A stretch of 64,000 nucleotides of DNA, taken from positions 712 to 64,711 of the forward strand of contig NZ_FYEK01000012.1 of assembly GCF_900187885.1 (NCBI RefSeq). The letters run 5' to 3'. The notes below the pieces were generated by a model. It saw only the letters and a list, made by a program, of their open reading frames with translations. It did no database searches and had not been told where the DNA came from. Below, piece by piece: positions 1 to 64,000 of this stretch. Each line of letters opens with the position of its first letter. Positions within the stretch are counted from its first letter, which is position 1. Made by a program: the position numbers and the translations under genes. Source of the stretch: Thermoflexus hugenholtzii JAD2. Lineage in GTDB: Bacteria > Chloroflexota > Anaerolineae > Thermoflexales > Thermoflexaceae.

Positions 1-1
1 G

Positions 2-265
2 ATCGACAAAAAGACCGTGCGGGATGTCATCGGGACCCGGACGGATTGTGAGCCCCTGCCCCGGGAGCGGTGGGAGGAGTGGGACTGCTGGACAAGAACC
101 CTTCGGCCGGGCAAGAGCCGGACGGAGACCTTCGTGGAGCGCAAGGAATGGGTGGCCGAGGAGCGGGAGGGGGTCCTGGATCTCACCCTGGATCCCTTCG
201 GTCGACCCTATGCGTATCTGCATCCGGATCGGGGGCGGGTGCAGGGGCCGGAGGGGAAGGTGTAG
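2..265 (+). CDS. 3' end of an unidentified protein (5' end outside the window)
   Basis: An open frame enters the window at base 2 and ends at a TAG at 263-265. About 87 residues are visible, rich in Trp, Arg and Glu, without a recognisable domain. An internal GTG at 17 could be called as a start, but the frame is open upstream of it, so this is most likely the C-terminus of a gene that begins before the window. Directly after the TAG the same frame stays open to a TAA at 389-391 with strongly GC-rich third positions and a coding-like sequence, so the TAG may be a nonsense change. The neighbouring genes suggest a component of the downstream pilus/secretion locus, but I do not recognise it. Confidence 0.5.
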   Translation: MDKKTVRDVIGTRTDCEPLPRERWEEWDCWTRTLRPGKSRTETFVERKEWVAEEREGVLDLTLDPFGRPYAYLHPDRGRVQGPEGKV

Positions 266-407
266 TGGATTCCGCTGGTATGGCGGGGGAACATCCCCTG
301 GCTGTGGCTGCCCCTGGCGATGCGGGAGGGCCAGGGGGTCGTCTGCTCCGACCCCACCTGCGGCGGCTACCTGAACGGGAACTCACCGTAAGCGGAGCTG
401 TCCCCGG

Positions 408-854
408 ATGAGCGAGCTGAGCGAGAGCATACGCGTGGCGTTCCTCGCGGTGATGGTCCCCGGGATGCTCTGGGTGGATCGGCGGTGGGATCAGCCGGAG
501 GGGCGGATCCCAGCCCCGATCGCCCTCACAGTGTTGGGGGTCGGGCTGGGATTGGCCCTGATGGCCCAGGATCTGACGGGCCTGATCCTGTGGCCGGCCT
601 TCTTCCTGGGCTGGCGGGCCGGCGGGGTCGGCGCGGGGGACGCCAAGGTCTGGATGGGGCTGGCGGCGGCAGGAGGGATCGGGCCTTCGGCGGCGGGGCT
701 GGCGGCCCTGGTGGTGCTGGCCCGCCTGCGGGCCTGGCGGATGGGCTGGGGATGGCAGGCGGGGCTCGCCCCACGCGTGCGCGTCCCGATGTCCGCCCCG
801 ACCGCCGGCTGGGCGCTGGCGGCTGCTCTAACTTGGATCGCCCTGGGGGGATAA
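408..854 (+). CDS. Prepilin peptidase-like membrane protein (A24 family, CpaA/TadV type)
   Basis: This 148-residue protein is mostly hydrophobic with about four membrane segments. It carries the GAGD sequence near residues 78-81, which matches the GxGD motif holding the second catalytic aspartate of A24 aspartyl proteases. An upstream Asp in VDRRWD near residue 25 may supply the first catalytic residue. Its short length without the N-terminal methylase domain fits CpaA/TadV-type peptidases that process Flp pilins. In the family the enzyme cleaves prepilin leaders at the inner membrane face. It stands ahead of CpaB-like and CpaE-like genes, which supports the call. The SD (GGAG about 11 bases upstream) is loosely spaced. 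No pilin gene is visible in the window. Confidence 0.6.
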   Translation: MSELSESIRVAFLAVMVPGMLWVDRRWDQPEGRIPAPIALTVLGVGLGLALMAQDLTGLILWPAFFLGWRAGGVGAGDAKVWMGLAAAGGIGPSAAGLAALVVLARLRAWRMGWGWQAGLAPRVRVPMSAPTAGWALAAALTWIALGG

Positions 855-884
855 AGGCCTCAGGACGGGTGGAGCGAACGGGAG

Positions 885-2483
885 ATGTTTAGAGTCATTG
901 CGCCCAGGAGGGTCTTCCTTTTTATGGCTGGGATCGGTGGGTTGCTCCTAGGATCCCTCTTCTCCGCCCGGGCCCAGTCGGGCTGGGTCGATGTGTTCTT
1001 TGACGACTTCGGCGGGAACACCGGGTGGAGCGTCTCGGCCTCCGGGGACGATCCGGACGCCTGCTACGGCCAGCCTCCCCTGGACGGCAACGCCTGGCCC
1101 GGAGAGATCCGCTTCGGCTTCGGCGACGGCGGCGCTTCCGTGCTGCGCCTGGCCCAGGACGGCGGGGTGACCTTCCCCCTGGTGGGGCGGGAGGGGCTGT
1201 TCGATGCGCTGCCCGCCGGCGCGCCCTGGGCCTTCGAGCTCCGCTTCCGGTTCCCCCAGTACACGGACTACGGGGTGTTCATCGGAATGGGGTCGGGAGC
1301 CTGGAGCGCGCAGCGCTTCATCGAATGCAAGCCGGAGCCCCATCCGGACTGGGGGGACGCCCTGGGGATCGGGGCGGGGGGCGGCGGGACCGTCCCGCCC
1401 CGGCTGGGGATCTCCGTCTTCGGGGTGGAGGTGTTTCGCGTGAACGCCGCGGACACCGGCTGGCACACGCTGCGGGTGGAGGTCCAGCCGGATGGGACCT
1501 GGACGGCCTTCGTGGACGGAAACCCTGTGGGAAGCGGGAGCGGGGCCTTCCGGCCGCGGCTGGTCTGGTTCGGCAACTACCGGGAGCAGCAGTTCTGGGG
1601 GAACTGGACGGATCTGCACGTGGACGACCTGCGGATCCAGACCTACGTGGCTCCCACACCCACCTTCACGCCCACGCCGTCGCCGACGCCGACCTTCACG
1701 CCCACCCCCACGGAGACGGCGACGCCCACGCCGACGAACACGCCTACCCCTACCCCCACGCCCACGGACACGCGGACTCCTACGCCGACCTTCACGCCCA
1801 CGCCGACCGCTACGCCGACGCCTACGCCGACGAACACACCCACGCCCACACCCACACCGACGCCCACATCCACGCCGACGCCGATGCCAACCTCCACCGC
1901 GACGGCGATGCCGCCTCCGCCGCCTGCTCCCACGCCGACGGGGACGCCGACCTTCACGCCCACCGCCACCCGGATCCGGCCGACCCGCACGCCGACGCCT
2001 TCGCCTTCGCCGCCGACGGAGACGCCGGTCCCGACCGCCACGCCCACCCGGACGCCCGCTCCAACGCCCACGCCGACGCCTTCGCCGGCTCCCACCCCGA
2101 CCCCGGCCTGGGTCTGGGGGATGGTCTTCCTGGACCGGGATGGGGACGGCCGCCCGGAGCCGGAGGAGCCCGGGATCCCGGGGGCCGTGGTGCAGGTGGG
2201 CGATCAGATCCGGGTCACCGGTCCCGATGGACGCTTCCCGCTGCCGCTTGCCTCAAAGGCCGCGCTGCTGCGCCTTCCGGTCCGGGGGCGGCTGACGGTG
2301 GCCGATGGGGTGGTGTTCGGGGTGCAGCCCCTGCGGCGGCCCCTGTGGCTGCTGGGGCTGGGGGTCGGGATGCTGCTTCTTTCGCTTTCCTGGGCCTTCA
2401 ACCCCTGGGCGCGGGAGCTGCGGCGGCTGGCGGCGCGCCTGGAAGGGCTGGCGAAGTTTTTGGAGGAAGGAGGAGCGCGATGA
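885..2483 (+). CDS. Thr-Pro-rich secreted, membrane-anchored protein with LamG-like and SdrD_B-like domains
   Basis: The 532-residue protein starts with a signal peptide (two Arg, a hydrophobic stretch, ARAQ near residue 31). Residues about 40-250 resemble a concanavalin/LamG-type beta sandwich (DFGGNTGWS near the start, LHVDDLRI near the end). Residues about 255-408 are a long Thr-Pro linker. Residues 410-465 ([16 protein letters not shown]) look like an SdrD B-type calcium-binding Ig module. A transmembrane helix near residues 485-505 and a short basic, coiled cytoplasmic tail finish it. Such a layout places a ligand-binding head on a stalk outside the cell. It overlaps the next gene by ATGA at 2480-2483. 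The specific function is unknown. Confidence 0.6.
1650..2110. repeat. Low-complexity Thr-Pro codon repeat
   Basis: About 460 bases built mostly from variants of ACGCCCACG and ACGCCGACG encode the Thr-Pro stalk of the surrounding gene. The units are imperfect, so it is an internal coding repeat and not a CRISPR or satellite. Because it is repetitive, long open frames appear on the other strand; these are shadows. A shorter segment of the same type lies at about 50395-50520 in the esterase gene. Confidence 0.8.
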
Positions 2484-3028
2484 CCGAGGGAGATCTGATC
2501 CTGGGAACGATCCTGATCGCGGGCTTTGCCTGGTTGGGGCTGGTCACGACCTGGGGCTGGGCCCGGAACGCCCGGGAGACCCGACGGATCCGGGAGGCGC
2601 TGGAGGCCTGGGCGCTGCAGGAGCTGGCCCACCGCCGAGAAGCGGAGGCCCAGCAGATCCGACCGCCGGAGGACCTGCAGGCATATCTGGCGGATCTGCT
2701 GGCCCGGGCCGGGATGGAGGGGGTGCGGGTGCAGGAGGTGACGCCGCTTCCGGGAAGCCCCTCCTTCCGGGTGATCGCGGACGGGCGGGCCTGGATCCTT
2801 TCGCCGCATCTCCCGATGCGCGGGGAGGGGATCGCCCTGGATGCGCTCACCACCGGGGACCGGTGGGCGGCGGAGCGGCTGCGGCGGGCCCGGATGGCGG
2901 CGGAGCCGGGCCTGGCGGTCCCGCCCACGGAGCGCTGGTGGCTGGCACCGGAGATCCGAACCTTTGCGCCCCGGCGCGCCCCGCGGCGGTTTCCGATCCT
3001 CCTTCCGCTGCCGCGACGGACCTCCTGA
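2480..3028 (+). CDS. Small membrane-anchored protein of unknown function in the secretion locus
   Basis: This 182-residue protein starts with ATG at 2480 inside the stop codon of the preceding gene (ATGA) and has a GGAGGAGCG ribosome-binding site. One transmembrane helix lies at about residues 5-24, followed by a charged helical region (residues 28-75) and a small globular domain to about residue 120. The C-terminus is Arg- and Pro-rich. I recognise no family. Tight coupling to the Thr-Pro-rich protein before it and the EccC-type ATPase 17 bases after it suggests that it is a dedicated component or adaptor of that machine. That role is inference from position only. Confidence 0.5.
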
Positions 3029-3044
3029 GCGGAGCACGTTCCGA

Positions 3045-6000
3045 ATGGGATGGATCGAGCGGGACGGGAAAGAGGTGCTGGACCCGGAGGCTCCGGTGCA
3101 GCGGATCTGGCCGGGGTTGCGGCGGCTGCCGGCGGCCCCGATGGGCCTCCCGGATCCTCCGGAGCTCCCTTCAGTGCCCCGGGCGCCCGAGCGGCCGCCT
3201 TTCTACCTCCACGCCCCCTGGGCGTTGATGGCCCTGGTTTACGGGCTGGTCGGCCCGCTGACCGGGATGCGATCGGGCTGGCTCTCGTTGCTCTTCCTTC
3301 CTCTGGCCCTGGGCTCCTCCTTCCTGGCCGCCGAGATCCAGCACCGGTGGAGCCTCTCCCGATACCGCCGGGAGCTTCAGGAGACTTTGGCTCGCTCCGA
3401 GCGTCGGCTCCGGCGTTTCCTCGAAGGGGTGGAGGCGTGGCGTCAGGCGATGGAGGCTTGGGAGCGCACGCTCTTCCCCCCATGGGAGGACCTAGAGGCC
3501 CGGCTGCGAAGCGGATCCGATCTCTGGTTCCGCCGGCCGGAGGATCCCGATTTCCTGCACGTTCGGCTGGGGCTTACGACCGAATCAATCCGTCCCCCTC
3601 AAGGGCGCTGGACCTTGCCCGACCCTGAGGAGGCGCCGCCACCGTTGCGAGGAGCCGCTCACGCTGTCCGGTCGGTCGCCGAAATGCACCGGGAGGTGCC
3701 TCTCGGGCTGGACTTGCGCCGTCCGGTGGTCCTTCGGGTTTTCCCGGGACAGGAGGGAACCCTCCGGCGGATCCTCCTGGAGGTGGCGCTTACCCATTCC
3801 CCCAGCGAGGTGGGGCTCTTCGCGGCCCTCGCCGATCCGGAGTGGTCCTTCCTGCGCTGGTTGCCCCACACGGGAGAGGAACGGGAGGGATGGGCGGATG
3901 GGCCCACCGCGGTCCGGGAGCGGATCTTCGAAGAGTTCTATCGCCGACGGGGACGGGGAGAAGGGATCCTCCCTCACATCTTTCTGTTGCTGGACGCGGA
4001 CGCGCTGGGCGATCCCCGTTTGGGGGAGTTGCTCCGGGAGGGTCCTGTCCGGGGCATTCATCCGGTTTTGATCCTTTCGCCGGGGGAACCGGTTCCGGGG
4101 GAAGTGCGGACCGAGGCTGTCCTGTTCCCCGGGGGTGGGATCTGGATCTCCCGTCGGGATGGAGGGCCGCAGGAGGGGCGGGATCCAGGTCCTTTTCTGA
4201 CCACGGAGCACGCGGAGGCCCTCGCCCAGCGGCTGGCCTCGCTGCGTCCGATGGGCATGCGCCCCTCGCCCCGTCCGGTGTCAGCCCCCGCCCTGTGGGG
4301 GATCCGGGAGCGGGAGACGGCGCCGGAGGACATCCGGCGCCTCCGAGTCCTTCACACAAAGACCCCCTCTCTGGCGGTCCCGCTCGGAACGGAGGAAAGC
4401 GGGGAGCCCTTCGTCCTGGATCTCCACGATCGCGCCCATGGCCCCCACGCGATGGTGATCGGGACCACCGGGTCCGGCAAAAGCGAGGCCCTGCGCACCC
4501 TGGCCCTGGCGCTGGCCCTCCACTTTCCTCCGGAGCGGGTGCAGCTGCTGTTCATCGACTTCAAAGGGGGCGGGGCCTTCGCGCCCCTGGAGCGGCTGCC
4601 CCACTGCGCGGGGCTGCTCTCCAACCTGGACGCCCGGGAGGCGGCCCGGGCGCTGCGGACCCTGGAGGGGGAGCTGGACCGGCGGCAGCGGCTCCTGGCG
4701 GCGCGGGGGGCGGACCACGCGGACCAGATCGGGCTGCCGCATCTGGTGGTGATGGCCGACGAGTTCGCCGAGATGCTGGAGGCGATCCCGGACGGGATGG
4801 CCCGCATGATCCGCCTGGCCCGGCTGGGCCGGAGTCTCGGGATGCACCTGGTGCTGGCCACCCAGCGGCTGGGGAGCGCGGTGCCCGCCGAGCTGCGGGC
4901 CAATCTTCGGGTGCGGATCGCCCTGCGCTGCGAAACCCCGGATGAATCCGCCGCGGTGATCGGGCGGCCGGACGCCGCCTATCTGGTCGGATCGGGGTGG
5001 GCCTTCGTCCAGGTGGGCCAAAATGAGGTGTTCCGGCGGATCCGGGTGGCCTACGCCTCCGGGCGCAGCCTGGGGGCCCAGGAGATCCTTTGGATGGACC
5101 CCGCCGATCCCGCCCGGCGGCTGCGTCGGGAGGTCCAGGGTGGGGACGGGCGGCGGGACCTGGACATCCTGGTGGAGGCGCTCGCCCGGATGGACCGTCC
5201 GGCCCCGCCACTTGCCCCGCCGCCGCTGCCGGCCGATCCGGGCTTCCCGGAGGGGGAAGGGGCCGATCGGATCGGGATCGGGGTGGCGGACTACCCGGAG
5301 GCCGGGGAGATCCGCTGGGTCTTCCTCACCCCTTCCGCGCCGGACTGGCGGCTGGTGGGGCAGGCGGGGACCGGGAAGACGGCGGCCCTGATGGCGGCGG
5401 CCGCGGCGGCGGCCCGGGCCGGCCGGCGGGTGGCGGTGGTGGATGGAGATGGCCGATGGAAGGAGTGTCCGTGGGCCCTTCGCGTTCTCCCGGAGGATCG
5501 GGAAGGGCTCCGCCGGCTGCTTCGAGGGCTCTCCATCGATCCCTCTCCGACTGTTCTCATCTTGGATGCCATGGAGCGGATCCCGGAGGCGGCGATGGGG
5601 GAACTGGAGCCGGGGCTGGAGGGCCTGACGGGACGGCCGGAGCTGTGGATCTGGACGGCCTCCCGCCGCGAGCTCCCCTTGCGTCCCTTGAGAGGCCGCC
5701 CGGCAGTGCGGGTGTTCCTCGCGCTGGATCCCCCAGAGTGGGAGGCCCTTGTGGGGCGACACCCAATCCCGGAGGGGCCCTTTCAGGGCTGGCTGGCCGA
5801 TGGAGAGAGGGGACGGGAGATCCGGTTGCGACGGGCCATGGGACCGCCCCCTCCTCCCGCTCCGCCGCTGGCCCGCTCCTGGCCCGGGCGATGGTCAGAG
5901 CTCCCGCCTCCCACTCGGACGGAAGGCGGATGGTGGTGGCCCCTGGGCTGGCGCGATCTCGACCTGGAGCCCATAGGCGTCCTGCTCTCCAGCCGCCGCC

Positions 6001-6461
6001 CGGCGTTGCGCATCGCGCCCGAGCTGGTGGCGGCCCTGGATCTCTTGCGGCGTTCCCTGTCCCGCGTGGCGGGCGCCGGGATCGCCCTTCGGGCCTGGGA
6101 TCCGGAGGGGGATCTGGAGGAGATCCCTGCGTTGAAGTGCCTCCAGGATCCGCAGAGTTTGCTGGAGGAGTTGGGGCGTCTGGAAGCGGAGGGGATCCCC
6201 TGGTTGGCGGTCCTTCCGGATACCGACGCCTTCCGGATGCGCCTGGGTTATACCGGGGAGATCCCGCCTGCCCTTCGTCGGCCCCGCTGGGGCGCTTACG
6301 TGCTGGTCGGGCGGGAGCGACTGGAGCTGCGGGCCTGGACGCTGAGCCGCTCCCCGGAGGAGCGCCCCTCCCAACCGCCCATTGCGGCGGATCATCCCGG
6401 ACTGGCCTGGCTGAGCGCCCCCGGGGAGGGCGAATGGGTGTTGCTCCCATTGGGCGAATAG
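3045..6461 (+). CDS. EccC/EssC-type FtsK/SpoIIIE ATPase (type VII secretion-like)
   Basis: The 1138-residue protein has two membrane helices at about residues 62-105, then a region with the EccC/EssC-like sequence LWFRRPEDPDFLHVRLG near residue 165. The first FtsK ATPase domain carries Walker A GTTGSGKS (473-480) and Walker B LVVMADE (about 567-573). A second P-loop, GQAGTGKT (772-779), with LILDAMERI near residue 838 shows a second, diverged ATPase module. This membrane-anchored layout with tandem ATPases is that of type VII secretion motors, which pull WXG100-type substrates through the membrane. I chose ATG 3045, with GGAG 10 bases upstream and just after the preceding stop, over an in-frame upstream codon at 2841 that would overlap that gene. 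No WXG100 gene is visible; the neighbours are Tad-type genes, which is unusual. Confidence 0.8.
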   Translation: MGWIERDGKEVLDPEAPVQRIWPGLRRLPAAPMGLPDPPELPSVPRAPERPPFYLHAPWALMALVYGLVGPLTGMRSGWLSLLFLPLALGSSFLAAEIQHRWSLSRYRRELQETLARSERRLRRFLEGVEAWRQAMEAWERTLFPPWEDLEARLRSGSDLWFRRPEDPDFLHVRLGLTTESIRPPQGRWTLPDPEEAPPPLRGAAHAVRSVAEMHREVPLGLDLRRPVVLRVFPGQEGTLRRILLEVALTHSPSEVGLFAALADPEWSFLRWLPHTGEEREGWADGPTAVRERIFEEFYRRRGRGEGILPHIFLLLDADALGDPRLGELLREGPVRGIHPVLILSPGEPVPGEVRTEAVLFPGGGIWISRRDGGPQEGRDPGPFLTTEHAEALAQRLASLRPMGMRPSPRPVSAPALWGIRERETAPEDIRRLRVLHTKTPSLAVPLGTEESGEPFVLDLHDRAHGPHAMVIGTTGSGKSEALRTLALALALHFPPERVQLLFIDFKGGGAFAPLERLPHCAGLLSNLDAREAARALRTLEGELDRRQRLLAARGADHADQIGLPHLVVMADEFAEMLEAIPDGMARMIRLARLGRSLGMHLVLATQRLGSAVPAELRANLRVRIALRCETPDESAAVIGRPDAAYLVGSGWAFVQVGQNEVFRRIRVAYASGRSLGAQEILWMDPADPARRLRREVQGGDGRRDLDILVEALARMDRPAPPLAPPPLPADPGFPEGEGADRIGIGVADYPEAGEIRWVFLTPSAPDWRLVGQAGTGKTAALMAAAAAAARAGRRVAVVDGDGRWKECPWALRVLPEDREGLRRLLRGLSIDPSPTVLILDAMERIPEAAMGELEPGLEGLTGRPELWIWTASRRELPLRPLRGRPAVRVFLALDPPEWEALVGRHPIPEGPFQGWLADGERGREIRLRRAMGPPPPPAPPLARSWPGRWSELPPPTRTEGGWWWPLGWRDLDLEPIGVLLSSRRPALRIAPELVAALDLLRRSLSRVAGAGIALRAWDPEGDLEEIPALKCLQDPQSLLEELGRLEAEGIPWLAVLPDTDAFRMRLGYTGEIPPALRRPRWGAYVLVGRERLELRAWTLSRSPEERPSQPPIAADHPGLAWLSAPGEGEWVLLPLGE

Positions 6462-6512
6462 CAAGCGTTTGGAGTCCCCCCCGCCACGGAATTCGAGACC
6501 GTGGAGGAAACG

Positions 6513-7466
6513 ATGCGAAGGATCCGACAGATGCTTCCCCTGTTAATCGGAGTCGGACTGGCCTTGTTCGTGGCGATGATCGCCCGCACGTTCGCGACCA
6601 TGGGCGTCCCCCGGACGGTGTCGGTGGCGGTCGCCGCGATCCCTCTGCACCCAGGCCGGGTGATCCAGGAAGGGGATTTGCGGACGGTCACGGCCTATGA
6701 GAGCCCCGCCCTCTCCGGGATGATCCGCGAAGAGGAGATGCGGGGGCTGGTCGGAGGGATGGTGGTGATGTTCGTCCCGGCAGGGGCCATGGTCCCACGG
6801 ACCGCCATCGTCCCGCCCCGCCAGATCACCGCGCCGGGCCGCCTCTCGACCATCCTCCAGGAGGGGGAGCGGCTCATGGTCCTGCCGGTTGGAGGGCGGA
6901 TCAGCGGACCGCCTGTGGCTGCCTTGCGCCCTGGGGACTGCCTCGACCTCGTCGCTTTCTTCCGAGAGTCCAGCGAGGCCTCGGGCCGGGCGATCTCGCC
7001 GACCCCAGAGAGAGCCGAGGCGCCAGCTGAGATGGTCCCATCCGTGGTTCCTCTTACAGCCACGGTATCCATCACCACACCGACCCGTCCCCTGGCGAAA
7101 TGGATCGCCCGGGTGGTGGTGCGCTCGGTGCTGGGGATCAGCGCACCGCCGGCGAGGCCGGAAGCGGGGGCCGTCGGCGGAGGCGGGGCGAGCGCTTCCG
7201 TATCCTCCGGCGGGTCCCCCCAGATGCTGGTCGCCATTCCGGAGACCGCGGCGGAAGGGATCGCTTACGCCCTGGGGTCCGCGGAGCAGGTGCATCTGCT
7301 GCTGGCGCCGCCGTGCGCCCGGGCGGAGATCCTCCCTTCCTCCGCCTTCTCCGAGTGGGACCTGGAGGAGTGGGTCCGATCCGGGCGGGCGGAGGCGGGG
7401 CCGCCGGCCTTCTTCCTCCCGATCTCCTCCACCCTGCCGACGAAGCCGAGCGGAGGTGCACCATGA
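6513..7466 (+). CDS. SAF-domain, CpaB/RcpC-like pilus assembly protein
   Basis: The 317-residue protein has an N-terminal membrane helix (about residues 6-24) followed by a SAF domain. The sequence AVAAIPLHPGRVIQEGDL near residues 35-52 matches the start of SAF domains in CpaB/RcpC proteins of Flp pilus systems. In those systems CpaB is an envelope protein that binds the secretin or peptidoglycan. The middle and C-terminal parts are Pro- and Ala-rich and less conserved. I chose ATG 6513 because GGAGGAAA stands directly upstream with good spacing; a GTG at 6501 lies inside that site. The gene ends with an ATGA overlap to the CpaE-like gene, so the two are translationally coupled. Confidence 0.65.
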   Translation: MRRIRQMLPLLIGVGLALFVAMIARTFATMGVPRTVSVAVAAIPLHPGRVIQEGDLRTVTAYESPALSGMIREEEMRGLVGGMVVMFVPAGAMVPRTAIVPPRQITAPGRLSTILQEGERLMVLPVGGRISGPPVAALRPGDCLDLVAFFRESSEASGRAISPTPERAEAPAEMVPSVVPLTATVSITTPTRPLAKWIARVVVRSVLGISAPPARPEAGAVGGGGASASVSSGGSPQMLVAIPETAAEGIAYALGSAEQVHLLLAPPCARAEILPSSAFSEWDLEEWVRSGRAEAGPPAFFLPISSTLPTKPSGGAP

Positions 7467-8812
7467 AGGTCGTGGTGCTGGGGAACCTCACTGGGATCGC
7501 CGGTTCGATCGCCAACCGGCTCGCTGCCCTGGGCCACGAGGCGATCCCGTTGCCCGGTCAGCAACCCCCGGAGATCCTCATCGGGTTCCATCCCGAGCTG
7601 CTGGTGGTGGTGGCCTCGGAGACCGGGATGGAGATCATGACGGTGGAACGGGTGCTGAAAGACACCGGCGCCGCTGTGGTAGCGGTGGCCTCCGCAGGAG
7701 ATCCGTGGTTCGCCTGGGCGGAGGCGCAGAAGTTCCCCATACTTTCCCCGGAGCGCGCGGCAGAGGAGCTCGCAAGCCGGCTGAGCCAGCTGGTGGAGCA
7801 AGCCCGGGCTGGGGATCGGGCGCGCTATCTGCAGCAGCTCTACCGGGGCCCGGTGATCGTGGGGACGGCCCCCCGGGTGATCGGCTTCGGCGGCCCCAAA
7901 GGAGGGACCGGGAAATCCTCCCTCGCCGCCAACGCCGCAGCCCTGCTGGCCGCCCTGGGCGTCCCCATCTGGGTGTTCGACGCGGAGTCCGACACCCGGG
8001 GCAACATGGTGGATTTCTTCCGTCTGGGGGAGGAGAGCACGGTCTACTCCGTGGTGGACCTGGCCGCGGCCGGGCCGCCGCCGGCGGCCTCCCCCGGGAT
8101 CTTCCAGCCGGGCGCTCACGTGCCGACTTTCTGGACCTCGGTGCCTTCTCCGAAGGGTGTGCGCTGGGACCTTCGCCTGACGGCGGGGGTCCTGGTGGTG
8201 GACCAGATCCTGGGGGAGCGCTCCGGCCCGCTGATGGCCCGGGCGGCGGACTGGTTGGAGTTCGGGGTGCGCCGGGCGGCGAGCGAGGGCTACACGGTGA
8301 TCCTGGACTCGGGCAACAACCTGTTGAGCCCCCTTTCCCTTCGCGCCCTCAACATCGCGGATGTACTGTTCATTGTCCTGGAGCCAGAGGACACCGGACT
8401 GATCGCCGGGGCCTCCTGGCTGGCGGCGGTGTATCGGATGGCCGGGCCTGCGGCCTTCGAGCGGATCCGCGTGGTGTTCAACAAGGTGCGCGCGGAGAGC
8501 GGGGATCTGCTGGTGAGCCGCCTGCGAGATCATGTGGAGGCCATCCTTCGTCAGCGGCTGCCCCGGGCGCTTCCCGTTCGGGTCCTGCCGCTGCTGGATG
8601 TGGACGTCGCCCGCGCTCAGGCCAACCTGAGGCTGGGGGTGGAGTTCCTGGCGGCGCTCCAGGCCCTCACCCAGGGCCGATACGCGGCGGAGACGGCTTC
8701 GTTCGCCGAGGCTTTGCGAGGCATGCTGGCGGAGTTCTTTCCGGCCATTGCCCAGGCCGCCTCCTCCCGCTCCGAGCCCCGCGGCGGCCTACGGCTCCCG
8801 TGGCGCCGGTGA
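7463..8812 (+). CDS. CpaE/TadZ-like MinD/ParA-family ATPase
   Basis: The 449-residue protein starts with a receiver-like domain of about 120 residues, as in TadZ/CpaE proteins, followed by a MinD/ParA ATPase domain. The deviant Walker A is KGGTGKS at residues 146-152, and FDAESDTRGN near residue 173 holds the switch aspartates. TadZ/CpaE proteins mark the cell pole and recruit the Flp pilus apparatus there. The start ATG at 7463 overlaps the CpaB-like stop (ATGA) with GGAGGTG upstream. The gene closes the locus, and a promoter for the next operon follows. The receiver-like domain seems to lack a convincing phosphorylation site, as is common in TadZ. Confidence 0.7.
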   Translation: MKVVVLGNLTGIAGSIANRLAALGHEAIPLPGQQPPEILIGFHPELLVVVASETGMEIMTVERVLKDTGAAVVAVASAGDPWFAWAEAQKFPILSPERAAEELASRLSQLVEQARAGDRARYLQQLYRGPVIVGTAPRVIGFGGPKGGTGKSSLAANAAALLAALGVPIWVFDAESDTRGNMVDFFRLGEESTVYSVVDLAAAGPPPAASPGIFQPGAHVPTFWTSVPSPKGVRWDLRLTAGVLVVDQILGERSGPLMARAADWLEFGVRRAASEGYTVILDSGNNLLSPLSLRALNIADVLFIVLEPEDTGLIAGASWLAAVYRMAGPAAFERIRVVFNKVRAESGDLLVSRLRDHVEAILRQRLPRALPVRVLPLLDVDVARAQANLRLGVEFLAALQALTQGRYAAETASFAEALRGMLAEFFPAIAQAASSRSEPRGGLRLPWRR

Positions 8813-8823
8813 CGGTGGGTCGT

Positions 8824-8851
8824 TTGACAGAAATCGAGGTCCATAGATAAT
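8824..8851 (+). promoter_or_regulatory. Sigma-70-type promoter for the nucleoside uptake operon
   Basis: TTGACA at 8824-8829 and GATAAT at 8846-8851 are separated by 16 bases, 59 bases before the BMP lipoprotein start. The element sits in an AT-rich pocket within an otherwise GC-rich intergenic region. Confidence 0.65.
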
Positions 8852-8910
8852 GAAACATGAAGCGTTAATTTGGTGCGCGGTTTTGCCCTTTAAAAGAAAG
8901 GAGCGCTGCC

Positions 8911-10209
8911 ATGGGCCGTGGGCGTACCTTTCTGACGGCGCTGGGGCTCCTGGGGTTGGTTCTGGGGGCTTGTGCTCCGGCAGGGCCTGCTCCCACACCG
9001 GCGGCACCGACCCCTAAGCCCATCAAGATCGCCATCGTCTCCGACATCGGGGGGCGGGGGGATCTCAGCTTCAACGACATGGCCTTTAAGGGCGGCGACG
9101 ATGCCAAGCGGGACTTCGGGATCGAAGTCGTCGAGGTGATCAGCAAGGTGGAAGCCGATTACGTCCCCAACCTGACCACCGCCGCCCGGGATCCCGATGT
9201 GCAGCTCATCGTGGGGGTGGGTTTCCTGCTGAGCGATGCCCTCGCGGAAGTCGCCCGTAAATTCCCCGACAAGAACTTCGTCGGCATCGATACCTTCGCT
9301 CAGTCCATCATCCAACAGAAATACCCCAATGAGTATCCGCTCCCTAATCTGATGGATGTGGTCTACGAGGAGCATAAGGGGAGCGCCCTGGTTGGTGCCC
9401 TGGCCACCTTCCTGGCTGCCGAATACAAGAAGCCGCACATCGGCGGGGTGTTCGGCATCGAGATCCCGGTCCTCTGGAAGTTCGAGATCGGCTACAAGTG
9501 GGGCGCGCGCTGGGCCACGGAGTGGCTGGCCCGGAACAAGCCGGACAAGGCCTTCCCCTACACTAAGGACTTCGTGCTCTGGACCTACACGGGCACCTTC
9601 AGCGACATCACCAAGGGCTATGAAGCCGCCAAGGCGATGTATGCCCGGGATGCCGTGGCGGTCTACAACATCGCCGGGCCGCTGGGCCTGGGCATCAACC
9701 AGGCTGTGGAGGAGATCGCCCGCGCCAAGGGCCTTCAGAGCGGCCCGCCTTTCTGGATTGGCGTCGATGCCAACCAGGACTGGATCAATCCGGGCTTTGT
9801 CATCGCCAGCATGATGAAGCGCGTCGACAAAGGTGTTTACTATGCCACCAAGCTGGTCCTGGATAAGAAGTTCCGGGACATCGTGCAGCGGAACAAAGGC
9901 GTCCTGGTCCTGGGCATCGGCACCCGGGTGGACGGCGAGCTGATGGAAGGGATCTCCGTCAGCACCCTGGCAGATCTGGACGAGTTTATCCGAATGGGGG
10001 AGACGGCGGAGAAGCTGACTGGGAAGAAAGTCCTCCCCGCGTCCCCGGATGAGATCCGCCGTCGGGTGAAGGCCATGCGGGACGCTCAGCCTGCCTGGAT
10101 GTGGGAGGCCGTGGCGGAGCTGGAGCGGATGATCCGCAACGGCGAGGTCCAGGTTCCTATGGTGATGACGGAGGAGGAGATCAAGAAGTGGCGGGAGGAA
10201 CTGGGGTGA
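8911..10209 (+). CDS. BMP-family nucleoside-binding lipoprotein (PnrA-like)
   Basis: This 432-residue protein has a lipoprotein signal peptide with lipobox LGAC (Cys21) and a Pro-Thr-Ala spacer. The mature part begins with IKIAIVSDIGGRGDLSFND, typical of the basic membrane protein (BMP/PnrA/Med) family. Members bind purine nucleosides outside the cell and deliver them to a dedicated ABC importer. The three following genes are exactly that importer, and a nucleoside hydrolase follows. It has its own promoter upstream and a hairpin terminator after its stop, which would allow more binding protein than transporter. The exact nucleoside cannot be read from the sequence. Confidence 0.9.
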   Translation: MGRGRTFLTALGLLGLVLGACAPAGPAPTPAAPTPKPIKIAIVSDIGGRGDLSFNDMAFKGGDDAKRDFGIEVVEVISKVEADYVPNLTTAARDPDVQLIVGVGFLLSDALAEVARKFPDKNFVGIDTFAQSIIQQKYPNEYPLPNLMDVVYEEHKGSALVGALATFLAAEYKKPHIGGVFGIEIPVLWKFEIGYKWGARWATEWLARNKPDKAFPYTKDFVLWTYTGTFSDITKGYEAAKAMYARDAVAVYNIAGPLGLGINQAVEEIARAKGLQSGPPFWIGVDANQDWINPGFVIASMMKRVDKGVYYATKLVLDKKFRDIVQRNKGVLVLGIGTRVDGELMEGISVSTLADLDEFIRMGETAEKLTGKKVLPASPDEIRRRVKAMRDAQPAWMWEAVAELERMIRNGEVQVPMVMTEEEIKKWREELG

Positions 10210-10245
10210 TCTTTCACCGGTGCTCCTGAAGTGAACCTGTGAATC

Positions 10246-10283
10246 GGGTGCGGGCCGGCCAGGGAGCTGCCCGCACCCCTTTT
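10246..10283 (+). terminator. Hairpin with T-run after the BMP gene
   Basis: GGGTGCGGGC (10246-10255) pairs perfectly with GCCCGCACCC (10269-10278) around a 13-base loop and is followed by CTTTT. The short T-run suggests partial termination between the lipoprotein and the ABC genes. Confidence 0.65.
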
Positions 10284-10308
10284 CCACAAGAATAGGAGGG
10301 TGTTCGAA

Positions 10309-10332
10309 GGTGTGGGGAGAGCTCTCCACACC
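10309..10332. repeat. Inverted repeat in the leader of the ABC ATPase gene
   Basis: GGTGTGGGGAG can pair with CTCTCCACACC with one G-T wobble. It lies 52 bases before the ATPase start and has no T-run, so it is more likely an operator or RNA processing/stability hairpin than a terminator. Confidence 0.4.
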
Positions 10333-10383
10333 CTCCGCGTGCAGGATGGCTCCTGATTCGATCCTCTGCGTTTCGGATCGCCG

Positions 10384-11907
10384 ATGGAACCTTTCATTGA
10401 AATGAGGGGGATTCACAAAGTCTATCCCGATGGGACGGTGGCGCTACGAGGGGTGGACTTCCGTCTCTATCGGGGGGAGATCGTGGGGCTTCTGGGGGAG
10501 AACGGTGCTGGGAAAACCACTTTAATGAAAATCCTCTCCGGCCTCCTCCCCCCTACACAGGGGGAGATCCGGCTGGAGGGGCGCTCGGTTCGTTTCCGGA
10601 ACCCCTCAGATGCCCTTCGGGCAGGCATCGGCATGGTCCATCAGATCTTCACCCTGGTCCCTCCCTACACCGCTTTGGAGAACATCCTCCTGGGCCAAGA
10701 AGGTTCGGCCCTCTGGCTTCGGAAAGAACAAGCCCGTCCCCGCGTGGAGCGCTTGCTTGAGGAAGTGGGATTATCCATCCCTCTGGATGTCCCGGTGGAG
10801 CTGCTCCCCATCGGTGTCCAGCAACGGGTGGAGATCCTGAAGGTGCTGTATCGAGGGACGAGGGTGTTGATCCTGGACGAGCCCACATCGGCCCTCACCC
10901 CTCTGGAGGTAGACGAGCTCTTCAAATTTATGAGGCGTCTGAAGGAGGATGGCCGTTCCATCGTCTTCATCACCCATAAACTCCGGGAGGTGCTGGAGAT
11001 CTGCGATCGGATCGTGGTGTTGCGGAACGGCCTGGTGACCGGAGAGGTGCAGGCGGACAAGGCCACCCCTGAGCTGCTGGCCGAGCGCATGGTCGGTCAC
11101 GCGGTTGTCCCCCGCGTGAGCCGCTCGCCCCGCCCGCCGGGCGAGCCCATCCTGGTTGTGCGGGATCTGGAGGTGATGGGCGACCTGGGGGTGCCGGCGG
11201 TGAGGGGCGTCTCCTTCGAGGTGCGGGCCGGGGAGATCTTCGGGATCGCGGGGGTGGAAGGAAACGGCCAGAGCGAGCTGGCCCAGGCCCTGGGCGGGCT
11301 GCGGCCGATCCGACGGGGAGAGATCCTCCTGGATGGGAAGCCGTTGCCACCGCTCGCCCCTATCGAGGCTTACCGGCAGGGGATCAGCCATATCCCTGAG
11401 GACCGCCTGCGGTTCGGGCTGGCCCTCCACTTCGACGTGGCGGAGAACAGCATCCTGAGTCGGCAATGGGAGGCCCTCTTCCTCCGGGGGTGGGGTCGTC
11501 TGGATTGGCCCCGGATCCTCGCCTTCGCAGCCGAACTGGTGCAGCGGTTCCAGGTGCTCACTCCAGGGGTGCGGGCGACCGCTCGCCACCTGAGCGGAGG
11601 CAATCAGCAGAAGCTGGTGGTCGGGCGGGAGCTCAGCAAAGAGCCCCGCCTGATCCTTGCTGTTCACCCCACGCGGGGTCTGGATGTGGCCTCCACCGCT
11701 TACATCCGGGAGCTGCTGATCCGGATGCGGGATCAGGGGAAGGCAGTGCTTCTGATCTCCGCGGATCTGGATGAGATCCTGGAACTGAGCGATCGGATCG
11801 CCGTGATGTATGAAGGGAAATTCCTCGGTGTAGGTCCTGCGGAAGCCTTCAGCCGAACAGAGATCGGCATGCTGATGGGGGGTATCCTTCCTCAGGAGCA
11901 GCGGTGA
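10384..11907 (+). CDS. Nucleoside ABC transporter ATPase with two ABC domains
   Basis: The 507-residue protein contains two fused ABC domains. The first has Walker A GENGAGKT (about residue 38) and Walker B LILDEPTSAL. The second has the weakened P-loop GVEGNGQS, the signature LSGGNQQK and HPTRGLDVAS as its Walker B/D-loop region. This is the layout of RbsA/NupO-type ATPases, and with a BMP lipoprotein before it and two unequal permeases after it the operon matches BMP-linked nucleoside importers. The second Walker B reads LILAVHPT, without the usual Asp-Glu, which suggests that this site is weak. The stop overlaps the next start by one base. Confidence 0.9.
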   Translation: MEPFIEMRGIHKVYPDGTVALRGVDFRLYRGEIVGLLGENGAGKTTLMKILSGLLPPTQGEIRLEGRSVRFRNPSDALRAGIGMVHQIFTLVPPYTALENILLGQEGSALWLRKEQARPRVERLLEEVGLSIPLDVPVELLPIGVQQRVEILKVLYRGTRVLILDEPTSALTPLEVDELFKFMRRLKEDGRSIVFITHKLREVLEICDRIVVLRNGLVTGEVQADKATPELLAERMVGHAVVPRVSRSPRPPGEPILVVRDLEVMGDLGVPAVRGVSFEVRAGEIFGIAGVEGNGQSELAQALGGLRPIRRGEILLDGKPLPPLAPIEAYRQGISHIPEDRLRFGLALHFDVAENSILSRQWEALFLRGWGRLDWPRILAFAAELVQRFQVLTPGVRATARHLSGGNQQKLVVGRELSKEPRLILAVHPTRGLDVASTAYIRELLIRMRDQGKAVLLISADLDEILELSDRIAVMYEGKFLGVGPAEAFSRTEIGMLMGGILPQEQR

Positions 11908-12938
11908 TGGGCCGCGCACGGCCGTTGCTGGAATCCGCGCTGGCCATCCTGGTCGGGCTGATCGCCGGAGGCCTCCTGATGTTGCCCTTCCGGTATGATC
12001 CCCTGAGGGCCTACCAGGCTCTCTTCCAGGGCGCCTTCGGCACCACCCACGATATCCTCGAGACCCTGGCCTTCGCCACCCCGCTGATGCTCACCGCCCT
12101 CACTTTCGCTGTGGGCGTGCGGGCAGGTCTTTTCAACATCGGGGCGGAAGGCCAGATGTATGTGGGAGCCATCAGCGCGGTGTTCGCGGCCAGCCTCCTC
12201 CCCCTCCCTCCAGGGATCCACATCGCGGTGGCCACGCTGGCCGGGATGATCGGTGGCGCCCTGTGGTCCCTCGTCCCAGCCCTGCTGAAGATCTGGCGAG
12301 GGGTCCACGAGGTGATCTCCACCATCATGTTCAACTGGATCGCCTTCCATCTGGTCACTTACCTGGCCATTTACTATCTCGCCGAGCCCGGGCGAGCGGA
12401 GCGCACCCGGCCGGCGTTGCCCACCGCGCGCTACCCGGTGCTGGCCGAGGGATCCACTCTCACCACTGTGATCTTCGTCGCCGTTCTATTCTGCTTGGCG
12501 GTTTATTTCTTCCTCTGGGGAACACGCTTCGGGTATGAGCTGCGCCTGGTGGGCGAGAACCCGGATGCAGCCCGCTACGCAGGGGTGCGGATCGGTCAGG
12601 CCCTGCTGGGGAGCTTCCTGATCGGCGGCCTGGCTGCCGGCCTGGCCGGGGCCAGTCAGATCATCGGCCGCCCCCCCGCATGGTCCCTGTATGCCACACT
12701 GGGAAACGTGGCCACCCTGGGCTTCGACGGCATCGGCGTGGCCCTGGTCGGCCGCAATCATCCCCTGGGGGGGATCCTGGCCGCCATCCTGTTCGGAGCC
12801 CTTCAGCACGGCGGCCGGTTTATGGAATACCACGCCGGCGTGGTCTCCGAGCTGGTCCGTGCTGTGAACGGCCTGATCGTCATCACACTCTCCATCCCGG
12901 AGCTGTGGGCCATGCTCCGCAGGAGGCTGTCTCGATGA
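11907..12938 (+). CDS. Nucleoside ABC transporter permease 1 (BPD_transp_2 family)
   Basis: The 343-residue protein is strongly hydrophobic with about nine to ten membrane helices. [14 protein letters not shown] near residue 75 and the later [16 protein letters not shown] are characteristic of the branched-chain/ribose-type permease family as found in BMP-linked nucleoside importers. I chose ATG 11907, in TGATG with the ATPase stop and with AGGAG 9 bases upstream; a GTG one codon earlier is possible. It forms a heterodimer channel with the next protein, which it overlaps by ATGA. Confidence 0.85.
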
Positions 12939-13924
12939 AAGCGAAGGGTCTCTGGCGGCGCATCGGATGGCTGGGCCTTGGCGTTCTGGCCCTAGGGATC
13001 CTGGGCTATGGGCTGGAGCATGTCGGGCTGGAGCCGCTTTCCCTGCTTGAGGCTGGCCTGCTGGCCATGACCCCTCTCGCCCTGGCGGCGATCGGGGAGT
13101 GCGTGAACGAGAAGGCAGGCGTGGTGAACATCGGTCTGGAGGGGATCCTGCTGATCTGCACCGTGGTTGGGGTGTGGGTGGCGGAACAGTTCGGAAGCGG
13201 GACGGCCGGGCTGCTGGGCGGGCTGATCGCAGGGGGGCTCATCGGCTTCATCCTGGGTTTGCTCAGCGTCTATGGGCGCGCGGATCAAATCATCGCCGGC
13301 ATAGGCCTGAACCTGTTCGCCATGGGTTTCACTCCTTACCTCCTGATGAGCCTGTGGGCGTTCCCGGGAATTCATATCGTTCCCCGAGAGCTGATGGTCC
13401 CTCGCTGGATCACCCCTTTGGGACAGATCAGCCCGATCACTTTGCTCACTATCCTCCTCGCCTTCCTGGCGCACGTCCTGCTCCATCACACGGTCCTCGG
13501 CTTTCGCATCCGGGCGGTGGGTGAGCGGCCGGAGGCTGTGGACGTGGCCGGGGTGCGCGTGGATCGGCTCCGCCTGCTCACGAGCACCCTGGGCGGGGCG
13601 CTCTGCGGGCTGGGCGGTGCCTTCATGCCCCTGGCGTGGTTCGGCGGGGTGGTCAAGGAGATCTCCGCCGGGCGGGGCTTCATCGCCCTGGCCTGCGTGG
13701 TGTTCGCCGGCCTGGAGCCGCTGCTGGCGCTGGGGGCCGCTTTCCTCTTCGGCCTCACCGAGGGGATCGCCCACGCCGTGGCCATCACCCCCGGGGTGAA
13801 AGAGCGGATCCCCTTCTATTTCGTGAATATGCTCCCTTATCTCACCACCCTGCTCGTCGTCGCCCTGGTGATCGGACGCCGGCGGTTCCCCCGCACCATC
13901 GGACAGCCTTACCGGCGAGAATAG
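12935..13924 (+). CDS. Nucleoside ABC transporter permease 2 (BPD_transp_2 family)
   Basis: The 329-residue protein has about eight to nine membrane helices. [12 protein letters not shown] near residue 70 aligns with the equivalent segment of permease 1, and ECVNEKAG before it is typical of the second permease of BMP-linked systems. The start ATG at 12935 overlaps the permease 1 stop as ATGA, with AGGAGG at 12921-12926, so the two subunits are coupled for equal production. It completes a full importer of lipoprotein, double ATPase and two permeases. The nucleoside hydrolase gene follows within about 65 bases. Confidence 0.85.
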
Positions 13925-13989
13925 CTCTTTGACGTTCTCACGCTTGGCTTCCATCGGCGCGCGAACCAGAACCCCCAAAGGAGGCGCCC

Positions 13990-14924
13990 ATGTCCCCTCC
14001 CAGCCGCCTGGTGCTTATGGAATGGATATGGATGGAGGGGTTGATGATCTCATGGCCCTGGCCCTTCTACTCACCATACCGAATGTGGAGGTCATCGGGG
14101 TCCTGGTCACGCCTGCGGATTGCTATCTCGAACCCGCCCTCTCGGCAACCCGAAAGCTCCTCGCTCTTCGACAGCGAACGGAGATCCCGGTGGCTGGAAG
14201 TCAGGTTCGGGGTCAGAACCCATTCCCGGCCCTCTTCCGGAAAGATGCTTTCATCCTCGATCTTCTTCCGGGTCTCAATGATCGGGATCGAGAGGGGCCC
14301 CCCCTCGCGTCCGAGGAGGGCTCTGCTTTCCTGATCCGGCGTCTACAGGAGGCTCGGCGCCCGGTGACCTTGCTGGTGACCGGCCCTCTCACCCATCTGG
14401 CCGAGGCGCTGGCCCAGGAGCCCGGGCTGGCCTATGCGGTGGAAGAGCTGCTCTGGATGGGCGGCGCGCTGGATGTGCCGGGGAATGTGGATCCCCTCCT
14501 GGAGCCGGGCCATGATGGGACCGCGGAGTGGAACGCCTACTGGGATCCGCCAGCTGTGCAAAAAGTGCTTCGCTCCTCTATCCCGATTCGTATGTTTCCG
14601 CTGGACGTAACGGAGAAAGTCCCGGTGACCCCCGACCTGGTGCGGCGTCTGGCCCGCCAGCGCCATTATCCTCTGTCTGACCTGGCCGCTCAGGCCTATG
14701 CGACGGTGGCCTGGTCTGGATATCGCATGTGGGATGTCCTGACCACGGCTTGGCTGGCCCGTCCGGAGCTGTTCACCTTTGAGGACATGGAGATCGAGGT
14801 GGAGCTCGAAGGCCGGAGTCAGGGCCGGATCCGACGCCGACCCGGTGGGCGCAGGGTTCAGGTCGCTACGCACGTGGATGTGGAGCGATTCTACGCCTTC
14901 GTGCTGGAGGCATGGGCGCGTTGA
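13990..14924 (+). CDS. Inosine-uridine nucleoside hydrolase-like protein with an apparent frameshift at its start
   Basis: The body of this roughly 300-residue protein is an IUNH-family nucleosidase: DMDGGVDDLMAL at its start matches the calcium-binding DxDxGxDD motif. Nucleoside hydrolases split nucleosides into base and ribose, which fits the importer upstream. The strong SD AAAGGAGG (13977-13984) points to ATG 13990, whose frame reads MSPPSRLVLMEW and then leaves the IUNH frame. The domain frame resumes at ATG 14022. One missing base within three ATGGA(T) units at 14017-14033 explains this; adding a T gives a continuous protein with the usual first beta strand. As it stands, translation would need the poorly placed ATG 14022 or a TTG at 13929. 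Confidence 0.7.
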
Positions 14925-14936
14925 CGCGTGATCTCA

Positions 14937-15899
14937 TCACAGCCAGCCCCGCCGGCGGAAGAAGAGCGCCAGGCCGGCGCTGATCCCCGCCATCATCAGG
15001 AGGGCCATGGGATACCCCCATGGCCACTCCAGCTCTGGCATGTAGCGAAAGTTCATCCCGTAGATCCCGGCCACCAGGGCGTCGGCCATCAGGATGATGG
15101 AGGCGATGGTGAGGACCTTGACGATCTCGTTCAGGCGATTGGACTGGAGGGAGAGATAGCTCTCCAGAGCTCCTGAGAGCATATCCCGGTAAAGATCGAT
15201 GCTCTCGATCAGCCGGACCAGCCGGTCGTAGAGGTCCTGGAAGTAGGCCATGTCCTCCGGGCGGAAGACGGGGAGCTCATGCCGCAGCAGAAGGTTGATC
15301 ACCTCGCGCTCCGGGGCCACCACCCGGCGTAGCTCCAGCAGGGTCTTGCGCACCTGGAAGATCGCCTCCACCAGACGGCCGTCGCCTCCCGCAAACAGCC
15401 GCTCCTCCAGCTCCTCCACCTCCTCCGCGATCCGATCCAGGGCCGGGAAGTAACCGTCCACGACGGCATCGAGGAGATCATAGACCACGCTCCCGGACGT
15501 GGGCACCCGCTGTCGTTCCGGACCCTGCCAGCGAGCGATGACCTGCTCCACCTCCGGGATCGGCTGGGAGCGGATGGTGACCACATAGCGAGGGCCGGCG
15601 AAGATGTGGAGGGGGCGGAGGGACAGCCCGTCCTCCGTCTCATATCCCACCGCGTAAAAGGCGATGAAGTAGTGATCGGGGTAGGCATCGACCTTGGGCC
15701 GCTCCCGCGCCCGAAAGGCATCCTCCAGGGCCAGGGGATGGAACCCGAAGGCCTCCCGGAGCCGCTGGCGATCCGCCTCCTCCGGGGGGCATAGGTCCAA
15801 CCAGAGGAAGCCGTCGGAGCGGGCGAGGAAGGCCGGGATGGCCTCCTCCCTCGTTGAAACCTCTGCGCCTCCCCCCGGGATCACCCAACGGATGCTCAT
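14937..15899 (-). CDS. corA: CorA-family magnesium/cobalt transporter
   Basis: The 320-residue protein has a large soluble N-terminal domain with long helices and two C-terminal membrane helices. The loop signature YGMNF lies near residue 280, just after the first helix, as in all CorA channels. CorA pentamers carry Mg2+ (or Co2+) into the cell down the electrochemical gradient. I chose ATG 15899 with GAGG upstream; an upstream in-frame start at 15959 would overlap the threonine aldolase stop by 20 bases and adds a low-complexity extension. The gene converges with the nucleoside hydrolase gene with only 12 bases between stops. Selectivity for Mg2+ versus Co2+ cannot be judged. Confidence 0.9.
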   Translation of the reverse strand: MSIRWVIPGGGAEVSTREEAIPAFLARSDGFLWLDLCPPEEADRQRLREAFGFHPLALEDAFRARERPKVDAYPDHYFIAFYAVGYETEDGLSLRPLHIFAGPRYVVTIRSQPIPEVEQVIARWQGPERQRVPTSGSVVYDLLDAVVDGYFPALDRIAEEVEELEERLFAGGDGRLVEAIFQVRKTLLELRRVVAPEREVINLLLRHELPVFRPEDMAYFQDLYDRLVRLIESIDLYRDMLSGALESYLSLQSNRLNEIVKVLTIASIILMADALVAGIYGMNFRYMPELEWPWGYPMALLMMAGISAGLALFFRRRGWL

Positions 15900-15924
15900 G
15901 CGAGGATCCTCATCACGTTTCGGG

Positions 15925-15944
15925 CGTGAAGGGAGCCCTTCACG
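15925..15944. repeat. Perfect inverted repeat between threonine aldolase and corA
   Basis: CGTGAAGGG (15925-15933) and CCCTTCACG (15936-15944) form a 9-bp palindrome with a 2-base centre, overlapping the threonine aldolase stop codon. There is no T-run on the minus strand, so a regulatory palindrome or an mRNA-processing hairpin ahead of corA is as likely as a terminator. Confidence 0.5.
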
Positions 15945-17010
15945 AGAGGTGAGGCCCACGCATCGCCTGGCCTACCACCTCCGCGATGGCCCGGAGGGCT
16001 TGATCGATGTCTGTGTCATCGATCCAGTAGTGGGTCACGGCCCGGAAGCGCCGGGGACCCCAGCGCAGGATCTTCACCCGGCGCTCGGCCAGGGCGGCGA
16101 GGAACGCCTCCTCTGGAAGCGGCAGCTGAGGGTCCAGCTCGAAGATCACGATGTTGGTCTGCACCCGATGGGCTTCGATGCGGATCCCGGGGATCTCCGC
16201 CAGGCCCTCGGCCAGGCGCCGGGCCCGCCGGTGATCCTCCGCCAGACGATCCACCATCGTCTCTAGGGCGACCAGGCCGGCGGCGGCCAGCACTCCGGCT
16301 TGCCGCATGCCTCCGCCCACCATCTTGCGCACCCGGCGGGCCTCCCGGATGAACGCGGCGGGCCCACAGATCAGCGAGCCCACCGGCGCGCATAGCCCCT
16401 TGCTGAGACAAAAAGTCACCGTGTCCGCGTGCCGGGCCAGCTCCGCCGCTGGCACCCTTAGCGCCACCGCCGCGTTGAAGATCCGGGCGCCGTCGATGTG
16501 GACGCGCAGCCCATGCCGGTCGGCCAGGGCCCGCACCGCCCGGAGATAATCCGGCGGCAGCGCCGCGCCCATGCAGCGGTTATGAGTGTTCTCCAGGGCG
16601 ATCAGCCGGGTCCGCGGATGATGCACATCCTCCGTCCGGATGGCCGCCTCGATGTCCTCCAGGCGCAAGGTGCCGTCGGGCTGGTTGGGGACTGGGCGGG
16701 GATGGATGCCGCCCAGGGCGGCCATCCCGCCTACTTCGGAGAGGAACGTGTGGGCCTGATCTCCTACGATCACCTCGTCGCCCCGGCCGCAATGGGTGAG
16801 GAGGGAGACCAGGTTGGCCATGGTGCCGCTGGCGACGAAGAGGGCGGCCTCCTTCCCCATCCGCTCGGCGGCCACTTCCTCCAGCCGCCGCACCGTCGGG
16901 TCCTCCCCGAACACATCATCCCCCACCTCCGCCCGGGCCATGGCCTCCCGCATGGCTGGTGTGGGATGCGTCACCGTGTCGCTGCGCAAATCGATCCATC
17001 CGTCCAGCAT
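15940..17010 (-). CDS. Low-specificity L-threonine aldolase
   Basis: The 356-residue protein is a fold-type I PLP enzyme. It starts with [16 protein letters not shown], the typical N-terminus of L-threonine/L-allo-threonine aldolases, and has [12 protein letters not shown] near residue 60 and [11 protein letters not shown] near residue 200, where the Lys binds PLP. The enzyme cleaves threonine to glycine and acetaldehyde. I chose ATG 17010, which follows GAGGAGGAAG, over the ATG four codons upstream that overlaps this site. It is followed by corA after 40 bases; co-transcription is possible but no functional link is evident. Confidence 0.9.
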
Positions 17011-17090
17011 CTTCCTCCTCATTCGCTTCGGGATGAGAGATCGTATCCGAGATGCTCAATCTCTCAAGGAACTCCTCCGATGACGCGAGA

Positions 17091-17147
17091 AGCCGCGGCT
17101 GAAGCCGCTCCGACAACAACGATTGTAGGCCGAAATTCATTTCGACC
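17091..17147. repeat. Cluster of small hairpins resembling a dispersed repeat element
   Basis: GCGGC-TGAA-GCCGC (17095-17108) is followed by GGCCGAAAT-TC-ATTTCGACC (17128-17147) in the 182-base gap between two minus-strand genes. Modular short palindromes of this kind resemble REP-like dispersed elements in other genomes. I found no second clear copy in the window, so the repeat nature is unproven. Confidence 0.35.
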
Positions 17148-17192
17148 GCTATCCCGGCCGGTGAGGGGCTTTTGTCCCCAACCGCGATCTCT

Positions 17193-17654
17193 TCATGCGG
17201 ATGGGGATCCCTCAGACCTCCGGGAGGCATCCGTCCGCTGGCGGGCCAGCAGACGGCTCTTTTTGATCCATGGATATCGATCGATGACATAGGCGCGCAT
17301 GTAGCGCCCTTTGGATTCCGCCCGCAGGAGGCCTGCGAAGACCTCCGGCGGCACCCCGTAATAGAGATAAACCCCCTTGTTGAAAGCGACCTCCAGGATC
17401 CTCTCCTCAGGATGATAACGCACCGCGCTGATCATGCTGGAGTCCACACCGATCCATCCCGAAGGGAGGCGCTCCGCTTCGAGGGGAAGCCCCAGGGCCT
17501 CCAGCAACGGCCGCCACTTCCGCAACGGCGCGATAGAGAGCGTCCCCTCTCCTCCGCGCACCTCCAGGCGGACGGAGAGATCCGGCGATTCCCTCCACCG
17601 CAGACGGAGCGCGTCGGTCTCGGGATCGTATTCCACCCATTGCCCGGTCTCCAT
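17193..17654 (-). CDS. KTSC-domain protein
   Basis: The 153-residue protein has a C-terminal KTSC domain at about residues 70-130: SSMISAVRYHPEERILEVAF followed by VYLYYGVPPEVFAGLL and SKGRYMRAYVIDRYP. The KTSC domain is a small fold of unknown activity, often found alone or fused to RNA- or tRNA-related proteins. The N-terminal 65 residues form a separate beta-rich part without a recognised family. The start ATG 17654 has GGAGG upstream and lies 18 bases after the PimA-like gene's stop, so it is probably the last gene of that operon. The functional link is unknown. Confidence 0.7.
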   Translation of the reverse strand: METGQWVEYDPETDALRLRWRESPDLSVRLEVRGGEGTLSIAPLRKWRPLLEALGLPLEAERLPSGWIGVDSSMISAVRYHPEERILEVAFNKGVYLYYGVPPEVFAGLLRAESKGRYMRAYVIDRYPWIKKSRLLARQRTDASRRSEGSPSA

Positions 17655-17672
17655 CTCCTCCCTCCTTTCGCC

Positions 17673-18827
17673 TCACACGCCGCGCATCCCCCGGCGGACC
17701 CGTTCCCGAACCTCTTCGTAGAACGCCACCACACGGCGGGCGATCTCGTCCCAATCATACTGGCGGGCGCGCTGGCGGCCGGCGGCGCTCATCCGCGCCC
17801 GCAGGGCGGGATCGCGCAGCAGCCGCAACAGGGCCTCCGCCAGGGCCTCCGGGTCCTCCGGGGGAACCAGGAAACCCTGCACGCCGTCCTCCACCACCTC
17901 GTTATAGCCCGGGATATCGGTGGCGACCACCGGCACCCCCGCCGCCATGGCCTCCAGGAGCACGATGCCGAAGCTCTCCATCCCAATGGAAGGGGCGCAG
18001 AACACGGTGGCCGCCCGATAGTAACGGGGCAGCTCGGCGTCCGGCACGTAGCCAATGAAGCGAACCTGGCGCAGGCGCAGCGCCCAGGCCTGGGCCACAT
18101 AAGGCGCCTTCTCCGCCTTTCCGAAGGCCCCCACCACCAGCAGCCGGGCCTCTGGACATACGGCCTGCACCCGGGCGAAGGCCTCCAGGAGATAGCGCAA
18201 TCCCTTGCGCCGCTCCAGACGCCCCACGAAGAGGACGGTGGGACGGCCGTCGTCGAAGGGCTCAGGGGGACGAAGGGCGGGATCGGCGAAGCGGGCATAG
18301 TCGATGCCGTTGGGGATGACGACGTAATCCGCCGGGAAGTAGCGCATGTGATACTGCCGCGCTGCCTCCGAGACCACGATGCAGCCGTCCAGCCGCTTGA
18401 AGAACCGCCGCAGCAGCGGCTTGCCGTAGTAATACGTCCGGCTCACCTCCCGATAGGCGTGGAACGTGCCCACGGCGATGGCCTGAGGGACCAGATCCCG
18501 GTGCCGCAGGACCGCGAGGGGGAGGGCGGGGGTGAGGGGTTCGTGCAGGTGCAGCACATCGTAGGCACCGGACTGCAGGATGCCTTTGATCCGGCGGTAA
18601 AGGCGCGGCGAGAGGGTGATCCGGGCGATGGAGCCGGCGAAGGGGAAAGCGATCACCGAGGCCGAGGCGTTGATGAACCCGTCCCCGCTGGACCGTCCGT
18701 CGGAGGCCGGCGCGATGATGTGGGCCTCATGGCCCAGGCGCTGCAGGCTCCGGGCCAGATGGGCGATGTGGTTGTTCACCCCGCCGGGCACGGCGAAATC
18801 GTAAGGGGACACCAGAGCGATGCGCAT
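17673..18827 (-). CDS. GT4 glycosyltransferase, PimA-like
   Basis: The 384-residue protein is a GT-B retaining glycosyltransferase of family GT4. It starts MRIALVSPYDFAVPGGVNNH, very like PimA (phosphatidylinositol mannosyltransferase) of actinobacteria, with the glycine-rich acceptor loop PGGVNNH. The C-terminal donor site has ESFGIVLLEAMAAGVPVVAT (residues about 285-305) with the EX7E pattern. PimA transfers mannose from GDP-mannose to phosphatidylinositol at the inner membrane face. The inositol-phosphate synthase and acyltransferase genes upstream support this role. I chose ATG 18827 because the longer frame adds a non-homologous leader. Other GT4 activities cannot be excluded from sequence alone. 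Confidence 0.75.
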   Translation of the reverse strand: MRIALVSPYDFAVPGGVNNHIAHLARSLQRLGHEAHIIAPASDGRSSGDGFINASASVIAFPFAGSIARITLSPRLYRRIKGILQSGAYDVLHLHEPLTPALPLAVLRHRDLVPQAIAVGTFHAYREVSRTYYYGKPLLRRFFKRLDGCIVVSEAARQYHMRYFPADYVVIPNGIDYARFADPALRPPEPFDDGRPTVLFVGRLERRKGLRYLLEAFARVQAVCPEARLLVVGAFGKAEKAPYVAQAWALRLRQVRFIGYVPDAELPRYYRAATVFCAPSIGMESFGIVLLEAMAAGVPVVATDIPGYNEVVEDGVQGFLVPPEDPEALAEALLRLLRDPALRARMSAAGRQRARQYDWDEIARRVVAFYEEVRERVRRGMRGV

Positions 18828-18873
18828 GGACGGCGGCCTCCAGCCCCGCCGGTCGGACGGCGGTCCCATCCCC

Positions 18874-19773
18874 TCAAGCGCGCCGTTCCCCCGGCCGGAT
18901 CTGCCAGATGGGAGTGGTCAGCACCCACTGCTCGGGAGCCTCCCGCAGGACCCCGGCGAAGATCTCCAGGACCCGGGCGATGAGTTCATCCCGAGCCTCT
19001 GTGGACCTCCCGGATGGCCAGAGGGGAGGCCAGATCCGCAAAGAGACCCCCTGGGTCTCCCGCCGGGCGAAGGCGGGCAGCACCGGGGCGCCCTGGCGGA
19101 CCGCCAGCTCGGCGTAGCCGTCCGGCAGCCATGCCTCCGCCCCAAAGAAAGCATACACCCGACCGCTCCCGGTGGTATCGCGGTCCAGGGCCAGGGCGAC
19201 GATCCCCCCCTGTCGGAGGGTGCGGAAGACCTCCCGGAGGGCTCCATCCGCCGGGATCAACCGGAGGCCGTGGGCGCCCCGCAGCCGGCAGAGATAGCGG
19301 AACATCGCAGGCGGGCGCACCGCCTCCGCGACCGCGAGGGCCGGGAAGCCGCTGGCCCCCAGCAGCTGCAACCCCCACTCCACACAGCCATAGTGGGCGC
19401 TCACCACAATCCCGCCTCGACCTTCCCGTAGCGTCTCCTCCAGGTGCTCCCATCCTTCTATCCGGATGGAGGAGAACCAGGCCCTCGGCGGACGGTGGGG
19501 GGCCTGGAAGAGGTCCACGTAATTTTGCCAGAGGAGCCGGAAGGCCCGGCGGGCCGTCCGATGCACCGCCGGGGCCTCCGGCGAGACCCCCAGCACATGA
19601 GCCAGGTTGTCCCGCAGGCCGGCCGTGGCGGGCAGGATCGGATAGCACACGTCGGCCAGGCGTGCGGCCAGGTCATAGGCGAAACGGGGCGGCAGCCGCC
19701 CGGCCGCCGCCCCGAGCCCCCGAAAGAGGAGATACACCGCCCAGGCCAGCGCCTCAGACCCCGCGTCCCGCAA
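18874..19773 (-). CDS. LpxL/HtrB-family acyltransferase (PatA-like)
   Basis: The 299-residue protein belongs to the lysophospholipid acyltransferase superfamily as seen in LpxL and mycobacterial PatA. It has an N-terminal hydrophobic segment and the HX4E catalytic motif in [10 protein letters not shown] near residues 126-135; [16 protein letters not shown] near residue 200 is also typical of the family. In actinobacteria PatA acylates the mannose of PIM lipids and its gene precedes pimA, which is the same order as here. The start is a TTG at 19773, preceded by GGTGGAGG, overlapping the inositol-phosphate synthase stop by 20 bases. Because this organism shows no lipid A genes in the window, the PatA-like role is favoured. 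Confidence 0.7.
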
Positions 19774-20836
19774 TGAAATCCTCCACCATCTGCCGGGCGA
19801 TGTGGTCGGGGAACTGGCGAGGAGGCGATTTCATGAAATACGCCGAGGGGCCGATCAGCGCCCCTTTGAACCCGCGGTCGAGGGCGATCTTGGCGCAGCG
19901 CACCGCATCGATCACCACCCCCGCCGAGTTCGGGCTGTCCCACACCTCCAGCTTCGCCTCGAGGGAAATGGGCGCCCCGCCGAAGGTGGTCCCCTCAATC
20001 CGGATGTAGCACCACTTGCGGTCCTGCAGCCAGGGGACGTAGTCGCTGGGGCCGATGTGGATGTTCTCCGGCGGGAGCTCGTAGGGGATCAAGCTGGTCA
20101 CCGCGCTGGTCTTGGAGATCTTCTTGGACTCCAGCCGCTCCCGCTCCAGCATGTTCAGGAAGTCCGTGTTGCCTCCGAAGTTCAGCTGATAGGTCCGCTC
20201 CACCCGCACGCCTCGTTCGATGAAGAGCTGGGTGAGCACGCGGTGGAGGATCGTCGCCCCCACCTGGGACTTCACGTCATCGCCGATCACCGGGAGGCCA
20301 GCCTCCTCGAACCGTTGCTGCCAGTAGGGCTCCCGGGCGATGAACACCGGGATCCCGTTCACGAAGGCGCAGCCCGCGTCCAGCACCTGCTCCACATACC
20401 ATTTGGTGGCCTCCTCGCTGCCCACCGGCAGGAAGTTCACCACCACGTCGGTGCCTGTGTCCTTGAGGATCTTGACGATGTTGTCCGTCGGGCCAGGGGC
20501 CTTGCGGATGATCCCGGAGAGATAGCGACCGATCCCATCGTGGGTCATGCCCCGATAGACCTTCACCCCCAGCCGGGGCACGTCGGCGAACTTCAGGGTG
20601 TTGTTGGGCGGGGTGAAGATGGCCTCCGAAAGATCTTTCCCCACCTTGTTGACGTCGATGTCGAAGGCCGCCGTGAACTCGATGTCCCCCACATGGTAGG
20701 GGCCCAGCCGCACGTGCATCAGGCCGGGGACGAAGGCGTCGTCGGGGGCGTTCCGGTAATACCACACGCCCTGGACCAGGGCGGAGGCGCAGTTCCCGAC
20801 GCCGATGATGGCCACGCGCACCTTTCGATCCGCCAC
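19754..20836 (-). CDS. ino1: myo-Inositol-1-phosphate synthase
   Basis: The 360-residue protein has an N-terminal NAD-binding fold ([16 protein letters not shown]) and the conserved [12 protein letters not shown] segment near residues 193-204, with [12 protein letters not shown] after it. These are signatures of myo-inositol-phosphate synthase of the actinobacterial/archaeal size class. It converts glucose 6-phosphate to inositol 1-phosphate in an NAD-dependent reaction, the entry into inositol lipids and other inositol solutes. The start is GTG 20836 with GGAGG 8 bases upstream, and a plausible promoter lies at 20876-20904. It heads an operon with a PatA-like acyltransferase and a PimA-like glycosyltransferase. 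Confidence 0.92.
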
Positions 20837-20875
20837 GGTGGAACCTCCCGCAGGTGAGGATGGCTCATTGGCATT

Positions 20876-20904
20876 ACTTTAGCCGAGCTGTCTTCCCTCG
20901 CCAA
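20876..20904 (-). promoter_or_regulatory. Candidate promoter for the inositol-lipid operon
   Basis: On the minus strand TTGGCG (20904-20899) and TAAAGT (20881-20876) are 17 bases apart and lie 39 bases before the ino1 start. The fit is moderate. Confidence 0.45.
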
Positions 20905-20988
20905 AAGCAGCGCCCCGACGCGGGCTTGCCCCGGCGGCGGAGTTCCCCAATGATGAGAAGTCAGAAAGGGAAGGATGGGGGAGGTCCG

Positions 20989-21477
20989 ATGCGATTGCCT
21001 CGCGCATGGTGGGTGGTCGCCAGCGCCGCGGCCAGCGACTGGCACTGGCGGGACTTCTTCCGGGATCCGGCCGAAGAAGGGCGCAACTGGGGCGGGCGGG
21101 GGTGGATCCGTTCGCCCCTCTCATGGGCCCGCATCCGCGAGATGCGTCGGGGGGATATCGTGGTGGCGTATCAGGCGGGAGAGGGAGTGATCGGGCTGGC
21201 CCGCCTGGCCTCGGACGGCTATCCGGAGGTCCCCGGCGGGCCTTACGACACCTTCGACCTGGCCCCCGCTCCTGTTCTCTTGCTCCACGAGCCCATTCCC
21301 CTCGCCCTGATCCGCCAGCTCCCCGGGGCCCGGTCCCACTTCGAGTTCCTTCGCCTCCATCACGGCACCGTCTTCCGGATCACACCCGAGGGACTGGAGG
21401 CTCTCCTCCGGCTGATCCGGGCCCTGAACCCCGAGCAGGCCGCGGATCTGGATACCTTCCTGCGAGGCTATAATTGA
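20989..21477 (+). CDS. EVE/PUA-like domain protein
   Basis: The 162-residue protein is a single EVE-like domain. AWWVVASAAASDWHWRDFF opens it, and MRRGDIVVAYQAGEGVIGLARL near residues 45-66 matches the core strand and loop that bind modified bases in EVE and related PUA-fold proteins. Family members recognise modified DNA or RNA bases, but no ligand can be inferred here. I chose ATG 20989, which follows GGGGGAGG, over an in-frame ATG at 20854 that would run through the divergent promoter region. The gene lies 121 bases before nurA on the same strand; whether it belongs to that group is uncertain. Confidence 0.65.
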   Translation: MRLPRAWWVVASAAASDWHWRDFFRDPAEEGRNWGGRGWIRSPLSWARIREMRRGDIVVAYQAGEGVIGLARLASDGYPEVPGGPYDTFDLAPAPVLLLHEPIPLALIRQLPGARSHFEFLRLHHGTVFRITPEGLEALLRLIRALNPEQAADLDTFLRGYN

Positions 21478-21598
21478 GGTGCTTCACGGATCATTCGTGT
21501 GAGCCTTCGCAAGGGAGGAAGAGCGCAACGATTCGAAGGGGGCCTCGGAGAGGGAGGGATGGGCTGCGGCCTCCAGTCCGGGAAGGGGGAGATCCCGT

Positions 21599-22783
21599 AT
21601 GCTGGATTGGCGGCAAGTGAGCGTGTATGTGCAAGAGCTGGCGGATTACGCGGGAGAGCGCCTGCGCGCGCATCCCCCCACCCTGCGCTATGCGCTGAGC
21701 CTGCTCCACCGGTTCTCCGAGGATCTGGACCGGTTGGGGCGGCTGGCCCGGGAGGCCCAGCGATTCGGCTGGCGGGGCGCCTTCCCGGGAGGCGAGCCCC
21801 TCGCGGCCCGCTTCCCGCTGCCCCCGGAGCAGCCCCAGGCCCTGGTGATCGCCGCCGACGGCTCCCAGATTTACCCGGATCGCCACGGGACGGTGCCTTA
21901 TTTCGTCCTCAACATCGGCCTGATTGAGATGCGCGCCGGCTCCGGGGCTCCCCCGCAGACCCGGCATCACCTGGTGTTCTGGTATCGGGAGGAAGAGCTC
22001 TTCACCGACGACGGGGAGATGCGGGCGCTGAACGACCTGGAGGCAGAACGGGACATCCAGGAGCTGGAGCAGCTGGCGGCGGCGATGGCCGCTCGGGCGG
22101 CGGATCCCTTCGGGCCGCCGGTCGGCTTGGCGGACGGCCTGTTGCTCCCCTGGGCCCTGGCCCGCGGTGAACCCTTCGCCGGGCTCCCCCTCGAGCGCTA
22201 TCGGGAGCTCCTCGGCCGGGTCCTCCGCGCCCTGGAGACCGCGAAAGGGACGGGCGGCGCCATCGCCGGATATGTGGACCGGCCCACCGGCCATGCGGTG
22301 CTGCGGCTGCTGGCCCTCGGTCCCCTGGAAGAGCTCTCGCGGGAGAAGATCGCGGATTACCCCTTCGGGCAGCTGCGGGATCGCACCCTCTTCGCCGAGC
22401 TGTTGGAGCCTGGGGAGCGCTCCGCCCTCTTCGCCCTGAGCTGGCCCATCAACGAGCGCCTGGGCCAGGAGGGGCACCGCCTGCTCTTCTTCTACGTGAA
22501 CGTGGGGACGCCCGGTCGGCCCCACTTGGCCCGGGTGGAGATCCCGGAATGGGTGGCTCAGGATCGGGGGCGGCTGGACCGGTTGCATCGGACGATCTGG
22601 GACCAGTGTCAGATCCTGGCGGAGGCGCCCTATCCCTATCTGCTGACCCGGGCTCACGAGCTGGCCCGCATCCGCTCGGAGGAGCGGGCGCGCCTGGAGC
22701 AGATGATCCAGGAGGCGCTTCTGCGCCGCGGACTCCGGCCCGTGATCTCCGCAAAAGCCCAGCAGAAAGAATGGCTACGGTGA
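21599..22783 (+). CDS. nurA: NurA-domain nuclease
   Basis: The 394-residue protein contains a NurA domain. VIAADGSQI at residues 83-91 provides the first catalytic aspartate (D87), and YVDRP near residue 225 and the C-terminal HELARI segment fit the later catalytic and structural elements. NurA is a 5'-3' nuclease that works with the HerA translocase in DNA end processing in archaea and some thermophilic bacteria. The two genes after it are a HAS-barrel-like protein and herA. ATG 21599 follows GGGGGAGA. The protein is coupled in an operon with the next gene, 12 bases later. Confidence 0.8.
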   Translation: MLDWRQVSVYVQELADYAGERLRAHPPTLRYALSLLHRFSEDLDRLGRLAREAQRFGWRGAFPGGEPLAARFPLPPEQPQALVIAADGSQIYPDRHGTVPYFVLNIGLIEMRAGSGAPPQTRHHLVFWYREEELFTDDGEMRALNDLEAERDIQELEQLAAAMAARAADPFGPPVGLADGLLLPWALARGEPFAGLPLERYRELLGRVLRALETAKGTGGAIAGYVDRPTGHAVLRLLALGPLEELSREKIADYPFGQLRDRTLFAELLEPGERSALFALSWPINERLGQEGHRLLFFYVNVGTPGRPHLARVEIPEWVAQDRGRLDRLHRTIWDQCQILAEAPYPYLLTRAHELARIRSEERARLEQMIQEALLRRGLRPVISAKAQQKEWLR

Positions 22784-22795
22784 GGAGGATCGGAG

Positions 22796-23434
22796 ATGGC
22801 CAGCCCGGGAGCGCATCCGAGGAGCTCATCTGGCCCGGCTTTCATCGGCCGCGTCATCGAGGCCAGCGCCCGGGCCTTCCGGGTCGGCTGCCGGCTGACC
22901 GCCGATGACATCCCTGCCTTCGGCTCCTTCGTCCAGACCGCCCGGGGGGAGACCACCATCATCGGCGTGATCTACGACCTGGTCCTGCAGGGCGATGAGC
23001 TGACCCGCATGGTGGCCCTGCAGGAGATCCCGCCTCAGGAGATCCAGCAGGACATGATCGAAAACCGCAACATCCCGGTCCAAATCGGGGTGCTCATCCT
23101 GGGCTATCTGCGGGAGCGAGGGACCGCCTACGGGATCCCACCCCAGCCTCCCGCCTTGCTGGAGCCGGTTTACGCATGTCTTCCATCCCAGATCCATCGC
23201 TTCACCGAGCGGCCGGATTTCCTGCGCACCCTGGTGGAGGCCCGGGAGGCCTCCGACGACGTGGTGGCGGCGGTGATTCGCACGGCCGCCGAGGCGCGTT
23301 CCGGGCCCGCCCGGCGGGACTTCGTGATCCAGGCCGGCCAGGAGCTGGTGCGGTTGCTGGCCGACGAGCCGATCCGTCTGGCCCAGCTCCTGCGTCGCAT
23401 CCGCGCCGCGGTGGAAATCGGAGCGCCTTCATAG
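22796..23434 (+). CDS. HAS-barrel-like protein between nurA and herA
   Basis: The 212-residue protein starts ATG 22796 with GAGGAGG upstream. Its N-terminal part (FIGRVIEASARAFRVGC, then GSFVQTARGETTIIGVIYDL) has the look of the beta-barrel found at the N-terminus of HerA/ATP-synthase-type proteins, and NIPVQIGVLILGYLRERG resembles the matching region of the HerA protein encoded next. The C-terminal 70 residues are helical. It is probably a diverged partner that modulates HerA-NurA assembly. This is inference from sequence resemblance and gene order; I do not recognise a named family. Confidence 0.55.
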   Translation: MASPGAHPRSSSGPAFIGRVIEASARAFRVGCRLTADDIPAFGSFVQTARGETTIIGVIYDLVLQGDELTRMVALQEIPPQEIQQDMIENRNIPVQIGVLILGYLRERGTAYGIPPQPPALLEPVYACLPSQIHRFTERPDFLRTLVEAREASDDVVAAVIRTAAEARSGPARRDFVIQAGQELVRLLADEPIRLAQLLRRIRAAVEIGAPS

Positions 23435-23497
23435 CAGCCCACGAATCATTCGAGGAGCACCCGGATAAGCGCCCACGGTCTTCTCCGCTCCGGGGGG

Positions 23498-23527
23498 TTG
23501 ACAGCTGCGAGCGTCTTCGTCTCTAAG
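23498..23527 (+). promoter_or_regulatory. Weak candidate promoter upstream of herA
   Basis: TTGACA (23498-23503) is a perfect -35 hexamer. An imperfect -10, TCTAAG (23522-23527), follows after 18 bases. The start of herA is 68 bases downstream. Confidence 0.35.
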
Positions 23528-23538
23528 GGGGAGGATCC

Positions 23539-23578
23539 CGGGGCATCCCAGTCGGTCGAAGACCGGCTGGGGACCCCG
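23539..23578 (+). ncRNA. Structured leader hairpin upstream of herA
   Basis: CCCAGTCGGTC (23547-23557) pairs with GACCGGCTGGG (23561-23571) across a GAA loop with one wobble. CGGGG (23539-23543) and CCCCG (23574-23578) extend the stem across a small internal loop. The structure ends just before the herA ribosome-binding site AGGAGG at 23581 and has no T-run, so it could control translation or RNA stability. No known riboswitch class is evident. Confidence 0.4.
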
Positions 23579-23594
23579 CAAGGAGGATCGGCGT

Positions 23595-25301
23595 ATGGCC
23601 TGGCCACGCGAAGGGATGGAGCGTTCCCCAAATCGGCCCTCCGAGAAGGAGGCGCGCCGGCTGGGACGGGTGATCGGGGGCTCTCTCTCCGAGGGGCTGG
23701 TGGTGAAACTCGACCCCCGCATCGCCATCGAAGGGCTGGCGGTGGGACGCTACGTGGTGATCCACGGATACCGGCGACGTTTCTTCGGGATGATCACCGA
23801 CATCCGGCTGGACAGCGCCAACCCGGATCTCGCCCGCATGCCCCCGGATCCCGATGATCCGCTGATCCGGGATATGGTCTCCGGGATCGGGGTGTTCGGG
23901 CAGATCCACGTGCAGCCCATGTTGCTTCTGGAGGAGGGGGATCCCCTCCCCCGGCCGGTGAAGACCGTCCCCGCTCACTTCGCCCCGGTCTATGAGGCCA
24001 CCGAGGAGGAGGTGCACGCCATCTTTCGACCCCGTCGGGAGGAAGGGGAGGACCGCTATTTCGTGATCGGGGAGCCTCTAGACATGCCGGGGGTGCGCAT
24101 CCCCCTGAACCTGGATCGCCTCGTCGAGCGCTCCAGCGGCGTCTTCGGGAAGAGCGGCACCGGGAAGACTTTCCTGGCCCGGCTGCTCCTGGCTGGGGTG
24201 ATCTACCACAACGCCTCGGTGGCCTTGATCTTCGATATGCACAACGAATACGGATGGAGCGCGCCGGGGGAGGGCGGGCAGGTGCCGGGCCTGAAGCAGC
24301 TGCCCGGATGCTTCTCCCGCGTGGTCATCGCCACCCTCGACGAGGAGTCCTCCCGGCGTCGGAACAGCCGCTACGACCTGGTGATCCGCATCGGCTACGA
24401 TCAAATCGAGCCGGAGGATGTCGAACTCCTGCGCGGCGTCATCGGCCTCTCCGAGGTCCAGATCGGCGCCCTGTATATGCTGCGGCGGCGGCTGGGCCGG
24501 GACTGGCTGCGCATCCTCCTGGAGGAAGAAGAGGCGCCGCCCGTAGAGGACGAGGAGGGAGGCGGAAGCCCTCTGGCCGAGCTGGTGGAGCGGGACCTGA
24601 TCACCAGCAGCACCCTGGGAGCCCTCCAGCGCAAGCTGGGCCTCTTCCACCGGTTTCGGTTTCTGATCCCACGGGCTCCGGAGGACGCGGCCCAGGCGGT
24701 TCTCTCCCGATTGCTCCAGGGCCAGAGCGTGGTCCTGGAGTTCGGCCGCTACGGCAACGACATGGCGGCCTACGTGCTGGTGGCCAACTACCTCACCCGC
24801 CGCATCCACGCCGAATACGTCCGGCGGAAGGAGATGGCCTTGGGCGACCCGGGCCAGGAGCCCCCGCACCTGGTGATCGTCGTCGAAGAGGCCCATAAGT
24901 TCCTCCAGCCCGGCATCGCCGAGCACACCGTGTTCGGGACCATCGCCCGGGAGCTGCGCAAATACAACGTGACGCTGCTGATCGTCGACCAGCGGCCCAG
25001 CCAGATCGACGGCGAGGTCCTCTCCCAGATCGGCACGCGGGTGCTGTGTCTGCTGGACCACGAGGAGGATGTGCGGGCGGCCCTCTCCGGGATCTCGGGG
25101 GCCTCCCGGCTGCGGGAGGTGCTGGCCCGCCTGGAGACCAAGCAGCAGGCCCTGTTGCTGGGCCACGCCGTGCCGATGCCGGTGGTGGTGCGGACCCGCG
25201 ACTACGATTCCTCCTTTGTGGAGGATCTGGCGCGGAGGGAGGGTGACAGGTCGCCGGATGTGGTCGAGAAATACTTCAGGGTGATGCGGGATGAAGACTG
25301 A
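23595..25301 (+). CDS. herA: HerA-type hexameric DNA translocase
   Basis: The 568-residue protein has an N-terminal HAS-barrel (residues about 20-140) and a RecA-like motor of the HerA/FtsK clan. Walker A is GKSGTGKT (185-192), Walker B is LVIVVEEAHKF with the catalytic pair E431/E432, and a later RPSQIDGEVLSQIGTR segment provides the arginine-finger/sensor region. HerA forms hexamers that pump DNA and activate NurA for end resection. The length and order fit archaeal HerA. ATG 23595 follows AGGAGG with 8-base spacing. A structured leader and a possible own promoter precede it. Confidence 0.88.
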   Translation: MAWPREGMERSPNRPSEKEARRLGRVIGGSLSEGLVVKLDPRIAIEGLAVGRYVVIHGYRRRFFGMITDIRLDSANPDLARMPPDPDDPLIRDMVSGIGVFGQIHVQPMLLLEEGDPLPRPVKTVPAHFAPVYEATEEEVHAIFRPRREEGEDRYFVIGEPLDMPGVRIPLNLDRLVERSSGVFGKSGTGKTFLARLLLAGVIYHNASVALIFDMHNEYGWSAPGEGGQVPGLKQLPGCFSRVVIATLDEESSRRRNSRYDLVIRIGYDQIEPEDVELLRGVIGLSEVQIGALYMLRRRLGRDWLRILLEEEEAPPVEDEEGGGSPLAELVERDLITSSTLGALQRKLGLFHRFRFLIPRAPEDAAQAVLSRLLQGQSVVLEFGRYGNDMAAYVLVANYLTRRIHAEYVRRKEMALGDPGQEPPHLVIVVEEAHKFLQPGIAEHTVFGTIARELRKYNVTLLIVDQRPSQIDGEVLSQIGTRVLCLLDHEEDVRAALSGISGASRLREVLARLETKQQALLLGHAVPMPVVVRTRDYDSSFVEDLARREGDRSPDVVEKYFRVMRDED

Positions 25302-25394
25302 TCCCGCTGACCGAGGCGGAACCCTCACCTTCCAGGGGACGTCTCTTGGATGCCCGACATCAGGCGGGTGAACCTTTCCCCTGGGAGGTTTCGA

Positions 25395-25847
25395 ATGAAG
25401 ATGGGACAGAAGCGCTGGATGCTGCTCGCAGGGGTGCTGCTGGGGGCGCTGGGGGCGTGTGCGCCAGCCCGCCCGGGGATTTCTCCGCTGGAAGGCTTCT
25501 CGCCGCTTCCCGTGCCAGCTGGGCCGACGCCCGTTCTGGGCACCCCGGGAGGATCCATCGTGGAACCCGGCCTGGAGGCCCTGGTGGAGCAGGCCCGACA
25601 GGACCTGGCGGCCCGCCTGCGCCTGGATCCCAAGGAAATCCAGGTGGTCGAGGCGCGGGCGGTGACCTGGCCCGACAGCAGCCTGGGATGCCCGGAGCCC
25701 GGGCGGATGTATCTGCAGGTCCTCACGCCCGGCTATCGGATCGTCCTGGAAGCGCAGGGACGGCGATACGCCTATCACGCTGGTCGCGGAGGCCCGCCTT
25801 TCCTGTGCCCACCCGACCGGGCGCGGGAGCCCCTCGGGGGTGAATGA
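25395..25847 (+). CDS. Small lipoprotein of unknown function
   Basis: The 150-residue protein has a lipoprotein signal (hydrophobic core, lipobox LGAC near residue 22). After a Pro-rich spacer comes a small domain at about residues 50-130: LVEQARQDLAARLRLDPKEI, then VTWPDSSLGCPEPG and YRIVLEAQGRRYAYHAG. This pattern recurs in small lipoproteins of Chloroflexota and cyanobacteria, to my knowledge without an assigned role. I chose ATG 25395 with GGGAGG upstream over an in-frame ATG at 25350. It ends in a terminator hairpin, so it forms its own unit after herA. Confidence 0.65.
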   Translation: MKMGQKRWMLLAGVLLGALGACAPARPGISPLEGFSPLPVPAGPTPVLGTPGGSIVEPGLEALVEQARQDLAARLRLDPKEIQVVEARAVTWPDSSLGCPEPGRMYLQVLTPGYRIVLEAQGRRYAYHAGRGGPPFLCPPDRAREPLGGE

Positions 25848-25864
25848 TCCAGGTTAGAAGAGCG

Positions 25865-25896
25865 GGCGGACGCGGAAAGGGTCCGCCTGGTTTATT
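25865..25896. terminator. Terminator between convergent genes
   Basis: GGCGGAC (25865-25871) pairs with GTCCGCC (25881-25887) around a 9-base loop and is followed by TGGTTTATT on the plus strand. It lies between the lipoprotein stop (25847) and the stop of the sugar permease operon (25892). Confidence 0.6.
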
Positions 25897-26836
25897 CTTT
25901 CACGCCTCCCAGGGTCAGGCCGGAGAGCAACCAGCGGGAGGAGTAAAGGAATAGCAAGGTCACCGGCACAGCCACCAGGATGGAGGCGGCGGCGAACTTC
26001 CCCCACAACACCGTGTATTGCTCGGTGAACGTCCACAGCCCCAGCGGCCAGGTGTACATCTCCCGCTTGTTCAGGATGATGCGGGCGACGATGTATTCGT
26101 TCCAGCTGCTCATAAAGTTGAAGAGGAAAGCGATGGCCAGGGCGGGCGTCGAGAGGGGGCGGATGATATGCCACAGGACTCCCAGGCGGGAGGCGCCGTC
26201 GATGAGCGCGGCCTCCTCCAGATCGCGGGGGATGGTGTCGTAGTAGCCTTTCAGCATCCAGATGCTGAAGGGGACGGCGGTCACCGAATAGGCGATCACG
26301 ATCCCGAGGTAGGAGTTGATCAGCTTGAGACGGGCGATCATGATGAAGAGGGGCAGCAGGAGCATCGCCGCCGGGAACATCTGGGTGCTCAGCAGGAAGA
26401 TCAGCCCGGCATCCCGCCCGGGGAAGCGGAAGCGCGAGAAGGCATAGGCGGCCGTGGCCGAGAGCAGAAGCCCCACGGTGGCCGTGGTCACCGTGATCAG
26501 CAGGCTGTTCCAGATCCAGAGGTAGAACTCCGTCGGACGCCCCGGACGCCCCACCAGCAGCTCGATATAGTTGGCCAGGGTGGCGTCCTCCGGGATGATG
26601 GCCAGGCTGGTGGTCAGCAGCTTGTTGGCCGGCCGCAGGGAGATGGTCACCACCCGCAGGACCGGATAGATGGCGACCAGGCAGGCGACCCAGAGGGCCA
26701 TATGGATGAACAGGCGCTTGATCGGGCTGTCCCCCCGAGGACGCCGGAAGAGGGCCTGCACCCGGAGCCGGGGCCACGCTCGAGCCGGCGCTGCCGCCGC
26801 TTCGACGGCTGAAAGAGAGAACTCCTCTCGCTTCAT
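25892..26836 (-). CDS. Sugar ABC transporter permease, MalG type
   Basis: The 314-residue protein has six membrane helices and the MalG-type EAA loop EEAALIDGASRLGVLWHII followed by a Pro-rich helix. The C-terminal SSWNEYIVARIIL and LLSGLTLGGVKE are typical of carbohydrate uptake family 1 inner-membrane subunits. It pairs with the MalF-type protein encoded upstream. ATG 26836 overlaps the MalF stop as ATGA; longer frames through the MalF gene are shadows. No ATPase gene is in the operon, so a shared MsmX/UgpC-type ATPase encoded elsewhere probably powers the transporter. The sugar is unknown. Confidence 0.88.
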   Translation of the reverse strand: MKREEFSLSAVEAAAAPARAWPRLRVQALFRRPRGDSPIKRLFIHMALWVACLVAIYPVLRVVTISLRPANKLLTTSLAIIPEDATLANYIELLVGRPGRPTEFYLWIWNSLLITVTTATVGLLLSATAAYAFSRFRFPGRDAGLIFLLSTQMFPAAMLLLPLFIMIARLKLINSYLGIVIAYSVTAVPFSIWMLKGYYDTIPRDLEEAALIDGASRLGVLWHIIRPLSTPALAIAFLFNFMSSWNEYIVARIILNKREMYTWPLGLWTFTEQYTVLWGKFAAASILVAVPVTLLFLYSSRWLLSGLTLGGVKE

Positions 26837-28197
26837 TCGTAAACCCCCCGCAACCCCTTCGTGATCCGCAGGTAGAAGATCGACCACAGAAGCAGAATGA
26901 AGAAGATCACCAGGGCGAAGGCTGCGCTGAACCCGTAGCGGTAAAACTGGAAGATCGCCTTGTAAAGCGAGGAGACCAGGATGTCCGTCTTCTCCTGCGG
27001 CCCCCCCTGGGTCACCAGGAAGATCACCTCGAACCGGTTGAAGGTCCACACGGTTCCCAGGATGGTCGCTGGCACCAGGACCGGGCGCAGGAGCGGCAAG
27101 GTGATGTGGCGGAACTGCTGCCACTTGCTGGCGCCATCGATCTCCGCCGCCTCGTAATATTCCTGGGAGATGCTCTGCAAACCGCCCAGGATCACCACCA
27201 TCATGAAGGGGATCCCCAGCCAGACATTCGTCATCACCACCGAGATGAACGCCCAGGTGGGATCCTGCCGCCACGGGACCGGATGGACGGCCTGGGAGAG
27301 CCAGGCGAAGAGGTTATAAATCAGCGGAAGGCTCTGGGTCTGGGCCGCCAGGTCCGTGAAGAACTGCTGCAGGTTCCGGAGCATGATGTTGAAGAACCCG
27401 TAGCGGTAATCGAACTCGTTGCGCCAGGCCATGGCGGTGATGGTCGAAGGGACGGCCCAGGGCAGGATCAGGATGGTCCGATACAGGCCCCTCAGCCGCA
27501 TGGGGCGGTTCAGCAGGAGGGCCAAGATCAGACCCCCGGTGACGTGCAAGGAGACGTTGATCACCGTCCATAGCACGGTCCGCCCGAACACCTCGAAAAA
27601 CGTGGCGTCCTTGGCCACCGGGCCGGTGAACACCTTCCTGAAGTTTTCGATGCCGTGGCGCAGCCCGAACTCGGGGTTCTGGGCGGTATACATCGCCATG
27701 TTGGAGAAGGCGAGCCGGACCTCATACAGGAAGGGGATCACGATCAGGAGGCTGATGCCCAGAAGGGCCGGCAAGATCAGCACGTAGGCCAGCCCCAGGC
27801 GTGAAGGGCGCGGCTCGCCGGTCAGGTAGATCAACGCCTCCAGTGCCAGCACCAGGGCCCCGGGGAGGAGGAAGCGCCATGGGTTGGGGACGGCCGCCGC
27901 CCAGGCGGCCCAGAGGCGCTCCGGGAGAGTGGTCAGCGGGGCGAGATGCAGGGCAGCCACCAGATCGGCGATCAGACCGATCTGCTCTAGGAAGCGAAGG
28001 ATCACCAGGATCAGCAACCCGGCGAGGCCGATCTGGACGCTCCGGGCGAACACCGCAGCCGGGAGGGTTCGGGGCCGTCGGAAGAAGAGCAGATAGGCGT
28101 ATCCTTCCAGAAGCAGAAGGACCAGGGCGATCGCCAGGATGAACCCCAGGACCTGGCTCAGGGAACGGATCATTATCTGAGGGGTCAGGGCCCCCAT
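26833..28197 (-). CDS. Sugar ABC transporter permease, MalF type, with an extended N-terminus
   Basis: The 454-residue protein is longer than most MalF-type permeases (about 290-320). The first 160 residues hold about three extra membrane helices, and the normal six-helix permease follows from LAYVLILPALLGISLLIVI on. The EAA loop is YYEAAEIDGASKWQQFRHI. Extended N-termini occur in E. coli MalF too, where a large loop contacts the binding protein, but here the extension is mainly membrane segments. ATG 28197 follows GGAGGAAGGAG. It lies between the binding protein and MalG-type genes of the same operon. Confidence 0.85.
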   Translation of the reverse strand: MGALTPQIMIRSLSQVLGFILAIALVLLLLEGYAYLLFFRRPRTLPAAVFARSVQIGLAGLLILVILRFLEQIGLIADLVAALHLAPLTTLPERLWAAWAAAVPNPWRFLLPGALVLALEALIYLTGEPRPSRLGLAYVLILPALLGISLLIVIPFLYEVRLAFSNMAMYTAQNPEFGLRHGIENFRKVFTGPVAKDATFFEVFGRTVLWTVINVSLHVTGGLILALLLNRPMRLRGLYRTILILPWAVPSTITAMAWRNEFDYRYGFFNIMLRNLQQFFTDLAAQTQSLPLIYNLFAWLSQAVHPVPWRQDPTWAFISVVMTNVWLGIPFMMVVILGGLQSISQEYYEAAEIDGASKWQQFRHITLPLLRPVLVPATILGTVWTFNRFEVIFLVTQGGPQEKTDILVSSLYKAIFQFYRYGFSAAFALVIFFILLLWSIFYLRITKGLRGVYE

Positions 28198-28282
28198 CGC
28201 TCCTTCCTCCCACGCCGGATCTCCACGGCGTCCGGCGAGAAAAGGGCGGGGGGGCCGGCCGGCTCCCCCGCCCCTGCAGGAT

Positions 28283-29602
28283 TTACTTCTTCCCCAGCTC
28301 GGCTACGCACTGGTCGGCGGCCTGCTGCATCGCCTTGGCCGCGTCGGCCGGCTTGAGCGTCCCGGCCATCACTCCCTCCAGGTTCGGGCGCATCGCGTCC
28401 CAGGCGCAGCGCATCTCCGGGGCCGCCGGCATCGGCTTGCCCAGGAGCAGCTGCTCAAAGGAACCCTTCAGGATGGGATCCTTCTGGATGGCCGGATCGT
28501 CCTTGAGGGCCTTCAGGGAGGGCAGCCGCTTGAACTTCTCGATCCACTTCTTCTGAACATCAGCCGAGGTCATGTAGGTCACGAAGGTCCGCACCGCCTC
28601 CAGCTTGGCGGGGTCGTTCAGGACGGCCTTGGAGACCATCCAGTATTTCCCGCCGGTCATCGGGGTGGGGTATTTGCCGGTGGCGGTGACCTTCGGGATG
28701 GGCGCCACCCCCAGTTTGTCGCCCAGGACCTGCGCGTAGCCGCCCAGGGACCAGTCGCCGTTGATGATCATGGCCGCCTTGCCCTCCTTGAAGAGGGTGT
28801 CGGCGCAGTTGTAGTCGCACTCCTGGGGCACCACCTTGTGCTTGAACTTCAGGTCCTGCACGAACTGGAGGGCCCCCACCGTCCCTTCGTTATCGAAGGA
28901 CGGCTTGTCGTTCTCATCCAGGGGCCAGGCCCCGAAGGCGCCCAGCCAGGGAGCCAGCCAGAAGGGCTCGTTCAGGTTGTAGGCGAAGCCCTGAACCTCG
29001 CCCTTGGTGAGCTCCTGGGCCAGTTTGATCAGCTCGTCCGTGTCTTTGGGGGGCTCCTTGACCAGGTCCTTGTTGTAGAGCAGCATCAGGTGGTTGCCGT
29101 AGTTGTCGGGCACCCCCCAGATCTCCCCCTTCACCCGGGTGGCGTTCAGGGCCTCGGGGATGAACTGGTCCAGGAAGGCCTTGTCGAAGACGTCGGTGGC
29201 CTTAGCGATGATCCCCAGGGCGCTGAAGGGCCCGGCGAAGTCGTTCGGCACCCGGACCAGCTCGGGGGCTGCCCCGGCCAGGCTGGCCGCCTGGAACTGA
29301 TCGCGCAACTCCTCGTTGCCGTAGTGCACCCGCTCCACCGTGATGTTGGGATGGGCCTTCATGAAATCGGCGACCAGCTCGTCAAGGAAAGCATCCACCT
29401 CTTCGCTCTCCTGCTCCCAGAAGGTGATCTTCACCTTCGGGGCCGCAGTAGGGGTGGGGGCTGGCGCCTGGGTCGGCTGCGGGGGCTGTGTCGGCGCCGG
29501 CGCCGCCGTGGGGCTGGGGGTGGCCGCCGGCCCGCAGGCCGACAGCAGCAGGCCCGCCAGAACGAGAGCCGCCATCACCACGTAGAAACGTCGCGGAACC
29601 AT
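28283..29602 (-). CDS. Sugar-binding lipoprotein of the ABC importer (MalE-like family 1)
   Basis: The 439-residue protein has a lipoprotein signal with lipobox LSAC near residue 23, a Pro-Thr-Ala linker, then an extracellular solute-binding domain starting VKITFWEQESEEVDAFL. Typical later segments are VPDNYGNHLMLLYNKDLV and INGDWSLGGYA. It captures a carbohydrate and passes it to the two permeases downstream. I chose ATG 29602 with GGGAGGTG upstream; a start 13 codons earlier would add charged residues before the signal. It follows the LacI-type regulator by 72 bases with no terminator between, so all four genes are probably one transcript. Confidence 0.9.
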   Translation of the reverse strand: MVPRRFYVVMAALVLAGLLLSACGPAATPSPTAAPAPTQPPQPTQAPAPTPTAAPKVKITFWEQESEEVDAFLDELVADFMKAHPNITVERVHYGNEELRDQFQAASLAGAAPELVRVPNDFAGPFSALGIIAKATDVFDKAFLDQFIPEALNATRVKGEIWGVPDNYGNHLMLLYNKDLVKEPPKDTDELIKLAQELTKGEVQGFAYNLNEPFWLAPWLGAFGAWPLDENDKPSFDNEGTVGALQFVQDLKFKHKVVPQECDYNCADTLFKEGKAAMIINGDWSLGGYAQVLGDKLGVAPIPKVTATGKYPTPMTGGKYWMVSKAVLNDPAKLEAVRTFVTYMTSADVQKKWIEKFKRLPSLKALKDDPAIQKDPILKGSFEQLLLGKPMPAAPEMRCAWDAMRPNLEGVMAGTLKPADAAKAMQQAADQCVAELGKK

Positions 29603-29674
29603 CTTCCACCTCCCTGTGAAAATCTCCCGTCTCAGGGACACCCCGGAGGGCGCCCCTGGGGCCGGCTCCGGTCG

Positions 29675-30685
29675 TCAGCGATCGGATCCGTGTGGCGCGG
29701 GGCCGGTGGAGCCTCGCGCCACCAGCCGGGCGGGGATCAGGACCCGGACGGGCGGGGCCTCCGGCTCCTGCAGCCGGCGGGCCAGGGCCTCCGCCGCCGC
29801 CTCCGCGATCCGCTCCACATAAAGGTTGATGGTGGTCAGCGGGGGATCCGCCAGCGCCGCCAGCGGGGAATCCGAACACCCGATCACCGAGACGTCCTGC
29901 GGGATACGCAGGCCCCACTCCTTCAACACCCGCAGCACCGTGAGAGCCGGGATGTCATGGGTGATGATGGCCGTGATCCGGGGGAACCGCGTCCAGAGCG
30001 TTTCCAGCGCCCGCACCGTCCCGGCCTCCGTGCCATCGGTCTCCGCCACCCGCTCCGCGTTCTCCTCCAGGCCGTATTCCCGCAACAGCTTCAGGTAGGC
30101 GTTGAGACGAATGGCCGAGTAAGCGAAATCCAGGGGCTCGGCGATGTAAGCGATCCTCCGATGGCCGAGGGCAAGCAGATGCTCCAGGGCCAGCCGGGCC
30201 GTCTGCTCGAAATCGGTGTCCACCATATCCATATCCTCCGGCTCGTCCGGCCGCCCGATGGTCACCACCGGGATGCCCAGCTCCTGTAGAAGGGAGATCC
30301 GCTCGTCCCGGCGGCGGACCATCATCAACAACCATCCGTCGCAGAGACCCGCGGCGACGAAGCCCTCGAAGGAAGCCTGATCGTGGCTGATATGAAGGAG
30401 GAAGTTGAAGCCGGAGCGGCTGACCGCATGAGCGATGGCGCCGAAATACTGGAGGTTCAGGGGATCGAAGGATTCGGGGGTGAGCAACGCGGAGAGGGCG
30501 ACGGTGTTCGTGCGGCGGGCGGCCAGGCTCTTGGCGGCGAAGTTCGGCCGATACTTGAGGCGCTCCACCGCCTCCAGCACCCGCGCCACGGTCTCCGGCT
30601 TGAACCGGCCCTTGTTGTTCAGGATGTTGGAGACCGTGGTGATGGAAACCCCTGCCTCCCGGGCGATGTCATAGATGTTGGGCAT
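29675..30685 (-). CDS. LacI-family transcriptional regulator of the sugar ABC operon
   Basis: The 336-residue protein starts with the LacI helix-turn-helix IYDIAREAGVSITTVSNILN and the hinge helix YRPNFAAKSLA near residue 52. A periplasmic-binding-like effector domain follows (VALSALLTPESFDPLN to the C-terminus). It probably represses its own operon until the imported sugar, or a product of it, binds. I chose ATG 30685 with GGAGGAGG upstream. Immediately upstream lies a perfect-consensus promoter overlapping two LacI-type palindromes, so the regulator is autoregulated and controls the binding protein and permeases. Confidence 0.92.
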   Translation of the reverse strand: MPNIYDIAREAGVSITTVSNILNNKGRFKPETVARVLEAVERLKYRPNFAAKSLAARRTNTVALSALLTPESFDPLNLQYFGAIAHAVSRSGFNFLLHISHDQASFEGFVAAGLCDGWLLMMVRRRDERISLLQELGIPVVTIGRPDEPEDMDMVDTDFEQTARLALEHLLALGHRRIAYIAEPLDFAYSAIRLNAYLKLLREYGLEENAERVAETDGTEAGTVRALETLWTRFPRITAIITHDIPALTVLRVLKEWGLRIPQDVSVIGCSDSPLAALADPPLTTINLYVERIAEAAAEALARRLQEPEAPPVRVLIPARLVARGSTGPAPHGSDR

Positions 30686-30740
30686 GCGCCCTCCTCCAGA
30701 GGCCTTGCCAACCCACTCCAACAGGCAGGAAAAACTTTAA

Positions 30741-30766
30741 GTAAAGCGCTTTACAAAAGCGCTTTC
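30741..30766 (-). promoter_or_regulatory. Tandem LacI-type operators
   Basis: GTAAAGCGCTTTAC (30741-30754) is a perfect 14-bp palindrome, and AAAAGCGCTTTC (30755-30766) holds a second AAAGCGCTTT core. The centres are 13 bp apart, directly downstream of the -10 box on the minus strand. The CG-centred core is the standard LacI-family operator. Confidence 0.85.
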
Positions 30767-30795
30767 ATTATATTCGGATTCGGAAACGATGTCAA
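30767..30795 (-). promoter_or_regulatory. Perfect-consensus sigma-70 promoter of the LacI/sugar operon
   Basis: On the minus strand TTGACA (30795-30790) and TATAAT (30772-30767) are both perfect hexamers separated by exactly 17 bases. The operators begin at the next base, so repressor binding would block transcription initiation. Confidence 0.9.
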
Positions 30796-30900
30796 GGGGG
30801 AGCCGGATGAAAGCGCCCTGCAGGTCCCTGGAGGGGACCGGGGTGGGGCATGTCCGGGGGATCCGCAGATCGCCCGCGGGCGGGGCGTCCGGACGGGAAG

Positions 30901-30929
30901 TTGTCGAGCCTCCGTGGATCGCGTATACT
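30901..30929 (+). promoter_or_regulatory. Candidate promoter for the 115-residue unknown gene
   Basis: TTGTCG (30901-30906) and TATACT (30924-30929) are separated by 17 bases and lie 31 bases before the ATG at 30960. Confidence 0.55.
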
Positions 30930-30959
30930 CGAGGGGACAATCCCGAGAGGGACGCGGCG

Positions 30960-31307
30960 ATGGCGGAAGCGGCTTCTCGAAAAGGACGGCGGGGACGCCG
31001 GCGGAGCAATCCGCTGGAGCGCTACGCAGCGGATATCTTGGCCAAGCAGCTCTTCCTGGAGGACCTGGCGATGGCCGCGGTGGATTTCGACACTCTGGCG
31101 GCCTATTATCCGGAGCTCACCCCGGAGCAGCTGCGTGGGCGTCTGGGCATCGCCACCAAGCGGGCGCTGTTAGAGGACGTGGCGGACATCGTCCTGGAGC
31201 CCGCGGAGGATGAAGAAGGCAACGCGGAGCAGATGCGCCTGAACATCCTGGATCTGGAGCGCTTCGCAGAGATCGTTCACGAGGAGATGACCGTGGAGGT
31301 GATGTAG
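30960..31307 (+). CDS. Conserved-looking small acidic protein of unknown function
   Basis: The 115-residue protein starts with a very basic segment (RKGRRGRRRS at about residues 7-16) followed by an acidic helical body with LEDVADIVLEPAEDEEGN near residues 75-92. The basic N-terminus suggests contact with nucleic acid, but I do not recognise a family. It has its own promoter with 17-base spacing, an SD GAGAGG about 9 bases before ATG 30960, and a strong terminator after its stop. This makes it a well-defined single-gene unit. An in-frame upstream ATG at 30789 would start before the promoter and is unlikely. Confidence 0.6.
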   Translation: MAEAASRKGRRGRRRSNPLERYAADILAKQLFLEDLAMAAVDFDTLAAYYPELTPEQLRGRLGIATKRALLEDVADIVLEPAEDEEGNAEQMRLNILDLERFAEIVHEEMTVEVM

Positions 31308-31390
31308 GAGGCGCCCGCTCTCCTCATCCTGCGGGTCATGGATCCTCCCCGTCACGGATCCCCGCCGACGGGATCGCCCCGCAAGCCCAG

Positions 31391-31427
31391 GAGAGCCGGC
31401 CGGGCATCCGGCCGGCTCTCTTCTCTC
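31391..31427 (+). terminator. Strong hairpin terminator after the small unknown gene
   Basis: GAGAGCCGGCCGG (31391-31403) pairs perfectly over 13 bp with CCGGCCGGCTCTC (31408-31420) around a GCAT loop, followed by TTCTCTC. On the minus strand it could also act on read-through from the right. Confidence 0.75.
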
Positions 31428-31453
31428 AAGGGGATCCGCCTCCCCCTGGCCTC

Positions 31454-31849
31454 TCATGGCAGGGTGATCTGAACCGAGGTGATCTGAGTGAGGTCGTTGT
31501 GTTGATACTGGATGTTCACTGTCAATCCATCTTTCTGGAAGAGCAGGTTCCCCACCTGGCCGTATTGGGCCGGCGCCCCCAGGACCTGCCATCCGTTCTC
31601 CTGCATCCGGCTTTTGTAGAACTCGATCAACTCCTGAACGCCCATCCGGGTATCAAAAGCGATCCGCGCGGAGGTCACATCCAGGTTGAAGGCATCCGGG
31701 GGAAGGGGAAGATCCGGCCGGATGGTCGGGGTGGGTCGCACCACCTCCCCCGGTGGGGCTGGGGTGGGAGAAACCGCCGGACGGGCGCAGGCGAGGACCC
31801 ACCCCGAAAGCATGAGCATCAGTCCCAGAAGATATCCATGCCTACGCAT
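31454..31849 (-). CDS. Small lipoprotein of unknown function
   Basis: The 131-residue protein has a lipoprotein-like signal (LSGWVLACARP, Cys near residue 21), a Thr-Pro-rich spacer, then a domain of about 90 residues: AFDTRMGVQELIEFYKSRMQ, then QVLGAPAQYGQVGNLLFQKD and a final TSVQITLP strand. The helix plus strands with this pattern resemble small surface lipoproteins common in Chloroflexota. I chose ATG 31849, which follows AGGAGG, over a start 32 codons upstream. The gene is divergent from the membrane protein at 32034, with an AT-rich palindrome between them. Confidence 0.55.
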   Translation of the reverse strand: MRRHGYLLGLMLMLSGWVLACARPAVSPTPAPPGEVVRPTPTIRPDLPLPPDAFNLDVTSARIAFDTRMGVQELIEFYKSRMQENGWQVLGAPAQYGQVGNLLFQKDGLTVNIQYQHNDLTQITSVQITLP

Positions 31850-31952
31850 ATCTGCCTCCTGTGCGGGGATTTGAGATCCCCCGCGGACACGGCCTGGCCC
31901 TTCCGTGCCCTTGGGGAGCCCATGGGCTGAGGCCGCAATCTTCACGTAGAAT

Positions 31953-31968
31953 AATAACTCAAGTTATT
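31953..31968. promoter_or_regulatory. AT-rich palindrome between divergent genes
   Basis: AATAACT (31953-31959) and AGTTATT (31962-31968) form a perfect 7-bp inverted repeat with a CA centre. It lies midway between the starts at 31849 (minus) and 32034 (plus), which suits an operator or two overlapping divergent -10 elements. Confidence 0.45.
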
Positions 31969-32033
31969 TCTGGGACGTGTGCTCTCGTGCGGAGCCCCCG
32001 GGTCTCTGATCCTCTGATGGGAGGACGCAAGGA

Positions 32034-32435
32034 ATGCCTGTGCTGCTGATCCTGCACAGCGTCTGGCGATGGGCGGTCTTGATCGTCGCCCTCCTCGCCC
32101 TTTACGGGCTGATCCGCTCGCGGCGGGAAGATCCGATGCCCGTCCTTTTGGAACATGCTGTCCGCTGGTATCCTGTGATCCTGGACATCCAGGTGGCCCT
32201 GGGGATCGTGCTCTGGCTGGCCCAGCGGTGGGGCGCGGTACCCCTCACGTCGACCCAGGTGATCCATCCGGTCTGGGGGTTGCTGGCGGCGGGGGCAGCC
32301 CACGGGGCCGCGGCTTTCCGGGAACGGGAGAACCCGACCCGAGCCTTGGGGATGCTGGCTGCCTACGGCCTCTCGTTGCTCCTGGTGTTCATCGCCCTGG
32401 CCAGCGTGGGAGCCTTCCCCTTCGGGCGACGCTGA
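32034..32435 (+). CDS. Four-helix membrane protein of unknown function
   Basis: The 133-residue protein has four predicted membrane helices at about residues 10-28, 45-64, 75-92 and 105-125. It starts MPVLLILHSVWRW; conserved-looking His residues near positions 8, 41 and 78 suggest a possible haem or metal-binding bundle. I do not recognise a family. ATG 32034 has GGAGGACGCAAGGA upstream. It is followed after 44 bases by dtd and may be co-transcribed with it. The histidine pattern is only suggestive. Confidence 0.5.
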   Translation: MPVLLILHSVWRWAVLIVALLALYGLIRSRREDPMPVLLEHAVRWYPVILDIQVALGIVLWLAQRWGAVPLTSTQVIHPVWGLLAAGAAHGAAAFRERENPTRALGMLAAYGLSLLLVFIALASVGAFPFGRR

Positions 32436-32479
32436 GGTGAGAACTCCTGCTGTCGACGGAGAACCCGGAGGAACCCCCC

Positions 32480-32950
32480 ATGCGCGTCCTGGTCCAGCGC
32501 GTCCGTCAGGGAGCGGTCCACGTGGGCGGGGAGACGGTGGCCCGCATCGGCTCGGGAGTGGTGTTGCTGGTGGGCGTCACCCACACGGACACCCCCGCGG
32601 AGGCTGAATGGCTGGCCAAGAAGGTGGCCCACCTGCGGATCTTCGAGGACGAGGCCGGGAAGATGAACCGCTCGCTGAAGGATGTGGGCGGGGAGGCGCT
32701 GGTGGTCTCCCAGTTCACCCTTTATGCCGACCCGTATGAGGGACGCCGTCCCAGCTTCATCCACGCCGCCCCGCCGGAGCACGCCCGACCCCTCATCGAG
32801 CGCTTTGCCGATGCCCTCCGCGCCGAGGGTGTCCCGGTTCAGATGGGGGTTTTCGGGGCCCATATGTTGGTGGAGATCCACAACGATGGCCCGGTCACTA
32901 TCTGGCTGGAGCGCGCCGCCCCGGAGCCCCCGGCATCCGGGCGCTCGTGA
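32480..32950 (+). CDS. dtd: D-aminoacyl-tRNA deacylase
   Basis: The 156-residue protein matches Dtd across its full length. It starts [17 protein letters not shown], and it carries the SQFTLYAD motif near residues 77-84 and NDGPVT near residue 137, which form the chiral-proofreading pocket. Dtd removes D-amino acids (and glycine misloaded on tRNA-Ala) from tRNAs in the cytoplasm. ATG 32480 has CGGAGGAACC upstream. The C-terminus is a few residues longer than usual. It precedes murJ by 60 bases. Confidence 0.93.
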
Positions 32951-33010
32951 AGGACGGGCCTGGGTTGCCGGACGCCTCCGCATCCCCATCCCCCGGGGGG
33001 AGATATCCGG

Positions 33011-34549
33011 ATGAGCGCCCTGTCTCGCATCGTCCGCGCAGCGGGCCTGCTGACCGTCGCCTATCTGGCGAACGGCCTGCTGGCCCTCCTCCGTCAGATC
33101 CTGATCTACGCAACGTTTGGCACCTCCCGGGAGCTGGATGCTTACTGGGCGGCCTTCCGGATCCCGGATCTCCTGTTCACGCTGCTGGCGGGGGGCGCGT
33201 TGCTCTCCGCCTTCCTGCCCGTCTTCACCACCCACCTCGCCCGGGGGCAGGAGGAGGCGGCCTGGCGGCTGGCCGACGCGGTGCTCACCAGCGTGGCCCT
33301 GGCCGTCAGCGGCCTCTCCGTGCTGGCCGGCCTGCTTGCCCCCACCCTGGTCCGCCTCCTGCTGGCCCCGGGGGTCCCGCCCGCGCAGCAACAGCTCACC
33401 GCCTCCCTGATGCGCGTGATGCTGATCACGCCAACGGTGTTCGGGGTGAGCGGGGTGGTGATGGGCATCCTGCAGGCCCATCAGCAGTTCCTCTGGATCG
33501 CCCTGGCCCCCCTGATGTATAACCTGGGCATCATCTTCGGGGTGCTGTTCCTGACGCCCGTCTGGGGGGTGCACGGGCTGGCCGGAGGGGTGGTGCTGGG
33601 CTCGGTGCTCCATCTCCTGGTCCAGGCGCCGGGATGGTGGCGGGTGTGCGGGCGTTACCGGCCCCGGCTGGGCTGGCGCGATCCGGATGTCCGCGAGGTG
33701 ATGGTCCTGATGGCTCCCCGGATGCTGGGCCTGGCTGCGGTGCAGGTCAACTTCCTGGTCAACACGCGGCTGGTCTCCGGCCTGGGGGTGGGATATCTGG
33801 CGGCGCTGAACCTGGCCTGGCAGCTGATGTTGCAGCCGCAGATCGTGCTGGCCCAGGCGGTGGCCACGGCCGCCTTCCCCACCTTCTCGGCCCTGGCCGC
33901 CCGGGGCGAGCGGGCGGCCCTGCGCCGGACCCTGGCGGAGACCCTCGGGCTCCTGTTGGGGGCGACGCTTCCCATCGCGGCGGGGATGATCCTTCTGCGG
34001 CGGCCGCTGATCGCCGTCCTCTTCCAGCGAGGGGCTTTCGGGGAGGCCTCGACGGAGCTCACCGCCCAGGCGCTGCAGTTTTACGCCCTGGGCCTTCCGG
34101 CCCACGCGGCCGTGGAGGTGCTGGCGCGGGCCTTCTACGCCCTTCATGACACCCGCACGCCGGTGGGGATCGGGGTGGCCGCGATGGCCCTCAACGTCCT
34201 GCTCAGCCTGGCCTGGATCGGCCCCCTCCGGCATGGGGGGGTGGCCCTGGCCAACACGGTGGCCACCACCCTGGAGGGCGTGCTGCTGTTGGGGCTCCTG
34301 GCCCGGCGGCTGGAGGGAATGGAAGTCCACCGATGGGGGCGTTCGGTGGGGCCGGTGGCCATCGCGACGCTGGCGATGGGCTTGGTGCTGTGGCCGATGG
34401 CGCCGTGGGCGGCCCACCACGGATGGCTCGGGCTGGCGCTGGCCGGGCTCGCCGGCGCAGGGACCTACGGTCTGACCCTCCACAGCCTGGGCGTCCCCTG
34501 GGTGCGCTGGCTGCGCCACGGGCGCGCCCGGCCTGCCCACGATGCCTGA
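33011..34549 (+). CDS. murJ: MurJ-type lipid II flippase (first copy)
   Basis: The 512-residue protein has about 14 membrane helices and the MviN/MurJ signature regions. ATFGTSRELDAYWAAFRIPDL near residues 35-55 and the charged AAFPTFSALAARGERAAL near residue 290 are typical. MurJ flips the peptidoglycan precursor lipid II across the membrane. ATG 33011 follows GGGGGGAGATATCCGG. A second MurJ-like protein is encoded at 48199-49653, so one of the two may serve another lipid-linked substrate. This copy keeps the normal N-terminus and is the more standard one. Confidence 0.85.
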   Translation: MSALSRIVRAAGLLTVAYLANGLLALLRQILIYATFGTSRELDAYWAAFRIPDLLFTLLAGGALLSAFLPVFTTHLARGQEEAAWRLADAVLTSVALAVSGLSVLAGLLAPTLVRLLLAPGVPPAQQQLTASLMRVMLITPTVFGVSGVVMGILQAHQQFLWIALAPLMYNLGIIFGVLFLTPVWGVHGLAGGVVLGSVLHLLVQAPGWWRVCGRYRPRLGWRDPDVREVMVLMAPRMLGLAAVQVNFLVNTRLVSGLGVGYLAALNLAWQLMLQPQIVLAQAVATAAFPTFSALAARGERAALRRTLAETLGLLLGATLPIAAGMILLRRPLIAVLFQRGAFGEASTELTAQALQFYALGLPAHAAVEVLARAFYALHDTRTPVGIGVAAMALNVLLSLAWIGPLRHGGVALANTVATTLEGVLLLGLLARRLEGMEVHRWGRSVGPVAIATLAMGLVLWPMAPWAAHHGWLGLALAGLAGAGTYGLTLHSLGVPWVRWLRHGRARPAHDA

Positions 34550-34571
34550 AATACTCCTGGAGGGAGGGAGC

Positions 34572-35681
34572 ATGATCGTCGAGCGCGTGGAGCTCCGGGT
34601 GATCCAGATGCCCCTGAAGGAGCCTTTCGAGACCTCCTTCGGGCGGGAGCATCAGCGGGAGGCCATCCTGGTCACCGTGTATGCCGACGGCCTGGAGGGA
34701 TGGGGCGAGGTGGTGGCTTCCCGCGATTTCGGGTATTCCTATGAGACCACGGAGACCGCCTGGTATGTGCTGCGGACCTTCCTGATCCCGGCGGTGCTGG
34801 GGCGGGAGATCCCGGATGTGGAGAGCGTAGCCCGCATCGGGGAGCGGCTCCGGGGACATCCCATGGCCCGGGCCGGGTTGGAGGCTGCCTTCTGGGATCT
34901 CTTCGCCCGCCAGGCGGGCCTGCCCCTCGCCCGTTACCTCGGCGGCGTTCGCGATCGGATCCCGGTGGGGGTGAGCATCGGGCTCCAGCCCGGCGACGCC
35001 GAGCTGCTGGAGAAGATCCGGGGCTATTTGGAAGAGGGATACCGCCGGATCAAGGTGAAGATCAAGCCGGGCCGCGATGTGGAGATGATCGCCGCCATCC
35101 GCCGGGCCTTCCCGGAGATCCCCCTCATGGCCGACGCCAACTCCGCCTACACCCTGGAGGACGCCGATCGCCTGGCCGCGCTGGACGAATTCGGGCTGAT
35201 GATGATCGAGCAGCCCCTCCACTGGGATGACCTGTATGAGCACGCGCTCCTGCAGGCTCGCCTGCGCACGCCCCTCTGTCTGGACGAAAGTATCCACAGC
35301 GTCCGCCACGCCCGCGCGGCTCTGGAGCTGGGGTCCTGTCGGATCATCAACATCAAGCCCGGGCGGGTGGGCGGCCTGCTGGAGGCGCGGCGGATCCACG
35401 ATCTCTGCCACGCCCGAGGCGTCCCGGTGTGGTGCGGGGGGATGCTGGAGACCGGCATCGGGCGGGCGGCCAACGTCGCCCTGGCCTCCCTCCCTGGTTT
35501 CACCCTCCCGGGAGATCTCTCGGCCAGCGACCGGTATTACCACGAGGATCTGATCGACCCGCCTTTCGTCCTTCAGCCCGATGGGACGCTGGCGGTGCCT
35601 ACCGGGCCCGGCCTGGGGGTGGCCGTCGACCGCCGGCGGGTCGATCGGGCGACCATACGGATGGAGGCCTTCCGTCCTTGA
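34572..35681 (+). CDS. o-Succinylbenzoate synthase / N-acylamino acid racemase
   Basis: The 369-residue protein belongs to the muconate-lactonizing subgroup of the enolase superfamily. Catalytic features are KVKIK (about residues 161-165), the metal ligands in MADANSAY, MIEQPL and CLDESI, and the second lysine in INIKPGRVGG. The MPLKEPFETSFG N-terminus matches OSBS/NSAR proteins. The family makes o-succinylbenzoate for menaquinone or racemises N-acyl amino acids, and many members do both. No men genes are nearby, so racemase activity is plausible. I chose ATG 34572 with GGGAGGGAGC over an ATG 10 codons upstream. Confidence 0.85.
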   Translation: MIVERVELRVIQMPLKEPFETSFGREHQREAILVTVYADGLEGWGEVVASRDFGYSYETTETAWYVLRTFLIPAVLGREIPDVESVARIGERLRGHPMARAGLEAAFWDLFARQAGLPLARYLGGVRDRIPVGVSIGLQPGDAELLEKIRGYLEEGYRRIKVKIKPGRDVEMIAAIRRAFPEIPLMADANSAYTLEDADRLAALDEFGLMMIEQPLHWDDLYEHALLQARLRTPLCLDESIHSVRHARAALELGSCRIINIKPGRVGGLLEARRIHDLCHARGVPVWCGGMLETGIGRAANVALASLPGFTLPGDLSASDRYYHEDLIDPPFVLQPDGTLAVPTGPGLGVAVDRRRVDRATIRMEAFRP

Positions 35682-35688
35682 GGCGCTT

Positions 35689-37362
35689 TTAAAGGACCTC
35701 GGGGGGCTGGTATTCTCCCCAGACCCGGCGCAGCACCCCGCAGATCTCCCCCAGGGTGGCGTCGGCGGCCACGGCCTCCACGAACAGCGGCATGAGGGGC
35801 TCCTCGGGCCGGCGGGCGGCCTCCTCGATGCGGCTCAAGAGGGCGGAGACCCGCTCCCCATCCCGGCGGGCCCGCAGCGCCTGCAGGCGGGCCCGCTGCG
35901 CCTCCTCGATGGCCGGGTCCACTTTCAGCCGCTCCAGCTCCGGGCGCTCCTCCTCGATCTGGAAGGCGTTCACGCCCACGATGATCTGCTCCCCAGATTC
36001 GATGGCCTGCTGGGCCTGGTAGGCCGATTCGGCGATGGCCCGCTGGATGTAGCCGGTCTCGATGGCCCGCAGGGCCCCGCCCATGGCCTCGATGCGGTCG
36101 ATCTCCTCCCGGGCGCGGCGCTCGATCTCCGCCGTCAGGTGTTCGATGACGTAGCTGCCGGCCAGGGGGTCGATGGTGTCGGCCACCCCCGATTCGTAGG
36201 CCAGGATCTGCTGGGTGCGCAGGGCCACCCGGGCGGATTTCTCGGTGGGCAGCCAGAGGGCTTCGTCCATGGCGTTGGTGTGGAGGGACTGGCAGCCGCC
36301 CAGGATAGCAGCCAGGGCCTGGATCGTCACCCGGATGATGTTGTTCTCGGGCTGCTGGGCGGTGAGGGTGCTGCCGCCCGTTTGCACGTGGAAGCGGAGC
36401 ATCATCGCCTCCGGGCGGGTGGCTCCCAGGCGATCCCGGGCCAGGCGGGCCCAGAGCCGACGGGCGGCACGGAACTTGGCCACTTCCTCCAGGAAGTGGT
36501 TGTGGGCGTTGAAGAAGAACGAAAGCTGGGGACCGATGTCGTCGATGGAGAGGCCGGTGCGGGCGGCGGCCCGCACATACTCCAAGGCATGGGCGAAGGT
36601 GAAGGCCACCTCCTGGACTGCCGTGGCGCCGGCCTCTCGGATGTGGTAGCCGCTGATGCTGATGGGGTTCCAGTTCGGCACGTGTCGGTGGCAGAAAGCC
36701 ATCACGTCCACGGCCAGCCGCATGGAGGGCTCAGGCGGGAAGATGTAAAGGCCACGGGCCACATATTCTTTGAGGATGTCGTTCTGGACCGTGCCCCGCA
36801 ACTGCTTCCAGTCCACGCCCTGCTCCCGGGCCAGGGCGAGGACCATGGCCAACAGGATCGCCGCTGGGGCGTTGATGGTCATGGAGAGGCTGACCCGGTC
36901 CAGGGGGATGCCGTCCAGCAGGCGCCGCATGTCCTCCAGGGAGCAGATGCTGACCCCCACCCGGCCGACTTCCCCGTGGGCCATCGGGTGATCGGCGTCG
37001 TAGCCCAGCTGGGTGGGGAGGTCGAAGGCCACCGAGAGGCCGGTCTGGCCCTGAGCCAGCAGGTAACGGTAGCGCCGGTTGGACTCCTCGGCGGTGGCGT
37101 AGCCGGCGTATTGGCGCATGGTCCACAGCCGCCCCCGATACATCGTCCGGTAGATCCCTCGGGTGAAGGGGAACTCCCCGGGGAACCCCAAATCCCGCAG
37201 GTAGTCGATCTCGACGTCCGCCGGGGTGTAGAGGGGCTCCAGGGGGATGCCCGAAGGGGTCTCGAAGCGAGGGCGGCGCTGCGGGGCGTCCCGGATGGCC
37301 TCCTGCCATCGCCGCTGGGCTTGCCGGATCTCCGCTTCCTGGATACGCACCTCGGCCGCCAT
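35689..37362 (-). CDS. Methylmalonyl-CoA mutase, large (catalytic) subunit without B12 domain
   Basis: The 557-residue protein is the TIM-barrel part of methylmalonyl-CoA mutase. [23 protein letters not shown] near the N-terminus, [14 protein letters not shown] near residue 115 and [20 protein letters not shown] near residue 340 are typical. The C-terminal cobalamin-binding domain (DxHxxG) is absent, as in split mutases where a separate small subunit binds B12. It interconverts (R)-methylmalonyl-CoA and succinyl-CoA. It is the last gene of an operon with propionyl-CoA carboxylase subunits, which produce its substrate. The small subunit and epimerase are not in the window. ATG 37362 follows GGAGG. 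Confidence 0.92.
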
Positions 37363-37385
37363 ATACGCCTCCGGGGATCTTCCCG

Positions 37386-37879
37386 CTATCCCAGCACCAC
37401 CAGGATCTGGTTCTGCTCCACGCTCTGGCCGGGCCTCACCCGGACCGCTTTCACGACCCCGTCGCGGGGGGCCCGGATCTCGTTTTGCATCTTCATAGAC
37501 TCCAGGAGGACCAGTTTCTCCCCTTTGCGGACGGGCTGTCCTTCCTGGACCGGCACGGCGACGATGAGGCCAGGCATGGGGGCTTTCACCGTTACCTCTC
37601 CGGCGGGGCCGGGGCGCCCGCCCGAGGCCTCCCGCAGGCGGCGCTCCCGCTCATCCTCCACCTGCACGGTGAAGAGGTAGCCCCGCAGGAAGACCCAGTA
37701 TTCCCCTTCCCGCTCCTGGATCAGGGCTTCGTAGGAGGCGTTGTCGAGGAGCAGGGAGTAGACGTGCTGCTGGTCGATCAGGCGGAAGTCCACCGCCCGC
37801 TCGACGCCCTCGCACAGGATGCGATCCTCCCGGTTGATCTCGATGGTGTAGGTTTTCCCGTTCACCGTGGCGATGTATT

Positions 37880-37883
<4 letters not shown>
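37386..37883 (-). CDS. Biotin carboxyl carrier protein of an acyl-CoA carboxylase
   Basis: The 165-residue protein ends in a biotinyl domain with ESMKM near residue 127, where the Lys carries biotin, flanked by APMPGLI and the C-terminal [12 protein letters not shown]. The N-terminal 90 residues form a small beta-rich domain ([19 protein letters not shown]) as seen in propionyl/methylcrotonyl-type carriers. It shuttles carboxyl groups from the biotin carboxylase to the carboxyltransferase. ATG 37883 overlaps the carboxylase stop as ATGA. It lies 23 bases before the mutase gene. Confidence 0.9.
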
Positions 37884-39382
<1,499 letters not shown>

Positions 39383-39413
39383 GGCCGGACTCCTTATGGG
39401 AAGCACCGGGGGA

Positions 39414-40973
39414 TCACAGCGGGATGTTCCCGTGCTTCTTGGGCGGGTTCTGGTCCCGCTTGTTCTGGAGCATCTCCAGGGCGTTGATCAGGCGGGGGCG
39501 GGTCTCCTTCGGCTCGATGACGTCGTCCACGAAGCCGTAAGAGGCGGCCACGTAGGGGTTAGCGAAGCGGGCCCGATACTCCGCCACCAGCTCCGCCCGC
39601 CGGGCCTCGGGGTCCGGCGCCTCGGCGATCTCCCGCCGGAAGATGATGTTAACCGCCCCCTCGGGCCCCATCACCGCCAGCTCCGCCGTAGGCCAGGCCA
39701 GCACCAGATCCGCCCGCAGGTGCCGGGAGTTCATCACGCAGTAGGCGCCGCCGTAAGCCTTGCGGGTGATCACCGTGATCTTGGGGACGGTAGCCTCGGC
39801 GTAGGCGTAGAGGAGCTTGGCCCCCGCTTTGATGATGCCCCCATGCTCCTGGGCCACCCCCGGCAGGAAGCCCGGCACGTCCTCGAAGGTGATGATGGGG
39901 ATGTTGAAGGCGTCGCAGAAGCGCACGAACCGGGCCGCCTTCTCGCTGGCCTTGATGTCCAGGGCCCCCGCCAGCACCGCCGGCTGGTTGGCCACGATCC
40001 CCACGCTGTGGCCGCCCAGCCGGGCGAAGCCGATGACGATGTTGGGGGCGTAATCCGGCTGGACCTCGAAGAAGTCCCCATTGTCCACGATCAGGCGGAT
40101 CGCTTCTTTGATGTCGTAGGGGCGGGTGGGGTCGTCGGGGACGATGGTGTTGAGGCGCTCCTCCATGCGCAGGGGATCATCGCCGTTGGGGACGTAAGGG
40201 GGATCCTCCATGTTGTTGGAGGGCAGATACGAGAGGAGCTTGCGGATCATATAAAAGAGATCGGCCTCGGTGTCCGCGGCGAAGTGGGCCACGCCGCTGA
40301 TGGTCGTGTGGACGTCCGCGCCGCCCAGCTGTTCGTGGGTGACCTCCTCGTGCATGACCGCCCGCACCACATCGGGGCCGGTGATATACATGTAGCTGGT
40401 CCGGCGGACCATGAAGATGAAATCCGTGAGGGCGGGGGAGTAAACCGCCCCCCCGGCGCACGGCCCCAGGATGGCGCTGATCTGCGGCACCACGCCGGAG
40501 AGCATGACGTTGCGCAGGAAGATGTCTGCGTAGCCGCCGAGGGAGAGGACCCCCTCCTGGATCCGGGCGCCGCCCGAGTCGTTGAGGCCGATGAGGGGGG
40601 CTCCGTTCTTCATAGCCATGTCCATGATCTTCACGATCTTGCGGGCATGGCCCTCCCCCAGGCTCCCCCCCAGGACGGTGAAATCCTGGGCGTAGACGTA
40701 GACCAGGCGGCCGTCGATGGTCCCCCACCCCGTCACCACACCATCCCCCAGGTAGCGGCGCTCGGCCAGCCCGAAATCGGTCACCCGGGTGGTGACGAAG
40801 GGGTCCAGCTCCCGGAAGGAGCCTTTGTCCAGCAGGAGCTCCAGCCGTTCGCGGGCCGTGAGCTTCCCCTTGGCGTGCTGCTGGGCGATCCGCTCCGGCC
40901 CCCCGCCGGCCTGAGCCTCCGCCCGCAACTGCCGCAACTGCTCCAGCCGATCCTCCAGGATCTCGATCTGCAT
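39414..40973 (-). CDS. Acyl-CoA carboxylase carboxyltransferase subunit (propionyl-CoA type)
   Basis: The 519-residue protein has two crotonase-like halves typical of PccB/Mmd[21 protein letters not shown] near residue 120 and [22 protein letters not shown] form the first oxyanion region, and [20 protein letters not shown] with [13 protein letters not shown] the second. It moves the carboxyl group from biotin to propionyl-CoA. I chose ATG 40973 with CGGAG upstream; the longer frame adds 22 unrelated residues. It is the first gene of the operon (carboxyltransferase, biotin carboxylase, carrier, mutase), 31 bases before the biotin carboxylase. Confidence 0.92.
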
Positions 40974-41157
40974 AAGTCCGCTCCGGATGATAAATGAATG
41001 AAGGATAAGGCCCGACCAATGGGGACAGCACGCCTTCATTATAACTCAGACCACGGGCGGGACCCCGGCGGCCGGACCGGGGATGGGTCCGCCGCATGTA
41101 GCGATGGGGAGAGGGAAAGGGTAATAATTAACTCAGCGCAAGAGGGAGGTCCGGACG

Positions 41158-43044
41158 ATGGGTTCGGCGCTGGGGACGGAGGAGCGGGCGGATCGGACGG
41201 CCCTGGAGGAAAAGCTGCGGGCCCTGCCCGCGCGGCCGGGGGTCTACATGTTCCGGAACGCCCACGGGGAGGTGATCTACGTGGGCAAGGCGGTCTCGCT
41301 CCGCCATCGGGTCCGCTCGTATTTCCAGAGCGGCGCCGACCTCTCCCCCCGCGTCCAGCGCATGGTCAGGGAGATCGCCGATCTGGACTTCATCGTCACG
41401 GATTCGGAGCTCGAAGCCCTCATCCTGGAAGCCAACCTGATCAAGAAGCACCGGCCGAAATACAACGTCCGCCTGAAGGACGACAAGCGCTATCCCTACA
41501 TCCGGATCTCCGTCCAGGATCCCTACCCCAAAGTCACCATCACCCGGCGGATCGAGAACGACGGCGCCCGCTATTTCGGCCCCTACACCTCCGCCAGCGC
41601 CGTCTATCAGATGCTGGACGAGCTGCGGCGGATCTTCCCTTATCTGACCTGCGACCGGACGATCACCGGGCGGGATCCCCGGGCGTGCCTTTACTACGAC
41701 CTGCGGCGGTGCCTGGGGCCCTGCATCGGGGCGGTGAGCCAGGCGGAATACCGGGCGATGATCGAGGGGTTGATCCGCTTCCTGGAAGGCTACACCGAGG
41801 AGGTGGTCCGGGATCTGGAGGCCCGGATGTGGGCGGCGGCGGAGGCCCTGCAGTTCGAGCGGGCGGCCCAGCTGCGGGACCGCCTGCGGGCGATCCGCCA
41901 GGTGATGGAACGCCAGAAGGTGGTCTCCACGGTGGCCACGGATCGGGACGTGATCGCCATGGCCCGGGCCGACGGGGAGGCCTGCGTGGAGGTGTTCTTC
42001 ATCCGCCAGGGCCGCCTGATCGGCCGGGAGTATTTCGTCCTGGAGGGCCTGGAGGACGCCGACCTGCAGGAGGCCTTAGCCGGCTTCCTTAAGCAGTTCT
42101 ATCAGGCCGCCGCCGAGGTGCCGCCGGAGATCGTGCTGCCGGAGCACATCGAGGAGGCGGCTATCATCGAGCAATGGCTCCGCCAGCGGCGGGGCGACGC
42201 CGTGACCCTCACCGTCCCCCGGGAGGGGGAGGCGGCGGAGCTGGTGCGCCTGGCGACGGAGAACGCCATGGAGACCCTGAACGCCCTGCGGGCCCGCTGG
42301 CTGGCCGACCGCCACCGGCAGGAGGCGGCCCTCCAGGAGCTGGCCACGGCCCTGGGCCTCCCGGCCCCGCCCGCCCGCATCGAGGGCTTCGATATCTCCA
42401 ACACCCAGGGGACCGCCGTGGTCGGCAGCATGGTGGTCTTCATCCACGGCGTCCCCTTGAAGGCGCACTACCGCCGCTTCGTGGTGCGCACGGTGCAGGG
42501 GCGACCGGACGATTACGCCAGCATGCGGGAGGTGCTGACCCGGCGCTTCCGCCGTTGGCAGGAGGCGAACGCCTCGCAGCGGCTCCCGGGCCAAAGGCCG
42601 GATGAGAGCTTCGCTATGCTCCCCGACCTCCTGCTGGTGGACGGGGGGAAAGGCCAGCTGGGGGTCGCCCTGGAGGTCCTGGAGGCCTTCGGGCTCCGGG
42701 AGCGGGTCCCGGTGGCCGCCCTGGCCAAGGAGCGGGAGGAGCTCTTCCTGCCCGGCCGATCGGAGGGATGGCTGCTGCCGCGCTCCTCGCCGGCCCTCTT
42801 CCTGATCCAGCGCATCCGGGATGAGGCCCATCGCTTCGCCTTGAGCCATCACCGGGCCCGGCGGGAGCGCCGCTCCATGGCCTCGCTTCTGGAGGAGGTC
42901 CCGGGCATCGGGCCGAAGCGGCGGCGGGCGCTGCTGGAGCGCTTCGGCTCCCTGGAGGCCATCCGTCAGGCCCCGCTGGAGGCCCTGATCGAAGCCGGGC
43001 TCCCCCGGGCGGTGGCCGAACGGTTGAAAGAGGCCCTCGGATGA
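41158..43044 (+). CDS. uvrC: UvrABC system protein C
   Basis: The 628-residue protein has the GIY-YIG nuclease domain at the start (PGVYMFRNAHGEVIYVGKA, residues about 27-45), the Cys-rich DPRACLYYDLRRCLGPC near residue 180, a UvrB-binding UVR helix pair near residue 215, the RNase H-like domain (IEGFDISNTQGTAVVGSMV) and C-terminal helix-hairpin-helix motifs (VPGIGPKRRRALLERFGS). UvrC makes both incisions in nucleotide excision repair. ATG 41158 follows GGGAGG. An AT-rich stretch around 41121-41134 may be its promoter. The stop overlaps hemW as ATGA. Confidence 0.96.
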   Translation: MGSALGTEERADRTALEEKLRALPARPGVYMFRNAHGEVIYVGKAVSLRHRVRSYFQSGADLSPRVQRMVREIADLDFIVTDSELEALILEANLIKKHRPKYNVRLKDDKRYPYIRISVQDPYPKVTITRRIENDGARYFGPYTSASAVYQMLDELRRIFPYLTCDRTITGRDPRACLYYDLRRCLGPCIGAVSQAEYRAMIEGLIRFLEGYTEEVVRDLEARMWAAAEALQFERAAQLRDRLRAIRQVMERQKVVSTVATDRDVIAMARADGEACVEVFFIRQGRLIGREYFVLEGLEDADLQEALAGFLKQFYQAAAEVPPEIVLPEHIEEAAIIEQWLRQRRGDAVTLTVPREGEAAELVRLATENAMETLNALRARWLADRHRQEAALQELATALGLPAPPARIEGFDISNTQGTAVVGSMVVFIHGVPLKAHYRRFVVRTVQGRPDDYASMREVLTRRFRRWQEANASQRLPGQRPDESFAMLPDLLLVDGGKGQLGVALEVLEAFGLRERVPVAALAKEREELFLPGRSEGWLLPRSSPALFLIQRIRDEAHRFALSHHRARRERRSMASLLEEVPGIGPKRRRALLERFGSLEAIRQAPLEALIEAGLPRAVAERLKEALG

Positions 43045-44225
43045 AAGCGTTCCCTCCGTCTCCCTGGCCCGCCCTCCCCGCCGGGCCGGAGGAGGCCCTG
43101 GCGGTTTATGTCCACATCCCCTTCTGCCGCTGGCGTTGCAGTTACTGTGACTTCAACGTCTATGCGGGGATGTCGCGCTGGTTCGCCCCCTACGTCGCGG
43201 CGCTGGAGCAGGAGATCCGGTGGTTCGGCCGGGTGGCCGGGCGGCCCCGCGCCTGCACGATTTACATCGGCGGAGGGACCCCCTCGTTGCTGCCCCTCCC
43301 GCTTCTCGAGCGCCTGTTCGAGGCGCTCCGGGAGGCCTTTGAGATCCCGCCCGGGATCGAGATCACCATGGAGGCGAACCCCAGTGGCCTCTCCGTGGCC
43401 TATCTCGAGGGCGTGCGGGCCCTGGGGGTCAACCGCCTGAGCTTCGGGGTGCAAAGCGCCCATCCAGAGGAGCTGCACCTGCTGCGCCGGGATCACACCT
43501 TTCACGAAGCCCATGACCATTTCGCGATGGCCCGCGCCGTCGGCTTCGCTAATCTGAACGTGGACCTCATCTACGGGCTGCCCGGCCAGACCCTGGGCCG
43601 CTGGCAGGAGACCCTGGAGGCCGTCCTGGCCTGGAGCCCGGAACACCTCTCGGCCTATGCGCTGATCGTGGAGGAACGCACGGCCCTCCACCGCTGGATC
43701 CGGGAGGGGCGGATCCCGGCGCCGGACCCGGATCTCGCGGCCGAGATGTATGAGTGGACGCGAGAGCGCCTGGCGCGGGCCGGCTACCGGCACTACGAGC
43801 TCTCCAACTGGGCGCGGCCGGGCTATGAAAGCCAGCATAACACCGTCTACTGGCGCTACGAGCCCTACATCGGTTTCGGTGCGGGAGCCTGGAGTTTCCT
43901 GAGGGATCGTCGCTGGATGAACGCGCGACATCCGAAGGACTACATCGGGCGGATCGAGCGGGGGGAGAGCCCGGTTGCCGAGGAGGAGATCCTCCCGCTG
44001 CCGGTGCAGATGGCGGAGATGGTCATCCTGGGCCTGCGCCGGGTGGAAGAGGGCGTCGAGGAGGCGTGCTTCCGCGCCCGTTTCGGCCAGGGCCTCATGG
44101 AGCGCTACGGGGCGGTCATCGCCGAGCTGGAAGATCTGGGGCTGGTCCGGTGGGACGGCGTCCGCCTGCGCCTGACCCCCCGGGGACAGTTACTGGGGAA
44201 TCAGGTGTTCTGGCGCTTCTTATAG
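43041..44225 (+). CDS. hemW: HemW-type radical SAM protein
   Basis: The 394-residue protein has the radical SAM cluster motif CRWRCSYC near residues 33-40, preceded by AVYVHIPF, and TIYIGGGTPSLL after it. The later LSAYALIVEERTAL and the C-terminal domain of the coproporphyrinogen oxidase-like family are present. HemW proteins deliver haem rather than oxidise coproporphyrinogen; the CxxxCxxC motif followed by D rather than the extra Cys of HemN favours HemW. ATG 43041 overlaps the uvrC stop. The 3' end overlaps the possible small minus-strand gene at 44116-44370. Confidence 0.88.
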   Translation: MKAFPPSPWPALPAGPEEALAVYVHIPFCRWRCSYCDFNVYAGMSRWFAPYVAALEQEIRWFGRVAGRPRACTIYIGGGTPSLLPLPLLERLFEALREAFEIPPGIEITMEANPSGLSVAYLEGVRALGVNRLSFGVQSAHPEELHLLRRDHTFHEAHDHFAMARAVGFANLNVDLIYGLPGQTLGRWQETLEAVLAWSPEHLSAYALIVEERTALHRWIREGRIPAPDPDLAAEMYEWTRERLARAGYRHYELSNWARPGYESQHNTVYWRYEPYIGFGAGAWSFLRDRRWMNARHPKDYIGRIERGESPVAEEEILPLPVQMAEMVILGLRRVEEGVEEACFRARFGQGLMERYGAVIAELEDLGLVRWDGVRLRLTPRGQLLGNQVFWRFL

Positions 44226-44370
44226 GCGAGTTGAGGGGCGGGGCACGGATCACCTCCCCCCACCGGGCCAGGAGGTCGAGGGGGCGCGCGATCCGCGGCA
44301 GCGTCTCCCGGCCCGCGAAGCGGGGCAGGTCCCGCGCCCCGACCATCGTGAGCCAGAGATCCCGCCGCAT
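44116..44370 (-). CDS. Possible small protein behind a Pho-box-like promoter region
   Basis: An 84-residue frame starts at ATG 44370 with AAGGAGGTGA 7 bases upstream, an almost perfect Shine-Dalgarno sequence. The first 50 residues (MRRDLWLTMVGARDLPRFAG and on) look protein-like; the last 30 are Pro- and Gly-rich and overlap the hemW 3' end in antisense by 110 bases. I recognise no family. The upstream AT-rich region holds three 11-bp direct repeats, so a transcript in this direction is likely. The product could be a short peptide, a leader, or the remnant of a longer gene displaced by the hemW end. Confidence 0.35.
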   Translation of the reverse strand: MRRDLWLTMVGARDLPRFAGRETLPRIARPLDLLARWGEVIRAPPLNSPIRSARTPDSPVTVPGGSGAGGRRPTGPAPDLPARR

Positions 44371-44687
44371 CGGCCTCACCTCCTTAGCCGGCCCGGTGTC
44401 GTGGTGGGCGCAGCCACTTTAATATTTATCAGCCAAATGTGAGCATTTCGTGAACATTTCGTTAACTCCCCCTGGGCAGGCCCCGCAGCGAGGACCTTAG
44501 GCTCAGGCTGCCGCGCTCTACTCATATGGCCGGTGTTCGAATCCTATGATCGGCGCGATTTCCATCGAGATGGGAACATTGGAGCCGTCAACCGCTCCAG
44601 GGACCCTAAGGGTGGCAGGCGGTTTCATCGGCATCTCGCTGGGTTGGAGAGCGGTATGCGGGTTCAACTTCAACCGCTGAACCGCGT
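44371..44687. other. 317-base intergenic region
   Basis: Besides the direct repeats at 44434-44466 and the AT-rich stretch next to them, the right half (about 44480-44687) shows no open frame that I trust. A tRNA T-loop-like GTGTTCGAATCC at 44532-44543 cannot be folded into a cloverleaf. No promoter pointing right is evident. Confidence 0.5.
44434..44466 (-). promoter_or_regulatory. Three 11-bp direct repeats resembling a Pho box
   Basis: On the minus strand the units are GTTAACGAAAT (44466-44456), GTTCACGAAAT (44455-44445) and GCTCACATTTG (44444-44434), directly adjacent. The 11-bp period and GTTCAC-type heads resemble actinobacterial PhoP boxes for PhoB/OmpR-family regulators. An AT-rich TAAATATTAAAG that could serve as -10 follows on the same strand at about 44429-44416. 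Confidence 0.5.
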
Positions 44688-44957
44688 TTACGGGGGGCCT
44701 TCGGGGGCCTGGTCAGCCTGGGGGAGAAGATCCTCCAGGCGCAGCACGCGGAAGAGGCGCTCGCGGGCCTCTGCGGGCATGGGGGTCCGCCCGTAGCGGC
44801 GGTAGAGCTCGATGGTGCGGCGGGTGGTGTGGAAGATGACGTGACAGTCGGGGCACTCCGCGAGATGCCGCTCCAGCTCCCGGCAGAGGTGCTCCGCCAG
44901 CTCCCCATCCAGATAGAGCGAGATCCGGCTCAGCCACTCCTCGCAACGCTTGCTCAT
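44688..44957 (-). CDS. Zinc-finger anti-sigma factor
   Basis: The 89-residue protein holds the anti-sigma zinc motif HX3CX2C (HLAECPDC near residues 29-36) preceded by SLYLDGELAEHLCRELE, the usual helix of the ZAS/putative zinc-finger family. Such proteins bind and inhibit their partner ECF sigma factor, often in response to redox or envelope stress. There is no membrane helix, so it is a soluble type. ATG 44957 has GAGGG 9 bases upstream; ATG 44966, which overlaps the sigma stop as ATGA, is the alternative. It is coupled to the sigma gene before it. Confidence 0.8.
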   Translation of the reverse strand: MSKRCEEWLSRISLYLDGELAEHLCRELERHLAECPDCHVIFHTTRRTIELYRRYGRTPMPAEARERLFRVLRLEDLLPQADQAPEGPP

Positions 44958-44962
44958 CGAGT

Positions 44963-45583
44963 TCATCCCTCGTGGGCCTTTAAATCTTCCGCAAAGTAAC
45001 GCGATAGATGTTCCCGCAGCCGCAGCCGGGCGCGGTGCAGACGGGTTTTCACCGCATCGGTGGAGATGCCCAGGATGCGAGCCACCTCCTCGGTGGAGAG
45101 GCCCTCCCCATCCCGGAGCAGAAACACCGTCCGCAGGCCCGGCGGCAGGCTGCGGATGGCCTCCTCCAGCACCGATCGCAGCTCCGCCCGCAGGAGCTCC
45201 TCCTCCGGCAGGCAGCACCAGTCGAACAGCTCCCGGGGGACCTCCTCATCATCGCCCAGGGTCAGCGGCTGGTCAATGGAGATCGTCTCCGGCTCCTTCC
45301 GCCGAAGCCGCATCAGGGCCAGGTTGTAGGCGATGCGATACAGCCAGGTACACAGCCGAGCCTCTCCTCGGAAATCCTTCAGGTGCTGGAAGGCCTGCAG
45401 GAACGTCTCCTGGAGCACATCCTCTGCTTCCTCCCGGCTCCCCAGCAGTCGGTAGGCCACATGGTAGACCGTGTCCCCACACCGGTCGATCACCGCCGTG
45501 AAGGCCTGCCGGTCTCCCCGCCGCAGCGCAGCGAGCAGATCCGCTTCCGAGAGATCTCCCGTAGATCGACGATCCGCAGCCAT
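44963..45583 (-). CDS. ECF-type sigma factor
   Basis: The 206-residue protein has sigma region 2 (AYRLLGSREEAEDVLQETFL and FRGEARLCTWLYRIAYNLAL, residues about 44-95) and region 4 with the helix-turn-helix STEEVARILGISTDAVKTRL near residues 163-182, without regions 1 and 3. This is an extracytoplasmic-function sigma factor. The zinc-finger anti-sigma gene follows with an overlap, so the pair forms a stress switch. A housekeeping-type promoter lies at 45630-45659. Target promoters cannot be deduced from the window. Confidence 0.93.
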   Translation of the reverse strand: MAADRRSTGDLSEADLLAALRRGDRQAFTAVIDRCGDTVYHVAYRLLGSREEAEDVLQETFLQAFQHLKDFRGEARLCTWLYRIAYNLALMRLRRKEPETISIDQPLTLGDDEEVPRELFDWCCLPEEELLRAELRSVLEEAIRSLPPGLRTVFLLRDGEGLSTEEVARILGISTDAVKTRLHRARLRLREHLSRYFAEDLKAHEG

Positions 45584-45950
45584 CTCGAAGGGACCTCGCC
45601 CTCAGGTTCGGCCCACCCCACTGATTCTGATTGTAAGAGCGCCCGCCTCGCTCGTCCAAAACCACCAGCCGGATGTTTGCCAGAATCCCGTTCTGTTCCA
45701 TAAAATTTGAGCGCAGTTACATCTTGATTCTGGGTGCGTGGTCCTTCCACAGACCGCAGATGGGTGTTGAGCGGATCGGTAAGGCGGCTCCGGATCCCCG
45801 CTGAAGAGGTAGAACTGCGGGGCGCCCTTCTCGAATTCCTCCGCATCAGACCTCATCGGGGGAAGGCCCCTTTTGGGGATCAGGGAAGGCTTCCCGGTTC
45901 GGAGATCGCCGGAGCGCGATTCTTCCAGAGGCTTATCGCGAGTTAGGAGC
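45584..45950. other. 367-base divergent intergenic region
   Basis: The region separates the ECF sigma operon (leftward) from the histidine kinase (rightward). It holds the leftward promoter at 45630-45659 and a local AT-rich patch near 45698-45712. Short open frames here have no SD and are probably not genes. I see no clear rightward promoter. Confidence 0.5.
45630..45659 (-). promoter_or_regulatory. Candidate promoter of the ECF sigma/anti-sigma operon
   Basis: On the minus strand TTGGAC (45659-45654) and TACAAT (45635-45630) are separated by 18 bases, 47 bases before the sigma factor ATG. Confidence 0.55.
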
Positions 45951-48230
45951 ATGTCTGAAGTAGAACGCCGCTGGACTCTGCAGCAAGCGCTGACCCGACT
46001 GTTCCTGGAGCTGACCCGAGCCCATCCTCGAATGGAACCGATGATGGCCGCCGGGCTGGAGATCGTGGTCGGCGCCCTGGATCTCCCAACAGGGATCCTG
46101 GAGTTCCGTCCCCACCCGGAAGGCCCTGTTCTCCGGATTTTCCGGGGACTCCCGGAGGAGTCCGCCGGCGCCCTCCTGGCGGCGCTCCGGGATCTCACCT
46201 CGGATCGGCCCGTGTGGGTGCGGGATGCGGAGGAGGCTCCCCCGATGTTCCGGGAGGCGCTACGCGCCGCCGGCCTGGGCGCGGCCGCGGGCCTCCCCCT
46301 GGGCGGGGGTCCGGGATGGGCCGGAGGCCTGATCCTCGGGAGCCCGAAGCCCCGGACCTGGGGGGCGGAGGAGCGGGAGTTCCTGGAAGGCGCGGTCCAG
46401 GCCATCGGGCTGGCCCTGGAGCGGGCGGCCCTGCATCAGGCCGCTGACCGCCAGGCGGAGGAGCTGGCTTTCCTGAACCGTTTGGCCCTCCGGGCCAACC
46501 GCGCTCAGGATCTCTACGAGCTGCTCGCGAGCGTCCTCCCCGAGCTGGTCCAGCTGATGAGTGCGGATCGGGGAGCCGTTGCCCTGATCGCCTCCTCCGG
46601 CAATCACCTCGTCGTGGTGACGGAATACAACCCCGTCGGCACGCCTTCCGGCCTGGGCGAGCGCATCCCCATCCCGGACAACCCTTCCATGGCCTGGATC
46701 CTGCAGGAGCGCCGTCCCCTTGCCATCGAGGATGTGCAGACGGATCCCCGCATCGCTCCCGTGCGCGCGATGCTGGGGCGCGTCGGGGTGCGCTCCATGC
46801 TTCTGGTCCCTTTGTGGATCGGGGAGTGGATCGTGGGCACCCTGGGGATCGACTACGTCCGCGAGCCGCACGTGTTCACCCCTGAGGAGATCCGCCTGGC
46901 GGAAACCGCCGCCCATCAGCTGGCAGACGCCCTCAAACGCTTCCGGATGATCCACATCCTGCAGGCTCAGGCGGATCGGCTACACGTGCTGTATCAGACC
47001 GCCCGGGCGCTGGCGGAGCTCCAGGACCTGCCCGCCCTCCTGACCCGGGCCCTGGAGGAGATCCTGGCTCACCTCCCGGCTGACGGCGCCAGCGTCTACG
47101 TGGCGGATCCGGCGGATCCGGATGTGTTGCGCGCGGTAGTCGCGCTCGGGTATTCCACCGTGCCGGTGGTTCGTCTCTCCTCTCAGGCGGCTGAGGAAAC
47201 CATCACCGCCCAGATCGCGATCCGGGGCGAGCCGGTGTGGGTGGAGGAATGCGATCGATATCCTTACCCCCCGATCACCCGGCGGATCCTCATTCAGGAG
47301 GGGATCCGCAGCCACGCGGCCCTCCCGTTGCGGCGGGGCGCCACGCTCCTCGGAGTGCTCCACGTGGTGTGGCGAAGGCCGCGGGCCATGGATCCGGAGA
47401 TCCGGGATCTGCTGGAGGGCCTGGCAGATTTGCTGGCGACAGGGATCCACAGCGCCCGTATGCTTGAGGCCCTGCAGCGAGCGCTGGCGCAGCGGGAAGC
47501 TCTCAATCGGGCTCTGGAGGAGGCGCTGGCGGCCCGGGAGCAGATGATCCAGAACGTCTCCCATGAGCTGCGCACTCCCCTCGCCGTGGCCCTGGGGTAT
47601 CTGGAGCTGCTCGCGGAGGGCGCCCTCGGTCCGCTGAGCGCATCTCAGCAAGAAGCGGTGGCCATCGCCCGGGAGCGGCTGGGCCAGCTCCACCGCTATA
47701 TTGAGCTCCTGCTCACCCTGCAAACCGTGCGGGGCGCCCCCCGGCCCCACCAGCCCCTGGATCTGCGCCGGCTGGTGGAGGCTGTCGCTCGTATGATCCG
47801 GGCGCGCCCGGATCCCGAAAAGAACCCCTTCGAAGTCCGACTCCCGGCCGAGGCGGTGTGGGTGATCGGGGACGCGGAAGCGCTGGCGCATGCGATCGGA
47901 GAACTGCTGGACAACGCCTTCAAGTTCTCCCCTCCAGGCGGACGGGTGGAACTGGAGCTGGCCTCAGAGGGTGGGATCGCCCGGGTGATCATACGGGATG
48001 AGGGGATCGGGATTCCGATCGAGTCCCTCTCGCGGGTGGGGGAGCCGTTCTATCAGGTGGATGGAGGGACCACCCGGCGGTTCGGAGGGATGGGCATCGG
48101 GCTGGCGGTGGCCCGGAGCGTGGCAGAAGCCCACGGCGGCCGCCTGCGCTTGCACCCCCGCGCGCCGCGGGGCGTGGAAGCCGTCCTGGAGATCCCCCTC
48201 AGCGGATCTCTGGAGGGATCTGCCGCATAA
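45951..48230 (+). CDS. Soluble histidine kinase with three GAF-type sensor domains
   Basis: The 759-residue protein has no membrane helix. Three GAF-type domains span about residues 15-165, 180-335 and 345-500; the second is the most typical (SADRGAVALIASSGN, VRSMLLVPLWIGEWIVGTLG). A coiled linker leads to the HisKA domain with NVSHELRTP (phospho-acceptor H538) and an HATPase with N-box LLDNAFKFSPP (N655), DEGIGIP and GGMGIGLAVARS. GAF domains sense small molecules or redox state. No response regulator gene adjoins it, so it is an orphan kinase. ATG 45951 has AGGAG close upstream; a GTG/ATG further up is less well supported. Confidence 0.88.
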   Translation: MSEVERRWTLQQALTRLFLELTRAHPRMEPMMAAGLEIVVGALDLPTGILEFRPHPEGPVLRIFRGLPEESAGALLAALRDLTSDRPVWVRDAEEAPPMFREALRAAGLGAAAGLPLGGGPGWAGGLILGSPKPRTWGAEEREFLEGAVQAIGLALERAALHQAADRQAEELAFLNRLALRANRAQDLYELLASVLPELVQLMSADRGAVALIASSGNHLVVVTEYNPVGTPSGLGERIPIPDNPSMAWILQERRPLAIEDVQTDPRIAPVRAMLGRVGVRSMLLVPLWIGEWIVGTLGIDYVREPHVFTPEEIRLAETAAHQLADALKRFRMIHILQAQADRLHVLYQTARALAELQDLPALLTRALEEILAHLPADGASVYVADPADPDVLRAVVALGYSTVPVVRLSSQAAEETITAQIAIRGEPVWVEECDRYPYPPITRRILIQEGIRSHAALPLRRGATLLGVLHVVWRRPRAMDPEIRDLLEGLADLLATGIHSARMLEALQRALAQREALNRALEEALAAREQMIQNVSHELRTPLAVALGYLELLAEGALGPLSASQQEAVAIARERLGQLHRYIELLLTLQTVRGAPRPHQPLDLRRLVEAVARMIRARPDPEKNPFEVRLPAEAVWVIGDAEALAHAIGELLDNAFKFSPPGGRVELELASEGGIARVIIRDEGIGIPIESLSRVGEPFYQVDGGTTRRFGGMGIGLAVARSVAEAHGGRLRLHPRAPRGVEAVLEIPLSGSLEGSAA

Positions 48231-49653
48231 GAGGCGGGGAAGGGGGTGCCATCCGTATCCGACGGAGCCCGCGCAACAGCAGTAGACCCTCCAGCCCGAT
48301 CGCCAGGCTGTTGGCGAGGGCGGGTCCGGAAGGACCCAGGGCATGGGCGAAAAGAGGGGCCATCCCGAGATAGGCCGCCGTCCCGATGGCAGCCGCCGCG
48401 AGAGGCCGGAGGAAATCATGTCGGGCGTAGAAGGCCCGGGCGGCCAGCTCGGCGATGGTGTAGGTCAGCAGCCCGGGAGCGAACATCCGCAGCGCCGCCC
48501 CCACGGCTTCCACCGACGCCTCGCCGAAGGCACCCCGGGCCAACATCGCCCGCACCAGGGTCTCTCCGCCGAACCCGAGGACCCCCCCGGCAAGGAGGCT
48601 GAGCCCCCCTGCGACCCTCAGGGTCCGCACCAGATCCTGCCACAGGGCCTCCGGGTCACCCCGGGCCACGTGAGCGGAGAGGGTCGGGAGGAGCACCGTG
48701 GCCAAGCTGGTGCTGATGAGGGTCTGAGGGACCTGCATCAGGCGCCAGGCGTAGGCGAGGGCGGCCACGGCTTCGGGTGCCATGCCACCCACCAGCCGAT
48801 AGCCCCAGGCGATCTGAAAATACGCCAGAGCAACGATCAGGCCCCGCAGCAGGAGCAGGCGTCCCGCCTGCCGCAGGCCCGGATGCCGAAGGTCCACCGC
48901 CCAGGCCCAGGTCCAGCGGCGCAACCCCGGCAGCAGGCTGAGGTTATGAAGAAAGGCCCCCAGGATCACCCCCAAGGCCAGCCCGACGATGCCCAGGGGG
49001 CCGGCCAGGGCCAGCGTCCCCAGGATCGGCCCGGCGTCCGCCAGCACCGAGCCCAGGGCCGGCCATGCGAAGCGGCGGGCGGTGTGGAGCACCGCCGTCA
49101 GCACCCCGCTGAGCCCGAAGAGCACCGTCCCGATCCAGAGGATCCGCAGCAAACGAATGGCCACCTCCTGTCCCTCAGGGGGAAGGCCGGGTCCGAAGAC
49201 CCGGTGGACCCAGAAGGGCGCGCTCCCGGCGATGAGCAGGCCGGCCAGGGTCAGACTGATCAGGGTGAGAAGGGCCGCCGTGGTGGCCAGGCGGGCGGCT
49301 TCATGGGGATCGCGCAGGGAGAGCGCTGTGAGCACCGGCACCAGAACCACCGCCAGGGTTCCCCCAGTGAACAGGAAGAGGAAGTCTGGCATCACCATGG
49401 CGACGTCGAAAGCGCTCTTCTCCAGCCCGGTCCCGAAGCGGGCGGCGACCACCATTTGAGCCAGGAAGCCGGTGAGCTTCCCCGCCAGGCCCAGGCCGGC
49501 CACCACGGCCGCCGGCTGCAGGATCTGACGAAGAAACCGGAGGGTGCCGGCATCCAAGAAAAGCGTGGTGCTCCATAGACCTTCCGTCCACTTCCCGAAG
49601 CCTTCCCGAGAGACCGGATCGCCCCGCCGTTCCGGCTCTCCTTCCGATCCCAT
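48199..49653 (-). CDS. MurJ-like lipid flippase (second copy)
   Basis: The 484-residue protein is a MviN/MurJ-family membrane protein with about 13-14 helices. ARFGTGLEKSAFDVAMVMPDF near residue 72 corresponds to the GTS-DAY-like N-terminal signature in the first copy, but is diverged. The N-terminal 35 residues are an unusual charged leader. It may flip lipid II or another lipid-linked oligosaccharide. The stop overlaps the convergent histidine kinase gene by 32 bases. With the copy at 33011-34549 the window holds two members, which is uncommon for a strictly essential single-copy function. Confidence 0.75.
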   Translation of the reverse strand: MGSEGEPERRGDPVSREGFGKWTEGLWSTTLFLDAGTLRFLRQILQPAAVVAGLGLAGKLTGFLAQMVVAARFGTGLEKSAFDVAMVMPDFLFLFTGGTLAVVLVPVLTALSLRDPHEAARLATTAALLTLISLTLAGLLIAGSAPFWVHRVFGPGLPPEGQEVAIRLLRILWIGTVLFGLSGVLTAVLHTARRFAWPALGSVLADAGPILGTLALAGPLGIVGLALGVILGAFLHNLSLLPGLRRWTWAWAVDLRHPGLRQAGRLLLLRGLIVALAYFQIAWGYRLVGGMAPEAVAALAYAWRLMQVPQTLISTSLATVLLPTLSAHVARGDPEALWQDLVRTLRVAGGLSLLAGGVLGFGGETLVRAMLARGAFGEASVEAVGAALRMFAPGLLTYTIAELAARAFYARHDFLRPLAAAAIGTAAYLGMAPLFAHALGPSGPALANSLAIGLEGLLLLRGLRRIRMAPPSPPLMRQIPPEIR

Positions 49654-49702
49654 TCCTCACCTCCCAGCACGATCCCGCGGGATCGATCCCCCTTGCCGCG
49701 CC

Positions 49703-50614
49703 TCACTTCCACGGCTCGGTGTAGAAGTCCAGATACGCCTCCAGCGCCCCGGCCCACAGGGCATCGTCGTGGCCACCCGGGCGGATCTCGAAGCGCACGG
49801 GGACCCTGCGCGCCTTCAGGATCTCCGCCAGCTGCCGGGCCCCCTCCAGCGCCCAATCCGCATCGCCGGCGTCCAGGTAGATCCGTAACCCCTTCAGATC
49901 GGCCTCTCGAGCCAGGACGAAGGGATCATATGCCGGCGGCGCCTTGTTCACGCTCAGGGCCGGGCTATGCCCCCCGACGCTGGCGAAGGTCTTAGGATGG
50001 CGCAGGGCGATCTCCAGGGCCCACACCCCGCCCCGCGAGATCCCCCCGATGGCCCGGGCCCACCGCGCCGGCATCGCCGGGTAGCGCGCCTCGATCTCCG
50101 TGATCAGCGCCTCCATCATCACGCTTTCCACTGAGCTGGGTCCGCCGCTGGTGCGAATATACAGATCGTCTGGGAAGCCTGGCAGCACGATCAGGAAAAG
50201 GGGCCAGCGCCCGGCGCGAACCCCTGCCGTCATCACCTCATCGATGCCCAGCTGGTCCCAGTGCCGGTGATCATAGGGATACCCATGCAGGAGATACAGG
50301 GTCGGATACCGGCGCCCGGGATCCAGGCAGGGAGGCAGGTAAACCTGATAAGGGATCTCCAGCCCCAGAGTGGGGATCGGAAGAGAAGCATGCTCCCAGC
50401 GGCCGGGCGCGCAGGTCGGCGTGGGCGTGGGCGTGAGGGTGGGTGTCGCCGTGGGCGTGGAGGTTGGAGTCGGCGACGGCGTCGCCGTGGGCGCAGAGGT
50501 AGGTGTGGGAGGCGGCCAGGTGGGGAGCGCCATCCGCGCCCGAGGCCCTCCGAGAAGCGCCAGGTTCAACAGGAGCAGTAATCCAACGAGCGCCAGCCAG
50601 GGATCTTTCCGCAT
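49703..50614 (-). CDS. Secreted or anchored alpha/beta-hydrolase esterase
   Basis: The 303-residue protein has an N-terminal hydrophobic signal/anchor (residues 6-22), a Thr-Pro linker (about residues 32-68) and a putative-esterase domain. LYLLHGYPYDHRHW provides the oxyanion region, GISRGG (about residues 190-195) the nucleophile serine, and RPGGHDDALW the catalytic His, with LDAGDADW a likely Asp. The fold resembles the esterase D / feruloyl-esterase group. The substrate is unknown. I chose ATG 50614; longer frames run into the Nudix gene. It lies 56 bases after the Nudix gene stop and may share its transcript. Confidence 0.75.
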   Translation of the reverse strand: MRKDPWLALVGLLLLLNLALLGGPRARMALPTWPPPTPTSAPTATPSPTPTSTPTATPTLTPTPTPTCAPGRWEHASLPIPTLGLEIPYQVYLPPCLDPGRRYPTLYLLHGYPYDHRHWDQLGIDEVMTAGVRAGRWPLFLIVLPGFPDDLYIRTSGGPSSVESVMMEALITEIEARYPAMPARWARAIGGISRGGVWALEIALRHPKTFASVGGHSPALSVNKAPPAYDPFVLAREADLKGLRIYLDAGDADWALEGARQLAEILKARRVPVRFEIRPGGHDDALWAGALEAYLDFYTEPWK

Positions 50615-50670
50615 TTCCTCTTTCCATCCGAGGCCGGGATCTTCTTTCAGGGGTTCGCGCGGCCCGCTCT

Positions 50671-51633
50671 TCAACGGACCACGGCGTCGGGGAGCCCGGC
50701 GCGCGCGTCCTCGATGCGGATCCGCCAGCGAGGATCCAGAGGCTCCGGCAGTCGATCCGGCGGGAAGAACCTCACCTCCAGGGATTCCGCTCCATCGGCC
50801 CGGAGGCGCCCTCCGATGATGCGCGCCTCGAAGCAGGCCACCACCGGCTGGGAGCGATCCCCGTTCGGGTAGGTGAACGTCCACGCCGGATCCGTATAGA
50901 GGCCGGTCAGGCGGAGGGGCTCCACCTCCAGGCCGGTCTCCTCCCACACCTCCCGGACCAGGGTCTGATCAATGCGCTCGCCGATCTCCATGATCCCCCC
51001 GGGGAAGCCCCATTCCCCATTGTCCTCGCGGCGCTGGAGGAGGATCTCCCCCCGATCGTTGAAGATCACCGCGCTGGTGGCGGGGACGACCAGGGGAGCA
51101 GCGCCCACCCGCGCCCGCAGGCGCCGGATGGTCTCACCCGGTCGTGAGGCGAGGCGGCCGGGGGCACCGGTCCGGAAGGCGGTGGCGGGATCGTGGCGGC
51201 GGTAATCCGCGATCATCGCCCCATACCAGGGGGGAAGGGGCGGCAGCTCCGCCAGGGACACCCAGTCCAGGGCCAGGGACTCTCGTCCATCCGGGCGCAA
51301 GGCGCCCTCCACGGGACGGGCCAGAAAGCAAGCGGTCACCGGATGGACGACGTCGCCGTTCGGATAGCACACTATGAACTCCGGGGAGGTGTAGAGGCCG
51401 ATCAATCGCTCCACGCGGATGGAGAGGCCAGTCTCCTCCCGGACCTCCCGGTGGAGAGCCTGGAGGAGGGACTCGCCGGGCTCCATCACCCCGCCGGGGA
51501 GCCCCCAGGCTTCGAAGTCGGCCCGGCGCTGCAGCAGGATCCGTCCGGCCTCGTCGACGATGAGGGCGGTCGCGTAGACCAGCCAGACGGGCTCCGGGCC
51601 GATCCGCTCCCGCAGCCAGCGGATGTAATCCAT
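50671..51633 (-). CDS. Double-Nudix hydrolase
   Basis: The 320-residue protein contains two complete Nudix domains. The first box is GGVMEPGESLLQALHREVRE followed by ETGL (residues about 47-70) and the second GGIMEIGERIDQTLVREVWE followed by ETGL (about 210-233). Both keep the full GX5EX7REUXEEXGU pattern, so both sites may be active. The halves are similar throughout (LLQRRADFEAWGLPGG and LLQRREDNGEWGFPGG), showing an internal duplication. Nudix enzymes cleave nucleoside diphosphates linked to X; the substrate is unknown. ATG 51633 is used; AGGAGG lies 12 bases upstream, and ATG 51654 is an alternative. Confidence 0.85.
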   Translation of the reverse strand: MDYIRWLRERIGPEPVWLVYATALIVDEAGRILLQRRADFEAWGLPGGVMEPGESLLQALHREVREETGLSIRVERLIGLYTSPEFIVCYPNGDVVHPVTACFLARPVEGALRPDGRESLALDWVSLAELPPLPPWYGAMIADYRRHDPATAFRTGAPGRLASRPGETIRRLRARVGAAPLVVPATSAVIFNDRGEILLQRREDNGEWGFPGGIMEIGERIDQTLVREVWEETGLEVEPLRLTGLYTDPAWTFTYPNGDRSQPVVACFEARIIGGRLRADGAESLEVRFFPPDRLPEPLDPRWRIRIEDARAGLPDAVVR

Positions 51634-51665
51634 TGGCGGCGCAGGCCTCCTCATTGAAAGCAAAT

Positions 51666-51689
51666 CGGGCGCGGCAAAGGCCGCGCCCG
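51666..51689 (-). terminator. Hairpin terminator after tRNA-Glu
   Basis: CGGGCGCGGC (51666-51675) and GCCGCGCCCG (51680-51689) form a perfect 10-bp stem with a 4-base loop. On the minus strand it follows the tRNA 3' end after 6 bases and leads into ATTTGCTTTC, a weak T-rich tail. Confidence 0.65.
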
Positions 51690-51695
51690 GGATAG

Positions 51696-51771
51696 TGGCC
51701 CCGGCGGGATTTGAACCCGCGATCTCTGCCTTGAGAGGGCAGCGTCCTAGACCGGGCTAGACGACGGGGCC
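51696..51771 (-). tRNA. tRNA-Glu (anticodon CTC)
   Basis: The 76-base minus-strand sequence folds as a cloverleaf. The acceptor stem is GGCCCCG/CGGGGCC, the anticodon stem CTGCC/GGCAG encloses CTCTCAA with anticodon CTC, and the T arm is GCGGG-TTCAAAT-CCCGC. The discriminator base is A and no CCA is encoded. Confidence 0.95.
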
Positions 51772-51791
51772 ACGGTCCTTCTGCTTCAATC

Positions 51792-52775
51792 TTACCGTGG
51801 GAGCCTTTCTCCGTCAAGGCGAAGCGGCCCGGAGGCCCGGAGGGCCGCGCCCCCGCACGCCGGATGGAGACGGGTCACCGCATCGATGCGGCGGCCGTCC
51901 ACCGCAATGAACTCAAACGTGATGTGGCACGCGTCGGCCTCCACGCGCATCGCCCCGTGCTGGTCCCGATAGCGAGCCCGACTGCCGGGGACCGGGGCGC
52001 GGAAAGGGTAACGAGCGGGATGGCCGCCCAGACCGTTGACGAAGTAGAGGACCCCATCCCGTTCGATGCGTTCGTAGACGTGGTCGTGCCCGGCGAGGAC
52101 GGCGGTGACCCCCCAGGCGGCGAAGGGCCACTGGAGGGCGGGGGTGGAGCCGTGAGGACCTGAGGAGTAAGGGGGATGATGCATCACCACGAGGCGCCAC
52201 GGCGCGTCGGAGGCCCCGAGCCGTGTTCGTAGCCACCGCGCCTGTCGGGAGTTCGCGGTGATCCCATCCGGCTCGTGTGGATCGCTGTCCACGAAGAACA
52301 GATGCACCGGGCCCCAGCGGACGTCGTAATAGCGCTCGTTGCCGGGCAGGTTGAAGTATTCGAGATAGGGCCGCGCGCCGGCGGCCGCCCAATCGTGGTT
52401 GCCCAGGACCGGGAAGAAGCGATTACGGTCGGCGCCCGGGCCGTAACGGCCCCGGTAGGGGGCCATGAACATGTGGTAATACTGCCCGATGTTCGCGTCG
52501 ATGGTTCGGGCCTCCCCGCGCGGATAGTTGTTGTCCCCGGTGGTGACGATGAAATGGGGGTTCCAGCTGTGGACCAAGCGGGCCACGGCCTCGGCGGCCG
52601 GCCCGGCCTGCCCGTAGTCGCCGATCACGGCGAAGCGCACGGATGGAGTCGGCGTTGGGGCACGAGGCGCTTGATCCCCCGCAGAACCATGGGGATCGAC
52701 GAAGGCCAGCGCCCCGAGCAGGAGAAGCCCCCATCCGACCCGTTTCGTCCATCGCCATAAACCCATCCGCCGCAT
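51792..52775 (-). CDS. Secreted metallophosphatase (purple acid phosphatase-like)
   Basis: The 327-residue protein has an N-terminal signal or anchor (residues about 10-30) and a calcineurin-like phosphoesterase domain with all metal motifs: GDYG near residue 52, TGDNNYPRG, LGNHDW, MHHPPYSSG and GHDHVYER. The GDxG...GDNxY...GNHD...GHxH set with Tyr is typical of purple acid phosphatase/tartrate-resistant types. It probably hydrolyses phosphomonoesters outside the cell. ATG 52775 is used; ATG 52766 is possible. It follows the lipoprotein gene after 24 bases, so the two may be co-transcribed. Confidence 0.88.
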   Translation of the reverse strand: MRRMGLWRWTKRVGWGLLLLGALAFVDPHGSAGDQAPRAPTPTPSVRFAVIGDYGQAGPAAEAVARLVHSWNPHFIVTTGDNNYPRGEARTIDANIGQYYHMFMAPYRGRYGPGADRNRFFPVLGNHDWAAAGARPYLEYFNLPGNERYYDVRWGPVHLFFVDSDPHEPDGITANSRQARWLRTRLGASDAPWRLVVMHHPPYSSGPHGSTPALQWPFAAWGVTAVLAGHDHVYERIERDGVLYFVNGLGGHPARYPFRAPVPGSRARYRDQHGAMRVEADACHITFEFIAVDGRRIDAVTRLHPACGGAALRASGPLRLDGERLPR

Positions 52776-52799
52776 GGATCGCCTGTTAGGAAGCAGCGC

Positions 52800-54062
52800 T
52801 CACGGGCCCTCGATGAGCACCCGGTGGGGATCCACCCGGTTGTTCAGCGGGGCGATCTCCACGTCCTCGTGGATCAGGCCAGCCCAGAAATACAGAGGGT
52901 TGCGGGGCGGCACGTAGGTGATCCGGATGCAGCCGGTCACGATGGCCGTTCGGCCCGCCGGCAGATAGTAATATGGCCGGCCGTCGATGATCCGCACCTC
53001 GAGATCCTCCGGGCGGCCCACCGCCCAGCGGAAGGGGTAGTTGCGCAGGGAGGTGTCGAAGTCGATGCCCACCCGCCAGGCCCCGGATTCCTCGGCCCAG
53101 CCCTCCGGGCGCCCCGGCCGCGGCGCGTTGAAGGTCTGATCCAGCTCATAGCAGGTCCCAGAGGGCGGCCCGCTGGTCCGAATCGGAACCGCGCCGTAGT
53201 TGTGCACCGTCAGCGTGAAGTAGAGGAAGCCGCCGAGGTTGACCGGGATGTAATCCCCGGTCCCTGCGGAGATGTCCGAACGGAACTCCACCCGTCCGTT
53301 GAGGATCTCCGCCCGCGGCACTCCACCCTCGCGGATGGTTAGGGTTCCGGTGACCACATCCCGAAGTCCCAGGGCGTCCTCCGCCACCGCGTAGACCGTG
53401 TAGGTTCCGTCGGGGGGCGGCTCCTGGCCTCGATCGACGCCGGCGTCGTAGTCGAAGATGTGGCATCCCTCCTCGCCGGGCTTGCGCAGCTGCACCTCCT
53501 TGCGGGGGACCGGATAACGGACGCCGTCGGGGCCCTCCAGGTAGACGAGGATCTGGGCCGGTCGGTTGATGCAGACGTTGATGGTCGCCCGGTCGCTCAA
53601 CCCGTCCCGGTTGGGGGTGAACTCGGGGGGCGAGATGCTGAAGCCGGTGATGCGGAGCGCCTGAGGGTGCGATCCGCTCACGGTGAGGGTGCCGGTGATC
53701 TGCGCCGTCTCCGATCCGTCCCGGGCCTCCACCACCCAGGTGTAATGGCCGTCGGGGAGCAGCTGGTTCTCCACCACCCCGTTGAACAGGACCTCATATT
53801 CCCCTCGCGGTCGGGGCTGTTCCCGCCGGAAGTAGCGGGGGGTCCCGTCCGAGCCCACGAAATAGATGGAGACGATGGCGTTGCGGCCCAGCGCGTAACG
53901 GATCGCCACCACCTCGTTCCGGCCGTCCCCATCCGGGGTCAGCAGATCCGGCTGGATCGTGGCGGAGCGCAGCAAGGGGGCCGGCCGGCATGCAGCCAGG
54001 GCGAGCAACAGCCCGATCAGACCGAACCGCTGTCCGAAGCGCCGCCTCTCAGGAACGTGCAT
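52800..54062 (-). CDS. Lipoprotein with FlgD-like Ig modules
   Basis: The 420-residue protein has a lipoprotein signal with lipobox LAAC near residue 25. Two repeats of a FlgD/gliding-type Ig module are visible: PDLLTPDGDGRNEVVAIRY (from about residue 38) and PPEFTPNRDGLSDRATINV (from about residue 145), each followed by DGTYT/DGHYT-type strands. The C-terminal 150 residues form another beta-rich domain (FTLTVHNYGAVPIRTSG) resembling CARDB/BsuPI-type modules. It is a surface protein of unknown role, perhaps a structural or binding component. ATG 54062 is used. It lies 39 bases after the YggT gene's stop. Confidence 0.65.
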   Translation of the reverse strand: MHVPERRRFGQRFGLIGLLLALAACRPAPLLRSATIQPDLLTPDGDGRNEVVAIRYALGRNAIVSIYFVGSDGTPRYFRREQPRPRGEYEVLFNGVVENQLLPDGHYTWVVEARDGSETAQITGTLTVSGSHPQALRITGFSISPPEFTPNRDGLSDRATINVCINRPAQILVYLEGPDGVRYPVPRKEVQLRKPGEEGCHIFDYDAGVDRGQEPPPDGTYTVYAVAEDALGLRDVVTGTLTIREGGVPRAEILNGRVEFRSDISAGTGDYIPVNLGGFLYFTLTVHNYGAVPIRTSGPPSGTCYELDQTFNAPRPGRPEGWAEESGAWRVGIDFDTSLRNYPFRWAVGRPEDLEVRIIDGRPYYYLPAGRTAIVTGCIRITYVPPRNPLYFWAGLIHEDVEIAPLNNRVDPHRVLIEGP

Positions 54063-54101
54063 AGCCTCCGGTCCTCAATGAGGATCAATCCCGGGTGATG
54101 T

Positions 54102-54368
54102 TCAGAGCCCTCCGGCCAGCAGCGCCTTGAGGAGCCGGCCGGCCAGCTCGATGAGCAGGATGGCCACCAGGGGCGTGAAGTCCAGTCCGCCGATCGGGGG
54201 GATGTAACGCCGCAGCGGATTCAGCACCGGCTCCACCAGATTTCCCAGGAAACGGCGAGCCGGATGCCACGGGTCCATGCCGATCCACGAAGTGAACACG
54301 TAGACCACGATCAGCAGGACGTAGAGGTTGACCAGGGCGTCCACCAGTAAGATCCAGTTTCCGGACAT
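54102..54368 (-). CDS. YggT-family membrane protein
   Basis: The 88-residue protein has two membrane helices (residues about 5-24 and 62-80) with the conserved YggT central region RFLGNLVEPVLNPLRRYIPP and the GGLDFTPLVAILLIE segment. YggT proteins are linked to cell division or to osmotic tolerance, and genes lie next to yggS in many bacteria, as here. I chose ATG 54368; the longer frame adds a charged leader without homology. The gene follows yggS by about 124 bases. Confidence 0.85.
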   Translation of the reverse strand: MSGNWILLVDALVNLYVLLIVVYVFTSWIGMDPWHPARRFLGNLVEPVLNPLRRYIPPIGGLDFTPLVAILLIELAGRLLKALLAGGL

Positions 54369-54492
54369 CTCCGTCGGTTTCCTCCTGAGGGATCGGGGAG
54401 GGCGGCCTGCGCGCCCATCCGTCCCCCATCTTACCTCAAGGCGGTTCCCCGGGGTGGAGGGCAAGGACCAGGGGTCGGGGGCAGTGGGGACC

Positions 54493-55236
54493 TCAACGCA
54501 CGGGGCGTTCTCCGAAGATGGCCCGTCCCAGGCGGATCATTGTGGCGCCTTCCTCGATGGCCACTTCGAAGTCATCGGTCATCCCCATGGAGAGATGGGC
54601 CCAGGAGGCTCGGGGGAACCGCTCGGCCAGAAAGTCCCGCAGGGCCCGCAACCGCCGAAACACCGGCCGCACCGTTTCCGGGTCGGAGGCCACGGGGGCG
54701 ACGGTCATCAGCCCGCTCACCCGCAGGCCCGGCAAGTCCAGGATACGGGCCACCGCCTCCATGAACGCCTCGCGCTGGCCCGGGTCCTCTTCCCAGCGGT
54801 GCAGGGGGAAGCCGTATTTGGTGGCCTCGCCGGAGACGTTGCACTCCAGCAGGATCTCCACGACCCGCCCGCTTTCCACTGCGAGGCGGCTCAGCTTCTC
54901 GGCCAGGGGGAGCGAGTCCACGGAGTGGATCACCTCGAAGAGGCCCAGGGCCCGCCGCGCTTTCCGGCGCTGCAGGTGGCCCACCAGATGCCAGTGGACC
55001 TGGGCCTCGCTCCCCAGCCGGGCGTGCACCTGCGGGATCTTCTCCTCTGCCTCTTCCACCCGGTTCTCCCCGAAGATCCGCAGGCCGCAGGCATAAGCCT
55101 CGACGATGCGCTCCGGCGGCACCGTTTTGGTCACCGCCACCACCGTCACCTCAGCCGGATCCCGGCCCGCCCGGCGGGCGGCTCGGGCGATCCGCTCCTG
55201 CACCGCTGCCCAGCGTTCGGCGACGGAGGCTTCCAT
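54493..55236 (-). CDS. YggS/PLPBP-family PLP-binding protein
   Basis: The 247-residue protein is a single PLP barrel of the YggS/PROSC family. TVVAVTKTVPPERI near residues 30-43 holds the PLP-binding Lys, and GENRVEEAEEKIP, WHLVGHLQRRKA, LSMGMTDDFEVAIEEGATMIRLG follow as in the family. It is thought to keep PLP balance in the cytoplasm. The ATG 55236 lies 8 bases after the rtcB stop with only a weak AAGG upstream, so it is probably translated in coupling with rtcB. Confidence 0.92.
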   Translation of the reverse strand: MEASVAERWAAVQERIARAARRAGRDPAEVTVVAVTKTVPPERIVEAYACGLRIFGENRVEEAEEKIPQVHARLGSEAQVHWHLVGHLQRRKARRALGLFEVIHSVDSLPLAEKLSRLAVESGRVVEILLECNVSGEATKYGFPLHRWEEDPGQREAFMEAVARILDLPGLRVSGLMTVAPVASDPETVRPVFRRLRALRDFLAERFPRASWAHLSMGMTDDFEVAIEEGATMIRLGRAIFGERPVR

Positions 55237-55244
55237 TGAAGTTC

Positions 55245-56705
55245 TTAACCCTTGATCACGGCGATCGGCCGCAGCCGGGCCACTTTCTTGGCGATCCCGG
55301 CGTGGTGGACCACCTCGACCACGCGGCTGACGTCCTTGTAGGCTCGGGGGGCCTCCTCGGCCAGGCCGGCCATGGAGCCGGCGCGGACCACAATGCCCTG
55401 GCTCTCCAGCTCCGCCTTGAGCTTCTCGCCGCGGATCTCCCGCTTGGCCTGGGCGCGGCTCATGACGCGGCCGGCCCCGTGGCAGGTGCTCCCGAAGGTC
55501 TGGGCCATGGAGCCGGGCGTCCCCAGCAGCACGTAGGAGGCGGTGCCCATGGAGCCGGGGATCAGGACCGGCTGACCGATGTCGGCGTATTTCTTCGGCA
55601 GGCCGGGAGAGCCCGGCCCCCAGGCACGGGTCGCCCCTTTGCGGTGCACGCACACCGTCATCCGCTGGCCGTCGATCTCGTGGGTCTCGATCTTGCCCAT
55701 GTTGTGGGCGATGTCGTAGACCTGCCAGACATCGTGGGCGATGCCCTTCGGTTTGAGGACCTCCTCGAAGCTCTTGCGGATGTAGTGGGCCAGGATCTGG
55801 CGGTTGCAGAAGGCGAAGTTCGCCGCGCAGGCCATGGCCTGGATGTAGTCCTGGCCCTCGGGGCTGTCGATGGGGGCGCACATCAGCTCTTTATCCGGTA
55901 GCTTGATGCCGTATTTATGGATGACCCGTTCGAAGCGCTGCAGGTAATCGGTGCAGATCTGGTGGCCGAAGCCCCGCGAGCCACAGTGGATCTGCACGGC
56001 CACCTGCCCCTTGAAGAGCCCCATACGCTCTGCGGCTACCGAATCGAAGATCTCGTCTACCACATCCACTTCGATGAAGTGGTTTCCTGCGCCCAGGGTG
56101 CCCAGTTGATCCTTCCCCCGCTCCTTGGCCTTGGGGGTGGCCTTGTCGGGGTCGGCGTTGGGCATGCGGCCGAACTCCTCGGTGCACTCCAGGTCCTCGG
56201 GCCGGGCGTAGCCGTGACGAAGGGCCCAGCGGGCCCCCTCGGCGAGCACCTCATCCAGCTGCCGCGCCGTCAGTGGGACGTGGCCCTCGGAGCCCACGCC
56301 GCTGGGGCAGTTGTAGTAAATCCGGGTGGCCAGCTCCGCCAGATGGGGCGCGATCTGCTCCTCGGTCAGGTTGGTCGCCAGCAGACGAACGCCGCAGTTA
56401 ATGTCATAGCCCACTGCCCCGGGAGAGATGATTCCGCCTGGGACCTTGCTGGCCATCACCCCACCCACCGGCATCCCATAGCCTTGATGAACATCTGGCA
56501 TAACCACCACGTAACCTACCAGACCAGGCAGCGAAGCCACATTCACCGCCTGGTGGACCGAAAGGTCCCCCAGGGCGTCCTCCAGCAGCTCCTCGTCCGC
56601 GTAGATGCGGACGGGGACGTTCATCCGCGGGTCAAAGGACGTGGGCAGCTCCCAGAGATACTCATTGATCCGACGGAAATCCTGCTTGCGAATCTCCCGA
56701 GCCAT
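55245..56705 (-). CDS. rtcB: RNA-splicing ligase RtcB
   Basis: The 486-residue protein matches RtcB over its length. [18 protein letters not shown] near residue 70, [17 protein letters not shown] with the metal-binding Cys, [25 protein letters not shown] and [14 protein letters not shown] are present; the His in CHGAGR is the residue that is guanylylated. RtcB joins 2',3'-cyclic phosphate and 5'-OH RNA ends using GTP and Mn2+, in tRNA splicing or RNA repair. The archease gene precedes it by 58 bases, which supports a working ligase pair. ATG 56705 follows AGGGGGTGA. Confidence 0.95.
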
Positions 56706-56763
56706 CTCTCACCCCCTCTATTCCATCCACTGCCGGAACGCAGGACGCCTCCGGGCATTGTGT

Positions 56764-57207
56764 TCACACGTCGAACACCAGCTCCACCACGTAGAGGCCG
56801 TCCTCCTGCCGGATGGCCACGTTGTGATACGTGACCGCCTTAATATATTTTCGCACGGATTCCGGGCGCCCTCCATAGGCGGCGGCGCGGAGCCGGCCGA
56901 TGGACTCCGGATCCTCGGGATCCGGAAGGTGGAGCTCCAGGATCTCGAAGCGCTTGAAGGCCAGCCCCTCGCGCTCCGTGAGGTAGACCAGCTCGTTCAG
57001 CCAGGCCACCAGCAGGCCTTCGGGGCTGGCGGCTTCGACCAGGGCCTCCCGCCGCTCCGCCTCGGGCACGGTTTCCAGGTCCGTGAGCAGGCTATACATC
57101 CCCAGGGCGGCGTGGGCGAACAGCTCCGGCAGCGTGCGTCCATAGGCCCGGATGGCCCAGTCCGCCGTGTGGGGGATCTCCTCAAAGGGCACCGTCAGCT
57201 CGGGCAT
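56764..57207 (-). CDS. Archease
   Basis: The 147-residue protein begins MPELTVPFEEIPHTADWAIRA, with HTAD being the archease metal-binding signature, and continues with LFAHAALGMYSLL and the C-terminal KAVTYHNVAIRQEDGLYVVELVFDV, which ends in the conserved acidic residue. Archease speeds RtcB turnover by promoting guanylylation. I chose ATG 57207, which follows GGGAGGGAACCC; the longer frame runs into selD. It is placed directly before rtcB. Confidence 0.93.
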   Translation of the reverse strand: MPELTVPFEEIPHTADWAIRAYGRTLPELFAHAALGMYSLLTDLETVPEAERREALVEAASPEGLLVAWLNELVYLTEREGLAFKRFEILELHLPDPEDPESIGRLRAAAYGGRPESVRKYIKAVTYHNVAIRQEDGLYVVELVFDV

Positions 57208-57257
57208 CGGGTTCCCTCCCGGCAAAGGATGGAGGAGCGGGGGGACGCGGGGCCCGG

Positions 57258-58307
57258 CTACGGGATCACGAGGATCCCGGGCTCTCCTTCGAAGCGGCCG
57301 ATCACCCATGCGGGCTCGCCGGCCTCAGCCATGCGGGCGAGGAAGGCCTCCGCATCCCGGGGCGCGAAGGCCAGCAGCAACCCGCCGGAGGTCTGGGGAT
57401 CATACAGCAGGGCCTCTGTGCGTTCGTCGATGGAGGGATCCAGCGCGACATGGGGGCGATAAAAGTCCCGGTTGCGCCAGAGCCCGCCGGCGAAGGCCTC
57501 GGCCTCGGCGCAGCGCTGCGCACCCCGCATCCAGGGCAGCCGCCCGACCTCCAGGGTCAACCCCACCCCCGAGGCCTCGACCATCTCCCAGGCGTGGCCC
57601 AGCAGCCCGAACCCGGTGACATCGGTGGCGGCGTGGGCGTTGCTTTTGACCGCCAGCCGGGCCGCCGTCTTGTTCAGGCGCATCATCCAGGCCATGGCCT
57701 CCTCGACCTCCTCCGGCCGGGCCAGGTCCCGCTTGAGGGCGGTGGTGATCACCCCGCTGCCCAGGGGCTTGGTCAGCACCAGCACGTCCCCCGGCCGGGC
57801 CCCGGACTTCCGCAAGATGCGCTGGGGGTGGACGATGCCGGTGACCGCCAGCCCGAACTTGGGCTCGCGATCGCTGACCGTGTGGCCACCCAGGACCACC
57901 CCGCCTGCCTCCCGCACTTTCTCCGCAGCTCCCTTCAGGATCCGGACCAGGATCTCTGGATCCAGTCCCTCCGGGAAGGCCACCAGGTTCAGGGCGAAGC
58001 GGACCTCGCCGCCCATGGCGTAGATGTCGCTCATGGCGTTGGCGGCGGCGATGGCCCCATAGGCGTAAGGGTCGTCCACCACTGGCGGGAAAAAGTCCAC
58101 CGACTGGACAAGGGCAGTCTCCTCATCCAGCTGGTAGACGGCCGCGTCATCCGGCGCCTCCAGCCCGACCAGGACCGCCGGATGCGGCCGGGATGGGAGC
58201 TCTTCATGGAGCCGGCGCAGCACGTGCGCCAGGGCCTCCGGGCCCATCTTGCTGGCTCAACCTGCGCACGAGGCGAGCGCCGTTAACCGAACGGTCTTGT
58301 TGTCCAA
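57258..58307 (-). CDS. selD: Selenophosphate synthetase containing selenocysteine (Sec17)
   Basis: Read from TTG 58307 the protein has 349 residues if the TGA at 58259-58257 is read as selenocysteine 17. The N-terminus is then LTALASCAG-U-ASKMGPEALAHVL, matching the Cys/Sec active-site loop of SelD where the catalytic residue is Cys17 in E. coli. The TTG has GAGGAG 8 bases upstream, while the ATG 58247 after the TGA has no good SD and would lose the catalytic loop. DDAAVYQL, FFPPVVDDPYAYG, GGHTVSD and LLYDPQTSGGLL are typical. It makes selenophosphate from selenide and ATP for tRNA-Sec. A standard gene call would truncate it. Confidence 0.9.
58229..58259 (-). promoter_or_regulatory. Candidate bacterial SECIS hairpin after the selD TGA
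   Basis: On the minus strand, beginning at the TGA (58259), GGGCC (bases 15-19) and GGCCC (bases 24-28) form a stem with a CGGA loop, and CCA/TGG pair further out across an internal loop. The loop guanines lie 17 bases after the TGA, within the usual distance for SelB-binding bacterial SECIS elements. Confidence 0.6.
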
Positions 58308-58416
58308 CGCCTTGCTCCTCTCACGTCGTGTGGCGTTGCGCGCCGCGCAATGGATCCGCCAGCGCCGCTATGAAGTATATCCCGAGCCGGACGGAGGTTC
58401 CCATCCCTTTCAGGCC

Positions 58417-59235
58417 TCAGGCCCATGTGATCCGGGTCCCCTGGATGCGGAGGGGATCCCGGAGGGCGTCTCGGAGGGCGCCCGGACGTCGTCCCGAGAA
58501 GATCCAGACTTCCAGGCGGGGATCCCGTTCCACCCAGCGCAGGGCCATCTCCAGCTTGGCTCGCATCCCCCCGGTGACGTCGATCCCATGGGATCCCCCG
58601 ACGGCGTGGAGGATCTCCCGAAACCGTGCGGGGGTGAGGTGGGGGATGACCTGGTGTCCTTCGGGCCCGTCGGCCAGCACCCCGGCCACCTCGCCGACCA
58701 GCAGGATGCGGGTGGGGCGGAGGACCTCCAGCAGGGCATCGAACACTGCCTCCGTGGAGAGGATCGTCGCTCCCCGCTCCCGATCGAAGACCACATCCCC
58801 GCCGGTCAGGGGGATCAGGCCGACCTCCCACGCCCGCTGGAAGGCCCGGGCCTCGAAGGCGATGGGGATCCCGCCGGCAGCCTCCGCGACGGCGGAGGGA
58901 GGGATGCTGAGGGTGGGCAGGCCGGCCGCGTGGAAGGCGCGGCGGACGTGCATGTGGAGCTCCGCGGCCGCCAGGGCCACCTCCGCGAACCCCCACCAGT
59001 CCTCCGGGCGGGAGATCCCTTCATAGATGCGGGTGCGGGCGGCGGCGGCGTGGCCGAAGGAGCCGCTGCCGTGGCCGACCAGGATCCGCAGCCCGGGCCG
59101 CTCCCCCAGGGCCTCGCGGATCTCCTCCGCCAGCCGGCGGATCACCCGCAGGCGCGCCCGCCGCTCCCGGCGCTTGTCGGTGATCAGGGAGCCGCCCAGC
59201 TTGATGAAGATCCGTTCTCCCGTTCCTTCACGCAT
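58417..59235 (-). CDS. Isopentenyl phosphate kinase
   Basis: The 272-residue protein is an amino-acid-kinase-fold enzyme. RIFIKLGGSLITDK near residues 8-21 is the nucleotide-binding N-terminus, LVGHGSGSFGHAAA near residue 55 carries the catalytic His seen in isopentenyl phosphate kinases, and TGGDVVFD and DVTGGMRAKLEMA complete the ATP site. It phosphorylates isopentenyl phosphate to isopentenyl diphosphate, the last step of an alternative mevalonate pathway known in archaea and in some Chloroflexi. The other pathway genes are not in the window. It starts 6 bases after the HDAC stop. Confidence 0.88.
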   Translation of the reverse strand: MREGTGERIFIKLGGSLITDKRRERRARLRVIRRLAEEIREALGERPGLRILVGHGSGSFGHAAAARTRIYEGISRPEDWWGFAEVALAAAELHMHVRRAFHAAGLPTLSIPPSAVAEAAGGIPIAFEARAFQRAWEVGLIPLTGGDVVFDRERGATILSTEAVFDALLEVLRPTRILLVGEVAGVLADGPEGHQVIPHLTPARFREILHAVGGSHGIDVTGGMRAKLEMALRWVERDPRLEVWIFSGRRPGALRDALRDPLRIQGTRITWA

Positions 59236-59241
59236 GGGCGT

Positions 59242-60285
59242 TCATCCCTCCAGGCGGTGGAGGCGGCGGACCTGGGCGATCAGGTTCTCCACGGAGGGCT
59301 CATCGGCCCGAGGCGGAGGGCCCAGGGGATCCAGGACGTCCTCGTGTCCGAGCCAGAGGCGGAAGGCCGCCAGGACCCCGTAGGCCAGGGCATCCCGGTG
59401 GTAGCCCCCTTCCAGCACAAAGACGAGGCGTCCCTGGCAGAGGGCATCGGCCAGCTCGGTTAGCCCCCGGGTGAGGGCGGCGAACCCTTGCACCGTCATC
59501 GACAGCCCGCCCAGGGGATCTCCCCAGTGGGGGTCGTAGCCCGCGGAGACCAGCAGCAGCTCCGGCTGGAAGCGTCGCGCGGCGGGGGCGATCACCGCCT
59601 CAAAGAGGCGCTGGAAGCCGCGGTCGCCCACCCCTGCCGGCAGCGGGAGGTTGATGGTGGCTCCCTCCCCGGGCCCGGCCCCGATCTCCCGCCAGTGGCC
59701 GCTCCCCGGGTAGATCCCCCACTGGTGGGTGGAAAGATACAGCACGGTGGGATCCGTGTAGAAGATCGCCTGGGTGCCGTTGCCGTGGTGGAGGTCGAAG
59801 TCGACGATCATCACGCGGCGTGCGCCCAGCTCCTCGCGGGCGAAGCGGGCGCCGAGGGCGATGTTGTTGAAGAGACAGAAGCCCTCGCCGTGGTCCGGGA
59901 AGGCGTGATGGCCGGGGGGGCGGACCAGGGCGAAGGCCCGGCGGGCGCGGCCCTCCCACACGGCGGCGACGGCGGCCTCCACGGCCCCGGCGGCCCGCCG
60001 GGCGGCTTCAAAGGAATGGGGGGTCACGTAGGTCTCATCGCCGGGGAAGTTCAGGCCCCCGCCGCCCCGCTCGGCCAGGCGGCGCACCCGTTCCACGTAG
60101 GCGGGCTCATGCACCCGGGTGAGGCGCTCCATCAGGATGGGTTCGATGGGGAGCGGGGTGATCCGGTCCAAGACCCCGTGGGTCCGGAGGACCTCCAGGA
60201 TGCGTTCCAGGCGGTCGCGGCGCTCGATGTGCTGGGGGTCATCGTGCTCGAGGAAAACGGGATCAAAAGCGTAGGCGATGGCCAT
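59242..60285 (-). CDS. Histone deacetylase-family (AcuC/ApaH type) amidohydrolase
   Basis: The 347-residue protein has the zinc deacetylase core. RPPGHHAFPDHGEGFC near residues 125-140 holds the His pair, VDFDLHHGNGTQAIF the zinc ligands, YLSTHQWGIYPGSG and SAGYDPHWGDPLGG the remaining metal site, and VLEGGYHRDAL the catalytic Tyr region. Bacterial members deacetylate proteins such as acetyl-CoA synthetase or small amines. I chose ATG 60285 with GGGGAG upstream. The gene directly precedes isopentenyl phosphate kinase. The substrate is unknown. Confidence 0.92.
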   Translation of the reverse strand: MAIAYAFDPVFLEHDDPQHIERRDRLERILEVLRTHGVLDRITPLPIEPILMERLTRVHEPAYVERVRRLAERGGGGLNFPGDETYVTPHSFEAARRAAGAVEAAVAAVWEGRARRAFALVRPPGHHAFPDHGEGFCLFNNIALGARFAREELGARRVMIVDFDLHHGNGTQAIFYTDPTVLYLSTHQWGIYPGSGHWREIGAGPGEGATINLPLPAGVGDRGFQRLFEAVIAPAARRFQPELLLVSAGYDPHWGDPLGGLSMTVQGFAALTRGLTELADALCQGRLVFVLEGGYHRDALAYGVLAAFRLWLGHEDVLDPLGPPPRADEPSVENLIAQVRRLHRLEG

Positions 60286-60387
60286 CGCACTCCCCTCTGG
60301 GTAGAGCTCTCCAGAGGGGAGTTTAGTAGGGATTTGAGCGCCCTGCCATTTCGGTTTCAAGAGCGAGGCGATTTCTGCGGATGGGCC

Positions 60388-61314
60388 TCAGCGCGTTTCG
60401 GGATGTTGAGCGAGGAAAGCGAGGAGCTCTTCTCGGGTCGGCATGGAGGGCTGAGCGCCGTGTTTAGTGACGCTTAAAGCCCCGGCCGCGCTGGCCCAGC
60501 GGAGGGCTTCCTCGACGGACCGGCCCTCCCACAGCGCCGCCGCCAGCGCTCCGTTGAAGGCATCCCCTGCCGCCACTGTGTCCACCACCGGCACTCGATA
60601 GGCCGGCACCCAGCGTGTTCCCTTCTCATCCGCATACACGCATCCGCGTTCCCCCAGTGTGATCACCACGTGCCGGCATCCCCGTCCCACCAGCGTCCGT
60701 GCCGCCTCTTCGATGGCGTTCGCATCTCGCAGCGGGAAGCCCACCAATCCCTCCGCCTCCACCTCGTTCGGTGTCAGCCACGTGCACCATCGATAGATCT
60801 CCTCCGGCAGCTCCATCGCCGGCGCCGGGTTCAGGATCACCGTCACCCCGGCCCGGGCCGCCCGTTCCGCCGCCGCCGCCACCACCTCCAGTGGCACCTC
60901 CAGCTGCAGCAGCAGCACCCGGGCCTCGGCGAGGGCCTTCTCCAGCCGGTCCAGCTCCGGCTTTCCCACCCGGCCGTTTGCCCCCGGGATCACCACGATG
61001 GCGTTCTGCCCGTTTTCCTCCAGCACGATCAGCGCCGTCCCAGAGCTCGCCTCCGGGTCCACCATGACCCCGCTGATCTCCACTCCCGCCTCCGCCAGTG
61101 CCTGGCGCAGGGCCGGGCCGAACACATCGTTCCCCACCCGGCCGATCATCTGAGTCGGCACCCTCAGGCGGGCGGCGGCCACCGCTTGGTTGGCACCCTT
61201 GCCTCCCGGGGCGGTGAAGAACCGGTGCCCCCGCAGCGTCTCTCCAGGCCGTGGGAACCGTGGGGCCACCGCCACCAGATCCATGTTGATGCTCCCCAGC
61301 ACCACCACGCTCAT
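60388..61314 (-). CDS. rbsK: Ribokinase
   Basis: The 308-residue protein is a PfkB-family sugar kinase. [20 protein letters not shown] at the start with the [14 protein letters not shown] loop (about residues 38-51) is the ribokinase signature, and [17 protein letters not shown] near residue 245 carries the catalytic Asp. It phosphorylates ribose to ribose 5-phosphate. ATG 61314 overlaps the permease stop as ATGA, so it is coupled to the ribose-type transporter upstream. The ribose from the nucleoside hydrolase encoded at about 14 kb could also feed it. Confidence 0.92.
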
Positions 61315-62303
61315 CCTTCGCTCCTCCTTCGGATCAAACGGGATGTTCGAGGGAGGCGTCCCCATTCAACGCCGGCCTGCAGGGCGCGATCCAGCCCGAC
61401 TGCGAGGATGAACACCAGCCCCTTGATCACCTGCTGATGATAAGAAGGAACCTCCAGCAGATTGAGGCCGTTGCCCACGGTAGCCATCACCAGCGCTCCG
61501 ATGAGCGTGCCCTCTACACGGCCGTAACCCCCGCTGAGGCGGGCGCCCCCCAGGACGGAAGCGGCGATGGCCTCCAGCTCCAGGCCGACGCCCACATTGG
61601 GTTGGGCGGACCAGAGGCGGGCGGTCAGCAGGATGCCTCCCAGCGCGGCCAGGAGGCCGCTCAGGGCGTAGACCATCCCCTTGACCCTCCGCACGCGAAC
61701 GCCCGAAAGCCAGGCCAGCTCCTCCCCCCCGCCGATCGCATAAAGATGTAAGCCCCAGGCGGTGCGATGGAGCAGGAGGCGAACCACCAGGGCGACAAGG
61801 AGCATGATCAGGACAGGCATCGGGATGCCCGCCAGGTCCCCGGTGCCCAGAAAGGTGAAGGAGTCCGGCAGTCCGGAGATCGGATATCCGCGGGTATAAA
61901 CCAGCGTGAGCCCGCGTGCGATGGCCATGGTGGAGAGCGTGGCGATGAACGGTGCCAGGCGGCCGTAGACCACCAGGGCTCCGTTCAACGCGCCCAGGAT
62001 CAGCCCCACCCCCAGCGCGGCCGCGATGGCGATCTCCACCGGCCATCCGTCCCGGACCATCCAACCGGCCGCCAGGGCGCCCGTGAGGGCGACCACCGAG
62101 CCCACCGAGAGATCGATCCCTCCGCTGATGATGGCCATTGTCATCCCCATGGCTACCACGGCGAGGATGGAGGACTGAAGGGCCACGTTCAGCAGGTTGG
62201 AAGGGGTCAGGAACCGCGGGGTCAGCGCGGCCAGCGCCAACCAGAGCATCGCCAGAACCAGCGCCCCGCTCCATCGCCCGAGAAACTCACGCAGCCCGGA
62301 CAT
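61311..62303 (-). CDS. rbsC: Ribose-type ABC transporter permease
   Basis: The 330-residue protein has about nine to ten membrane helices. [20 protein letters not shown] near residues 60-80 is the hallmark of RbsC-type permeases, and [20 protein letters not shown] near residue 220 is the cytoplasmic ATPase-coupling loop; [20 protein letters not shown] follows. I chose ATG 62303 with GGGGGAAAG upstream, overlapping the ATPase stop by 17 bases. With the ATPase, the binding protein and ribokinase it forms a ribose (or related pentose) uptake operon. Confidence 0.92.
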
Positions 62304-63789
62304 CGCTTTCCCCCATCGCCAGGGCGAGGACACGGTCAGCGGTGGCCTCCTCCCGACTCAGCTCGCCGACGATCCGCCCCTCTCGCATCACCAGGATCCG
62401 GTCGCTCACGCCCAGGACCTCAGGGAGATCCGAGGAGATCATGAGGATGGCCATCCCCTCGCGGGCCATCTGATCCATGAGGGCGTGGATCTCCGCCTTG
62501 GCCCCCACATCGATCCCCCGCGTCGGCTCGTCCAGGATCATAATCTTCGGCCGGAGCATCAGCCACCGTGCGAGGACGGCCTTCTGCTGGTTCCCACCGG
62601 ATAAATAACGGACCCGAAGGGCTGGGCGGGGCGGACGGATGTCCAGCGCGCGGATGTAAGGGACGCACGCCCGATCCAGCTGCGCAGGGAAGAGTAACCC
62701 CAGGCGAGCAAGGCGAGGAAGGGAGGAAATCGTGACGTTGGAGCGCAAGGCCATGCCCAGGAACAGCGCCTGCGCCTTGCGATCCTCCGGGACGAAGGCC
62801 ATCCCCAGGCGGATGGCATCCGCAGGGGAACGAATGGTCACCGGCTGGCCCTCTATGCGCACCTCCCCGCCATCGAGGGGGTCCAGCCCGAACAGGGCGC
62901 GGGCCACCTCGGTGCGGCCGGCCCCCACCAGCCCGGCCAGCCCCACGATCTCCCCGCGGTGAACCTGAAACGAAACCTCGTGGAAGGCTCCCGCGCGGGT
63001 CAACCCTCGAACTTCCAGGACCACTTCCTGCCCGGGCGTTGCGGTTTTCACAAACATCTCTTTCAGCTCACGCCCGACCATCATGCGCACCACTGCGGAA
63101 GGTGTCACCTCCGAGATGGGGAAGGTCCCGATGTGTCGGCCGTCCCGCAGCACGGTGATCCGGTCGGCGATGCGGAACACCTCCTCCAGCCGGTGGGAGA
63201 TGAAGAGGATCGCCACCCCCCGTCGCTTCAAGTCCGACAGCAGCTCGAACAGACGGTGGATCTCCCGCTCGCTGAGGGCGGAGGTAGGCTCGTCCATGAT
63301 CAGCAAACGGGCGTCCTCGGAGAGCGCCCGGGCGATCTCAAGCATCTGGCGCTGGGCGAAGGGGAGGTTGCCGACCACAGCGCGGGGGTCTAGATCCAAC
63401 CCCACCCCGTTCAGGATTCGCCGCGCCTGCTTCTCCATGGTCCGCGGATCTAATCCTCCCCAGAAGGTCCGGGGCTCCCGGCCCAGAAGGAGGTTCTGGG
63501 CGACGGTGAGGTTGGGCAGCAAGATGAGCTCCTGGTGGATCACAGCGATCCCCAGGCGGCGCGCGTGGCGGGGATCGGTGATCTCCACCGGCTGGCCCTT
63601 CCAGAGGATCCGGCCACTGTCCCGAGGGATGACCCCCGCGAGGATCCGGATGAGGGTGCTCTTGCCTGCGCCGTTCTCCCCCACCAACCCGTGGATCTCC
63701 CCGGGGAAGATCTCCAAGGAGACCCGGTCCAGGGCCTGAACGCCCGGGAAAGCTTTGGAGATCTCTTCGGCGCGCAGGAGGGGTTCCAT
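62287..63789 (-). CDS. rbsA: Ribose-type ABC transporter ATPase (two ABC domains)
   Basis: The 500-residue protein contains two ABC domains as in RbsA. The first has GENGAGKST (residues about 36-44) and LLIMDEPTSALSEREI; the second has GLVGAGRTEVARALFG and LSGGNQQKAVLARWLM followed by MILDEPTRGIDVGAK. It powers the RbsC-type channel. I chose ATG 63789, preceded by GGAGCAGAGG, over the TTG 63801 that lies in this SD. A hairpin lies between the binding protein gene and this one. Confidence 0.93.
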   Translation of the reverse strand: MEPLLRAEEISKAFPGVQALDRVSLEIFPGEIHGLVGENGAGKSTLIRILAGVIPRDSGRILWKGQPVEITDPRHARRLGIAVIHQELILLPNLTVAQNLLLGREPRTFWGGLDPRTMEKQARRILNGVGLDLDPRAVVGNLPFAQRQMLEIARALSEDARLLIMDEPTSALSEREIHRLFELLSDLKRRGVAILFISHRLEEVFRIADRITVLRDGRHIGTFPISEVTPSAVVRMMVGRELKEMFVKTATPGQEVVLEVRGLTRAGAFHEVSFQVHRGEIVGLAGLVGAGRTEVARALFGLDPLDGGEVRIEGQPVTIRSPADAIRLGMAFVPEDRKAQALFLGMALRSNVTISSLPRLARLGLLFPAQLDRACVPYIRALDIRPPRPALRVRYLSGGNQQKAVLARWLMLRPKIMILDEPTRGIDVGAKAEIHALMDQMAREGMAILMISSDLPEVLGVSDRILVMREGRIVGELSREEATADRVLALAMGESDVRAA

Positions 63790-63805
63790 CCTCTGCTCCA
63801 AAAGA

Positions 63806-63840
63806 TGAGGGTGCGGGCGGGGGTCCCCCCGCCCGCATCA
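63806..63840 (-). terminator. Intercistronic hairpin between binding protein and rbsA
   Basis: GCGGGCGGGG (63813-63822) and CCCCGCCCGC (63827-63836) form a perfect 10-bp stem with a 4-base loop. On the minus strand it is followed by ACCCTCATCTTTT. It probably limits read-through so that binding protein is made in excess of transporter. Confidence 0.6.
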
Positions 63841-63895
63841 GCGATCACCGGGATGAGCGAGGAACCGGCTTGCCTGTCCCCCTTCTTAAGATTGC

Positions 63896-64000
63896 TTACT
63901 TAACGCTGTCCTTGGTCACCAGGGAGAGGGGGACAGGGATGAATTTCTCGACCTTCTCGCCCCGCAGATACTTGACCGCCATCTCCACAGCGAGCCGGCC
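63896..64000 (-). CDS. Ribose-type ABC substrate-binding protein (C-terminus only; 5' end outside the window)
   Basis: The last 34 residues and stop TAA (63898-63896) are in the window. The visible sequence, LAVEMAVKYLRGEKVEKFIP followed by VPLSLVTKDSV, is the typical C-terminal helix and final strand of periplasmic sugar-binding proteins of the RbsB type, where VTKDNV-like endings are common. As the gene lies directly upstream of rbsA it is the binding lipoprotein of this importer. The N-terminus is missing, so lipobox and ligand residues cannot be checked. Confidence 0.8.
   Translation of the reverse strand, partial: GRLAVEMAVKYLRGEKVEKFIPVPLSLVTKDSVK

Follow-up and report, generated by a model that had tools for sequence, protein, structure and literature searches.

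A selD gene of Thermoflexus hugenholtzii with an in-frame UGA, predicted to encode a selenocysteine-containing SelD

Bacterial SelD (selenide water dikinase) proteins that themselves contain selenocysteine (Sec) have long been known (PMC4561486, PMC1794560), and Sec, always at the same position, is encoded by 19% of the SelD genes in a prokaryotic reference set (PMC4561486). The biology of SelD and the pathway of Sec insertion have been described (PMC4561486 and PMC1794560, respectively). The gene considered here lies in a stretch of 64,000 nucleotides from the thermophilic bacterium Thermoflexus hugenholtzii JAD2 (the window) and resembles the described bacterial Sec-containing SelD/SPS2 (TIGR00476; PMC4561486) in the enzyme encoded and in the predicted position of Sec. 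It also shares with that system a UGA codon followed by a hairpin and a genome carrying selA, selB, and tRNA-Sec, with no essential difference (PMC4561486). An initial annotation of this DNA had called the product a hidden selenoprotein and had pointed out that SelD is often a selenoprotein in selenium users. The latter has been known for many years (PMC4561486), and the selenoprotein reading is upheld by the analyses below, but "hidden" is overstated for a textbook family whose Sec-containing form is the normal one in the phylum.

The predicted selD occupies positions 57258 to 58307 on the minus strand and would encode 349 residues with Sec at residue 17. The frame opens with TTG (58307 to 58305) and runs through 15 codons to a TGA at codon 17 (58259 to 58257), the single in-frame TGA, from which 332 codons lead to a TAG stop (57260 to 57258); the initial annotation had located the start, the internal TGA, and the SelD body in the same places. 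The nearest in-frame stop upstream is a TAG at 58370, and TTG 58307 is the sole in-frame ATG, GTG, or TTG between that stop and the TGA. A GAGGAG ribosome-binding site (58315 to 58320, minus strand) precedes the start, as had been reported, although 7 bases rather than the reported 8 separate the two; a purine-rich tract is found at a similar distance in five other Thermoflexus copies.

The neighborhood of selD (55245 to 59235 in the window, all on the minus strand) is ordered kinase, selD, archease, rtcB. The next gene downstream encodes an archease (56764 to 57207; PF01951), which is considered a neighbor with no role in selenium use implied, and it is followed by a gene for the RNA ligase RtcB (55245 to 56705; PF01139). 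The kinase belongs to the amino acid kinase family (PF00696) and is probably an isopentenyl phosphate kinase. Both rtcB and the kinase gene adjoin selD in four public Thermoflexus loci (L073 to L076); neither was found next to selD in the remaining public loci examined.

The translated frame matched the TIGR00476 profile with 385.3 bits (E value of 1.9e-115; profile positions 1 to 310 of 311), exceeding at full length the curated equivalog cut-off of 125 bits, and the match covered residues 7 to 318 and thus ran across the TGA. In an alignment of the N terminus with Escherichia coli SelD (PDB 3u0o), with which the Thermoflexus protein has its family and catalytic loop in common, the predicted Sec17 fell on the catalytic Cys17, and Lys20 of the catalytic loop was kept. 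A SelD is expected to have Cys or Sec as residue 17 and Lys as residue 20 (E. coli numbering), and U17 and K20 are present, the loop reading GCGCK in E. coli and GUASK in Thermoflexus. The residues flanking the TGA align with both the SelD model and the E. coli protein, which bears out the earlier assignment of this segment to the SelD catalytic loop. A CxxU redox motif formed by Cys14 and Sec17 was rejected because Thermoflexus has Cys at position 14 where several relatives of the class have Ala or Ser.

A purely mechanical open reading frame call places the start of selD at ATG 58247, yielding a SelD-like protein of 329 residues, and under that call the sequence upstream would be noncoding. 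The shorter version drops residues 1 to 20, including residue 17 and Lys20, and hence the active site, a loss that had been foreseen in the initial annotation. Within the genus, codons 2 to 16 of the longer frame differ pairwise by 67 synonymous and 13 nonsynonymous changes, with second positions unchanged, so that the codon conservation upstream of the TGA whose absence from related strains would have spoken against the Sec-containing reading is in fact seen. In comparison, the 20 triplets before the start show 22 synonymous versus 255 nonsynonymous differences, and the start codon, which alternates between TTG and GTG, is exactly where coding-type conservation begins. By this pattern of substitution, the segment upstream of the TGA is coding. 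Translation from ATG 58247 is extremely unlikely in view of these codon differences, the alignment of SelD through the residues flanking the TGA, and the missing catalytic loop of the truncated form.

Full-length SelD matches with one in-frame TGA each were found in six Thermoflexus genomes (85 to 100% identity), and the TGA is kept by all of the full-length SelD sequences found in Thermoflexus. When the class was read codon by codon, all 32 copies counted had the TGA at that codon, after exclusion of one Cys-type copy and of another in which the site reads as Ns. The Cys-type copy lies in a frame of 770 residues, and its genome also has a TGA-containing SelD. Because the TGA is kept at codon 17 in six Thermoflexus and 24 other genomes of the class and is flanked in them by conserved protein sequence, its conservation is, as judged from these alignments, far beyond chance. 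The stop codon itself, and nothing else, would favor a Cys-containing SelD whose TGA arose by sequencing error or by a pseudogenizing mutation. The protein downstream of the TGA is intact and conserved, and that reading, whose probability is vanishingly small, is refuted because independent assemblies carry the same TGA (the six of Thermoflexus, one of them a single contig, and those of the 24 other genomes). In one relative of the class (L069; G009:C278), two SelD copies stand in tandem (4535 to 5563 and 5756 to 6256), each with a TGA at codon 17; the second copy ends at the contig end.

Of the 150 SelD matches that scored best in a sample of the phylum, 127 held one in-frame TGA and 23 held none, in a hand count that accepted a TGA anywhere in the match and in which one of the 23 ends before the site. 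The Sec-containing form is the usual SelD of the phylum, and the Thermoflexus gene is an ordinary member. Among 80 public selD loci from several phyla, codon 17 was TGA in 60, TGC or TGT in 20, and nothing else.

Bacterial SECIS elements are recognized as a hairpin shortly after the UGA with a G within the first two bases of its loop. Such a hairpin, CUGGCGCA-CGUGC-UGCGCCGG, is present in selD at 58212 to 58232 (minus strand), with an apical stem of GGCGCA/UGCGCC and a CGUGC loop that begins 32 nt past the UGA. The strongest synonymous-codon constraint in the gene peaks there: when 330 eight-codon windows were ranked for this constraint, the first three places went to those beginning at codons 24, 23, and 25, all of which lie over the hairpin. 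The six apical pairs were formed in 171 of 186 possible cases across 31 genes of the class, compared with 121.8 ± 4.8 (maximum, 137) in shuffles of synonymous codons that kept each gene's own codon usage, none of the 1,000 trials being as good as the real genes. Compensated variants were seen (GACGCA/UGCGUC in L026 and UGCGCA/UGCGCA in L046), and in 6 of the 32 class copies at least two of the six apical pairs are not formed. Folding energy was moderately better than that of shuffles for the hairpin region, with a z score of −2.23 for the hairpin alone and a weaker −1.63 for the whole 51-nt region, a modest score that is expected for a GC-rich gene; since the whole region folds only weakly better than shuffles, the case for a SECIS element rests on selection and not on energy. 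In many other SelD genes compared, the best hairpin had its loop 16 to 20 nt after the UGA, in contrast to 32 nt in Thermoflexus. The hairpins among the compared loci fall into two position classes, with the loop about 32 to 33 nt or about 16 to 20 nt after the UGA, which suggests that the SECIS element has shifted within selD during evolution.

The T. hugenholtzii assembly contains selA (559 bits; cut-off, 268), selB (295.7 bits, or 323.6 including the C-terminal part; cut-off, 242), and a tRNA-Sec with a UCA (TCA) anticodon (78.1 bits; gathering score, 47), the other match over the tRNA-Sec cut-off being a tRNA-Ser. All three components had been predicted from selD, and an absence of selB and tRNA-Sec had been named as the observation that would overturn the Sec-containing reading; both are present. 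It is conceivable that a near-cognate or suppressor tRNA reads the UGA as an ordinary amino acid, but such read-through is highly unlikely given the full Sec system in the genome, the restriction of non-TGA codons at position 17 to Cys (20 of the 80 loci), and a hairpin under selection.

A second UGA-containing gene in the T. hugenholtzii genome (L072:1495-1737; G000:C29) would encode a SelW-like protein. It spans 80 codons, belongs to the Rdx/SelW family, and begins MLRVEIEYCAV-U-GYLP, with the TGA in the classic CxxU site and, just downstream, a hairpin similar to that of selD (CGGUCA-GGU-UGACCG). Other uses of selenium were sought and set aside. Formate dehydrogenase had no TGA-containing match in any member of the genus, and a profile search of Thermoflexus did not find selenouridine synthase, the mnmH matches being only 24-residue fragments of 24 bits (cut-off, 220). 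A TGA version of peroxiredoxin was not found in the T. hugenholtzii genome and was present in two relatives within the genus, as AhpC/TSA-family matches with one in-frame TGA each (G003:C116:41-415 and G002:C74:3242-3613).

The frame, its conservation, the constraint on the hairpin, selA, selB, tRNA-Sec, and the second UGA-containing selenoprotein gene are all in evidence at the level of sequence, and no counter-evidence to the Sec-containing reading was found. The gene is almost certainly a functional selD that starts at TTG 58307 and whose product is itself a selenoprotein with Sec17. Established family biology points to an active SelD enzyme and to insertion of Sec in vivo, as follows. Ribosomes would start at TTG 58307; at the UGA, SelB carrying Sec-tRNA-Sec would bind the hairpin just downstream, and Sec would be inserted. 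With Sec17 and Lys20, the full-length enzyme would then convert selenide and ATP into selenophosphate, which SelA would use in producing the Sec-tRNA needed by SelD itself and by at least one client, the SelW-like protein.

It is tentatively proposed, as a possibility more doubtful than probable, that Thermoflexus maintains its entire Sec system to serve very few proteins, SelD and the SelW-like protein; if so, SelD would be one of the main clients of its own Sec system. The understanding of selenium biology is unchanged by a Sec-containing SelD in this genus. The re-annotation mends a call of the start site and the stop codon by which the active site of SelD would be lost, and Thermoflexus is thereby marked as a Sec-using genus.
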